Shown here: piece after piece, positions 1-43,332 of the stretch
How positions within the stretch are numbered: the first letter of the stretch is position 1
How the letters are laid out: each line of letters opens with the position of its first letter
Source: a virus
DNA length: 43,332 nt
Direction: 5' to 3' (one strand)
Virus record (IMG/VR): IMGVR_UViG_3300027969_000170
Span: 1 to 43,332 of that record
Made by a program: the position numbers and the translations under genes
The notes under the pieces: generated by a model
What the model saw: the letters and a program-made list of their open reading frames with translations, nothing else
Database searches by the model: none
Told to the model about the DNA's origin: nothing

Positions 1-34
1 TTAATATTTGTTCTTTGGCTTCGGCTTCTATTAA

Positions 35-790
35 TTATTCATTATCAGATATTGCAACTGCTACAGTAAGAACTGTGTTAGTATCTAGAGATTTAAATAT
101 TATTTTATTAGTACATACAATTACTTTGTAATTTTCTTTATCAAGAATTGAAATGTATTTTTTATAAATATCAACTTCAGTAAATTCTGTTAAATGGTTT
201 TCAGCTTGATGAGTTATGATAGCATCATATCTCTCGCCGGCTACATGAATACCTTTATCTGAAATTTTGAATTTAAAAAGTTCTTTATTATCTTCTAACT
301 TAAATAGAGATTTCATTTTATCTACATGTACAGTTAAAAGTTCAAAACTAAAAAGTTTATCAGTAGCTCCAAATGCTCTTTTCATTTCATCATCTGTCAT
401 TTCCATGAAATTAAGACTTGGATCTGCGCAATATAGATTGATTTTTAAATTTTCATCATATACTGAAAAATCAGTAGCAATATAAGTTTCACCTATTTTT
501 TGATAGGATATATTAGCTGACATATCTTTACCAAAATGTGAAATAGCATCAATAACTTTATTGCCATTGAAAAATGAAATTTTAATAGTAGATGAGATAG
601 TATCTTCTATTTCAAATAGTTCTGAAGTTTTAATAGAAGACATTTTTACAGCATCTTTTTGAGGAAGATATACTGAGGATGAAATCTTCTCAGCAGACAT
701 TTTCATAAAAATAAATTTATCAATTGATAAAAGTTTTTTGATGAAATACTGAAATTCAAGGCCATTGATTTTTTTAATTTTAAGTTCCAT
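35..790 (-). CDS. Sliding clamp-like DNA polymerase processivity factor (gp45-type candidate)
   Basis: 251 residues, close to the 228 of T4 gp45. No catalytic motif is visible. The protein alternates short beta strands and helices in repeated blocks, and the last 60 residues (strand-rich, ending in a hydrophobic VLTVAVAIS strand) look like the closing domain of a clamp. If correct, it would form a ring around DNA tethering the polymerase. Context supports this: it is transcribed with RNR and polymerase genes. A strong terminator lies just upstream (873-900), so it should have its own promoter in 791-872. No Shine-Dalgarno is present; the leader is A-rich, with AAAATA before the ATG. The reading frame stays open for 11 codons after the stop. 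Family assignment is from overall pattern only, so moderate confidence; the alternative is an unrelated replication accessory protein. Confidence 0.55.
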   Translation of the reverse strand: MELKIKKINGLEFQYFIKKLLSIDKFIFMKMSAEKISSSVYLPQKDAVKMSSIKTSELFEIEDTISSTIKISFFNGNKVIDAISHFGKDMSANISYQKIGETYIATDFSVYDENLKINLYCADPSLNFMEMTDDEMKRAFGATDKLFSFELLTVHVDKMKSLFKLEDNKELFKFKISDKGIHVAGERYDAIITHQAENHLTEFTEVDIYKKYISILDKENYKVIVCTNKIIFKSLDTNTVLTVAVAISDNE

Positions 791-872
791 TATTTTTAAA
801 TTTAGTTTAACCTTTTATTAAAAAAATAAATAGAGTTTCATTTTTTTATTAATAAATATGAAAATAATAAAA

Positions 873-900
873 AAAAGACTTGAATTGCTTCAAGTCTTTT
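873..900 (-). terminator. Rho-independent terminator between histone-like gene and clamp gene
   Basis: Perfect 12-bp inverted repeat AAAAGACTTGAA / TTCAAGTCTTTT with a 4-base loop (885-888). On the minus strand the stem is followed by a T-rich run (TTTTTTATTATTTT). It lies 25 bases past the stop of the histone-like gene and about 80 bases before the clamp start, so it should end the upstream transcript and separate the two units. Confidence 0.85.
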
Positions 901-924
901 AAAAAATCTTTTAAAAATCTTAAG

Positions 925-1104
925 TTATGACTCCTTTTTTGAATTTTGAACCTCAAGTCTTAATTCTTGAGCTAAAACCTTAATGTCTTGCATGGCTTTT
1001 CTAATTCTAGTTCCTGCTGATTTATTCCCTTTTACAAAGAATTTATCAACATCATCTTGCGCTAATTTTACAACTTCTTTGATTTTTTCAAATGTACTAC
1101 TCAT
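925..1104 (-). CDS. Histone H1-like protein, Hc1 family
   Basis: 59 residues. The sequence begins MSSTFEKIKEVVKLAQDDVD, continues with a KGNKSAGTRIRKAMQDIK core and ends in a charged helix. This matches the small Hc1-type histone H1-like proteins common in Bacteroidota, with the characteristic FEKIKELV / KGNK-AG-R-RKA-Q-IK-LAQE-R pattern. The protein is lysine-rich and predicted all-helical. In bacteria such proteins bind and compact DNA non-specifically. In a phage it might coat viral DNA, displace host nucleoid proteins or aid packaging (inference). It sits 33 bases downstream of nrdA, probably co-transcribed, and is followed by a strong terminator. The start is the only ATG in frame, preceded by an A/T-rich leader. 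Likely captured from a host; family call is from remembered consensus. Confidence 0.85.
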   Translation of the reverse strand: MSSTFEKIKEVVKLAQDDVDKFFVKGNKSAGTRIRKAMQDIKVLAQELRLEVQNSKKES

Positions 1105-1137
1105 TATTTAAAATTTAAAAATTAATTAAAAAAATAT

Positions 1138-3507
1138 TTATGCGCTGCATACTTCACAATTTGTAGGATCGTCTAAAGAACATGATATATTTTCAGCATT
1201 TTTTGTAATAGAACTTGTATCAATACCTAAGCCTGCAATGGCTTCAATAGCTGCTTTAGTTCTAAGATAATACATTCCAGTTTTAAGACCTTTTTTCCAT
1301 GCATAAAAGTGTGCAGACGTTAATTTTGCAGTATTACAATTCTCTATAAAAAGATTTAAACTTTGGCTTTGACAAATAAAAGCACCTCTATCAGCAGACA
1401 TATCTATTATGTCTTTTTGTTTCATTTCCCAGACTGTTTTATAAATATCTTGTAAATCTGCTGGAATTTCATCAATTCCTAAAACTGAGCCTCTATTAGC
1501 AATAAGTTTTAATCTCATTTCTTCTTTCCAAAGTCCTCTTTCCACTAAATCTTCTACTAAATATTTATTAACTACTGTATATTCACCGGCTAAAGTTCGT
1601 CTTTTATAAAGATTAGATGTAAATGCTTCAAATGCTTCATTATTACCTAAAATTTGTGCAGTTGATGCAGTTGGCATTGGTGCTAAAAGTAGAGAGTTTT
1701 TTACTCCATATTTAAGAATTTCTTTACGTAATTCATCCCAATCCCATCTGGATGTAGGTGTAATGCCCCACATATCAAATTGAAAAATTCCTTTTGAAAT
1801 AGGGCTACCTTGATATGATTCATAAGGCCCATCATTTTTTGACAGATCTTTAGAAGCTGTAAGAGAAGCAAAGTAAATTGTTTCAAATATTTCTATATTC
1901 ATTTGCTTAGCAGCATCGGATGTAAAAGATAATCCTAATATAGCGAAAAGATCAGCAAGTCCTTGTACTCCAATTCCTATTGGTCTATGTTTCATATTAG
2001 AATTTCTAGCCTCAGGAGTTGGATAATAATTTACATCAATTACTCTATTTAAATTTTTAGTAATTTGATAAGTTACATTATATAATTTTTGATAATTAAA
2101 AACTCTTTTTGTCTTATCTTGTTTTTTATTAGTAGGATAATCTACATATTTAGGTAGAGCAATAGAAGCCAAATTACAAACTGCTGTTTCTTCAGAGCTT
2201 GTATATTGGAGTATTTCTGTACATAGGTTACTGCCGTGCAATGTACCTAAATTCTTTTGATTATTTTTTTCATTTGCAGCATCTTTATATAACATATAAG
2301 GAGTGCCTGTTTCTATCTGAGATTCTAATACTTTTTGCCATATTTCTCTAGCTTTTACAGTTTTTTTACCAAGGCCTTCAGTTTCATATTGTTCATAAAG
2401 AGCTTTAAATTCATTCCCATATTTTTCATGCAAGTTAGGAGCTTCACTTGGACTAAAAAGAGTCCAATTTTCATCATTTTCTACACGCTGCATAAAAAGA
2501 TCAGGAATCCAAAGAGCAAGAAATAAATCACGTGCTCTCATTTCTTCTTTACCATGATTTTTTCTAAGATCTAAAAAATCCATTATGTCAGAATGCCAAG
2601 GTTCTAAATAAACAGCAATAGAACCTTTTCGTTTTCCGCCGCCTTGATCGACAAATCTTGCAGTTTCATTAAATACCTTAAGCATTGGAATTAAACCATT
2701 AGAAATTCCATTAGTACCTTTAATGTAAGAACCTTTTGCCCGTATATTATGAATATGAACTCCTATACCTCCTGCGTTTTTAGAAATCATAGCACAGTCA
2801 GTTAATGTTTTATAAATTCCTTCTAAAGAATCGCTATGCATCATTAATAAAAAACAAGATGATAATTGAGGTCTTTTTGTACCTGCATTAAATAAAGTTG
2901 GAGTTGCATGAGTAAAAAACCCTTGTGAAAGGAGTTCATAAGTTTCAATAGCTTCTTTTAAATTACCATACCAAATTCCACAGGCTACTCTCATTAATAA
3001 ATGCTGAGGTCTTTCAACCGGAACATTATGCATTTTTAAAAGATAACTTTTTTCCAAAGTTTTAAATCCAAAATAATCATAATTAAAATCTCTATCATAA
3101 TTAATAGCATCTTCTAATTCATTTTTATTTTTTTCGATAAATTCAAAAACTTCATCACTAATCATTCCTGCGGTTTCAGAAGTCTTTGGATCGATATATT
3201 CATATAAATCTTTTATTGTTTCATAGAAAGATTTTTTTGTATTTTTATGCAAAGATGTAATAGCTATTCTAGCAGATAGCATAGAATAATCAGGATGTAT
3301 TGATGTCATACTTGCAGAAATCTCAGCAGCTAAATTATCAAGTTCAACAGTAGTTACGCTGTCGTGTACACCTTGAATAACTTTTCTGGCAATTTCTAGA
3401 GCATCTACATAATCTGTGTTTAAACCATAAGTTTGTTTTCTAATTCTTGTTGTAATTTTATCATATTTTACAAGCTCTCTAGATCCATCTCTTTTTATTA
3501 CATGCAT
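1138..3507 (-). CDS. nrdA: Ribonucleoside-diphosphate reductase alpha subunit, class Ia
   Basis: 789 residues, full length. NrdA reduces NDPs to dNDPs in the cytoplasm with NrdB. Residues 1-90 form an ATP-cone (MHVIKRDGSRE start) for allosteric control of overall activity. Active-site residues are present: redox pair C218 (SSCF) and C444 (AVCNLAS), and the triad N427, C429, E431 in NLCTEI. Also present are the PTASTAQILGNNE loop (612-624), radical-transfer tyrosines Y746-Y747 (GMYYLRT) and C-terminal redox cysteines C784 and C787 (CEVC). The overall sequence resembles the eukaryote/Bacteroidota-type class Ia enzyme. The retained ATP-cone implies dATP feedback, in principle. The operon runs NrdB, DUF2061, NrdA, histone-like protein. 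MHVIK is the natural start; 42 bases separate it from the upstream gene. Confidence 0.98.
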   Translation of the reverse strand: MHVIKRDGSRELVKYDKITTRIRKQTYGLNTDYVDALEIARKVIQGVHDSVTTVELDNLAAEISASMTSIHPDYSMLSARIAITSLHKNTKKSFYETIKDLYEYIDPKTSETAGMISDEVFEFIEKNKNELEDAINYDRDFNYDYFGFKTLEKSYLLKMHNVPVERPQHLLMRVACGIWYGNLKEAIETYELLSQGFFTHATPTLFNAGTKRPQLSSCFLLMMHSDSLEGIYKTLTDCAMISKNAGGIGVHIHNIRAKGSYIKGTNGISNGLIPMLKVFNETARFVDQGGGKRKGSIAVYLEPWHSDIMDFLDLRKNHGKEEMRARDLFLALWIPDLFMQRVENDENWTLFSPSEAPNLHEKYGNEFKALYEQYETEGLGKKTVKAREIWQKVLESQIETGTPYMLYKDAANEKNNQKNLGTLHGSNLCTEILQYTSSEETAVCNLASIALPKYVDYPTNKKQDKTKRVFNYQKLYNVTYQITKNLNRVIDVNYYPTPEARNSNMKHRPIGIGVQGLADLFAILGLSFTSDAAKQMNIEIFETIYFASLTASKDLSKNDGPYESYQGSPISKGIFQFDMWGITPTSRWDWDELRKEILKYGVKNSLLLAPMPTASTAQILGNNEAFEAFTSNLYKRRTLAGEYTVVNKYLVEDLVERGLWKEEMRLKLIANRGSVLGIDEIPADLQDIYKTVWEMKQKDIIDMSADRGAFICQSQSLNLFIENCNTAKLTSAHFYAWKKGLKTGMYYLRTKAAIEAIAGLGIDTSSITKNAENISCSLDDPTNCEVCSA

Positions 3508-3549
3508 ATAAATATTTATTTTTTATTGTTTTTCTTGGAAACCTGTTAC

Positions 3550-3792
3550 TTATTTTTTTATCTTTAGACCAAATTTGACCCATCGATACCAAATTCTTTC
3601 ATGTAAGTAATATTGCGTAGGTTTGTATATCAATTCGACAATACTAAAAGTAGCCCCAATCTTTATCGATCTACTTACACACCATATAATAATAAATCCT
3701 ATCAAAGTACTTATGATTCGATAAGATATAGTTTTTACTATGTGCCTTTTTTTCTCCACTATCACGGTTTCACTTATCACTAAGCCTGGCAT
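3550..3792 (-). CDS. DUF2061-family small membrane protein
   Basis: 80 residues. After a short polar start, the sequence contains KTISYRIISTLIGFIIIWCV (one membrane helix), a second weaker hydrophobic stretch, and the family hallmark KPTQYYLHERIWYRWVKFG near the C terminus. DUF2061 proteins are small, probably two-helix, inner-membrane proteins of unknown function found in many bacteria. It lies between nrdB (6 bases upstream) and nrdA (42 bases downstream), so it is embedded in the RNR operon. There is no obvious functional link to dNTP synthesis. A moron picked up from a host is possible. The start could also be a few codons downstream; MPGLV is chosen because it directly abuts the nrdB stop. 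Confidence 0.8.
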   Translation of the reverse strand: MPGLVISETVIVEKKRHIVKTISYRIISTLIGFIIIWCVSRSIKIGATFSIVELIYKPTQYYLHERIWYRWVKFGLKIKK

Positions 3793-3798
3793 TGATTA

Positions 3799-4764
3799 TT
3801 AAAAATCTGTATCAAATGAGAATGTTTCATCTTTTGTTTTATTAAGTACACCTGTTTTTTGATATTCTCCTACTCTTTTTTCAAAAAAGTTAGTCTTACC
3901 TTCTAGAGCAATATTTTCCATAAAATCAAATGGATTTTTAGAACCATATTCCTTTTCATATCCTAAAGATACTAGAAGTCTATCTGTTACAAACTCTAAA
4001 TATTGCTTCATTAAATCTGCATTCATTCCAATAAGTCTAATTGGTAAAGCCTCTGTAATAAATTCTTTTTCTATATTAAGAGCAGAACCTAAAATTTCTA
4101 ATATTCTTTCTCTAGAAAGCTTATTCTTAATATGGTTATTATAAAGAAGACATGCAAAATCAGTATGCATTCCTTCGTCTCTTGATATTAATTCATTAGA
4201 GAACGAAAGGCCTGGCATTAATCCTCTCTTTTTTAACCAGAATATAGAACAAAAAGAACCGGAAAAGAAAATACCTTCTACTGCAGCAAAAGCTACAAGT
4301 CTTTCTATAAAATCAGGACTATTTATCCAACGAAGAGCCCATTCCGCTTTTTTAGCTACGGCTGGCACATTTTCTAATGCATTAAAGAGATAATCTTTTT
4401 CTTTTGAATCATTAATATATGTATCAATTAAAAGAGAATATACTTCAGAATGTATATTTTCAATCATAATCTGAAACCCATAAAAACATCGAGCTTCTGC
4501 ATATTGTACCTCTGAAAGAAAATTTACTCCTAAATTTTCATTGACTATGCCGTCAGAAGCTGCAAAAAATGCTAATATATGCTTAATGAAAAATCTTTCA
4601 TCTTCATTAAGTTTTTCTCTCCAATCTATTAAATCCTGAGATAAATCTATTTCTTCAGCGGTCCAAAATGTAGCTTCTGCTGTTTTATACATTTGCCAAA
4701 TATCATCATGTTTTATTGGAAAAAGTACAAACCTGTTAGGTTCTTCAATTAAAATAGGTTCCAT
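3799..4764 (-). CDS. nrdB: Ribonucleoside-diphosphate reductase beta subunit, class Ia
   Basis: 321 residues. The small subunit holds the di-iron tyrosyl radical that starts catalysis in NrdA. All ligands can be placed: D71 (ASDGIVNEN), E102 and H105 (ENIHSEVY), E163 (AAVEGIFF), and E197 and H200 (SRDEGMH). The radical tyrosine is Y109, 38 residues after D71 as in known enzymes. The C-terminal tail FSFDTDF matches the peptide that docks on NrdA. The protein is of the same eukaryote/Bacteroidota-like type as NrdA here, suggesting joint acquisition. It starts 15 bases after the truncated polymerase stop and is followed at 6 bases by the DUF2061 gene. Confidence 0.98.
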
Positions 4765-4778
4765 ATATATTTGTTGTT

Positions 4779-6212
4779 TTATAATCCTTTTATTTTTTTA
4801 ATCTCGTTTTTAATTTTTTCAACTTTAAGTTGATATTCTTTAGATTCTTTTTTATATATTTTACGGTTAGTATATAACTCAGTTAAAATATCTTTTAATA
4901 CTGAATCTTCTTTTTTGTAAATTGCACCAGTTACTGATACTATATTGTCTGAATTTTTTAAATTGTTAGCTTCTTCAATTGGCATTTTGCCAATAAATGA
5001 TTCAGGACTTACATTGATCTGTCTCATTATTGAAGGATATAGAGAAGCGAAATCAAAACAAGCTACTGCTTTATGCATACCTACAACAGGTGCTTTTACA
5101 TAAGCACCTGTATATTGAGTATCTTTAGAATCATCTATTTTATTTTTAGCCATTACTTTCTTTTGAGAAAGAAATTTACGGCATAACATAGATTCAGTTA
5201 TTGCAATAGGAGAAGAAGCTTTATAAATCCCTATTCTGCACATATTTGCAATGGTGAGTGCAATATCCATTGTTTTTAATTTTTGATGAATTAAATACAC
5301 TAAACATGTATCAACTGCATTATAGTATACGTATTTAGTGTATTCTTTTTCATAAAGATCTTGTATAGTTCCATTATATTTAATTTTCTTTAAACCTACT
5401 ACAGCTTCAGCAGTTGAGTCTAAAGTAAAATTCTCTTTAATGTCTATAGTCTTATCCCATTTTCTATAAAGTTCTAAATAATCCATTACTCCTACATGAA
5501 GAGGTAAATTATCATTTCCCCATAGCTGTTTAACTGGGCTTGATATTGAAGGATCTAATGATAACTTAAATGCTCTATTTACTAGATACTTCCAGTCAAA
5601 ATTAATAAAATTCCATCCAGTAACCATTGGAAATTTAGATACAAATGAACTAAAAAACGTATATAGTAGATCATATTCAGAATTTAATTTTTTAAAGATA
5701 AAATTAAATTTAACATTATGATTTTTAAAATATTCATCTAAGTCTTTTTGTATTTTTTGCTGTTCACTAATAACCAAGTCATTTGTAGCTAAAACAATTA
5801 CTTGCATATTAGGAGTTACTATAGCGATAGTAGTTACTGGCGTATTTGCTTTTTCAGCTTCAGGAAATCCATCATTAACCTCTACTTCTATATCAACAAA
5901 ATAAACTTTTGGAAAATTATAACCGAAAATCTCTTCTATATCATCATGTGGCAATTCATCTATAAACTGTGTAAGAGAATATTTATCTAAAGATTTAGAT
6001 TTTACTTTTTTTACTGATTTATTATCCCAGTTCGTAAATTCATTTGATTTATTTTTATCTTTATCTGCACATAATTCCCAATTGGCTACATCATCTATCT
6101 TGTACTGCTTGTAATCAGTAACACCTTCTTTATTATAAAAAGATATAGTTAGATTAGAACCTTTCTGTTGTATATCAAGTAGCATATTAATATCCTCTAT
6201 GCTGGCGATCAA
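4779..6212 (-). CDS. 43: Family B DNA polymerase, N-terminal half only (exonuclease plus palm motif A)
   Basis: 477 residues versus about 900 in T4 gp43. The 3'-5' exonuclease domain is intact: Exo I D107/E109 (FVDIEVE), Exo II N201 and D206 ([15 protein letters not shown]), Exo III Y297/D301 (YYNAVDTCL). Motif A is DFASLYPS, with D387 as first catalytic aspartate. The protein then ends in a charged helix ([18 protein letters not shown]) where the fingers would begin. Motif B (K-x3-NSxYG) and motif C (DTD) are absent. No downstream fragment exists: nrdB starts 15 bases later. The other half must lie outside this window, so this is probably a natural split polymerase whose halves assemble. The first 26 bases overlap the upstream dUTPase-like gene, implying translational coupling. 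Confidence 0.9.
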
Positions 6213-6657
6213 TATTTTCTTTATTCTTAGCTACGTAATAATTAAAAATCTCTTCTGCATCCATACCTACTGAAATCATTAAATTAAATAAAAAATGTTG
6301 AATATCTATTAATTCCATTTTTAAATCTTTTAAATCTCTTTCTGAAAGATCTGATAATGCAATATCTTTAATTTTTGAATGACTTTTTTTCCAAGGCTTC
6401 CATACGCCATTTCCTATTCCGTCTTGGACGCCGCCTAAAGCATCAAAAGCCTCCATCAATTCAGACTGTATAGCTAAGTGATTCCATTTCCAAAATTCTA
6501 AAATACCTGACATCTTTTTTTGCATTTCATCAAAATTATATCCATATACTTCAGTTTGAATATTTTTTTGAAGATCTACTAAATCTTTAAGAGTATTTTT
6601 AGATTTATTATAGCTATCTTCTACTAATAAATGAGAACAATGTTGAAAATCTGACAT
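6187..6657 (-). CDS. Dimeric all-alpha dUTPase/dCTPase-like NTP pyrophosphatase
   Basis: 156 residues. The all-helical MazG/dUTPase-2 signature is visible: metal-binding E66-x2-E69 (ELMEAFDAL) and E115-x2-D118 (ELIDIQHFLFNL), then the terminal nucleotide-contact motif [17 protein letters not shown]. Enzymes of this type hydrolyse dUTP (and dCTP in T4 gp56) to the monophosphate and pyrophosphate. They keep uracil out of DNA and feed thymidylate synthesis. This fits with the RNR genes downstream. It overlaps the polymerase gene by 26 bases. The family is clear; which nucleotide is preferred is not visible. Confidence 0.85.
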   Translation of the reverse strand: MSDFQHCSHLLVEDSYNKSKNTLKDLVDLQKNIQTEVYGYNFDEMQKKMSGILEFWKWNHLAIQSELMEAFDALGGVQDGIGNGVWKPWKKSHSKIKDIALSDLSERDLKDLKMELIDIQHFLFNLMISVGMDAEEIFNYYVAKNKENIDRQHRGY

Positions 6658-6738
6658 ATTTATTATTTTTTATTCATTTATTATAGAAGCTTTTTTAAGT
6701 ATTGTTTCATAGAAATAGCTTTTTTATGAAATATTTTA

Positions 6739-7008
6739 TTAATCTCTATAGCTATTTTGAAATTCTTCGTATGTACTTATAAGCTTTTCATTTACAGGTT
6801 TGTCATCTATAAAAAAATCATCTTCACGACCATTTAACGTCTTTCCATCATTAGTTAATTTCGTAAAAGGGTTATCTTTAAGTTTACCTAAAGATAAACT
6901 ACGAGTAATTACGTAATCTCCATCAAGTTTAGATACTTGATAGCCTTTACTAAACCAATATACTTTTTTTCCAGCGTCTACGGCTGCTTTTATTTCTTTT
7001 AAATTCAT
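6739..7008 (-). CDS. Hypothetical small protein (89 aa)
   Basis: No family recognised with certainty. The sequence starts MNLKEIKAAVDAGKKVYW, followed by a YxVxxxxGxYVITxS strand pair and a GKTLNGREDDFFID turn. Small phage proteins with this pattern (helix, KVYW strand, then a T-LNG-E-DFF segment) occur in many phages and are predicted alpha/beta folds of unknown role. It is soluble, with no signal peptide or membrane segment. It sits between the lipoprotein gene (20 bases upstream) and the dUTPase-like gene (81-base gap downstream). Reading frame, start codon and base composition look genuine. Confidence 0.7.
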   Translation of the reverse strand: MNLKEIKAAVDAGKKVYWFSKGYQVSKLDGDYVITRSLSLGKLKDNPFTKLTNDGKTLNGREDDFFIDDKPVNEKLISTYEEFQNSYRD

Positions 7009-7028
7009 TTTATATGTTTTTTATTAAG

Positions 7029-7502
7029 TTATGGAGCAGAAACAATAAAAGGAAATACAGTTTCAAACAGAAGAGTGTCTTTGTATAATTTTATTGTCAA
7101 AGAGCCTGATTCGTTTAAAGTAGTATTTAATAAAAATAATAGCCCTAATGGCTCATTATTATCTTTTTTATCTAAAATTAATATTTTGCTATTACATTCT
7201 TTATTTAATTCATAATTAATATTAAAATCATTTGAATTTCTTTTAAGAATAGATGTTAAATTTATTTTATTACCTAATGAATCTATATGATAAAAGTCAA
7301 CATAAATATTAAAATTGCGATTATTAGAAACTGAAAACCAATCTTCGTTGCTGCGGTATACAGTAAGTGAATCAATTGACAATGTCATATAATTAATTGG
7401 CTTTTTTAAAAGAATATCTTCTCTAGACATCCTTGTATTTACAGATATTTCTTCCTTTGCGCAAGAACTTAAAATCAATAATAATAATAATAATTTTTTC
7501 AT
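7029..7502 (-). CDS. Phage-encoded lipoprotein, probably surface exposed
   Basis: 157 residues. The N terminus is a lipoprotein signal peptide: MKK, a leucine-rich core, then lipobox LSSC with lipidated C14. The residues after the cysteine, AKEE, fit the lysine-plus-two-acids surface-export signal described for flavobacterial lipoproteins. The mature part is strand-rich with no recognised domain and looks like a small immunoglobulin-like or beta-sandwich domain. It starts 2 bases after the upstream gene stop. By analogy with T5 Llp and similar proteins it could block receptors against superinfection (inference). Surface location depends on the host being Bacteroidota. Confidence 0.75.
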   Translation of the reverse strand: MKKLLLLLLILSSCAKEEISVNTRMSREDILLKKPINYMTLSIDSLTVYRSNEDWFSVSNNRNFNIYVDFYHIDSLGNKINLTSILKRNSNDFNINYELNKECNSKILILDKKDNNEPLGLLFLLNTTLNESGSLTIKLYKDTLLFETVFPFIVSAP

Positions 7503-7504
7503 TT

Positions 7505-8629
7505 TTAAAATTTTTTTTTATAGTCATTAAAGGTTTTAAATCCTTCTTTTTCTATAGTATATATTATTTTATTTATTATTAAATTAAAATTATTAATATC
7601 TTCAACTGTTAAAAAGGTATCAACTTTATATTTTTTATATTTTCTAAAAGAATTAAGAATAATTTGAAAAACTATTTTATTATTTTCTGATCTACCTATA
7701 ATTTCTTTAGTCTTTTCAATGGGAATCATTTTAATATTTAGTTGATATTCATCAGATTTAGCAAATTCACCTGTTTTAAAATCTATTAGCTGTAAATCTT
7801 TTTCTTTTAAACTCATGTATTCATTATAAATAAAACATATTAAATTAATATATCTTAAATCTAAAGGCCCTCTATCTAGAGATTGTTTTAGTTTAAAACT
7901 ATCTAAAAAATTTAAAATGTCTAAAAGAAGAATAGATATAATATCATTACTCTCCTTTTTATTTTCTTTAGAATATGTCTTACTAGGATTAATAATCTTA
8001 ATAATTAAATTATTTTCTATAAATTTAAATAAAATTAAATCAATTTTATTAAATTCCGTATTTATAAGATTGCTATTTAGCGTAACCGTATCTACAAAAA
8101 AATTAAAATTGTCTATTGATTGATTATTAACAAATTCTAATAGAGAAGTCTGTTGAGTTTTATTTAATCGTCCTGCAAATAAAGGAATATTTTCTTTAAC
8201 ACCTAGAATAGAAGAGTATTTAGAAATAATAAGTGGATCTTCTATTGTTTCTATTGTTTTGTTTGATTTTTTAACTAAAATTCTATTAAGTATAATTCCA
8301 ATATTTATATTATTGCTATCTAGTAAACAGCTTTCTGGAAAATAATCAAAACAAAAAACCCAATCTAGAGGCAATAACTTTATAATATCAGTTGATAAAT
8401 TTTCAAAATAAAAAATACCTTTTTCATATAGAGAAGTTAATGTTCTATCAATTAAATCAATAGGCTCTTCTTTTTTTTTAAAAAAATTAAAAGTATTTAA
8501 ATTTCGCTGTACATATAAATCAGAAGAATTATTTTTTTTAAAAACTATTAAATGAGAATCGAATAGATTTTTTAAAAAATCAATACCTTTTTTATTATAC
8601 ACATCATTTAATTCTAAAAAATTAGACAT
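7505..8629 (-). CDS. Hypothetical protein (374 aa)
   Basis: No confident family. The N-terminal third contains SSDLYVQRNLNTFNFFKKK, a DLIDRTLTSLYEKGIFYFENL helix and a LPLDWVFCFDYFPE strand followed by NIGIILNRILVKK. This order recalls a group of proteins in T4-like marine phages that may share a nucleotidyltransferase or RNA-ligase-like fold. I cannot identify a KxDG lysine, so this is only a hint. The remainder is asparagine- and lysine-rich with alternating helices. No signal peptide or membrane segment. It is flanked closely by the lipoprotein gene (2 bases) and the oxygenase gene (8 bases), so it is part of the same transcription unit. Confidence 0.7.
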   Translation of the reverse strand: MSNFLELNDVYNKKGIDFLKNLFDSHLIVFKKNNSSDLYVQRNLNTFNFFKKKEEPIDLIDRTLTSLYEKGIFYFENLSTDIIKLLPLDWVFCFDYFPESCLLDSNNINIGIILNRILVKKSNKTIETIEDPLIISKYSSILGVKENIPLFAGRLNKTQQTSLLEFVNNQSIDNFNFFVDTVTLNSNLINTEFNKIDLILFKFIENNLIIKIINPSKTYSKENKKESNDIISILLLDILNFLDSFKLKQSLDRGPLDLRYINLICFIYNEYMSLKEKDLQLIDFKTGEFAKSDEYQLNIKMIPIEKTKEIIGRSENNKIVFQIILNSFRKYKKYKVDTFLTVEDINNFNLIINKIIYTIEKEGFKTFNDYKKKF

Positions 8630-8637
8630 ATTTATAA

Positions 8638-9342
8638 TTATTTAAACCATCCAGTGAATGAAAGTCTTTTACTATGGTTAACATTTACATGAGAAACGAA
8701 ATGGTTTGTACCAGACGTGATTGATAAATCAAAAAGAACTAATGCATTATATCTAGGGGATATTACTCTGTCTATATTGTTAGAATTATTTTCAAGAAAA
8801 TGTAAAAGACCTCCCCATTCTGGTTGCCAGTCTTTAGAAATATTATAAACAAACCCAATTTGTCCATTATCGCCATCACTATGTGTTGAAAGAAAATCAC
8901 CTTCAGTATACCAGGAAGCAAAAAGTTCAGAACTATGATTCACATTTATTCCAGTAAGATCTGAAATAAATTGATGAATTTCAGTAGTTGCTAAACATTT
9001 TCTTAATTGACATTCTACACATTCACATCCTTCTACATGATCATCTAAAGTTCTTCTAAAAATATAAGAAAATTGGCTATTTAAAAAAGCTTCTCTTGCA
9101 ATTTTTTCTTTTTCTTGAATAAATGAAAAATTATCATCAGTATAATAACAATTATCCATTCTATTTTCTCCATTAGATGCAGGTCGAGTACTTACAGACC
9201 ACCATTCTTTAGGCATTTCATAATTAAAAAAATGATAAATTTTATCAGCATATTCTGATAAAAAAAAATCATCAATTATTACAAATCCATTTTTTAAAAA
9301 TTCAAATTTTAATTTTCTTTTATTTAGATTTTTATTTAACAT
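8638..9342 (-). CDS. 2-oxoglutarate/Fe(II)-dependent oxygenase, prolyl-hydroxylase-like
   Basis: 234 residues. The double-stranded beta-helix core is in the C-terminal half. Iron ligands are H154 and D156 (STHSDGDNGQIGFVYNIS) and H218 (FVSHV). R226 (KRLSFTGWF) is the 2-oxoglutarate-binding residue. GGLLHFLE between them is typical of P4H/Tpa1-like hydroxylases. The substrate may be a protein side chain, and is unknown here. An insert at 105-116 carries four cysteines (C106, C108, C111, C116) in a C-x-C-x2-C-x4-C array that could bind a metal. Its first 11 bases overlap the end of the exported nuclease gene. Oxygenases of this family are common accessory genes in marine T4-like phages. Confidence 0.88.
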   Translation of the reverse strand: MLNKNLNKRKLKFEFLKNGFVIIDDFFLSEYADKIYHFFNYEMPKEWWSVSTRPASNGENRMDNCYYTDDNFSFIQEKEKIAREAFLNSQFSYIFRRTLDDHVEGCECVECQLRKCLATTEIHQFISDLTGINVNHSSELFASWYTEGDFLSTHSDGDNGQIGFVYNISKDWQPEWGGLLHFLENNSNNIDRVISPRYNALVLFDLSITSGTNHFVSHVNVNHSKRLSFTGWFK

Positions 9343-9820
9343 AAGTTATCTTTTTACGAAATACCCAAGGTGGCACTGGTAATGAGTCTTTCCATAATCC
9401 TAATCTTTTATTCTTTGCTTCTATTTGAGCATTTTTAAGAATATTATTTTTAGAAAAGCCATAATATTGCCAAGCCATTCCATTTTTTACCATTTCAATA
9501 TTAACATTCACACCTTCTTTAGTAAAAATAAATACTAAAGTTCTACCATACGGATCTTTTCCTTTTTTATCTAACGTTACTTCTCTATTAGATATAAGAC
9601 TAGATAAAAATTTTTCAGATACATTTCCATACGCCTGTTTTTTTTCAGGCGCATCAATTTCAGACAAACGAACAGTTATTTCCGTATTAGTATCAGAGGA
9701 TAATAATACAACAGTATCTCCATCTTTTATACGAATAACTTTAAATATTTCAGAACTTTGTAAAACCCAACTTTGGCTTAAAAAAGTAAAAACTAAAACA
9801 AATATTATTTTTTTATACAT
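9332..9820 (-). CDS. Exported staphylococcal-nuclease-type (thermonuclease) endonuclease
   Basis: 162 residues. Residues 1-22 form a Sec signal peptide (MYKKIIFVLVFTFLSQSW). The SNase domain follows, with the VIRIKDGDTVVL calcium-site strand (D33, D35, T36), RLSEIDAPE (R51, D56, E59) and DPYGRTLVFI (R93). These cover the catalytic arginines, metal ligands and general base of the family. The enzyme should cut DNA and RNA in the periplasm or outside the cell. In a phage this may destroy incoming competitor DNA or release nucleotides (inference). It starts 15 bases downstream of the 163-aa gene and overlaps the oxygenase gene by 11 bases. Confidence 0.92.
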   Translation of the reverse strand: MYKKIIFVLVFTFLSQSWVLQSSEIFKVIRIKDGDTVVLLSSDTNTEITVRLSEIDAPEKKQAYGNVSEKFLSSLISNREVTLDKKGKDPYGRTLVFIFTKEGVNVNIEMVKNGMAWQYYGFSKNNILKNAQIEAKNKRLGLWKDSLPVPPWVFRKKITYVK

Positions 9821-9835
9821 TAGTATTTTTTTATT

Positions 9836-10327
9836 TTAAATAGAAGATAATAACTTTATAATTTCTTTATCAGTTGATTCTATTTCATCTTTAGGTATTT
9901 TTGCATATTTTAATAAGGTGCTTACAAAATCATACGCAGAATCTTCACTATTAAAAGAATAACTATTCATAGATAAAATTTCACCATAGTTAGAAAACAT
10001 ATCATCAAAAACTGATTTTGCATTTTTGATATATTTCATATTTTCTGATGAAGGAGATATAAATACAGTTACACTATTAATTGCTTCATTAATAAGTTCT
10101 TCTCCTTTTTTAGTTGCACCTTTACCTGCTATATAATAGTCAGAGATCGTATTAAAAAATTCTTTTTTATCTTTATCATTAAGATCAGCTGGAGAATTAA
10201 CACCATATTTTTTTAAGAGTGAAGTAAATATCTCACCATACTCTTTTTGGAGATCAGCCTCGTATAAACTTTTACCTTTTTCTGTTTGTAATGCTTGAAA
10301 CTCTGAAAATTTTTGAATTGATTTCAT
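9836..10327 (-). CDS. Hypothetical protein with possible capsid-targeting N terminus (163 aa)
   Basis: The protein begins MKSIQKFSEFQ, resembling the MKxIKLFExF starts of five other proteins in this window. A possible prohead-protease site, LYE followed by A, lies at 21-23. The rest is helical and charged, with KEYGEIFTSLLKKYGV and KIPKDEIESTDKEIIKLLSSI segments. No enzyme motif, signal peptide or membrane helix is visible. It may be a packaged internal protein; this is the weakest member of the set because the cleavage site is far from the start. A 124-bp AT-rich gap upstream (10328-10451) could hold its promoter, but I see no convincing -33/-7 pair there. Confidence 0.65.
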   Translation of the reverse strand: MKSIQKFSEFQALQTEKGKSLYEADLQKEYGEIFTSLLKKYGVNSPADLNDKDKKEFFNTISDYYIAGKGATKKGEELINEAINSVTVFISPSSENMKYIKNAKSVFDDMFSNYGEILSMNSYSFNSEDSAYDFVSTLLKYAKIPKDEIESTDKEIIKLLSSI

Positions 10328-10451
10328 TTTTTATTTTTTTATTTTATATATTTATTAAAATTTAATGTTTTAATAGTAAAAATCGATTAAATAGACTAAA
10401 TAATTTAACTTGTAACATATTTTTTAAAAAACATAAACATTTGTTCTACCA

Positions 10452-11078
10452 TTATTTTGATATATTAATTTTAGGAAATTTATCTGAAGTACATTTGATG
10501 TCTAGAAAATTTTCCAATTTAGAAACTTTATCAATATCCAAATTAAGTATCAATAGTTTATTTGTTTTTTTCAAAAAGTATTCTGTAGCATTTTCTATAT
10601 GATTAATATATGATTGTTTTAGTGCTTGAGAATTATATGGATCATGTTTTGGAGAACCATAGGCGTTATTTAAAATTTTTGTAATCCATCCTTGATAAAC
10701 ATACGTAATATTATAAGGGTCTTTTAAATTGTTAAATTTTTGTTTATGGTATCTTATTAAGGATTCGTACCATTGATTTTCATCATTTCGAACTGTTAAA
10801 ATAAACTTAGCATTTTCGAATTCAGTATCTAATGATTTATAAAAATTAGGTAATGAAAATGGTACATCTTGAAAGAAAGTATTTTCATAATAATCTTCTT
10901 TAATCATATCAATAAATGTAGAATGATTTTTAGAAAAATATGAATTTAAATTATATTCAAAAGGTTTTTGAGGTGCTATAGAATATCCATTTTGTTTAAA
11001 AAATTCAGTCAAAGATGTTGTACCAGTTTTGTTGTAACCTATACAAAAAAATTTCACGTGAGTGTCTACCAAAGCCAT
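10452..11078 (-). CDS. Sulfotransferase family protein
   Basis: 208 residues. The PAPS 5'-phosphosulfate loop is clear: FCIGYNKTGTTSLTEFFKQ, with K17 and T18-T21 in the GxxKTGTTSL consensus. The 3'-phosphate-binding segment is KFILTVRNDENQWYESL (R97 and S106). These are the two hallmark motifs of PAPS-dependent sulfotransferases, and the FFQDVPF segment fits the family. It should move sulfate from PAPS to a hydroxyl or amine on a glycan, lipid or protein. The stop of the glycosyltransferase-like gene directly abuts its ATG, so the two are translationally coupled. Together with the aminotransferase gene it forms a putative glycan-modification operon. Rare in phages; acceptor unknown. Confidence 0.88.
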   Translation of the reverse strand: MALVDTHVKFFCIGYNKTGTTSLTEFFKQNGYSIAPQKPFEYNLNSYFSKNHSTFIDMIKEDYYENTFFQDVPFSLPNFYKSLDTEFENAKFILTVRNDENQWYESLIRYHKQKFNNLKDPYNITYVYQGWITKILNNAYGSPKHDPYNSQALKQSYINHIENATEYFLKKTNKLLILNLDIDKVSKLENFLDIKCTSDKFPKINISK

Positions 11079-12077
11079 CTAACTATTTTCTATTTTGGAC
11101 CATTTAGAAATAAAATCTCGGTCTTCTTCCAGATCCATATTAAAATTTTTAATTAATGAGTCATTGATAAACAATTTTAAATTTCTTATTTCATCAAAAT
11201 TAATTTCAAGAGAAATCCAGTTCCAGCACATCAAGTCCTGATTAAAAGACTTTACTATAGACTCATTAATTACTATCATAATTTTTTGGGTCTCTCCACT
11301 TTTATTGTTGGAATAGAAATAAAGAATATTGTTCACTAAATTAAAAGTACATATATCTTTATGATAACTAGAAAGTTTTTCTGATATATTGAGTTCTAAA
11401 CTATCTTTAAATTGCGTAATAGGAACCCAAAAAATATTTAGATCCTTAAATGAAAGATTGTAAATAATTCTTTCTATACTAGGCAGAATTCCTTTAGAAA
11501 AATATTCTTTCTCTAGAGAAATAAGATGCTCTTCATTATACTTAAATCCTTCCAAGTTTAATTTAGGAATTCTAAAAGAAAATAGATGTCCTATTAGATA
11601 TTTGTCTTTATTTTTTAAAGAATCACTAAAATAAGAAACACAGTCATATTCTTTTAGTATTTCCGAGTTGTAATTCAATGGATCAGCATCAAAGAGAACT
11701 GTGTCATATTCGATATGATGCACAATATCATAATTCAAAAATTTTAAATATTGAAGAGATCCATAAACCATACTAACTATCGGTAAAATATGCGAAGACA
11801 TAGTATTATATGGTTTAAAGATAAATTTTAACTTGGAACCATTCGGTAAATTATGACTATCATGATACCAATATTGAAAAGAAGGATCGAAAATTATTTT
11901 ATTTTCTCTGTCATAAAAAACAAAATCACATTTTTTGAACACATCAATAGGGACTATACTATGACTACAAACTGCAACTTTATAATTAAAAGACTTTAAT
12001 TTATTAACTAGATTTCTGAGAATATTTTCTTTTTCTTCTGTAGGCGTGTAAGCAGCAATTAATACGATCTCTTTCAT
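11079..12077 (-). CDS. Glycosyltransferase-like protein, GT-A type candidate
   Basis: 332 residues. The N terminus (KEIVLIAAYTPTEEKENILRNLV) and the following SHSIVPIDVFKKCDFVFYD segment are typical of glycosyltransferase-like proteins in giant viruses and marine phages. An acidic HHIEYDTVLFD segment (E123, D125, D130) stands where a DxD-type metal site would lie. The C-terminal third (after about 240) is strand-rich and resembles a carbohydrate-binding or jelly-roll add-on. It would transfer a sugar from a nucleotide-sugar donor. It overlaps the DegT gene by 4 bases (ATGA) and abuts the sulfotransferase gene. Sugar and acceptor cannot be read from sequence. Confidence 0.65.
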   Translation of the reverse strand: MKEIVLIAAYTPTEEKENILRNLVNKLKSFNYKVAVCSHSIVPIDVFKKCDFVFYDRENKIIFDPSFQYWYHDSHNLPNGSKLKFIFKPYNTMSSHILPIVSMVYGSLQYLKFLNYDIVHHIEYDTVLFDADPLNYNSEILKEYDCVSYFSDSLKNKDKYLIGHLFSFRIPKLNLEGFKYNEEHLISLEKEYFSKGILPSIERIIYNLSFKDLNIFWVPITQFKDSLELNISEKLSSYHKDICTFNLVNNILYFYSNNKSGETQKIMIVINESIVKSFNQDLMCWNWISLEINFDEIRNLKLFINDSLIKNFNMDLEEDRDFISKWSKIENS

Positions 12078-12718
12078 TTTTTATAAATTTCATATTTTGA
12101 AAGATCAGGGTAAGAAAGTTCTAAATCTGGAATTTGTTTTTTACTTCCATCTAGATTATAGAATTGCGTCATCATAAGCAAACCTCTAGTAGCTAATTCA
12201 GGCATCATATAAAAATTCCATCCAATCATATCAAAATGGTCATCATGATATGAACATTCTCTCCGTCCACTAAATCTAGCCCGTTTGAACCAAAGCATTG
12301 CATCGTAGTTATCTGTTAAAATTGCCCCGCCTTTACTTAATTTAAGTGTTTTATAAGGACCTGTAAATGAAAGACATGTATGAGTTCCATATTCATACAT
12401 ATTTGCTGTAAACCTTAACGCAGAATCTATAACATTGCTAGGATCTAACCTATAAGCGCCTTTTATCGTTTTTCCTTCTATTGATTTAAATTTTACTTTT
12501 AGTCCTGCATGAATTATTTCACATGGAACAGAAGGATATGTTCTGGAAGGAATAGTGATTGATTCTTCCGTTAACGTGCCTTTAATATTTTTCTCATAAT
12601 AAAGAGATAAGAAAAGAGCATTACTCATATTATCTAAAGCAATTGCATAAGGCGCGTTAGTGTATTCACAAAGTGCTTTTTCAAAGTCTTCTGTTATTTT
12701 ATGTACTCCATTTGCCAT
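12074..12718 (-). CDS. DegT/DnrJ/EryC1/StrS-type aminotransferase, short form
   Basis: 214 residues versus about 370 for typical family members. Landmarks of the PLP domain are present: ALDNMSNALFLSLYY (the cofactor-phosphate region), VIDSA with D98 for the pyridine nitrogen, and SFTGPYKTLKLSKGGAILTD. In the last, K123 sits six residues before the GG pair, matching the Schiff-base lysine position. The C-terminal small domain is mostly missing, so it may be inactive, work as a minimal enzyme, or bind sugar nucleotides only. Family members transaminate keto-sugars to make amino sugars. Located at the head of the glycosyltransferase and sulfotransferase operon. Short DegT proteins are known in cyanophages. 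Confidence 0.82.
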   Translation of the reverse strand: MANGVHKITEDFEKALCEYTNAPYAIALDNMSNALFLSLYYEKNIKGTLTEESITIPSRTYPSVPCEIIHAGLKVKFKSIEGKTIKGAYRLDPSNVIDSALRFTANMYEYGTHTCLSFTGPYKTLKLSKGGAILTDNYDAMLWFKRARFSGRRECSYHDDHFDMIGWNFYMMPELATRGLLMMTQFYNLDGSKKQIPDLELSYPDLSKYEIYKK

Positions 12719-12746
12719 AACTTTTATTTTTATAGTTGTATGTTAA

Positions 12747-12770
12747 GATGTAAGAAAGACTGTTTACATC
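12747..12770. other. Small inverted repeat between uvsW and the aminotransferase gene
   Basis: 7-bp stem GATGTAA / TTACATC with a 10-base loop in the 100-bp gap upstream of the aminotransferase gene. There is no T-run on the minus strand, so it is not a clear terminator for uvsW. It could be an operator or leader hairpin for the glycan operon. Weak evidence. Confidence 0.3.
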
Positions 12771-12818
12771 ATCCTTTACTTTTTTAGAATTTAAGCGCTA
12801 TATTTGTTATCATGTAGA

Positions 12819-14327
12819 TTAAAATTTAATATTTTTAATACTAAATGGAAACTTTTGATCTACATAAATTTCTCTCCTTACTTCTGCATGTTTATATAAA
12901 TAATTTTTATAAGTTTTATTAGCATCTTGATATCTTAAATCATCAACAAAATCTATTATATTGAGAATATTTTTGCTTTCATGTTTTCTTAAACCTCTAC
13001 CTATCGATTGACGTATAATAACTTCAGATTTAAAACTTTCTGTTAAAAAGATATTATGTATTTTTTGAACTGAAATACCTGTTGAAAAAGTTCCATAACT
13101 TGCAATGAGTATTACATTATTACTATTTTCCATTTTTTTCTTGTATATTTCTCTAAAATCTTTATCAGTGCCTCCATCAACATAATATACTTCTTTGTTT
13201 GACGTTTGTCTAAGAGCGTTATACAATTTTTCTCCTTGTTCTATTCTATAGAAAAGAACTAAACTATTATGATTAGTTTTTTGAATAATATCAACTATAA
13301 ATTTTTTTCTTTTTTCCGAAGAAATAATAAAATTTTGTTCTAAATTAAAAAGATTTTTTCTGTCTTCTGGTGTTTTTGATAAAAAATAAAAACTTTCTTT
13401 TTGTTCCGATGTAGCATAATCCATTTCAATAATGGTCACTTTACATGGAGAAATATGGCCTTCATCTTGTAAAAATGATGCCGTTACATTTGCTATAAGA
13501 GGACCTGTACATGACATCAACGTTAATCTATCAATAGATCCTTTTTTAGGAATAGTGCCTGATAAACCAAAACGATAATCACAATGCCAACACTGATCAA
13601 GAATTGTTCTTATTGAAAGGGATTTTGCTTGATGACACTCATCTACCATTACTACATCAAACTCTTCATAATATTCAGCATTTTTCTTTACAAGCGATTG
13701 ATAAGTACCAACAACTATATTTGAACTATTCTTAATTTTTACACCTGCATATATTTGTTGAATTTTTAGAGGAATCCTGTCCTTGATATTATATTCATTA
13801 AAATCTTCAGTAGCTTGAATAACGAGTGAAACGTTAGGTACTATAAAAAGTATTTTTTTCTTTTTTAAGACTTCAATTAAATATGCTATTACCATAAAAC
13901 TTATAAGAGTTTTTCCAGCTGATGTGGCTAATTCAGCTAAACATCTTTGATATTTTAAAATTTTAAAAGCTGCATCTATTTGATAATCTCTTGGTTGAAA
14001 TTTAGAATCTTCTGCGAAAAATTCATTAACCCATTCTGTAAACTCTTTTTCTTCAATATTATCATTAAAAAGTCTCTTAACTCCTGATATATTAATATTA
14101 AAACCAAATTCCTGTCCTATATCTAGAACTTCTTTCCATAACCCTGATGGTATCTTATTACCTTTTATGTATGAAATATAACCATCCCATAATTTTTTCT
14201 TTACGAGAGGATGAAATCTCCAACCTTCAATACGCTTTGTTAATGATAATTTTAACTGCTCATATTCAATATCAGTACATTCATCAATAATTAAAAATTT
14301 CTTATCTTCTGATAGTTTTATTTCCAT
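12819..14327 (-). CDS. uvsW: UvsW-type SF2 DNA helicase
   Basis: 502 residues, the same length as T4 UvsW. The N-terminal 100 residues form the WRFHP/LWDGYISY DNA-binding domain. Helicase motifs follow: Q-motif-like QPRDYQIDAA (111), Walker A LATSAGKT (133-140, K139), Walker B DECH (229-232), motif III SGT (256-258), motif V STGISVQKIHN and motif VI RQSIGRGLR (439-447). UvsW unwinds branched DNA and R-loops, regresses forks, and moves T4-like phages from origin- to recombination-dependent replication. It sits 9 bases after the UvsY-like gene, a pairing also seen in T4. Confidence 0.95.
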   Translation of the reverse strand: MEIKLSEDKKFLIIDECTDIEYEQLKLSLTKRIEGWRFHPLVKKKLWDGYISYIKGNKIPSGLWKEVLDIGQEFGFNINISGVKRLFNDNIEEKEFTEWVNEFFAEDSKFQPRDYQIDAAFKILKYQRCLAELATSAGKTLISFMVIAYLIEVLKKKKILFIVPNVSLVIQATEDFNEYNIKDRIPLKIQQIYAGVKIKNSSNIVVGTYQSLVKKNAEYYEEFDVVMVDECHQAKSLSIRTILDQCWHCDYRFGLSGTIPKKGSIDRLTLMSCTGPLIANVTASFLQDEGHISPCKVTIIEMDYATSEQKESFYFLSKTPEDRKNLFNLEQNFIISSEKRKKFIVDIIQKTNHNSLVLFYRIEQGEKLYNALRQTSNKEVYYVDGGTDKDFREIYKKKMENSNNVILIASYGTFSTGISVQKIHNIFLTESFKSEVIIRQSIGRGLRKHESKNILNIIDFVDDLRYQDANKTYKNYLYKHAEVRREIYVDQKFPFSIKNIKF

Positions 14328-14336
14328 TGCATAAAT

Positions 14337-14774
14337 TTAAATATCATCTTCTGCCAATTTTATTCTATTTCTAATAGCAAATGCTGAGTTATCTAACGTT
14401 TTGATACATTCGCGATAAAAATCTAAATGTGATTCTAGTAAAGATACTTGTCTATATGATAATGATAAATCAGCTTTTACAAATTTATCTTTTTCTCCAC
14501 CATTTAATTTTAAATTACTAGCAACACTATATTCAATATATTTATCTTTATATCTCTGTTCACATGTTGTTTTTTTCTTATAAATAAAACTCTGTATTTC
14601 AGTTACATGATCGACTAGCATGTGCCTAAAAGATAACATATCAACTTGAGAATCTGCTAATTTATTCACATCTCTTAAAGTTTTAATAAGATCCAATATT
14701 CTAGAAGACCATTTCAAACGATCTGCTATTAATTTATCTTCAAGATCTTGTATTTTGTCTTCAACTGTTTTCAT
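14337..14774 (-). CDS. uvsY: UvsY-like recombination mediator
   Basis: 145 residues; T4 UvsY has 137. The protein is all-helical, with a KWSSRILDLIKTLRDVNKLAD segment near the start and a C-terminal LESHLDFYRECIKTLDNSAFAIRNRIKL helix. That helix matches the spacing of T4 UvsY LLDFCSGALDAIKSRGFAIKHI. UvsY loads the UvsX recombinase onto gp32-covered single-stranded DNA. Neighbours support this: uvsW is 9 bases downstream, with primase and gp32 upstream. Its start overlaps the stop of the small upstream gene by one base. Identity is from position plus a short alignment by eye, so moderately confident. Confidence 0.7.
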   Translation of the reverse strand: MKTVEDKIQDLEDKLIADRLKWSSRILDLIKTLRDVNKLADSQVDMLSFRHMLVDHVTEIQSFIYKKKTTCEQRYKDKYIEYSVASNLKLNGGEKDKFVKADLSLSYRQVSLLESHLDFYRECIKTLDNSAFAIRNRIKLAEDDI

Positions 14775-14986
14775 TAGAATAAATTATCACCTTTTTTAAT
14801 TTTACGATGAACGCGAATAAAATTACGTTTAACTTCTTTTTTAATAGGAACATTAAGTTGAATATCAGTACCTTGATATTCAGCATCTAATTTAAGCATT
14901 AAAAATAGCTTAAATTTTTTTTTATATTTTTCATCATCTTCAAAAAATTTATCAATCTCTTCCATTACTTGATTTTCTTCAAACAT
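14774..14986 (-). CDS. Hypothetical small protein between primase and UvsY-like genes (70 aa)
   Basis: Unrecognised. The first half is acidic (MFEENQVMEEIDKFFEDDEKYKKKFKLFLMLK), the second basic (KKEVKRNFIRVHRKIKKG). Its start lies inside the 3' end of the primase gene (8-base overlap) and its stop shares a base with the uvsY start. The tight packing suggests a real, translationally coupled replication or recombination accessory protein. The charge pattern would suit a small protein that bridges partners or binds nucleic acid. No motif can be named. Confidence 0.65.
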   Translation of the reverse strand: MFEENQVMEEIDKFFEDDEKYKKKFKLFLMLKLDAEYQGTDIQLNVPIKKEVKRNFIRVHRKIKKGDNLF

Positions 14987-16043
14987 ATATCATATCTTTA
15001 GGATTATCGCTAAAATATAAATTTATATTATTCAAAATATCTTTTTTATTTTCTTTATATGCTATTTTAACTAAATCATTAAGGTCTTTAATTTTATGTC
15101 TAGTTAGATTATTCTCTGCAATATATTTTTTCCATAAAAACCCTTTTTTTCTAATTTTAATTTTTTCAATAATTTTTTTCTTTCCTTCATAATCATTATC
15201 GAAAAAATATCGAACTGAATCTAATTCATCGAAATCATCTACATTTTTTTTAACACCAGTTATACCTATAGAATTTTTCATAAACATTGCATCTATAGGA
15301 CCTTCATGTATAGTAAAATCTTTAGAAAAATCAAGATGAAGAATACCAAACAACATTGATATTCTATTTAATGAATCTATTTTTTCTGGAGAAAAATCCA
15401 GCGGCTTATTCAATTTCGTATATATTCTTTCTATATTATAGCTCAAATATTTTGCAGTACTCTCTCCTAAATTTCTAACTTGATAGCCTATAACTCTGCT
15501 ACCTGAAATATCAAGATTAAAAATATATAACATATTTCTTCTTGGGTCAAATCCAAATCTTTCTAAATTGCTTGTAAGAAGTCTACTTTTTAAATATGCA
15601 TAAGCTCTCTTAGTTTTTTCATTAATAGGGTAAATGTTTAAAGAGTGAAAAAGTTCATCTTTATGTATTGATAGATTATCAAGTTGTAAAAAAAGATCAA
15701 ATTTAATACTATTATTAATTTCATATCTTTTTCTCTCCTTAATAAGTTTCATTAATTCTATTCTTGAATCTCCATGAAAACTTTCATCATAGTCTCTAAG
15801 AAAAGAATCAGCGTCTCGATGTAAACCACAGTTAAAACAATGGAAAGAGAGGCTTTCCCAATATAGGTTGCCTCTCTTTTTCTTATTATCTTCTGTTGAA
15901 TCACCGCAATAAGGACATGCAAAATTTAATCTTTGATGCATCTGTTTTAATTCAGATTTATCAGAGCATGTATGATTTCTTTTTAAGATAGATTCAACTT
16001 TATATATGATATCTAACTTTAAATCGTTAGTTAATTGCATCAT
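14979..16043 (-). CDS. 61: DNA primase, gp61-type
   Basis: 354 residues; T4 gp61 has 342. The N-terminal zinc ribbon has C43 and C46 (FACPYCGDS) and C69 and C72 (FHCFNCG). The toprim catalytic core has E247 (IHEGPIDAMFM) and the D282-N283-D284 metal site (YFFDNDYEGKKK). GYQVRNLGESTAKYL (186-200) resembles the RNA-polymerase-basic region. It makes RNA primers for lagging-strand synthesis with the replicative helicase gp41, which is not in this window. Starts MM; either methionine could be used. The gp32 gene ends 3 bases upstream. Confidence 0.93.
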   Translation of the reverse strand: MMQLTNDLKLDIIYKVESILKRNHTCSDKSELKQMHQRLNFACPYCGDSTEDNKKKRGNLYWESLSFHCFNCGLHRDADSFLRDYDESFHGDSRIELMKLIKERKRYEINNSIKFDLFLQLDNLSIHKDELFHSLNIYPINEKTKRAYAYLKSRLLTSNLERFGFDPRRNMLYIFNLDISGSRVIGYQVRNLGESTAKYLSYNIERIYTKLNKPLDFSPEKIDSLNRISMLFGILHLDFSKDFTIHEGPIDAMFMKNSIGITGVKKNVDDFDELDSVRYFFDNDYEGKKKIIEKIKIRKKGFLWKKYIAENNLTRHKIKDLNDLVKIAYKENKKDILNNINLYFSDNPKDMIYV

Positions 16044-16046
16044 ATA

Positions 16047-16943
16047 TTAAAGATCTAAACCATTTAAAAAATCATCAAGATCATCAGAATCTTCTTTAGC
16101 TTTTTCAACGCTTAAAAAATCATTACTTTGAGGTTTTTTAAATTCTTCAACATCATCATGAACAACTTTATCAATTGTTATGTTTTTAATAGCAGTGCCT
16201 GGTGAACGATAATTATTAAGTATCTTTTCTACTGAATTTCTAGTAGAGTCATCCCATGATTTATAATCAAATGAAAGAAGATCAGGAGTATCTTTTAAAT
16301 AGGCCATAATCTTTTTTCTGTCATCATCTCCATTTTGCATATTTTCACCATTAATATTAATAGGTGTTCTTTTGCCTTGAAATTTAGAAGCAGTAAAACT
16401 ATTATAGCCGGCTGTTTTATTTATTTTTAATTCAAAATTCTTTCCTTCAAAAAGATCAAAAACTTGACAAGGTTCATCATATTGTGGATTTAATTCTTCA
16501 TCAATTTTTTGTTTAATTTGATACCCATATTTAAAAACTTTAATAGATCCTTCCATTTCAGGATTTTGAAAATCTTTAACAATTTGAATCAAAGAATAAT
16601 AAACTTCTCTTCTCTTTAATCGCTCGGACATTTTTTTATCAACAGCAGATTCACTATTTCTTAATTTAAAGAATAGATCTTGTACTGGACATTTTTCACC
16701 TATCGTAGAAGGTGAGTCGAAGTAATTTCCTTTTCCTTCAGAATCTTCCAGCCAGTAGACAAATTTACGAATAATTGATTTCTGTGGATTTTTTGGATTA
16801 GGTATGAATCTAATCAAGGAATTGTAAATACCATCTTTACCTTGATCTGCTGTAGGTTTATACAGATCAGAACCTTTTTCATTTTTTTGAAAGTTGTCAA
16901 TATCTTCAATACTTAAATTGAAGATGTCAAATTCATTTGCCAT
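16047..16943 (-). CDS. 32: Single-stranded DNA-binding protein, gp32-type, lacking the zinc site
   Basis: 298 residues; T4 gp32 has 301. The OB core aligns with T4: RFIPNPKNPQKSIIRKFVYWLED near the start, KRREVYYSLIQIVKDFQNPEMEGSIKVFKYG, then FEGKNFELKINKTAGYNSFTASKF. The acidic tail ends DSDDLDDFLNGLDL, like the T4 tail DLDDLLNDL that recruits replication proteins. T4 holds zinc with one His and three Cys; here only C at EKCPVQDLF remains in that region, so zinc is almost certainly not bound. The gene has its own likely promoter and a 337-bp upstream region, suiting a highly expressed protein. Primase follows at 3 bases. Confidence 0.92.
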   Translation of the reverse strand: MANEFDIFNLSIEDIDNFQKNEKGSDLYKPTADQGKDGIYNSLIRFIPNPKNPQKSIIRKFVYWLEDSEGKGNYFDSPSTIGEKCPVQDLFFKLRNSESAVDKKMSERLKRREVYYSLIQIVKDFQNPEMEGSIKVFKYGYQIKQKIDEELNPQYDEPCQVFDLFEGKNFELKINKTAGYNSFTASKFQGKRTPININGENMQNGDDDRKKIMAYLKDTPDLLSFDYKSWDDSTRNSVEKILNNYRSPGTAIKNITIDKVVHDDVEEFKKPQSNDFLSVEKAKEDSDDLDDFLNGLDL

Positions 16944-17011
16944 GTTATTAAGTTTATTTATTAATTAGTTATTTGCCAGGTTATTATTATAAAGAATCAA
17001 TTTAATGATCT

Positions 17012-17046
17012 AAAAATTATATATACATACTTATAAAAGTTTCAAA
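17012..17046 (-). promoter_or_regulatory. Candidate Bacteroidota-type promoter for gene 32
   Basis: On the minus strand, TTTG (17043-17046) is followed after 19 bases by TATATAATTTT (17013-17023). This resembles the Bacteroidota -33 TTTG and -7 TAnnTTTG elements. It lies about 70 bases before the gene 32 ATG. The match is approximate in a very AT-rich region. Confidence 0.35.
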
Positions 17047-17169
17047 TAAAAGTTATTAAAACTTTTTTTTATTTTTTTTAAAAAATTTTAATTTTTTTGA
17101 AACAAAAGTGCGCATGCACTATATAATAAGTACTGGTTTTGTTGTTGGGGTTAAACTAGATCTTAGCTG

Positions 17170-17226
17170 GAACTAGACCAACTGCAGAGAACTAGACCAG
17201 CTGCAGAGAACTAGACCAGCTGCAGA
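17170..17226. repeat. Three tandem 19-bp direct repeats
   Basis: The unit GAACTAGACCAGCTGCAGA occurs three times head to tail (17170-17188, 17189-17207, 17208-17226); the first copy has A for G at one position. Degenerate half-units flank the array: CTAGA also occurs at 17156-17160, 17243-17247 and 17253-17257. Each unit contains the palindromes CAGCTG and CTGCAG. The array is far more GC-rich than its surroundings and lies 3' of the RuvC-like gene, about 230 bases before gene 32. Iteron-like or protein-binding function is inference. Confidence 0.9.
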
Positions 17227-17280
17227 GAACATAAGATTAATACTAGACAGAACTAGACCCGGCTCAAGGCTTTATTTTTA

Positions 17281-17907
17281 TCATATTTTATCTAGTAATT
17301 TTACTAACCAATATGCATCAATAAGATCATCAATTGGTTTTGAAATTTCATCAATGTACATATTTTGTTCTCTAACACACCAATTCCAAAATTCAGAATT
17401 AATTAATAATGGGTCATTTGCTTTGTTTTCAATAAAAGCAAGAAACATTCCTTTTTTATTTAGATTTCCTTTACCTGCTTTCATTTTAACTTGAGTAGGT
17501 GTAAAAATTGAAATTATATGGTTATTAAGCCATAAGTTATTCCGTACAACAGAGTTAAACGAAATAAGGTCTATGAAGGAATTACCTTTTGATCCATAAC
17601 TATATCCTTCAAGTGCTATTAAAGATTTTTCTGGAATATATGAATTTATCAATTTAGCTAAAGAATAACTATCTTCTATCTTTTGAAGCTGATCTAATGA
17701 GTAGTCTTCGCATTTTTTTCTTCTATTATAGTGTATAACATTAACATCAGTCAATAAAGAAATATCATAGTGTGTTTGATAATCCTTAGGATGACTTTTT
17801 TTAAAATTTTTATGTTCTATGTTATAGAAAGAAATAAATTGTAATGCTTCATCAGTTTGAATACATAGACCAGGGCTATTAATTGAAAAATCTAATCCTA
17901 CTTTCAT
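17281..17907 (-). CDS. RuvC/RNase H-fold nuclease, Holliday-junction-resolvase-like
   Basis: 208 residues. Acidic residues fit a RuvC-like fold: D6 in MKVGLDFSINSPG, E100 in SLIALEGYSYGSKG, and D193/D194 and D197 in KPIDDLIDAYWLVKLL. The FTPTQVKMKAGKGNLNKK segment (136-152) matches the V-P-x-x-VK-x-x-x-GKG-x-x-K loop of RuvC-type resolvases. It probably cuts branched DNA during recombination-dependent replication and before packaging. T4 uses gp49 for this, so this could be a replacement. Alternatively it is another RNase H-like phage nuclease. Its ATG shares one base with the upstream gene stop (TAATG). Confidence 0.78.
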   Translation of the reverse strand: MKVGLDFSINSPGLCIQTDEALQFISFYNIEHKNFKKSHPKDYQTHYDISLLTDVNVIHYNRRKKCEDYSLDQLQKIEDSYSLAKLINSYIPEKSLIALEGYSYGSKGNSFIDLISFNSVVRNNLWLNNHIISIFTPTQVKMKAGKGNLNKKGMFLAFIENKANDPLLINSEFWNWCVREQNMYIDEISKPIDDLIDAYWLVKLLDKI

Positions 17908-18338
17908 TAATTTTTCAATTGTAGTTTAATTTTATTATCATTTGAATAATACCCATTTAATTTTTTATATAAAATGGTATTTTTATCCTGAATAGGATAA
18001 TTATTTAGTCTTAATTTTTTATCCAAAATAATAAAATTTTGATAAGATCCATTTATTAAATATTGTAGTTTACCTTTTATAGAAATATTAAATTTTATAT
18101 CAGTATTTATTTCAAAAGAAGATATTATCCAATTTTTATCAATTAAACTATCAATTTTCCATATAGAAGTATCAGATACTATTTCATCAGATATTTTAAG
18201 AATTCTACCTTCTGTTGAATCTTTTTTATTTACGGCATAATACAACTTACTATTTTTTGCTATATAAATTGTATCATTTTGAGAATATGCATTTGCTGTT
18301 ATTAAAAAGGTGCATAATATGAATATTGATTTTATCAT
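17907..18338 (-). CDS. Small exported protein of unknown function (143 aa)
   Basis: MIKSIFILCTFLITANAYSQ is a Sec signal peptide of the kind seen in Flavobacteriia, with likely cleavage after NAYSQ. There is no lipobox cysteine at the cleavage site. The mature part of about 123 residues is strand-rich and asparagine/lysine-rich (KNSKLYYAVNKKDSTEGRILK, ISIKGKLQYLINGSYQNF). It probably forms a small periplasmic beta domain. No family recognised. Coupled to the RuvC-like gene by a TAATG overlap. A host-envelope-directed role such as exclusion is possible. Confidence 0.72.
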   Translation of the reverse strand: MIKSIFILCTFLITANAYSQNDTIYIAKNSKLYYAVNKKDSTEGRILKISDEIVSDTSIWKIDSLIDKNWIISSFEINTDIKFNISIKGKLQYLINGSYQNFIILDKKLRLNNYPIQDKNTILYKKLNGYYSNDNKIKLQLKN

Positions 18339-18345
18339 TGTTTTA

Positions 18346-18442
18346 TTTTATATATATTTATTTTTTTGTAATGATGTGGCTGCAACATTCTTTCCTAGTC
18401 AGCCTTGTATGTGCCAGAAGATGTATTTTAGTTATATGTAAA
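18346..18442 (-). other. Intergenic segment with translated-looking relic after the kelch-like gene
   Basis: Downstream of the kelch-like stop (18443-18445) the same reading frame continues with one further TAA, then NTSSGTYKAD and a third stop (18398-18421 codes SSGTYKAD). The segment is noticeably more GC-rich than neighbouring gaps and can fold as GGCTG / CAGCC (18378-18382 with 18400-18404). It may be a remnant of a longer or duplicated adhesin C terminus, or a 3' RNA structure. No T-run follows, so it is not a standard terminator. Confidence 0.35.
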
Positions 18443-19414
18443 TTATAAGACGCAATCTACTATAGTGTATGATGATTTTAAATATTCTTGGGTACATGTT
18501 ACAACTGTATTCCCATAACCTCCAAAAACAACAGTCGCACCTTGTGAGCCTGTTCCTGCACCATACCAAGTAGCTACTGTAACAGGACTTGCAGTTGACC
18601 AAGATGTACCATTATATTCTTCAGTACAAGCAATTCTTGCACCCGCAGTATAACCACCTACTGACAATGCTTCATTTTGCAAACCTGACCCACCCATATT
18701 ACGTCTTGCAGTTATTAAACCTCCTCCTGATGACCAAGATGTACCATTATATTCTTCAGTACATGATGTCATGATATTACCTGCACTCCTACCTCCAATA
18801 ACTAAACCTGCGTTCTGTGTTCCTGCTCCTGCTACGTAACTTCTATTGTTAATCAAAGCACCACCTGCTGACCAAGACGTGCCATTATACTCCTCACTAC
18901 AAGTTTCATATCCATAACCAGCCATTGCAAGTCCTTCATTTTGTGTACCTGCACTACCATGTAAATAAAGAGGTCGTATAGTTGCACCACCTACTGACCA
19001 AGATGTACCATTATATTCTTCAGTACATAATACACCTACTGCTCCTAAAAAACCTCCGATCAAAAGACCTACATTTTGAGTTCCAGCTCCAGCTGGGTGG
19101 TTTCTAGCTGCTATGATATTATTACCTGAAGCCCATGTAGTACCATTATATTCTTCAGTACATGATAAATCAGATACCGTATTGCTACTACCTGCTACTG
19201 CAAGCCCTTCGTTTTGTGTTCCCATACCACCTAATCTGCCTCTTCCTGTTATCAACGCGCCACCTGTTGACCAGACACCAGCACCACTCCTACTACAATA
19301 AGATGCCATTGGTTTTAAATTTGTTGTATCAAACCATAAACATACCGTATTTACACATATCGTTGCAGGTCTATTTGCAACACCTACTATTTCACTACTC
19401 TGTAATTTTGCCAT
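18443..19414 (-). CDS. Kelch-like repeat protein, probable tail-tip adhesin
   Basis: 323 residues. After a 45-residue head (MAKLQSSEIVGVANRPATIC), six repeats of about 45 residues follow. Each reads W-S-x-GG-x-(L/T)I-x-x-R, then GAGTQNxGL-x-(I/A)GG, then CTEEYNGTSW. The EEYNGTSW and GTQN motifs place it in the kelch-like repeat class common in marine phage and metagenome proteins. Six blades would close a beta-propeller. Each repeat carries one cysteine just before the EEY motif (C at CTEEY or CSEEY), which is unusual. A tail-fibre or adhesin role is inferred from its place at the end of the structural gene block. Base composition is richer in GC than neighbouring structural genes, and repeat-to-repeat DNA identity suggests recent duplication. 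Confidence 0.85.
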   Translation of the reverse strand: MAKLQSSEIVGVANRPATICVNTVCLWFDTTNLKPMASYCSRSGAGVWSTGGALITGRGRLGGMGTQNEGLAVAGSSNTVSDLSCTEEYNGTTWASGNNIIAARNHPAGAGTQNVGLLIGGFLGAVGVLCTEEYNGTSWSVGGATIRPLYLHGSAGTQNEGLAMAGYGYETCSEEYNGTSWSAGGALINNRSYVAGAGTQNAGLVIGGRSAGNIMTSCTEEYNGTSWSSGGGLITARRNMGGSGLQNEALSVGGYTAGARIACTEEYNGTSWSTASPVTVATWYGAGTGSQGATVVFGGYGNTVVTCTQEYLKSSYTIVDCVL

Positions 19415-19443
19415 GTTATTTAATGTGCTTTATCGTTTTATTT

Positions 19444-20076
19444 TTATATTCTTTTACCTAAATGAAAACCTATAGCTGCCCCTACTAGTCTACTTGTAAA
19501 TATATCGTATAATAAACCTTTTTCCACACCGAGAGCATTTGCTACTATTTTACCAACACTTTGGCCTAATGCAAAACCTGTTAAACCTCCAACTATAGAT
19601 CCTATCAACCCTTCATCTAATTCTTTTTCCAGCTGTTCAATAGTTTGATCTCCATTTTTATATTTTTTTAAAAACTCATTAACAGCTTCATCTATAATGT
19701 TTTGATCTACAGATTCATTTAGTAACGTATAAAAATCTTCAATATTTCTATTTTCTAAAAGTTCAGATTCTTTTAAAAGATCTTCTCTTCCTAATTGTCT
19801 ATAGACTTCTTTTCTTACTTTTTCCATCTTTTCAGCATAGTCAGGATCATCTTTTCTGTTAAAAACTATTTGTTGAGTTAGACTACCACTTATTTTTTTA
19901 ACATCTTTCTTACGAGTTTTAATTAACCATGCAGCTAAATCTTTTATACCTAGATCTCTAAAGCGACCATTTGCATCAGGTGCATCAGAATCATGCCAGT
20001 CAGGAGAACCTGCTGGCTTTGCTTCATTAATAAAGTTTTTATTTAAAAACTCATTAAAAGTATGCATTTTTTTCAT
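19444..20076 (-). CDS. Putative packaged head protein with capsid-targeting N terminus and glycine-rich membrane hairpin
   Basis: 210 residues. The start MKKMHTFNEFLNKNFINE followed by A resembles a T4 capsid-targeting sequence with a prohead-protease site after E18. A soluble region with SPDWHDSDAPDANGRF and KDLAAWLIKTRKKDVKKI follows. The C terminus has two hydrophobic glycine-rich stretches, LIGSIVGGLTGFALGQSVG (about 158-176) and SRLVGAAIGFHLGKRI, split by a charged linker. Glycine-zipper hairpins of this kind insert into membranes. One idea is an internal protein that helps DNA cross the inner membrane; a structural role near the tail is the alternative. Lies between the adhesin and tail-tube-like genes. 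Confidence 0.75.
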   Translation of the reverse strand: MKKMHTFNEFLNKNFINEAKPAGSPDWHDSDAPDANGRFRDLGIKDLAAWLIKTRKKDVKKISGSLTQQIVFNRKDDPDYAEKMEKVRKEVYRQLGREDLLKESELLENRNIEDFYTLLNESVDQNIIDEAVNEFLKKYKNGDQTIEQLEKELDEGLIGSIVGGLTGFALGQSVGKIVANALGVEKGLLYDIFTSRLVGAAIGFHLGKRI

Positions 20077-20090
20077 TTTTAATTTTTTAA

Positions 20091-20642
20091 TTATTGAAAT
20101 TCAAGATCTATTCTTAAATTATTATATACAAATACAACTTCAAAATTTTCAAATGATACAGAATCTGTTGAAAAATTTAAATTTAGTTCAGGCATTGTTT
20201 GAAAAAGAATTCTATCAAAATGAATAGTAACTAAAATATTGCCTTCTCCATCTATCATCTGTAATCTAAATCCATCAGGTAGATATATTTTTTTTTCTTT
20301 AGAGTAATAATATAAAAAAATTTCATACATCATCCAATAGTTAAAATGTCCATCAAATAATTGCATTCCTATTGTAAGCTCTTTTGCAAATAGTTCAGTA
20401 ACTGGCAATGATGATGGATATTGTCTTTTAGTACCTGGAAAATCTATCTGTTCAACTGGATCATATGAAAAGCTTGGCAATGATACAGTTTGTATAGAAT
20501 AATTTATTAATTCAAGTGGATCACTTATAATATTGCCAGGTATTCTATTCATATATTTAGAATATTTTGCAGAAATTTCAGCAGGTATAAATGATTTTGG
20601 AAAATTAAATCTAAATTGATTGCTATCTGCACTTTGTAACAT
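20091..20642 (-). CDS. Tail-tube-fold protein candidate (gp19/gp54-like)
   Basis: 183 residues. Strand-rich with a helix in the middle: LINYSIQTVSLPSFSYDP, KELTIGMQLFDGHFNYWMMYEIFLYYY, FRLQMIDGEGNILVTIHFDRILFQTMPELNLNF, then SFENFEVVFVYNNLRI. This strand order and the closing F-x-V-x-F-x-Y resemble the T4 tail tube gp19 and its baseplate relative gp54. The central extended N-D-G helix fits the same fold. It may be the tube subunit, a tube initiator or a baseplate hub part. One tail-tube copy is expected elsewhere in the genome, so gp54-like is possible. Flanked at 4 and 14 bases by other structural genes. Confidence 0.5.
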   Translation of the reverse strand: MLQSADSNQFRFNFPKSFIPAEISAKYSKYMNRIPGNIISDPLELINYSIQTVSLPSFSYDPVEQIDFPGTKRQYPSSLPVTELFAKELTIGMQLFDGHFNYWMMYEIFLYYYSKEKKIYLPDGFRLQMIDGEGNILVTIHFDRILFQTMPELNLNFSTDSVSFENFEVVFVYNNLRIDLEFQ

Positions 20643-20646
20643 ATCT

Positions 20647-21345
20647 TTATTTAATTTGTGTTTTAACTAGACCTCTTGTTTTAATTGCAATTAGTTCATT
20701 GCTAGAAATTACACTAGGCACTATGTTACTTTGATTTGAAAATATATCACTTTTATTTTCAGAAACCTGCTGAGATTCTTCATCTATAAATCCACTTGTT
20801 TTTAATGATGATGCTCTAGCTAAATTCGTATTTAAAATATTTTCAAGAGATATTTTTTCAGATTCTTTCAAAAGAATTTCTTCTTCTAATTTATTAATTT
20901 CAATTTCTAATTCATTTTTTTCAGTTTCAAATTTAGATATGCTTAATGTTTTAGCCTGTATATTTTTTTCAATTTTTTTTGAGGTATTATCATAATTATT
21001 CTTGGCATTATATTCAAAAAAGTCCCAAGTACCTGTAAATATTACAGTTTCATCGCTTACTGCATCTGGATAATCTCTAACTAGTGATATTAAAAAATTT
21101 CTGTCAGTTATTTTTCTAATTTGTTGAGCATCATAGGATAATATAGTAAAATTAAGTTCTCCCTGTTTTAATGAATCTTGTATTATATTAGATTTAATTC
21201 TAACTATATAGTTATTATTATCTTTAAACGTTAAATATGCTTCTTTGTAACTTGACAAATCAGTTAATATCTTTTTATCAGAAGTTTGAGATTCTATAAT
21301 AAAAAGAAAAAAATTGTCAAAAGGACTTATTAAAATATCTGCCAT
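20647..21345 (-). CDS. Structural protein candidate with coiled coil (232 aa)
   Basis: No family recognised. The first 120 residues are strand-rich (SSYKEAYLTFKDNNNYIVRIKS and VIFTGTWDFFEYNAK). A coiled coil follows at about 122-170 (KKIEKNIQAKTLSISKFETEKNELEIEINKLEEE, in overlapping heptads), then a Ser/Asn-rich linker. The TLTF-like strand and coiled-coil layout recur in the next protein (21350-22672), suggesting they are paired tail or baseplate parts. It starts 4 bases after the upstream stop, in a continuous structural operon. Confidence 0.6.
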   Translation of the reverse strand: MADILISPFDNFFLFIIESQTSDKKILTDLSSYKEAYLTFKDNNNYIVRIKSNIIQDSLKQGELNFTILSYDAQQIRKITDRNFLISLVRDYPDAVSDETVIFTGTWDFFEYNAKNNYDNTSKKIEKNIQAKTLSISKFETEKNELEIEINKLEEEILLKESEKISLENILNTNLARASSLKTSGFIDEESQQVSENKSDIFSNQSNIVPSVISSNELIAIKTRGLVKTQIK

Positions 21346-21349
21346 ATAA

Positions 21350-22672
21350 TTATAATTCTATTTCGCCTATTATTTCAGTTATTTTTTTATTTGGATCTAT
21401 ATCCCTTGCGTATATAATATATTTATAATAATAATTATTTGCGCCACCTAAATAATAAGCAGCCGGACTTTTATTTGTTTCATTGTAGTCAAAAGGTGGT
21501 TCTTTTATAGGCTCAGTTCCTATCATAGTTTTAAACTGTTCTTTTGCATCAAATTCATCTAATCTTTTATCTATAAGTACTAAAAGAGTTACTTTGCCAG
21601 GTGATGGGCGGCCACCTTCACTGTCTTTTATTGAAAACCAAGAGTTATCGATAAAGGTGTTTTTACCTATAGTTGTTTTATCTGCGTAAATATATGCAAA
21701 TCTTTTTATATTTATTTTTTCTTTAGTGTCTTGTACTTCTAATGTATATGCAACATTATTTATTGCATTTAGCTGTCTGCCTACAGGATCTAAACTAGCA
21801 AAAAAACTGCTATACTTATTAGACTTCTTATTTTTTTTATTTTCAATAATTTTTGCTTTTCTCCTTTTATTTTTTTCTATTTCAGAAGATGTTGCTGATA
21901 CACTATTTGAAGTATTAGATAGAGTATTTATATCGGAATTTACTGAAGGCGTTAACTTATCTGATAAACCTAACTCTGTTTCAGTATTAGATGCAATGTT
22001 AGATGCAAGATTGGTCTTAGCTTCAATTGCAGAAATTGTTTTTGAAACTTTACCTATTTGATTTTTTAAATCTTTAATTATATTAAATAATTGAATATTT
22101 TTTTCAGTTAAATTTCTTTTTTTATTTTTTAAAACATCTATTTCTTTTTTTAAAAAAATATTTCTTTTTTCTATCGCACTTTCTTTAGTCTTTATTGTTA
22201 CAAGTCTTTGTGCATACGTTATTCTTTCAGGCTCATTTGATTTTTGCCATACTCCTGAATATAGCGCAGTTTCATTAATAAAGGTAGAACCTGCTGATAT
22301 AGCAGTAGATATAAAAAAAATTCTAGTTGATAGCTGGAAAATACTAGATGATTGTTCAGCACTTATTTTAAAAACAACCTGGCCTATAACTTTATTAACA
22401 TTAGACATATTTTGAAGAGCAGGTATTTTTACTTGTCTTTGATCATCTATAAAAATTAAATACGTTTGGCCTGCACCTGATAAATCTGTTTCTAATAAAG
22501 TCCCATCTGGCATTTGTTGAGAAAAATCAAACATCACATAACTATCAAAGTCAGGAATAATTAAAGTTCCGTCACCAGGTAAAAAATTAGAAGCATTAGA
22601 CGTTGTAGCTTGAGCTAAATACGTGTATTTATTTTCTTTTGTAGATTTAAGTATGTTAGTTTGTATAGGCAC
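21350..22672 (-). CDS. Structural protein candidate with central coiled coil (440 aa)
   Basis: No family recognised. The N-terminal 150 residues are strand-rich (DGTLIIPDFDSYVMFDFSQQMPDG, QTYLIFIDDQRQVKIP) and end with LYSGVWQK, which parallels TGTWDFF in the neighbouring protein. A long coiled coil spans about 165-225 (SAIEKRNIFLKKEIDVLKNK onward). A basic KNKRRKAKIIENKKNKKSNK stretch follows, then a C-terminal beta domain ending ITEIIGEIEL. Likely a fibrous tail or baseplate protein. It starts at the last base of the upstream gene (overlap at 22672). Confidence 0.6.
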   Translation of the reverse strand: MPIQTNILKSTKENKYTYLAQATTSNASNFLPGDGTLIIPDFDSYVMFDFSQQMPDGTLLETDLSGAGQTYLIFIDDQRQVKIPALQNMSNVNKVIGQVVFKISAEQSSSIFQLSTRIFFISTAISAGSTFINETALYSGVWQKSNEPERITYAQRLVTIKTKESAIEKRNIFLKKEIDVLKNKKRNLTEKNIQLFNIIKDLKNQIGKVSKTISAIEAKTNLASNIASNTETELGLSDKLTPSVNSDINTLSNTSNSVSATSSEIEKNKRRKAKIIENKKNKKSNKYSSFFASLDPVGRQLNAINNVAYTLEVQDTKEKINIKRFAYIYADKTTIGKNTFIDNSWFSIKDSEGGRPSPGKVTLLVLIDKRLDEFDAKEQFKTMIGTEPIKEPPFDYNETNKSPAAYYLGGANNYYYKYIIYARDIDPNKKITEIIGEIEL

Positions 22673-24039
22673 TATATTTCTGGATTTTGATTTACTGTTA
22701 TTGTAACTGGCGATATTTTAGCTAATACTACTGATCTATCTCTATAAACAGTATTAACTACTATCTGAGTAGATTGTGAAGTAGAAGTGCCTGATTGATT
22801 TTGTTGTACATTTATCGTATTACCTCCTATTATAATTTGATTTTTGCTGTCAACAACTTTATTATATACTTTAACTATTTCAGGAACTTTTCCTAGATAT
22901 ATTTTTTGAAGTTTTTTACCATAAACTCCTACGTCTCTCGATATAAGAGTTGCATTTCTAATAATTTGTTCCTGTGTATCTCTATTTACTAATCTAAGAA
23001 TATAATCAATGGAAAAACTAACTGCAATTGATGAGTTCATAACAACAGGTCTAAAAATAGTAGGTAAATCATAGTCATCTATTTGGGTAATCATCTGTGA
23101 AGATGTTGTAATATAATTAACACCTATTTGTTCTTTAAGATCTATTTGATGTATAGCTATCCAATTTCCATTTGGCTGAGAATTTAAACTAGCCATAAAA
23201 TTAGAATATATCTGTCCATTATATTCTCCATAGAGTTCAAAAAAGTCACCAGAAGTTGACTGCTGTATTACAGCAGCTAATTCATTAAATGGGTCTATTT
23301 GAGGAAGTGCTGCAGTGTTTAAATTTCTAACATTGTAAATAGGAAATCCCTGTTCTTTAGTAGTTTTTTGAATTCCAAAGACTGTAATATCTATAGTACT
23401 AGTTTTTATAAATCCTTTCCCATTTGTTATTTTGTAACCAAGAGTATTTGGTGATGTAGGATTTGAATAAAACGAGTTTATTAAATGATATAGTGAAGGA
23501 ATCTTAATTTCTATATAAGTAGAATAAAGTCTTTCACCAATCATAAAAGGTCTAGGATTTAAAATTGGATTATCAGTTTTTAAATAAACTTTTGACATTA
23601 ATCCACATTTAATTGAATCACGCCTTGTATAATTGGTTTGAAAAATAAATCCATCATAATTGTCAAAATTAAATCCTGCTGCAAAATGAATTTTTATAGT
23701 ATCATATATTACAGATATATTAGGAGAAAAAGTTTGTAATACTTGATTGCTTGGCGTAAGATTAGAGTCAACATCATTATAAGAAATACTTCTAGCTGTT
23801 GTTAATGATGCAAAATTTTGGTTAGAATCATCTATAGGAACTGCTGACATATTTCTACTATTATACGTAATTTCTTCGTATGCAATAGGATTGAATAAAT
23901 AACTATTATTAGTATATGAGTCATTTAGTATTTCAATTGGCAATGAATTAGTTGAATATACTAATGGATCAGATGGATCTGTATATATGTATTCAACTAA
24001 GGCGCCATTATAAATTGGTATAAATCTTGAACTTGTCAT
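22672..24039 (-). CDS. Structural protein candidate, tail/baseplate (455 aa)
   Basis: No confident family. Strand-rich throughout (DTIKIHFAAGFNFDNYDGFIFQ, FFELYGEYNGQIYSNF). The C terminus is rich in Gln, Ser and Thr (NVQQNQSGTSTSQSTQIVVN) and ends with VLAKISPVTITVNQNPEI. A T4 gp8-like wedge role is conceivable from size and location, but the sequence does not prove it. Part of the gapless structural gene run; the next gene overlaps by one base. Confidence 0.6.
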   Translation of the reverse strand: MTSSRFIPIYNGALVEYIYTDPSDPLVYSTNSLPIEILNDSYTNNSYLFNPIAYEEITYNSRNMSAVPIDDSNQNFASLTTARSISYNDVDSNLTPSNQVLQTFSPNISVIYDTIKIHFAAGFNFDNYDGFIFQTNYTRRDSIKCGLMSKVYLKTDNPILNPRPFMIGERLYSTYIEIKIPSLYHLINSFYSNPTSPNTLGYKITNGKGFIKTSTIDITVFGIQKTTKEQGFPIYNVRNLNTAALPQIDPFNELAAVIQQSTSGDFFELYGEYNGQIYSNFMASLNSQPNGNWIAIHQIDLKEQIGVNYITTSSQMITQIDDYDLPTIFRPVVMNSSIAVSFSIDYILRLVNRDTQEQIIRNATLISRDVGVYGKKLQKIYLGKVPEIVKVYNKVVDSKNQIIIGGNTINVQQNQSGTSTSQSTQIVVNTVYRDRSVVLAKISPVTITVNQNPEI

Positions 24040-24041
24040 AT

Positions 24042-24458
24042 TTAATTTATAATATGTAAAATAGTCAAAATAGCAATTACACTACCTAACAAAGTTTTCG
24101 TAAACTTATTTTTTATTTTTTCTCTTTTTATATTTTTTTCTAACTCTTTTGAATAATCCATTTGTATTTTAAATTTAGTTCTTTCTTCTTCTATGATACT
24201 TAAATAATTTTTTTCTTTAGCGGCCATTGTTAAAATTATACTATCTTGTAAGACGTTTTTTTTCTCATTTTCTACTAATTGCGTTTCAGTAAGTTTTAAT
24301 AACTGAATAGCAGAATCACCTCGTAAAAGATCTTTCATTATTATTTTAATAACCGGAAAAGTAAAACATTTAACGGGTTCTATAGTCTGAGTATCTATTT
24401 GTGAAAAAACTGTCAATTTTGACATCATTATAAGTATCAATACTATTAATCTTTTCAT
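24042..24458 (-). CDS. Signal-peptide, coiled-coil and C-terminal membrane-helix protein; possible spanin-type lysis protein
   Basis: 138 residues. Residues 1-19 are a signal peptide (MKRLIVLILIMMSKLTVFSQ). A PVKCFTFPVIKIIMKDLLRGDSAIQLLKL segment follows, then a coiled coil (about 60-115) and a C-terminal membrane helix (TLLGSVIAILTILHII). It has no lipobox cysteine. This layout would span the periplasm from the inner membrane, as spanins do. Its first 89 bases lie inside the upstream gene in another frame, an arrangement typical of Rz/Rz1 pairs. The order of membrane anchors is not the classic one, so the lysis role is only a suggestion. Confidence 0.6.
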   Translation of the reverse strand: MKRLIVLILIMMSKLTVFSQIDTQTIEPVKCFTFPVIKIIMKDLLRGDSAIQLLKLTETQLVENEKKNVLQDSIILTMAAKEKNYLSIIEEERTKFKIQMDYSKELEKNIKREKIKNKFTKTLLGSVIAILTILHIIN

Positions 24459-24750
24459 AATATATTTCTTTTATTATATTTTTATTAAATTTAATTTGTT
24501 CAATTTTCATTTCAACTGAATTAATTTCTTTATTAAAATTTTGAATTTTATCATTTAAAAAAATTTGTTTTTTCTCTATACCTTTTATCATAACACTTAA
24601 AGAATCTATCTGTTTTTCAGACTTCGTGTTTTTAATATTAGGTGTTAGTACAAAGAAAAGCCAATATAAGATAAAAAAAATAAAAATACTTCCAAATATA
24701 AAAATTAAAAAATTACTATTAGGCTTTAATATATTTTTCCACTGTATCAT
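24370..24750 (-). CDS. Type II membrane protein with coiled coil; possible i-spanin-like lysis protein
   Basis: 126 residues. One N-terminal transmembrane helix at about 13-37 (NFLIFIFGSIFIFFILYWLF), then a periplasmic coiled coil (IDSLSVMIKGIEKKQIFLND onward) and a polar C terminus ending FFTNRYSDYRTR. This is the layout of i-spanins such as Rz. It overlaps the downstream gene by 89 bases and the upstream gene by 4 bases (ATGA). No endolysin or holin is visible next to it, so this remains a structural analogy. It could instead be a membrane anchor for a tail-associated complex. Confidence 0.6.
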   Translation of the reverse strand: MIQWKNILKPNSNFLIFIFGSIFIFFILYWLFFVLTPNIKNTKSEKQIDSLSVMIKGIEKKQIFLNDKIQNFNKEINSVEMKIEQIKFNKNIIKEIYYEKINSIDTYNDVKIDSFFTNRYSDYRTR

Positions 24751-24992
24751 ATAATTTCTTCTTTTAGAGATTCTAACAAATAATCAGCATTGATTTTTTC
24801 TGTTCCATATACTAATCTCAGAGTATTAATAAAAGTTTGTTCATCTTGTCTTACGACCATTAAATTTTCTTGTAAAAAAGTCATTTCTTTTTTTAAATCT
24901 TCAATTCTTTTATGTATAGAATCTATTTGTCCATAAATTCTATTATACGTAAATACAAAATCCCTAGCTTTCTTTTTTTCTTCTGATGTCAT
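24747..24992 (-). CDS. Small coiled-coil protein (81 aa)
   Basis: Unrecognised. Predominantly one coiled coil (about 20-60), with IDSIHKRIEDLKKEMTFLQEN heptads, flanked by short helices; the C terminus is acidic (ADYLLESLKEEII). No signal peptide or membrane segment. It overlaps the downstream membrane-protein gene by 4 bases, forming a chain of three translationally coupled small genes between two large structural genes. It could be a chaperone or regulator for the membrane pair, or a small tail component. Confidence 0.65.
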   Translation of the reverse strand: MTSEEKKKARDFVFTYNRIYGQIDSIHKRIEDLKKEMTFLQENLMVVRQDEQTFINTLRLVYGTEKINADYLLESLKEEII

Positions 24993-25010
24993 TTTTTTAT
25001 TATTTAAAGT

Positions 25011-27671
25011 TTATAAAATTGAGACTCCACCTACAATGTCTTGAGAACTCCAATTAAGGGTAATTGAAATATTTCTGCCTTCATCGCCAAACCCAAAAGA
25101 GTTACTAGTCGCGGTTGGTGGAAAATAGGGGATACCTATAGGTGCAAGCCCTTGGACATTCCAAGTTTCTTCTGTTGTAGCATTTATTTGATCTCTTAAC
25201 TCATTAATTACGTCATACGCAGTATCTCCAGCTTGTACTGTATAACTAACAACTATAACCAGTGGTGATGTCCATGGATTATAAAAATAAAATATATTGC
25301 CTACTGATATATTTTCCCCTACTGAAAATGTTTGTATTTTATAGTCAGGATAATTTACAACATTAGCTACTTCCACTATTGTAGGTATAACTCCAAATCG
25401 ACCTTCCCATATATAGCTTTTACCAGAAACCCAAGGCGATGGAGCATCCCATGATATAGAATTACCCGAACCTGCTGTAGAAATTGCACTTGTTCCTATT
25501 GGTCCACTTGTAGTAGCTCCACTTATCTCCCAAGTTAAACCTTGGAAATATGTAGAAGTACCTACTGTATTATTTGTTAATACTGCTCTATAATATGCAG
25601 ATTCATTAAGATTTCCACTCGTAGATAAACTAGTACCTGGTAAATTTCTAGCTAACGTTGAAACTACATTCCATGTCATTAGATCAGAGGAATTTGATAC
25701 TATGAGTGTATTTGGAGAAGCCGGTGCTTGTGATTGAGAAATAACGGAATAGCCTATACCTGTGCTAGTACCACTAGTTCCACTTGTCGCACCTGAACAT
25801 GGATTTCCATTTGTTTCTCCAGTAATTAAATAGTTAGCACTAAAATTTAAAATACCATTAGTAGAACCTTGATAATCTATAAAACTTAATCTTCTCATAC
25901 TTTTATAGCCAATTCCGCCAAATCCAGAATTTGCATCATTAACATAAAATGCTAATGCAGATCCACTAGTGCTAGCACAATAGAAAGAAGCTTTTACAGA
26001 ACCTGCTATTGGTATTGTTGCACAGTTACCAGCTATATTATGAGCGCCTGCTGAATAAAAAGGCATACCATATTCAGTATTTATAGAAATTGCAGTACTC
26101 GAATGTTCTAAATCTGGCTGGTATGGAAATCCTGTAACAATAAGCCCAGATTGATAAAAATTAGGAGACGGTGGACATGCTAAAGAACTAGGTATTGTAA
26201 TATTAAAAACAGCATCAATAGTTAACATATTACCAACTCTAGTATATCTTGCTTTTTTAACTGAATATATACTAGTTCCACTAGTTCCAAAAGTTCCACT
26301 TATTGATGTTGGATTAAATACAGAAAGAACTGGATTCCATCCACCTTCTTCATAATGATCTAATGAATTAGGGTCTGTTGAATTTACCCCAGTTGAAGGA
26401 AATGCCAATGCTTGAGTTAATCTACCGCTAGTAGAGAGACCAAATGCTTCTACTGAATTATTTCTTTTAATAGAAATTAATTGTGAAGAAGGAGTGCTTC
26501 CTTTAACGTCTAAAGAAATATTACTAGTACCAGGCGTGTTAATAGCAAAACTGCGACTTACTGTAGTTACTATAGATCTGCCTGAAAGTATTGAAATATC
26601 ATAATTACTACCAGAATTTCTTATGTAAATAGAAGAATCGTTTAAAATAGGTGTAGTCGTTGGATCACTATTACCTAATACGATAATAGCATCGCCATAA
26701 GAACCGGTTACACCTTTTTTAAGTGTAAGAGCAGCACCTGCGTACCCAGTTAATGTTGATTGTTTAGCATGAATTGTAATGTTACCAACACTATTATTTG
26801 ATCCAAAAATTCCAGTATTGTATCCTGTTACAGGATTATATGTTTCTATTAAAATATTACGACCACCTCCTATATAGGTTTTAGAATCTGGTGAATCTAG
26901 AGAAATACCATTAGGATAATTACTAAAAATAGAAGAATTTGTTATTTTTTTCTGTCCTACTATTGAAATTCCATCAGCTACGTCTAACGTAACATAGCTC
27001 ATGTCATTAACAATATTTGTATTATAACTTGTTGTTCCATCACCTTGAGCTCTAGACAGAATTATATTTTTACCAATTCCTAATTCTTTAGGCGCATGTA
27101 CAAATAGCGATGCATTATTTGTGTTAATATTAGATGCATATATATCTGAAATATAATCTACTGGAGTTCCTCCTATATTTTGATCTGCAGCTGCACCAAA
27201 AGGTGCGCCACCTATTAATAAAGCCTGTTCATTACTATTTCCAGCAGATGACGTTGAATAATCAAAAGAAGGTCTTAAAAATCTAAATGTATATAGTGGT
27301 AATGATGAACTTATGTTAACTGAAGATCCATCTAATTGATCCCACACAGTGCCAGTTCCTACTAAACTAATACCAGTAGAAATCCAACTAGTTCCATTAT
27401 ATTCATAAACTAAACCTGATGTATTTAAAAATAAATCCCCTGTATTTAAATTTGAAACTGGGTAACTAGAACCTTGAAACCATTTTGTTCCTCTTATACC
27501 TTGCGGGCCGCTTATACCTTGCGGGCCAGTAGGTCCAAATGGGCCTTGCGGGCCAGTAGGTCCAGCTGGACCTCCACCATTCTGTAAGAATTGATCAAAG
27601 TTATAATTAACTTTATCGGCAAACTGAGAAATAGTATCAGATGCAATAATTTCATATAGTGTAATAGCCAT
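25011..27671 (-). CDS. Tail-fibre-like protein with collagen-like repeat (886 aa)
   Basis: The N terminus [29 protein letters not shown] is short and similar in pattern to the 215-aa protein at 42573-43220, so it may be a shared attachment module. Residues 34-61 are nine Gly-X-Y triplets ([19 protein letters not shown]), able to form a collagen triple helix. [10 protein letters not shown] and [10 protein letters not shown] follow. The rest is strand-rich with Ser/Gly/Thr stretches, including [11 protein letters not shown] and [12 protein letters not shown], typical of fibrous phage proteins. Likely a trimeric fibre carrying receptor-binding or decoration domains. The collagen-coding DNA is a local GC-rich island with repeated CCTTGCGGGCC (27508-27560). 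Confidence 0.8.
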
Positions 27672-27680
27672 GTATAATTA

Positions 27681-30600
27681 TTATTTCTTTGTTAGAATAA
27701 TGCTGACGCCTATTGTTGTCGAATATCCTAATTTTTTTCTATATATTATATCAAAATTCAAATTATTAGTATTTTGATTTTGAATACCAAAATTTTTGTC
27801 AATTATTAAACCTTGTTCAGACTTAATACTATTAGTTTTATCCATCCAACTAAAATCATCTGAGCCACCTGCTATTTCTTTTAAATACATATCTATATTT
27901 TGAATTTTATATAATGGTATTATATTTATCTGTATGTAAGATTTAATAAATTGTTCAATATCAGTATGAGAATAACTAGTAAATGCTGGATTAACGTAAG
28001 TTAAAAATAAATTATATATTTTTTCTATGTAGTATCTTATAAATCTAGACTGTAGATCTAAAGTAATATTTAATGTATTTTCAGAACTATAAAAATAAAC
28101 AAATTCAGTAGAATCAAATGTATCTATTATAATACTTTGAGGTACTTTTAAATATTTAGAACCAAAAAAACTTTTTTTCTCTAGTGATGATAATGTACCA
28201 GGTGATAAAACTTTATTTGTTTTGGTAAAATAAGTTACAAAATAACCTGGGTCCCATGATGAAGAAAAAATATAAAATTTATCATGTTTATCTATTGCAA
28301 CTTCTCCAATCAAAGGATATACGCTATTAAAAGAAGTATCACTAGAAAGTTCCAATACTGCACCAGGGTTTGTAGGACTTACTTTGTGGAAAAAATAGTT
28401 ACGAATTTGACCAAAATTAATATACGAAGAATCAAACTGTGTATTTTTATATCTGCATAAATTAAAAGTTTTTTGCTGATATGAAGTTAATTGTAAATTA
28501 TTATCTATTACATTTTCAATGTATGGATCTTTAAATTTAAATAAATTAGTAAATTTAATATTATAATTTCCAGGTTGTCTATAAATAGGAAGAACACCAG
28601 GTGTTTTTGAAACAGCAAATTCATATCCTACCACATCTTGTAAATTAAATAGAGTAGGTTTGTTTGAATCTACTACATATCTTAAATAGGATGCTTTCAT
28701 ATCTAATGAACCTGTTGATAATTCTAATATAAAATTATTATAAGATAATTGTCCATTTTCATTTACTGTTTCGTAGATAACTTCAGGAGCTCCATTATTT
28801 ATCATATTATAGATATTAGCAAAACTTGCTAAATTCATTCTATTTATTAATTCTTCATAGCCTCCGCCAATTACACTATAATATCCATTTTTAAAATTAA
28901 TAAGGCTTGCACCATTTATAGGAAGATTTGCATCAACTCCATTTATTTTAAATGATAATGCCTTTAATAATCCATCATTTTCAATTTTAATTATTTTTGA
29001 TATTTGATATACATTAGGAAAGACATTAAAAGTAATATCATCAAAAAGACCATTATTGCCTTTAATAATTTCTGTAAGAAATTTAGTACCAACACCTTTT
29101 ATATCATAAGTACCACCAATACTTCCTGTAGATATTAGTGGATTTATCCAACCTGTCATCTTAACTGAAGAATATGAAGCAGGACTATATGAACTAATAG
29201 GAGAAGGATAATAATTGGTAATTACTGATTCAATATTAGGATTAAATGTCGTTAATGTTGAATTGCCAATTTTAAAATTACCAGCTGAAATAATGCTTTG
29301 TAAATTATATAATAGAGTCCTATCAACAATAGAAGTAGAACCAGGTTGCATTTCTGGATAATTAATTTTTAAAAAAATTAATAATGTTATAGTTTTCCAC
29401 TTTTTATTATTAATAACTTTAATCTGGAAATTAGGTTTATCGGATCTTGTTGTTGGAATTAAAATAGCTGCAAACTTATAATCATTAAAGTTAGAATTTT
29501 TTAATGTTTTTATAGAATTTAAATTATAATTTAAAGAAATTCCAGCCTCTACTCGTTCTTTAGCTATTATTCTGACTCCTCTGAAAAATGATTGTGCATA
29601 ATTCTGAGAATTTCCACCTTTCATTCTACTATATCTTATCTGTTTATCAAAATATGCAAAAGATGGAGTATTACTTAAAGTTTGTAAATTGTCTACAATA
29701 AAGAAATTACTAAAATTATCCGTTGTAACATTTTGAAAAAACCCTAGATTATTATTGATATTATCGTCTGGCGTAAAATTAAAATAACTCCAAGAATTCA
29801 TTAATCCATCTTCGGAAAAATAAGTAGGAACTTGTGATAAATAATACCATTCATGTGAAAATGATAAAGGGTCTTGTTTGTTTGAAAGAGGCGATGGTGA
29901 AAAATTATAAATACCAAAAGCTTCAGAAAAATTAAGACGATATGGTTTATTTCTTACATCATTTCCATTATTATATACCCATTTACATACAAAAGGTGTA
30001 ATTCTTGAAAAAAGTGCAAGATTTTTATTAAAATTTTCAAAAAGTCTATCATATTCAGAAAGAATAAATGTTTCTTCTTGATTATTATTTGCTGTATTTT
30101 CTAATACTGGCTGCAATTTAGTAAAGCCTCCATTTTTATAAAAGTTCATAATATTAGGATATGAACTTTGATTAACAGGCACTAATAGAATTTGATTAGA
30201 ACTATTTACAAGTTTTACATTTTGATTATAGTGATCATATTCTTCTGCTAATTCACCTTCCTCACTATATTGACTGCTATAAAAATCAAAATCAAAATCT
30301 TTTAATGGAAATATAGAAAGTCTTCCATATTTAATTTCATAAAGATCATATATTGATAAACCTCCAGATTTACTAGTTTTTATAGAATTTTCATCAAAGC
30401 ATGCAGAAATATATGATGTAATTTTTTTAAATTCTTTAGGAGATCCATTAATATCAAAAACAGGTTCATCTAAATAGAGACCATAATCTATACATTCGCT
30501 TTTTCCATTGCTTTTAACATCGGTATATTTTCCTAGTATTGTAGAATTTAATGAAATATCTACTCTAGCTCTAGATTCTTGGTAATCAGAACCTCCTGTA

Positions 30601-32285
30601 AAATAAAATTTATTAGCAATATTACCAGTGCTTGTAGTAAATTTTTTAGGAAATATTGTTAATTCTGATATTTCTCCTATTGTCGAGTCCAATTCAAAGT
30701 TTAAATTATTGAATCTAGTTCCTCCAAATCTTGAAAAAAAGATAACTTTATCATCTTGAGCTACTGCATTAAAAAAGCGTTCGCCTTGTTTGTAGTAGTT
30801 AAGAGCAGATGCTATTGATAATGCAATATCTTTAGGCTGACCTTGCCCATTAAAAAAATATTGATAACTTTTTCCTAATGAATTAGGTCCAATTTTACTA
30901 TTTACTAATGTAGCGTTACTTTCTAAAGTAAGAGTAAAGTTATTATTATCATAAAAATTAATAGTATATCCTAAAGGTATTTCTCCTGAAATAGTCCAAC
31001 TCACTGAAGATTTAGCTTTTCCTTTTAATAGTTCAGTGTCAAAAAAACCAACAGATGGTGTATAGCCTGAAAAATCTGAAATATTAACATCAGTATCCGA
31101 TAACCTAATTGAATTAGAGTCCCAATCTGAACCTTTTTTAACGGTATGAATAGAACCTTGTTTATCTTTAATAACAAAAATAGATTCTAATTCATCTGCT
31201 ATAGATGGAGATAATTCACCAGTTTTTGTAATTAAACTATCAGGTTGATAATAAAGAACAAGCCCGTTAGGATTGTTCATTGAATAATAGTTTAATTTTT
31301 CTAAAGAGTCAATTGATGGTAATTTTGGTGTTTGAGTTTTTTCATTTGCACTATTCGTGTAAAAACTGTTTCCATCAATTTTAAAAGAGCCTTCTTCTAC
31401 CATATTTGCATAAAGACCGAAATAGCGGTTAATAGAAAAATCGGAAGAAGTAGTATCAGTAAATAAATATTGTAAATTTAAAATATTAGCAACTATTACA
31501 CTATTTCTTTCAAATCCATTTGAAATAAAATATTCTTGTTCTATTATAGATTTATCTTTACTATAAAATTCTTTGTAAAGAATTTCACCTTTATCTACAA
31601 ATCTTCCATCAGCATAAGAAATTCCTCTATATTGAGTCATTTGATCTGATTGAAGATTTAAAAAGAATGGAGATTCAGGAAAAGTTTGTTGATTTTTATA
31701 ATTTCTGATGTATCTGCCTAGATCTGAAGATCCGGTAAGATCAAATGTCTTAATAGCAGTACATGAATTAAGAACATTCTGAGTAAAATTTATAGATGTA
31801 GTAGCTTCAATAATTCCTTCGTCTGCATTATTTTGACCAACCATGTTAAATGCAGCAGGGTTATCTATTCTAAAAATTATAAAATAATTTGGAATATAGT
31901 CTTCAATCCAAAGAGGTGCTAAAATTCCAAGATCTTCAGTGTAAGATTCAGAAGTAATTGCTTCAGTTCCAGAAGCATAAAACATTTCATATTGAGAATC
32001 GTATGTAGAAAGAACAGAAGAATTATCACTATTCTGTTTAATAGAATATGCAATTTCTTTTGGTGTATTTCTAATAGAATAAAAGGAAGCTATATCTTTA
32101 TCATAGGTTGATTTAGGATCGATAGCAACTGCTTTATATACAGAATTAGATAATATTTCATTTGCATCAAAAGATTCTAAGTAAAGTTTACCGGAACTAT
32201 CTACAACTATTTTAATATTTGTAGTAAGTTTTGGATTAGTTCTAATCAATTGAAAAGAAGCATTATCTAATATAGCTTCAGCCAT
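27681..32285 (-). CDS. Very large structural protein, tail/baseplate type (1534 aa)
   Basis: The longest gene in the window. It begins AILDNASFQLIRTNPKLTTNIKIVVDSSGKLYLESFDANEIL, and APLWIEDYIPNYFIIFRIDNPA follows near residue 125. I recall similar starts in large phages of Bacteroidota and other jumbo myoviruses, annotated only as structural. No enzyme motif, signal peptide or membrane helix is visible. It is beta-strand-rich and Asn/Ser-rich throughout. Preceded by a candidate T4-type late promoter (32307-32314) and a terminator, so it may head a late transcript that runs through the fibre and tail genes down to the adhesin. Function in the virion is not known. Confidence 0.75.
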   Translation of the reverse strand: MAEAILDNASFQLIRTNPKLTTNIKIVVDSSGKLYLESFDANEILSNSVYKAVAIDPKSTYDKDIASFYSIRNTPKEIAYSIKQNSDNSSVLSTYDSQYEMFYASGTEAITSESYTEDLGILAPLWIEDYIPNYFIIFRIDNPAAFNMVGQNNADEGIIEATTSINFTQNVLNSCTAIKTFDLTGSSDLGRYIRNYKNQQTFPESPFFLNLQSDQMTQYRGISYADGRFVDKGEILYKEFYSKDKSIIEQEYFISNGFERNSVIVANILNLQYLFTDTTSSDFSINRYFGLYANMVEEGSFKIDGNSFYTNSANEKTQTPKLPSIDSLEKLNYYSMNNPNGLVLYYQPDSLITKTGELSPSIADELESIFVIKDKQGSIHTVKKGSDWDSNSIRLSDTDVNISDFSGYTPSVGFFDTELLKGKAKSSVSWTISGEIPLGYTINFYDNNNFTLTLESNATLVNSKIGPNSLGKSYQYFFNGQGQPKDIALSIASALNYYKQGERFFNAVAQDDKVIFFSRFGGTRFNNLNFELDSTIGEISELTIFPKKFTTSTGNIANKFYFTGGSDYQESRARVDISLNSTILGKYTDVKSNGKSECIDYGLYLDEPVFDINGSPKEFKKITSYISACFDENSIKTSKSGGLSIYDLYEIKYGRLSIFPLKDFDFDFYSSQYSEEGELAEEYDHYNQNVKLVNSSNQILLVPVNQSSYPNIMNFYKNGGFTKLQPVLENTANNNQEETFILSEYDRLFENFNKNLALFSRITPFVCKWVYNNGNDVRNKPYRLNFSEAFGIYNFSPSPLSNKQDPLSFSHEWYYLSQVPTYFSEDGLMNSWSYFNFTPDDNINNNLGFFQNVTTDNFSNFFIVDNLQTLSNTPSFAYFDKQIRYSRMKGGNSQNYAQSFFRGVRIIAKERVEAGISLNYNLNSIKTLKNSNFNDYKFAAILIPTTRSDKPNFQIKVINNKKWKTITLLIFLKINYPEMQPGSTSIVDRTLLYNLQSIISAGNFKIGNSTLTTFNPNIESVITNYYPSPISSYSPASYSSVKMTGWINPLISTGSIGGTYDIKGVGTKFLTEIIKGNNGLFDDITFNVFPNVYQISKIIKIENDGLLKALSFKINGVDANLPINGASLINFKNGYYSVIGGGYEELINRMNLASFANIYNMINNGAPEVIYETVNENGQLSYNNFILELSTGSLDMKASYLRYVVDSNKPTLFNLQDVVGYEFAVSKTPGVLPIYRQPGNYNIKFTNLFKFKDPYIENVIDNNLQLTSYQQKTFNLCRYKNTQFDSSYINFGQIRNYFFHKVSPTNPGAVLELSSDTSFNSVYPLIGEVAIDKHDKFYIFSSSWDPGYFVTYFTKTNKVLSPGTLSSLEKKSFFGSKYLKVPQSIIIDTFDSTEFVYFYSSENTLNITLDLQSRFIRYYIEKIYNLFLTYVNPAFTSYSHTDIEQFIKSYIQINIIPLYKIQNIDMYLKEIAGGSDDFSWMDKTNSIKSEQGLIIDKNFGIQNQNTNNLNFDIIYRKKLGYSTTIGVSIILTKK

Positions 32286-32306
32286 ATATGTTTAATTCAT
32301 TTATTT

Positions 32307-32314
32307 TATTTATA
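32307..32314 (-). promoter_or_regulatory. Candidate T4-type late promoter
   Basis: On the minus strand this reads TATAAATA, an exact match to the T4 late-promoter consensus. It lies 22 bases before the ATG of the 1534-residue structural gene and just downstream of a terminator for the previous gene. That position is right for a late transcript with a short leader. The region is AT-rich, so chance occurrence is possible. Confidence 0.45.
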
Positions 32315-32336
32315 TATTAAAATTTTTAAAAAGAAT

Positions 32337-32367
32337 AACCCATTAGCAATCTAAATACTAATGGGTT
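32337..32367 (-). terminator. Rho-independent terminator after the capsid-targeted gene cassette
   Basis: A 10-bp perfect inverted repeat AACCCATTAG / CTAATGGGTT with an 11-base loop (32347-32357). On the minus strand it is followed by ATTCTTTTT. It sits about 75 bases after the stop of the 227-aa gene and before the candidate late promoter, so it divides the 32.4-36.5 kb cassette from the structural operon. Confidence 0.75.
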
Positions 32368-32443
32368 CCTAATTTTTATGATATTTTTGCGTTAGAGTTG
32401 CCTCCTAAAAATGCATAATTGATACTTTTATGTTGAGACTCTT

Positions 32444-33127
32444 CTACTTTTTAATTTTCATTGATTTAGAGATTTCTATAAGATCCTTTTTCAGGTTACC
32501 GAGCTTGTATCTTCCAGATTCTATCGTATCCCATGTTTTTTTCAAATCAGCTTTGTCCCTTTTGTAATGATCTACGTATTCGTTCCAGTGATAATCTTCT
32601 ATACCTTCCATTTTTTTTACTGCCTTTTCAAAATAAGTTTCGAAATCTTCAGTTGAACAGAGTCTTTCTATTTCCAAAGCATCTTTTATCGTGTGCCATT
32701 TGTAACCTGTCCCGTCATAATAATTAAAGAAATACTCAAAAACTCCTTTATTTTTTCCATCAAGTTCTATACCAGCAGCACCTGCAGCACCATAAACTAG
32801 CATTCTGCCACCGATGTATTGGATCAAAGAACTTAGGTTATAACCATCTTTCTTAACTGGAAAGTCTCTGCCTACATCAGAACCTACCGCCACTTTGCTG
32901 CTTGCCCATGGCTTCCAATGGTCAGAGGGCTTTGAGCTTTCCCATGCACCATCACTAATCTGACCAGAAATTTCGCATTCAAATAAATTTTTCTGCGAAA
33001 GAGTTGCCACTGTGAGTGTACCTACTCCGTTGTAGCCTTCTGCCTCATTAACGAAATCATTAGAAGGATATACGCTTTCATTATTGGCCTCGTTAATAAA
33101 ATCTTCAAATAATTTAATGTGTTTCAT
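32444..33127 (-). CDS. Putative packaged head protein with capsid-targeting N terminus (227 aa)
   Basis: Starts MKHIKLFEDFINE followed by A, the best match in this window to the T4 capsid-targeting sequence. A second similar site, FVNE followed by A, is at 25-28. The rest has no family I recognise: WKPWASSKVAVGSDVGRDFPVKKDGY, then IGGRMLVYGAAGAAGIELDGKN and a helical C terminus (EDYHWNEYVDHYKRDKADLKKTW). Glycine-rich AAGAAG may be a small membrane-active or loop segment. It is more GC-rich than most genes here. It ends the cassette, followed by a terminator. An effector or DNA-associated protein delivered with the genome is possible. Confidence 0.75.
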   Translation of the reverse strand: MKHIKLFEDFINEANNESVYPSNDFVNEAEGYNGVGTLTVATLSQKNLFECEISGQISDGAWESSKPSDHWKPWASSKVAVGSDVGRDFPVKKDGYNLSSLIQYIGGRMLVYGAAGAAGIELDGKNKGVFEYFFNYYDGTGYKWHTIKDALEIERLCSTEDFETYFEKAVKKMEGIEDYHWNEYVDHYKRDKADLKKTWDTIESGRYKLGNLKKDLIEISKSMKIKK

Positions 33128-33148
33128 ATTGTTGTTTTGTTATTTTTA

Positions 33149-33751
33149 TCATATTTTTGGCTTCCCTAACATTATTTTGTTATGTGGATGTCCGGCTAAC
33201 ATTCTACGATACCAAGAATTGCCAGAAGTCGATAAGCCATCTGGATTTTTACCTAGCCATTCTACAGATTTTCCTAAAACTTTTTCAACGTCCTCTTGAG
33301 AATCTACTTGTGGTACATTATACTTATTTATCAAAATTTCTGCAATTTTACCAGAAACTTCTACGTAATAACCTAATTCTTTAAGTTCTTTACCTCTTTG
33401 TTCTAAATATTCACGCTTAGCATCTCTAGTTCCATCATGGCCTACCCCTGTATATTTAATTCCAAATTTTGTTTTTTTACCAAAAATGATAATATCAAAA
33501 TCATTGGAATTATGTATATCTATACCAGCCCAGTAATCCCAGTCAGGATCATTAAAAACATCGTTAGGACTAGTTACTTTACTATGACCTCCAATTTCAG
33601 CATACGCCGTATTAATCAAAGTAAATAATTCGTTAGCTAATTCTGGATGTTTATGATGATCAAACTGAACTGGTTTCCCTCTCTTTGGATTAAAGATTTC
33701 ACCGCTGGTAGATTCAGTTAGCCAACTACTAAAGTTTTTTATAAATTTCAC
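33149..33751 (-). CDS. Putative packaged protein, possibly GNAT-fold, with capsid-targeting N terminus (200 aa)
   Basis: Starts MKFIKNFSSWLTE followed by S, fitting the shared N-terminal peptide with a predicted cut after E13. The body has LFTLINTAYAEIGGHSKV, DYWAGIDIHNSNDFDIIIFGKKTKFGIKYTGVGHDG and LKELGYYVEVSGKIAEILI, then WYRRMLAGHPHNKIMLGKP at the end. The order of helix, strands and GHDG loop is reminiscent of phage proteins annotated as N-acetyltransferase-like. I cannot confirm an acetyl-CoA loop. If it is a GNAT, it could modify host proteins or nucleic acid after injection. Same cassette as the flanking MKxIKLFExF proteins. Confidence 0.75.
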   Translation of the reverse strand: MKFIKNFSSWLTESTSGEIFNPKRGKPVQFDHHKHPELANELFTLINTAYAEIGGHSKVTSPNDVFNDPDWDYWAGIDIHNSNDFDIIIFGKKTKFGIKYTGVGHDGTRDAKREYLEQRGKELKELGYYVEVSGKIAEILINKYNVPQVDSQEDVEKVLGKSVEWLGKNPDGLSTSGNSWYRRMLAGHPHNKIMLGKPKI

Positions 33752-33775
33752 TGTGCTTTTGTTTCATTTGTTTTT

Positions 33776-34291
33776 TTATTGATCATGTATGTTTAAAACA
33801 CTATTTTCACTATTTTCATAATCTACATCAAATCCTTTAGAATCAGCTGCATCTATAAATCTATCAAATTCTCTAGTTGGTAAAGTATAAAATACATCAC
33901 CATTTTCATCAAAATAATCTAGTGCTTTACTAAATTGTTTATGTAATAGGTTATCTAATTTTTCATCATTTATTGAAAATGTGATAAATTTATAAGATTC
34001 ATTAATGCCTTTTTCAACTACACCATCATTACCATCCATAGTATCATGTACTGAGTTTAATTGGTCTACTGCTAATGTAATTTGTGAATACATCCAGGCT
34101 GATAATTCCTCACCATTATGCAATCTTTCTAAAATCATTTTAGCATAATCAGCAATTCTTTCTAAATCGCCCATTGCCATTTTTTTAAGGCCATTAACTA
34201 TTTCTTCGGATGATTTATAATCATTTTCATTTAAATAATCGTTAGGTGCAGTCTCTCTCAAGAACTGTTCAAATAATTTTATTTTTTTCAT
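33776..34291 (-). CDS. Putative packaged head protein with capsid-targeting N terminus (171 aa)
   Basis: Starts MKKIKLFEQFLRE followed by T, with a predicted cut after E13. A compact helical domain follows: MAMGDLERIADYAKMILERL, then HNGEELSAWMYSQITLAVDQ and LNSVHDTMDG. I recall this helical module in other marine phage proteins of unknown function. The C terminus (about 105-171) is an alpha/beta domain with SYKFITFSINDEKLDNLLHK and DVFYTLPTREFDRFIDAADS. No catalytic motif. It is likely delivered or packaged with the others. Confidence 0.75.
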   Translation of the reverse strand: MKKIKLFEQFLRETAPNDYLNENDYKSSEEIVNGLKKMAMGDLERIADYAKMILERLHNGEELSAWMYSQITLAVDQLNSVHDTMDGNDGVVEKGINESYKFITFSINDEKLDNLLHKQFSKALDYFDENGDVFYTLPTREFDRFIDAADSKGFDVDYENSENSVLNIHDQ

Positions 34292-34353
34292 TAATTAGTT
34301 TTTTTTATATATTAAAGATAAGCAGCTTATTTATTTTAATTCAATCACCCCAT

Positions 34354-34815
34354 CTATAATTTCACCATTAAAAGTAGATAATTTAATATTTGATCCCAAT
34401 TTTTAAAACCATCAGTACCAAACTGGATCCATTGTCCTTTAAACTCTGCAGCTCCATTATTAGGTCTATCATCAATAAGATAATCACCCATTAGAAGGTC
34501 TTTTCTGTGAGAAAGTATAAGTCTTTTATGAGCTAATTGGCCTAAATGTTTTTGTACCCATCTGCGTTTAGAACTCCAAGACTCTACGTTTGACCAAGGT
34601 GCAGTACTTAAAAAGAATATATCGTATTTTGTTGATAGTTTTTTGACTGCATCTAAAGATCCATGAATAGGTTCTGGATTTTCAAATAACTCTTTGTCAA
34701 CTGATGTTAATCTCCCTAGATGTTCAACTGCATCAGGTCCATGTCTTTTAATAGCATGTGCTTCGAGGTCTACCATCACTCCATCTAAATCGATGTATAG
34801 TATTTTTTTATTCAT
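34354..34815 (-). CDS. 5'(3')-deoxyribonucleotidase-like HAD phosphatase
   Basis: 153 residues. HAD motifs are complete: motif I D9 and D11 (LYIDLDGVMVDLE), motif II LSTAPW, and motifs III/IV KDLLMGDYLIDDRPNNG. RRWVQKHLG between II and III fits the NT5C family. It dephosphorylates deoxyribonucleoside monophosphates and is common in T4-like phages for nucleotide balance. It is the only member of the 32.4-35.7 kb cassette without the MKxIKLFExF start, so it probably acts in the infected cell. A 78-base AT-rich gap separates it from the kinase gene upstream. Confidence 0.87.
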   Translation of the reverse strand: MNKKILYIDLDGVMVDLEAHAIKRHGPDAVEHLGRLTSVDKELFENPEPIHGSLDAVKKLSTKYDIFFLSTAPWSNVESWSSKRRWVQKHLGQLAHKRLILSHRKDLLMGDYLIDDRPNNGAAEFKGQWIQFGTDGFKNWDQILNYLLLMVKL

Positions 34816-34893
34816 GTGTGTGTTTTTATATAGTAAATATATTAAAAAAAATGGAATAAAAAAAATATTTAGTACTTTTTAAAAAAATAGTTT

Positions 34894-35652
34894 TTAAGAA
34901 TTAGCTTTAATCCATTGTTTACCTATATAATTTTGCAAAGGTTTTCTAAGCAATTTAGATACAGCTCCTTCCATTTTTTTAATATTTTCAATGCCTGATA
35001 GAGAATTGTCAATAATAATTATATTTTCAATACCGAATAGATTTTGAAATTTTCCTATATTATTCTGCACAGAATGCCATATTTCTTTAACTAAAGCATC
35101 AGGTAAAGATCTTGATCTATTTGCATTTCTTTCTAGTGCAACGTCTAGAGAAGTGTTTACAAATAACATATATGTATCATACCCTAATTTTTCAATACTT
35201 TCCTTTTTATATTTAATTTTTTCATAATCATCACCAGTTCCATCAATTAACATACCTAACCGATTTTTCATGTATAAATCTAATTTAGCTGCTGTTATTT
35301 TTTTAGCTTTTCCTCTAGGGGATTCAGGCCCTTGTGAAAGAGCATCAAATTCAGCAGGCGACATCTTTGCTAAACTTTTAGGATTTATACCTTTTTTTTG
35401 AAGTTCATATTCAAATGCTTGATCTGAGTTAATAATTTTAAGTCCTGTAGAATATGAAATAGATTGAAAGCTGTGACTAGGTGCTCCAAAAATTTCTTTA
35501 ACGACTCTAGATTTACCAGAGCCTGGTCCACCTGACATAAAAATAACTTTAAGTATATTTTTGTCATATATACCTTCATTAATTAAATTTTTTTCTAGAT
35601 CTGACAAAGAAAGTTTCTTTGTAAAATCTTCAAATAATTTGACGTGTTTCAT
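34894..35652 (-). CDS. P-loop kinase (zeta-toxin or polynucleotide-kinase-like) with capsid-targeting N terminus
   Basis: 252 residues. The start MKHVKLFEDFTKKLS fits the shared peptide, and a site LINE followed by G lies at 23-26. Walker A is SGGPGSGKSR (about 40-49). A Walker B-like hydrophobic strand and LIDGTGDDYEKI follow, then FVNTSLDVALERNANRSRSLPDA with the arginine-rich lid of zeta-toxin and nucleoside or polynucleotide kinases. The region MSPAEFDALSQGPESPRGKAKK is distinctive. It could phosphorylate a sugar nucleotide, nucleic acid or protein. A phage-packaged kinase would act at the very start of infection. Alternatively it simply acts late, with the peptide having another role. 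Confidence 0.82.
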   Translation of the reverse strand: MKHVKLFEDFTKKLSLSDLEKNLINEGIYDKNILKVIFMSGGPGSGKSRVVKEIFGAPSHSFQSISYSTGLKIINSDQAFEYELQKKGINPKSLAKMSPAEFDALSQGPESPRGKAKKITAAKLDLYMKNRLGMLIDGTGDDYEKIKYKKESIEKLGYDTYMLFVNTSLDVALERNANRSRSLPDALVKEIWHSVQNNIGKFQNLFGIENIIIIDNSLSGIENIKKMEGAVSKLLRKPLQNYIGKQWIKANS

Positions 35653-35659
35653 TTTTTAT

Positions 35660-36481
35660 TTAATTATTTCCTCTAGAAGAAGATCTTCCACCACTTGAAG
35701 GAATGCTGCTGCTTGAAGATGGTAATGAAGTCCTTGGTTGAACCGTTGTACTTGGTCTTTGACGACTATATTCAACAGATGGCTCACTTGTTCTTGGAGA
35801 ATATCCTCCAGTAGATGGTATTCTACCCTCTGTTGTTGGATATCGACCTGCTCCACTTCCTTCTACAGAAGGAATTCTTGTGCTTCTTTCCATCGGCATA
35901 TTTCTTCCTGCGGAAGGATTTGTCCTTGGAGTACTTTCAATGGTTCCAACCTCAGGATTACGTGCGCCTGGAACAGGACCAACAGATCCTCCTCCTCTTC
36001 TTGGTCCATAATAGCCATTGGAAGCATCAACAGGCGTTACTGTAGTGTTATTATTATTATTATTGCTTTGACCCCAGTTATTATACCCGTAACCGTTACC
36101 CCATGTTGGCATATAGTTATATGAAGGCATATACATAAATGGTGAACCAACCCATCCAAAACTACTCATAGACATACCTGATCCAAAACGAGAAAATGGA
36201 GAATTCCAGGATGAATAAAATGGATCGTACATACCAAAACTATTCCAGCGGTTGAAATTATTGAAATTAAATACTTGAAGTGGTCTATGAAAACGACGAA
36301 TTCTTGAAGTGTAATAAAAATCATAATCGTTGTAACTATATGAACCTAATCGATTTGATGAAGATGTGGTATTTTTTGTTTTTACAACCTCGTCAGGATT
36401 GTAATAAACATCATCCATTTGAGCACTCATTGGACTGGTAGCCAACAAAGTGAGCACGGTAATAATCAGGGTGTATTTCAT
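35660..36481 (-). CDS. Secreted Pro/Ser/Arg-rich protein of host-like type
   Basis: 273 residues from the chosen start. The open frame extends upstream to 36568, but MKYTLIITVLTLLATSPMSAQ at 36481 is a clear signal peptide and the better start. The mature part begins MDDVYYNPDEV, then YNDYDFYYTSRIRRFHRP and a Tyr/Trp/Asn-rich DPFYSSW..WGNGYGYNNWG region. It ends in a long low-complexity Ser/Pro/Arg/Gly stretch. The DDVYYNP start and SRIRRFHRP are typical of secreted Flavobacteriia proteins, and the gene is visibly richer in GC than its neighbours. A gene taken from a host is likely. Function unknown; possibly outer-membrane or surface associated. Confidence 0.78.
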   Translation of the reverse strand: MKYTLIITVLTLLATSPMSAQMDDVYYNPDEVVKTKNTTSSSNRLGSYSYNDYDFYYTSRIRRFHRPLQVFNFNNFNRWNSFGMYDPFYSSWNSPFSRFGSGMSMSSFGWVGSPFMYMPSYNYMPTWGNGYGYNNWGQSNNNNNNTTVTPVDASNGYYGPRRGGGSVGPVPGARNPEVGTIESTPRTNPSAGRNMPMERSTRIPSVEGSGAGRYPTTEGRIPSTGGYSPRTSEPSVEYSRQRPSTTVQPRTSLPSSSSSIPSSGGRSSSRGNN

Positions 36482-36568
36482 GACAATTATTTTAAACGTG
36501 GAATTAATAGAATCATCTTTTATTACTGCTGTCGTAAAATAGTTGTTAATGTTTCGTAAATAAATCAT

Positions 36569-39500
36569 TTATTTTATATTATAGTCTCTATTTGTCCAAT
36601 TATCTTCAACACCATAAATACCACGATCTCCACTGCCGCCTACACTTGGTGTTATAGTGTTTATTGTATTTTGTAGATCATTAAGTGCGCTTGTTACATT
36701 GGCTTTAGGAATTACATCTAAATTTAAATTATCAGGAGAATATTTTGCAGATATTTCAACATCAAAAGAAAATATATCTCCGCCTTTCACATAAATATCA
36801 AACCCCATACTTTTAGCATATTTGATATTTATAGTTCTACCTGTAGGGTCTCCACCTATATTACCTAATCCGGTATTTCCTGAGCCATAATAATCTGTCA
36901 TTCTATATTGAAAACTTATAGGAACTTTAATGGAAGAAGACGTACCTGATGTAATATTTTTTGTTGAAGTTTGAGATTTACCATTTACTATAATACTTTC
37001 ATGCTTATCAGTTGATATAAATAAATACGCACCGCAACTTCTCTTCCCTAATAAATATTGATCATTAGTATCAAATGACATCTTTACACCTCTTTGATAA
37101 TTAAAAGGTGCTAAACCTACACCATTATATAAAGTACCACTACCACTAATAATACCAATACTTAAATCTCTTAGTGATGGACTTGCTGTAATATTAAAAG
37201 TACTATTACTACCCATTGCACTCATTTTTTCATATAAATAGATAGGCTGCTGTTTATGATATAAATTATCATCTAATAGATTAATAAATCTAGTTTGTCT
37301 AAATAGTGGCAATGCTACTTTTCTGCCTAACGTAGTAGATGAAGGCTGTATAGCAGCGCATGTAGAAAATACATTAATAGGTGTTGAATTTGTACGCAAA
37401 GCTGATGAACTAGGTACTGTTGATCCTAATCCAGAACCTGTGCCTGTATCATATGTAACATTTTCATAAAAACTTTTAAATGTATCAATGCCTGCTGATA
37501 TAATAGGATGATCAATATGAACTTCTAAAACATCTCCTATTGCAGCGCCCGAACCGTCATATCCTGTAGAAGTTGTTGGTTTAAATATGCTGCCATCCCA
37601 ATAAAATCCACCGCCCCATATAAAATGAGAAGTATCTCCACTTGTAGTAGAATTTTGCCTAGTATAAAAATATTCAGCATCATCTAATTTATCTATTCTA
37701 ATGCCATCTGGATTTTTATAATTATAAAAATTATTTTCACCAGCTACGTCTTTATATCTAGCATAGATAAACTGACCTTTAACTTGACATGATTGATAAG
37801 GTGATAGCGAACTAATATTTCCATATTTATTATTAGAAGTAACTTCAGGATTTGTAAGCAATAAAGGAACTAAATCATATCTTTTTACATTATTATAATC
37901 AGAATCTGAAGATGAATATGTATTAAAATTATCAAGATATGTATAGATAGAAGATGGTATTGTAGAAGATATTCCATTTACTGGATTTTCTGATTCAATA
38001 ACTTGTCTATCATTACTTCCCCATATTCTAGAAATAAGTTCAAGAGGTGTTTGTGTAGTATTTTTTATATTAATAAAAAATGTTTTTGTAATAATAGCTC
38101 CTTTTTTAACAGTCAACGCATTAACTGCATTTGTATAATATCCAGCAAAAATAGAATTTTTTTGATTTCTAGCAATTGGAGTTTCAACGCCATTTTCATC
38201 TAGAAATGTAAGTTGAATTTCAGCTTTAATTCCAGATAACTGTTGCTGTAATTGGATTATAGTATTTTCTAATTGATTTAATTTAGTAAATAAATCTATA
38301 GGTTGCTGTGTACTATTTGCTACAAACCCTGAAGCAATAACTGATGCATCATGCGCAAAATATCTATCACCAGAATAAAATGAACTAGCTAAATGGGTAT
38401 CAATACCTTTAGCATTGATAGCTTCTTGCAATTTGACTGCAGCCAATGATTCTCTATTTTGTTTAATAATATCAGTAAGAGAATTATCAGGATTTAATTC
38501 AGCTGGAAAATTTATAATTATTTTATTAGAATAACCAGAGTATGCAGGGTTAGAAGGCCATCCTGCTTCTGAAACAGATTTTATTCTAATTTCAACTTGT
38601 TCAGCTTTTTGGATTGGAATATCTAATTGATTTATATTGATTGAATCAGCGTCTTGAGTAATTACAGGATTCCATTCATATCGTTGAGTAGCTGTATTAT
38701 AACTTCTACTTCTTACTACTGAATGTATTTGATTCCAATTAGAATATGCACCCATTGTATCTACACCATTATCTAAAAAATCAAAAGTTTTTACAGGATT
38801 AGCTGCGCCATTACTGGATAAATATCTATAATCTATTTGAAACTGTACTATATTTTGCGCACCGGTTTCAGGTGAAATTTTAGGTTCCGGTATAGAAAAA
38901 AACCCTCTAACTCTATATTTAGGATCTGCTCCAGTTAAACCATTATCTCTTATTCTGCCATCTATTTCTTTTACTAAAGAACTATAAAGATCAGATTTAG
39001 TCGATCTTTGTTGCACTAATCCAAATAATGTATTTCTGTCAGAATCTCTTTCTACATTATTTTGATAATTTTTATTAGCTATTTCTGACCTTTTCTGAGT
39101 AATTGCACTATCTAATTCTTTTAATTCTGAACTTAGACTATTCTTTTGTTTATTAAGATCTTCAATATTTTTTATAATAGTCTGATCTGTAACTTGTTGA
39201 TTAATCTGTACAACTTTAAAGTTATCAACATTTAATACAGGTGCATTAGGCTGTAATGCTTGTGCGCTTGTAGGTATTTTATCTATAGATAGTGATAAAA
39301 TATATCTTCCAAAATCGACCACTGCATTTTTATAATATGTAGACAATGGAATAACAGTTCCATCATTTTGTGTATATATAAGATCATTTGTATAAAATGC
39401 AGAACCTGGAGACCAATTTACTGCGGGTATTCTTGAATTTGGATCTACTGGCTTGATAAAAACAGCCATATATTCATTATATCCAATATTTAAATTTACT

Positions 39501-40456
39501 TCAATTAAATCATCTGTTGTAGAATAAATTTTTAAAATGTCTGCTCCAATAGATAAACCTTTATTGCCTTCCACTAATTCAAGAGTTACTGCATTGGTGG
39601 AAGTATCTATAGCCTTAATAGTATATTGAGTATCTATTATATCACTATTAACAACAAGACTATCACCAACTTTAAGATTAAGTGAATCTGTAACTGCAAG
39701 ATCCGCATCACTGTAAGTTAATTTATTTAAAATAAATATTTTTTGGGTTTGTGAATTTTGAACACTATTTACTACTTGAGTAACATTTGAAGATGTAATA
39801 TCAACTATATCAAAATTTCCATAATATCTATTAATATTAGGCGGTAGCTGAACTATACTTTCATCTTCAATATATGATATCTGATTATTATCTAATAGAG
39901 TTAATAATGTTGCGTAATCTAAAGTATTAACACCTTTTAGATTTTGATTAAAATATGTTAATTTTTGTGGAGTATCTAGAGTTAAAAAAATTCTTTTTAC
40001 TAACGCCTCTTCTGTCTGATTAGGAACTTGCCCTGTTAAATTAAAAGTAACATATAGTAGCGGAGTTAAAAAATTATCAAAGAAATAATTATCTTTAACT
40101 TCAAATTTATTTATAGTAGGTATACTAGATAAATCTTTAGCTTCTGACAGAAGGCTAGAAAGAATAATTTTTCTAAAAGTTCCATCACTTAATAACAGAC
40201 TGCTGTTACCACCTGTATTAAAATTTGTTAAAGTTTTAATATTTTGATCCAATCTATCGATTTCACTCTTTAAATATCCAAAACTTGGAACCTGTAATTT
40301 TTTTGTATATCCGGTACCATCTGTAAGGTCTATAGTTACAGTCTGTTGTGAACTTGTAACAGCCTCAGTGATTTTTTCGTATGCTGTTACATTATTATTG
40401 TAAAGCCTAAGAAGCTGAGGTAAAATTGTTGATATTGAGTTTTGACTGTTTGACAT
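36569..40456 (-). CDS. Large tail/baseplate protein with coiled coil and FN3-like domain (1295 aa)
   Basis: No phage family recognised. The N-terminal 430 residues are mixed alpha/beta with TVTIDLTDGTGYTKKLQVPS early on. A coiled coil lies at about 435-505 (LNKQKNSLSSELKELDSAIT onward). After it, residues about 515-660 look fibronectin-III-like, ending VEIRIKSVSEAGWPSNPAYS and GYSNKIIINFP. A further coiled segment (LNQLENTIIQLQQQLSGIKA) precedes a large strand-rich C-terminal half that ends in GVEDNWTNRDYNIK. Multi-domain layout and place in the structural operon suggest a long tail or baseplate protein, possibly involved in host contact. No enzymatic motif seen. Confidence 0.72.
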   Translation of the reverse strand: MSNSQNSISTILPQLLRLYNNNVTAYEKITEAVTSSQQTVTIDLTDGTGYTKKLQVPSFGYLKSEIDRLDQNIKTLTNFNTGGNSSLLLSDGTFRKIILSSLLSEAKDLSSIPTINKFEVKDNYFFDNFLTPLLYVTFNLTGQVPNQTEEALVKRIFLTLDTPQKLTYFNQNLKGVNTLDYATLLTLLDNNQISYIEDESIVQLPPNINRYYGNFDIVDITSSNVTQVVNSVQNSQTQKIFILNKLTYSDADLAVTDSLNLKVGDSLVVNSDIIDTQYTIKAIDTSTNAVTLELVEGNKGLSIGADILKIYSTTDDLIEVNLNIGYNEYMAVFIKPVDPNSRIPAVNWSPGSAFYTNDLIYTQNDGTVIPLSTYYKNAVVDFGRYILSLSIDKIPTSAQALQPNAPVLNVDNFKVVQINQQVTDQTIIKNIEDLNKQKNSLSSELKELDSAITQKRSEIANKNYQNNVERDSDRNTLFGLVQQRSTKSDLYSSLVKEIDGRIRDNGLTGADPKYRVRGFFSIPEPKISPETGAQNIVQFQIDYRYLSSNGAANPVKTFDFLDNGVDTMGAYSNWNQIHSVVRSRSYNTATQRYEWNPVITQDADSININQLDIPIQKAEQVEIRIKSVSEAGWPSNPAYSGYSNKIIINFPAELNPDNSLTDIIKQNRESLAAVKLQEAINAKGIDTHLASSFYSGDRYFAHDASVIASGFVANSTQQPIDLFTKLNQLENTIIQLQQQLSGIKAEIQLTFLDENGVETPIARNQKNSIFAGYYTNAVNALTVKKGAIITKTFFINIKNTTQTPLELISRIWGSNDRQVIESENPVNGISSTIPSSIYTYLDNFNTYSSSDSDYNNVKRYDLVPLLLTNPEVTSNNKYGNISSLSPYQSCQVKGQFIYARYKDVAGENNFYNYKNPDGIRIDKLDDAEYFYTRQNSTTSGDTSHFIWGGGFYWDGSIFKPTTSTGYDGSGAAIGDVLEVHIDHPIISAGIDTFKSFYENVTYDTGTGSGLGSTVPSSSALRTNSTPINVFSTCAAIQPSSTTLGRKVALPLFRQTRFINLLDDNLYHKQQPIYLYEKMSAMGSNSTFNITASPSLRDLSIGIISGSGTLYNGVGLAPFNYQRGVKMSFDTNDQYLLGKRSCGAYLFISTDKHESIIVNGKSQTSTKNITSGTSSSIKVPISFQYRMTDYYGSGNTGLGNIGGDPTGRTINIKYAKSMGFDIYVKGGDIFSFDVEISAKYSPDNLNLDVIPKANVTSALNDLQNTINTITPSVGGSGDRGIYGVEDNWTNRDYNIK

Positions 40457-40460
40457 ATTT

Positions 40461-42560
40461 TTATCGTAGTATATCTATTGCAAATGTGTATGTTTGAGAA
40501 TCTAAACATATTATTTCAAAAATTGGTCTTACCGAAATAAAATCTGATGAAAATATGTTACCTATTGTTATTCCATAAGAACCGTAACCTTTTTTATTTA
40601 AAGAATCGGTAAATATTTGTATATTTCTTCCGGCCATATCTATTAAATTAGGAAATACCATTCTAGCAATTTGGCCTTTTGAGAAAGGTGAACTACTATC
40701 ATCTATAAATATTTTAAGATCACCACCAGCTGAACCTGTAGTATATATTCTACACATATTATTATATGGTTCTAATAAATAAACAAGACTGGGTGAAGAT
40801 ATTGAAATATCTAAAGGTTCTGATGCCGTTATAAGATTATTATTTAAATCATTAGGAATATCAATAGCATAGCTTTGAACACTATTAGTAATTTTTATTT
40901 TATTAGGTACTGATTTATCTAAAGATATACCAGTACCTGGATATAAAACATCTGTATTATATTGTAAATTAACACTAACCTTACCATTTACAATATTGCC
41001 TAATTCTTTATTAATTTTATTAATCATATCTAAAATAGCCGTAGAAGATGAGTAATTCATTCTGGCATTTTGTAGATTTGTTTCTAGTTGATTAATTTTT
41101 GATGTCATGGATTGAACATCCGGTATAGTTGTCGCCCTGTTTTCAAGAGAATTAACTCTAGTTTCTAATTCAGTGTATTTAAGCTGTTGTGTTTCGAAAA
41201 ATTTTACAGACTGTTGGAGTTCTGCTACTGCTTCTATAAACTGACCAGTTGAAAAAGTGCTATATTCATTTACTATTGAATTAACGCCTACTGTAAGAGA
41301 TGATGCGTCTATTCTTATATTAAGTTTAAATCCATAAGAATTACCATTTTCTCCAGTGAGAGAGTTAGGTTTATATTTAGGAGTTCTTTGAATATATCCA
41401 CCTGCATTAGTTAATGTCACATTATCTAATAAAAGAACTCCATATAAATTAGTAACTCTTTCTAAAGGCGAAGATACATCATAAAGATCATAATATACTA
41501 AAACTGCGTTATATTCAAAATTAGAAGCTTGATTTGAACTATTAAATTGCATAATAGTATCTAAATTAGGATCTGCTACTATTGCAGCATAACTATTAGG
41601 CTCAAACTCAATACCTATACCATCTAATTTACTTCTTCTATATGCAACACCATCAAATCCTGATGGATTATTATAATCTGCAGGGTATTTTTTAATATCA
41701 GTGTTGCCTGCATCTGTAAAAGTTGCAGGTTCTGTAAAATATGCATTTGTTACATTTTGTGGATACGGATCATTCATCCAATTGGCGTCAGGATCAGTCC
41801 AATTTATTTGGTCATCTACATCGTAATATGCTCTAATATCTAACCCTTCAGGGTGAACAGTATCAGTACCACGACCTAAAATATATTCATTAGAACCTTG
41901 AACAATCATATCAGGTTGATAATTATTGTCAGATGTAGTTTTAAAAAGTACAGTAGGTGTATTTCCTACTTGAGTAGGCACATAAATGTATACTTCAGTA
42001 TAACTATCGCCTCCTTTTTCTACATTATTAATAACATCTATGTCACCGATAAATTGAACTACTTTTTGGTACTGTACAGAGCCTGTTGATGTTGAATCCT
42101 CTTCTACAAATCTAGGATTGACTATTGTAGAACTTGCCTCTGCTGGTGTAGCATTTCTAAATCTGATAGCACCTGTTTCTTTTAACCATTTAAAAAAAAC
42201 TCTTTCAGATACACCTTGTTTTAGAGTAGCATCATAATTTACATCGTTAAGTATTAGACTTTCTATATTTAATGCATAATTTTGTAAATTTTGAGCTATA
42301 TCAATATTTCTATCAGAACTTAATCCTCCATTTACAATTTCACCATCTATGGTGTTAAATTGCATATAGTTATTATAATCTCCAAAATCTGAAAATGGAA
42401 GAGAATCAAAATTAGGAATATTTAATAAAACATATTTAGAAAATACAAATTTAAGATTTGTATTGTTGATAGTTTTAGAAAGATCCCTAGCAGCTGAAGA
42501 AAATGTATAAAAAGTTCCTCCTTGAATTTGTGGCGTTCTTATAAGTGGAGCTATTGCCAT
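40461..42560 (-). CDS. Large structural protein, baseplate-type candidate (699 aa)
   Basis: Starts IRTPQIQGGTFYTFSSAARDLSKTINNTNLKFVFSKYVLLNIPNF, a pattern I associate with structural proteins of large myoviruses, without a known role. Strand-rich to about 440. A coiled coil follows at about 450-520 (FIEAVAELQQSVKFFETQQL and LETRVNSLENRATTIPDVQS). The C-terminal part (about 545-699) begins VSVNLQYNTDVLYPG and is beta-rich. It lies 4 bases upstream of the 1295-aa gene and 12 bases downstream of the 215-aa gene, all in one run. A possible partner of the 1295-aa protein, which also has coiled coils. Confidence 0.72.
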   Translation of the reverse strand: MAIAPLIRTPQIQGGTFYTFSSAARDLSKTINNTNLKFVFSKYVLLNIPNFDSLPFSDFGDYNNYMQFNTIDGEIVNGGLSSDRNIDIAQNLQNYALNIESLILNDVNYDATLKQGVSERVFFKWLKETGAIRFRNATPAEASSTIVNPRFVEEDSTSTGSVQYQKVVQFIGDIDVINNVEKGGDSYTEVYIYVPTQVGNTPTVLFKTTSDNNYQPDMIVQGSNEYILGRGTDTVHPEGLDIRAYYDVDDQINWTDPDANWMNDPYPQNVTNAYFTEPATFTDAGNTDIKKYPADYNNPSGFDGVAYRRSKLDGIGIEFEPNSYAAIVADPNLDTIMQFNSSNQASNFEYNAVLVYYDLYDVSSPLERVTNLYGVLLLDNVTLTNAGGYIQRTPKYKPNSLTGENGNSYGFKLNIRIDASSLTVGVNSIVNEYSTFSTGQFIEAVAELQQSVKFFETQQLKYTELETRVNSLENRATTIPDVQSMTSKINQLETNLQNARMNYSSSTAILDMINKINKELGNIVNGKVSVNLQYNTDVLYPGTGISLDKSVPNKIKITNSVQSYAIDIPNDLNNNLITASEPLDISISSPSLVYLLEPYNNMCRIYTTGSAGGDLKIFIDDSSSPFSKGQIARMVFPNLIDMAGRNIQIFTDSLNKKGYGSYGITIGNIFSSDFISVRPIFEIICLDSQTYTFAIDILR

Positions 42561-42572
42561 TTTTTTATTTTT

Positions 42573-43220
42573 TTAACTAGATAATGTATAATTAACACCG
42601 CCTACTAAATACCATACTGGATTATTAGAAGAGTCAGGAATACACATAAAATGTGCAGTTTGACCAATTCCAGATAATGCAACCTTAGTTGATGTACCAG
42701 TAAGAATCAACGTAGTGTTAGAGCCTGCTACTATATTAACAACTCCTGACGTAGTATCATAATAACAAAAAATAATTTCTTGACCTAATTCACCTTCGAA
42801 TAAACTAATAGTAATAGGTGATCCTCCATCGTTAGATACTCTTTCTATTGTATATGGCGGTATTGCAGATGCAGATCCTATACTTTTTGTTAAACCTGGT
42901 GCTGTAGTTATTTCATTAATTAATGTAGAATTAATATTATTTCTATAAAGATTTCCTTGTAGATTAATATTTCCCTGTACCGTAGGATTTGCTGTAATAT
43001 TAAATATCGATGAAGTTACCTGTAGTTTAGGAGAACTTAACCCTACTGTTAAAGAATTTGTGGTAATATTGGAAAGATTCGTAAATGTGCTGGCTGCTGG
43101 ATTAAGATATACCAAAATATCATTCACCGCATCTGCTAATACGTTAAAGTTATCATTGATTACTAATCTAGAACCTGCTAAAGAATCAGTTCCAAGAATT
43201 TCTGTTACTGAGATTGACAT
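42573..43220 (-). CDS. Structural/fibre protein candidate (215 aa)
   Basis: Starts MSISVTEILGTDSLAGSRLV, then INDNFNVLADAVNDIL. The M-I-x-x-x-EI-x-x-xD...N-x-NF-x-L pattern recurs at the start of the 886-residue collagen-repeat fibre, suggesting a shared virion-attachment module. The remainder is Ser/Thr/Asn-rich and strand-rich (NLSNITTNSLTVGLSSPKLQ, VVNIVAGSNTTLILTG) and resembles beta-helix or fibre proteins. No enzyme motif. It starts 7 bases after the stop of the partial upstream gene. Confidence 0.7.
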   Translation of the reverse strand: MSISVTEILGTDSLAGSRLVINDNFNVLADAVNDILVYLNPAASTFTNLSNITTNSLTVGLSSPKLQVTSSIFNITANPTVQGNINLQGNLYRNNINSTLINEITTAPGLTKSIGSASAIPPYTIERVSNDGGSPITISLFEGELGQEIIFCYYDTTSGVVNIVAGSNTTLILTGTSTKVALSGIGQTAHFMCIPDSSNNPVWYLVGGVNYTLSS

Positions 43221-43226
43221 TTGTTT

Positions 43227-43332
43227 TTAGTTTATTATTAAGAAATTTTTAGTTATTTCATATTTATTACCATTAGTATCATTTAAAAAAAGACTAATTG
43301 AATACTGCCCAGGCATATCAAACAAATATGCC
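43227..43332 (-). CDS. C-terminal end of a protein cut by the window edge; PKD/Ig-like end
   Basis: An open frame runs in from the right edge and stops at 43227-43229. The visible 34 residues include LFDMPGQYSISLFLNDTNGN and end KYEITKNFLIIN. The PGxYxISLxLxDxNGN pattern is that of the closing strands of PKD or immunoglobulin-like domains found in surface and fibre proteins. It is the gene immediately upstream of the 215-aa structural gene, so it is probably also a virion protein. Start and full length lie outside the window. Confidence 0.6.
   Translation of the reverse strand, partial: AYLFDMPGQYSISLFLNDTNGNKYEITKNFLIIN

Follow-up and report, generated by a model that had tools for sequence, protein, structure and literature searches.

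Does a phage kinase act only in the cell that makes it, or can it be carried in the head and enter the next host together with the DNA? The question is raised by an open reading frame on the minus strand of the window (the whole stretch of DNA analysed, a virus record of 43,332 bp with 28% G+C). The frame extends over 34894..35652, starts with an ATG at 35652 and encodes 252 aa followed by a stop, the coordinates being exact. The initial annotation had described the product as a P-loop kinase with an arginine-rich lid of the zeta-toxin or polynucleotide-kinase (PNK) type behind a putative packaging tag, and the four elements it named are all present, namely MKHVKLFEDF at residues 1-10, LINE/G at residues 23-27 (a slash marks the predicted cut here and below), GGPGSGKS at residues 41-48 and LERNANRSRS at residues 173-182. 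The window also encodes NrdA, a T4-type helicase (59% identical to that of LR756500.1, an uncultured 462-kb phage), a primase and an ssDNA-binding protein, and no recognisable head genes were seen in this 43-kb fragment. Of 13 related contigs, 5 encode an S77 protease, and G003, a 170-kb contig with the same tag, is one of them.

As far as computation can test it, the initial reading is supported. Pfam matches to Zeta_toxin (7.1e-9) and AAA_33 (2.5e-7) are both past the cut-off, the PHROGs search returns a polynucleotide kinase family (2.6e-6), and the top match of the family profile among PDB sequences is zeta toxin 1gvn (5.2e-6). The AlphaFold2 model, based on an alignment of 26 homologues, has a mean pLDDT of 85.2 and a pTM of 0.82. 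Its best Foldseek match among 350,542 PDB chains is the polynucleotide kinase of C. thermocellum (4jt2, 3.6e-6), with a TM-score of only 0.50 when normalised to the kinase query. Next in rank come adenylate kinases, zeta toxin and seryl-tRNA kinase, with TM-scores of about 0.5. The predicted active site looks competent, since the invariant residues include G41, G42, P43, G44, G46 and K47 of Walker A (residues 41-48; 35509..35532, minus strand as for all features of the kinase), the whole of NSD (N75-S76-D77; 35422..35430), D137 and T139 of DGTG (residues 137-140, equivalent to the zeta EGTG; 35233..35244), and R179 and R181 of the lid RNANRSR (residues 175-181; 35110..35130), where R175 and N176 are kept in 25 of 26 sequences. 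These catalytic residues persist across homologues ~42-59% identical to the window kinase, and in the profile alignment to 1gvn D77 and T139 fall on the catalytic base D67 and on T118. By sequence and model, the P-loop phosphotransferase core of the predicted protein is complete and belongs to the zeta/polynucleotide-kinase class. Mean pLDDT is 40-54 for residues 1-20 and 66 for residues 21-30, and the model is confident from about residue 30, which places the tag outside the confident domain; structure prediction, proposed as a check at the outset, thus yields a competent kinase fold with the tag outside its ordered part. A defence-system identity was rejected, as the PADLOC match to VakA is weak (2e-4) and was read as generic P-loop similarity.

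The leader, as far as its sequence tells, follows the T4 capsid-targeting rule. The T4 internal proteins IPI, IPII and IPIII are loaded via a leader of 10-19 residues in which residues 4 and 7 target and residues 8 and 10 are required for processing, gp21 cutting after L/I-x-E, and such capsid-targeting sequences (CTSs) have been suggested as a possible way for T4-like phages to load various proteins (PMC9026906). The T4 N-termini include MKTFKEFTSTTTPVSTITE/A and MKTYQEFIAE/A (twice), and the targeting pair Y4-x-x-F7 of IPIII corresponds to F7-x-x-F10 in the targeting part of the kinase, MKHVKLFEDF (35623..35652). The predicted prohead-protease site LINE/G (35575..35586), cut after Glu26, agrees with the L/I-x-E rule, and the window has a single occurrence of a DNA pattern for [L/F]INEG, where 0.03 would be expected. 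E26 and G27 are invariant in 26 of 26 aligned homologues, and residue 24, two before the Glu, is L in 12, I in 11 and V in 3 of them. Ahead of this fixed [LIV]xE/G end the leaders vary, as in MKTFQQVQE/G, MKSFYSFLEE/G, MKRIKLFEDFVNE/G, MKHIKLFEEFIEE/G, MSLDKFKDFIDE/G, MAVNSFIQHLSE/G and MIPFILKE/G, all from viral contigs and isolates. The predicted cut site lies 16 residues past FxxF in the window kinase and 3 in its nearest relatives, a difference that counts against the packaging reading. In L144, a distant relative (25% identity), the tag MKKFEEFCKEYLNE is present and the EG-YDP block is not, so that the tag appears to be a module of its own, separable from that block.

Like the T4 internal proteins, the kinase has an aromatic pair three residues apart and then L/I-x-E and a small residue, similar leaders again preceding unrelated cargo. 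It differs from them in that the putative cargo is a conserved P-loop kinase and the leader, at 26 residues, exceeds theirs in length and has the form MKxxKLFEDF. T4 Alt is a packaged RNA-polymerase ADP-ribosyltransferase with the leader MELITE/LFDE; the kinase would share with it the logic of a head-borne enzyme injected with the DNA, whereas chemistry and fold are different and the two sequences are unrelated.

The resemblance to a packaging tag is strengthened by its recurrence on non-homologous proteins. In the window, 6 of 42 ORFs have an N-terminus with the tag and a following LxE, while 200 residue-shuffled controls average 0.175 and reach at most 2; a second scan gave a similar result. 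Besides the kinase they are, all on the minus strand, the ORFs at 33776..34291 (MKKIKLFEQFLRE/T), 33149..33751 (GTG start, (M)KFIKNFSSWLTE/S) and 32444..33127 (MKHIKLFEDFINE/A), recognised by the tag pattern, the ORF at 19444..20076 (MKKMHTFNEFLNKNFINE/A), with a tagged homologue at L004:9255-9812, and a possible case at 9836..10327 (MKSIQKFSEFQALQTEKGKSLYE/A), the weakest of the six, with the site 23 residues in. The tag is matched by 12 of 209 ORFs in G003 (0.6 in shuffles) and by 6 of 15 ORFs near the kinase in the related locus L002 (0.04 in shuffles). Across 80 viral loci around the kinase, a fixed pattern fits 129 of 824 ORFs, compared with 12.4 in shuffles, many of these loci being near-duplicates whose matches are not independent. 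Since loose patterns match many shuffled-control ORFs (12 of 209 in G003), only stricter ones were used; the first pattern was at background in the complete genomes of T4, HTVC008M and Melnitz, and no single regex fits every lineage.

The tagged families near the kinase include an adenylate-kinase family (PF00406; MKTFLEFITE/A), a nucleotidyltransferase seen in relatives (MAYNPKRFSEYLSE/E), an NMNAT/cytidylyltransferase-like protein, to which a Pol-beta-like domain is added in some phages, and DUF6267. The usual order in marine relatives is DUF6267, adenylate kinase, the zeta/PNK-class kinase and the nucleotidyltransferase, with a HAD further on. In G003, a tagged HAD phosphatase, which differs from the HAD of the window, matches a PHROG polynucleotide kinase (1.9e-8), and an acidic 114-aa protein encoded between portal and S77 protease begins MKNLKTFEQYWSSITE/D. 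T4 gene 67, which encodes a prohead core protein, has this position.

Some observations on these neighbours stand on their own. In many marine contigs the adenylate-kinase-family P-loop kinase, unrelated to the zeta/PNK-class kinase, lies upstream of it, with five tag sequences; examples are L010:4464-5048, L029:5125-5724, L059:163-747 and L069:5400-5984. A tRNA nucleotidyltransferase of poly(A)/CCA type (L005:229-1383) has the tag-like leader MALRKFNTYKLMTE/A. Two similar tagged proteins of ~425 aa are encoded at L106:12417-13706 (G003) and L146:12942-14207; the G003 protein has KTDG and EGLVFKYKGKIYKLTG, which resemble nucleotidyltransferase/ligase motifs I, IV and V and find no database support. 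T4 has its protease and scaffold in two genes, 21 and 22, and in G003 a single 711-aa ORF (L105:6202-8337, that is G003:46201-48336) holds the S77 protease together with a long acidic, Glu-rich, scaffold-like region.

Leaders of this type are also found on proteins that mass spectrometry has detected in virions of related marine T4-like phages, all of them cyanophages. S-SM1 virions hold the putative cytidylyltransferase T4-GC190 (PMC3037559), which begins MKKFSAFLNE/A, and S-SCSM1 virions contain an NMNAT (PMC9602691) that begins MKSFLQFLKE/A. For S-CREM2, whose virion proteome is given with coordinates (PMC10665884), the pattern fixed beforehand from the 80-locus scan matches 6 of 49 virion proteins and 4 of 196 others (p = 0.005), or 5 of 27 against 4 of 196 once known structural proteins are set aside (p = 0.0016); with a more compact pattern, the p-values of these two comparisons are 0.16 and 0.03. 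The tagged non-structural S-CREM2 virion proteins include the cytidylyltransferase gp154 (MKNFSSFLTE/A), the APH-like kinase gp14 (VKRFDAFLTE/E), gp13 (MKDLHSFLTE/Q), gp15 (MNFSEFNE/S), gp136 (MQTFSMFFSE/D) and the SAM hydrolase gp6 (MKDFDSFLEE), where gp6 and gp13, like gp12, do not fit the fixed pattern and were picked out by visual inspection. One of the six matches, the baseplate protein gp204, is probably a chance match. Against a packaging role, tagged proteins are a minority of the virion proteins, and the pattern also fits four undetected ORFs, through chance or for another reason. Those who published the proteome were unable to separate packaging from co-purification (PMC10665884), and for the tagged virion proteins the tag favours packaging. 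The NMNAT-like/cytidylyltransferase proteins of cyanophages (T4-GC190) are thus like the window kinase in being nucleotide enzymes with the same type of tag, and they have been detected in virions; they differ in having an unrelated fold, and their tag is unremarked in the papers that report them. A separate observation concerns S-CREM2 gp12 (L120:7704-10313), a Cas9-like virion protein with the tag-like LRFASFMAE/A just past its annotated start; by sequence, packaging of such a nuclease would agree with the CTS route.

A homologue of the kinase itself is encoded within a virion-protein cluster. The one homologue in a jumbo phage is gp53 of Agrobacterium phage Atu_ph07 (AUZ94865, 778 aa; numbering anchored on gp2, gp4 and gp5), in which the kinase is one domain, 34% identical. 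The protein begins MKWNDLNE/A, and the kinase domain follows SEVTE/GVNDKHIFKA. In Atu_ph07, 29 of the 46 products of CDS 31-76 were found in virions (PMC6102473), and gp53 falls inside this cluster. Gp53 resembles the window kinase in having an xVTE/GVND block before the kinase domain and lies in an experimentally defined virion-protein cluster; it differs in that the kinase is one of multiple domains, which are separated by several L-x-E sites. Beyond it, a series of tandem paralogues (L095:41844-49507, gp54-gp60 and beyond) starts with M[KR]WxxLxE and has an invariant YRG...S...E, reminiscent of ADP-ribosyltransferases, a fold that family searches do not confirm. The same identity was rejected for the N-terminal domain of gp53, for which YRG...S...E is the only sign and Pfam, PHROG and PDB give no confirmation.

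Collectively, these data point to a capsid-targeted internal head enzyme, and we infer, with a probability of about 0.7, that the kinase is carried in the head and injected. During head assembly, the F7-x-x-F10 leader would bind to the core of the prohead; cleavage after Glu26 by a gp21-like (S77) protease would then yield, inside the head, a mature kinase of ~226 aa, which would leave with the DNA and act in the first minutes of infection. The main alternative to delivery is an ordinary cytoplasmic phage kinase whose tag is no packaging signal and whose EG block belongs to the fold. Indeed, E26, G27, D30 and K35 run on into the conserved start of the domain, the EG block also occurs inside the 778-aa Atu_ph07 protein, and the conservation of E26, G27 and D30 could serve folding instead of cutting. 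We nevertheless consider a purely cytoplasmic kinase quite unlikely, given that the leader is common to unrelated tagged proteins and disordered in the model, and that tagged proteins are enriched in the measured virion proteome of S-CREM2. The protein might also be packaged mainly for assembly, as an internal head protein with a secondary kinase fold and unimportant delivery; T4 IPIII does affect head assembly (PMC9026906), but the invariance of the active site at ~42-59% identity argues for selected catalysis and makes such a role very unlikely. The kinase is likely a new cargo for the known CTS route, and in the open-access literature we found neither a description of CTS in cyanophages nor a report of a packaged kinase of the zeta/PNK class.

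What a delivered kinase would phosphorylate is a separate matter, and here the zeta/PNK label applies in part: the catalytic core, the Pfam matches and the fold agree with it, and the residues by which zeta toxin holds its substrate are mostly absent. Zeta toxin binds UDP-GlcNAc through D67, T118, R120, E100 and T128, and T121 is nearby (PMC3062530). The equivalents of D67 and T118 (D77 and T139) are invariant in the family, and the kinase further resembles zeta/PezT in Walker A, the [D/E]GTG strand-loop and the profile match. R120, in contrast, corresponds to D141 (where 23 of 26 homologues have K or R), T121 to D142 (Asp or Glu in the family), and E100 and T128 to A121 and K149, two variable positions, and the kinase also differs in its compact lid. 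From the alignment, the catalytic core is one that the kinase has in common with zeta toxin, and the sugar-nucleotide pocket is not. A packaged zeta toxin that phosphorylates UDP-GlcNAc and blocks cell-wall synthesis on entry would agree with the Zeta_toxin and 1gvn matches and with the prediction that MuF-fused zeta-like kinases act at phage entry (PMC5512222). Such chemistry is not favoured by the loss of R120, E100, T121 and T128; moreover, Pfam and PHROG scans of seven other window ORFs, including five that neighbour the kinase, found no antitoxin family, and the neighbours in relatives are nucleotide enzymes and not cell-wall enzymes, so that a delivered zeta toxin appears unlikely. The comparison with PNK is mixed as well. 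Polynucleotide kinases have an Arg three residues past the catalytic Asp. Despite the top PDB fold match and the PHROG assignment, the kinase differs from C. thermocellum Pnkp in having F80 in place of this Arg at +3 from D77 (F or Y in 25 of 26 homologues) and a phosphatase that is a separate gene of nucleotidase type.

This untagged HAD phosphatase (34354..34815, minus strand) is of the 5'(3')-deoxyribonucleotidase type (NT5C, 2e-16; PDB 4l57, 1.4e-11) and lies 79 nt downstream of the kinase, with an equivalent pairing at 98 nt in L002. As a counterpart of the T4-Pnkp phosphatase it was ruled out, being nearer to 5'(3')-deoxyribonucleotidase 4l57. For the substrate we lean, at a little under even odds, away from UDP-GlcNAc and towards a nucleotide or the end of a nucleic acid: the UDP-GlcNAc residues are mostly absent, the kinase has tagged neighbours in relatives that are enzymes of nucleotides and RNA ends, the gene order in marine relatives follows the same lines, and a nucleotidase-type HAD lies beside the kinase in the window and in L002. 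A delivered NAD-replenishing pair, made of a nicotinamide-riboside-type kinase and an adjoining NMNAT-like protein, is highly improbable: neither NR kinase nor NadR is among the best 50 PDB fold matches, and the window has no NMNAT-like neighbour near the kinase. An identity as nicotinamide-riboside kinase was rejected on the same ground, no such fold being among the top PDB fold matches.

If the delivery reading is right, the T4 packaging signal is now seen on enzymes across marine and jumbo T4-like relatives, and the tag explains the otherwise puzzling presence of non-structural enzymes in the virion proteomes of cyanophages. A readable tag would allow injected proteins to be predicted from sequence alone, also in uncultured phages, and the kinase would represent a specific, testable case of enzyme delivery at time zero. 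A broader and doubtful extension is that marine T4-like phages load into the head, and inject, a whole CTS-tagged kit of nucleotide and nucleic-acid-end enzymes, whose members might be the zeta/PNK-class kinase, the adenylate-kinase-like kinase, the CCA/poly(A)- and NMNAT-like nucleotidyltransferases, the HAD phosphatase and the ligase-like DUF6267. The KWDG, EGYV and VKLV motifs of DUF6267 look ligase-like, which makes a ligase at most a candidate identity: its model has low confidence (pLDDT 69), and searches of the PDB by fold and by profile gave nothing. Such a kit, if real, would allow host-nuclease damage or nucleotide depletion to be reversed before phage gene expression.

Two other ORFs of the window deserve mention. 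The one upstream of the kinase (35660-36568) encodes 302 aa rich in Ser, Asn, Gly and Arg; a hydrophobic stretch lies close to its N-terminus, and it has no family match. The DNA polymerase ORF at 4779-6212 (PHROG 2062) has only 477 aa, T4 gp43 being longer, and the polymerase of S-CREM2 is likewise annotated in two parts.
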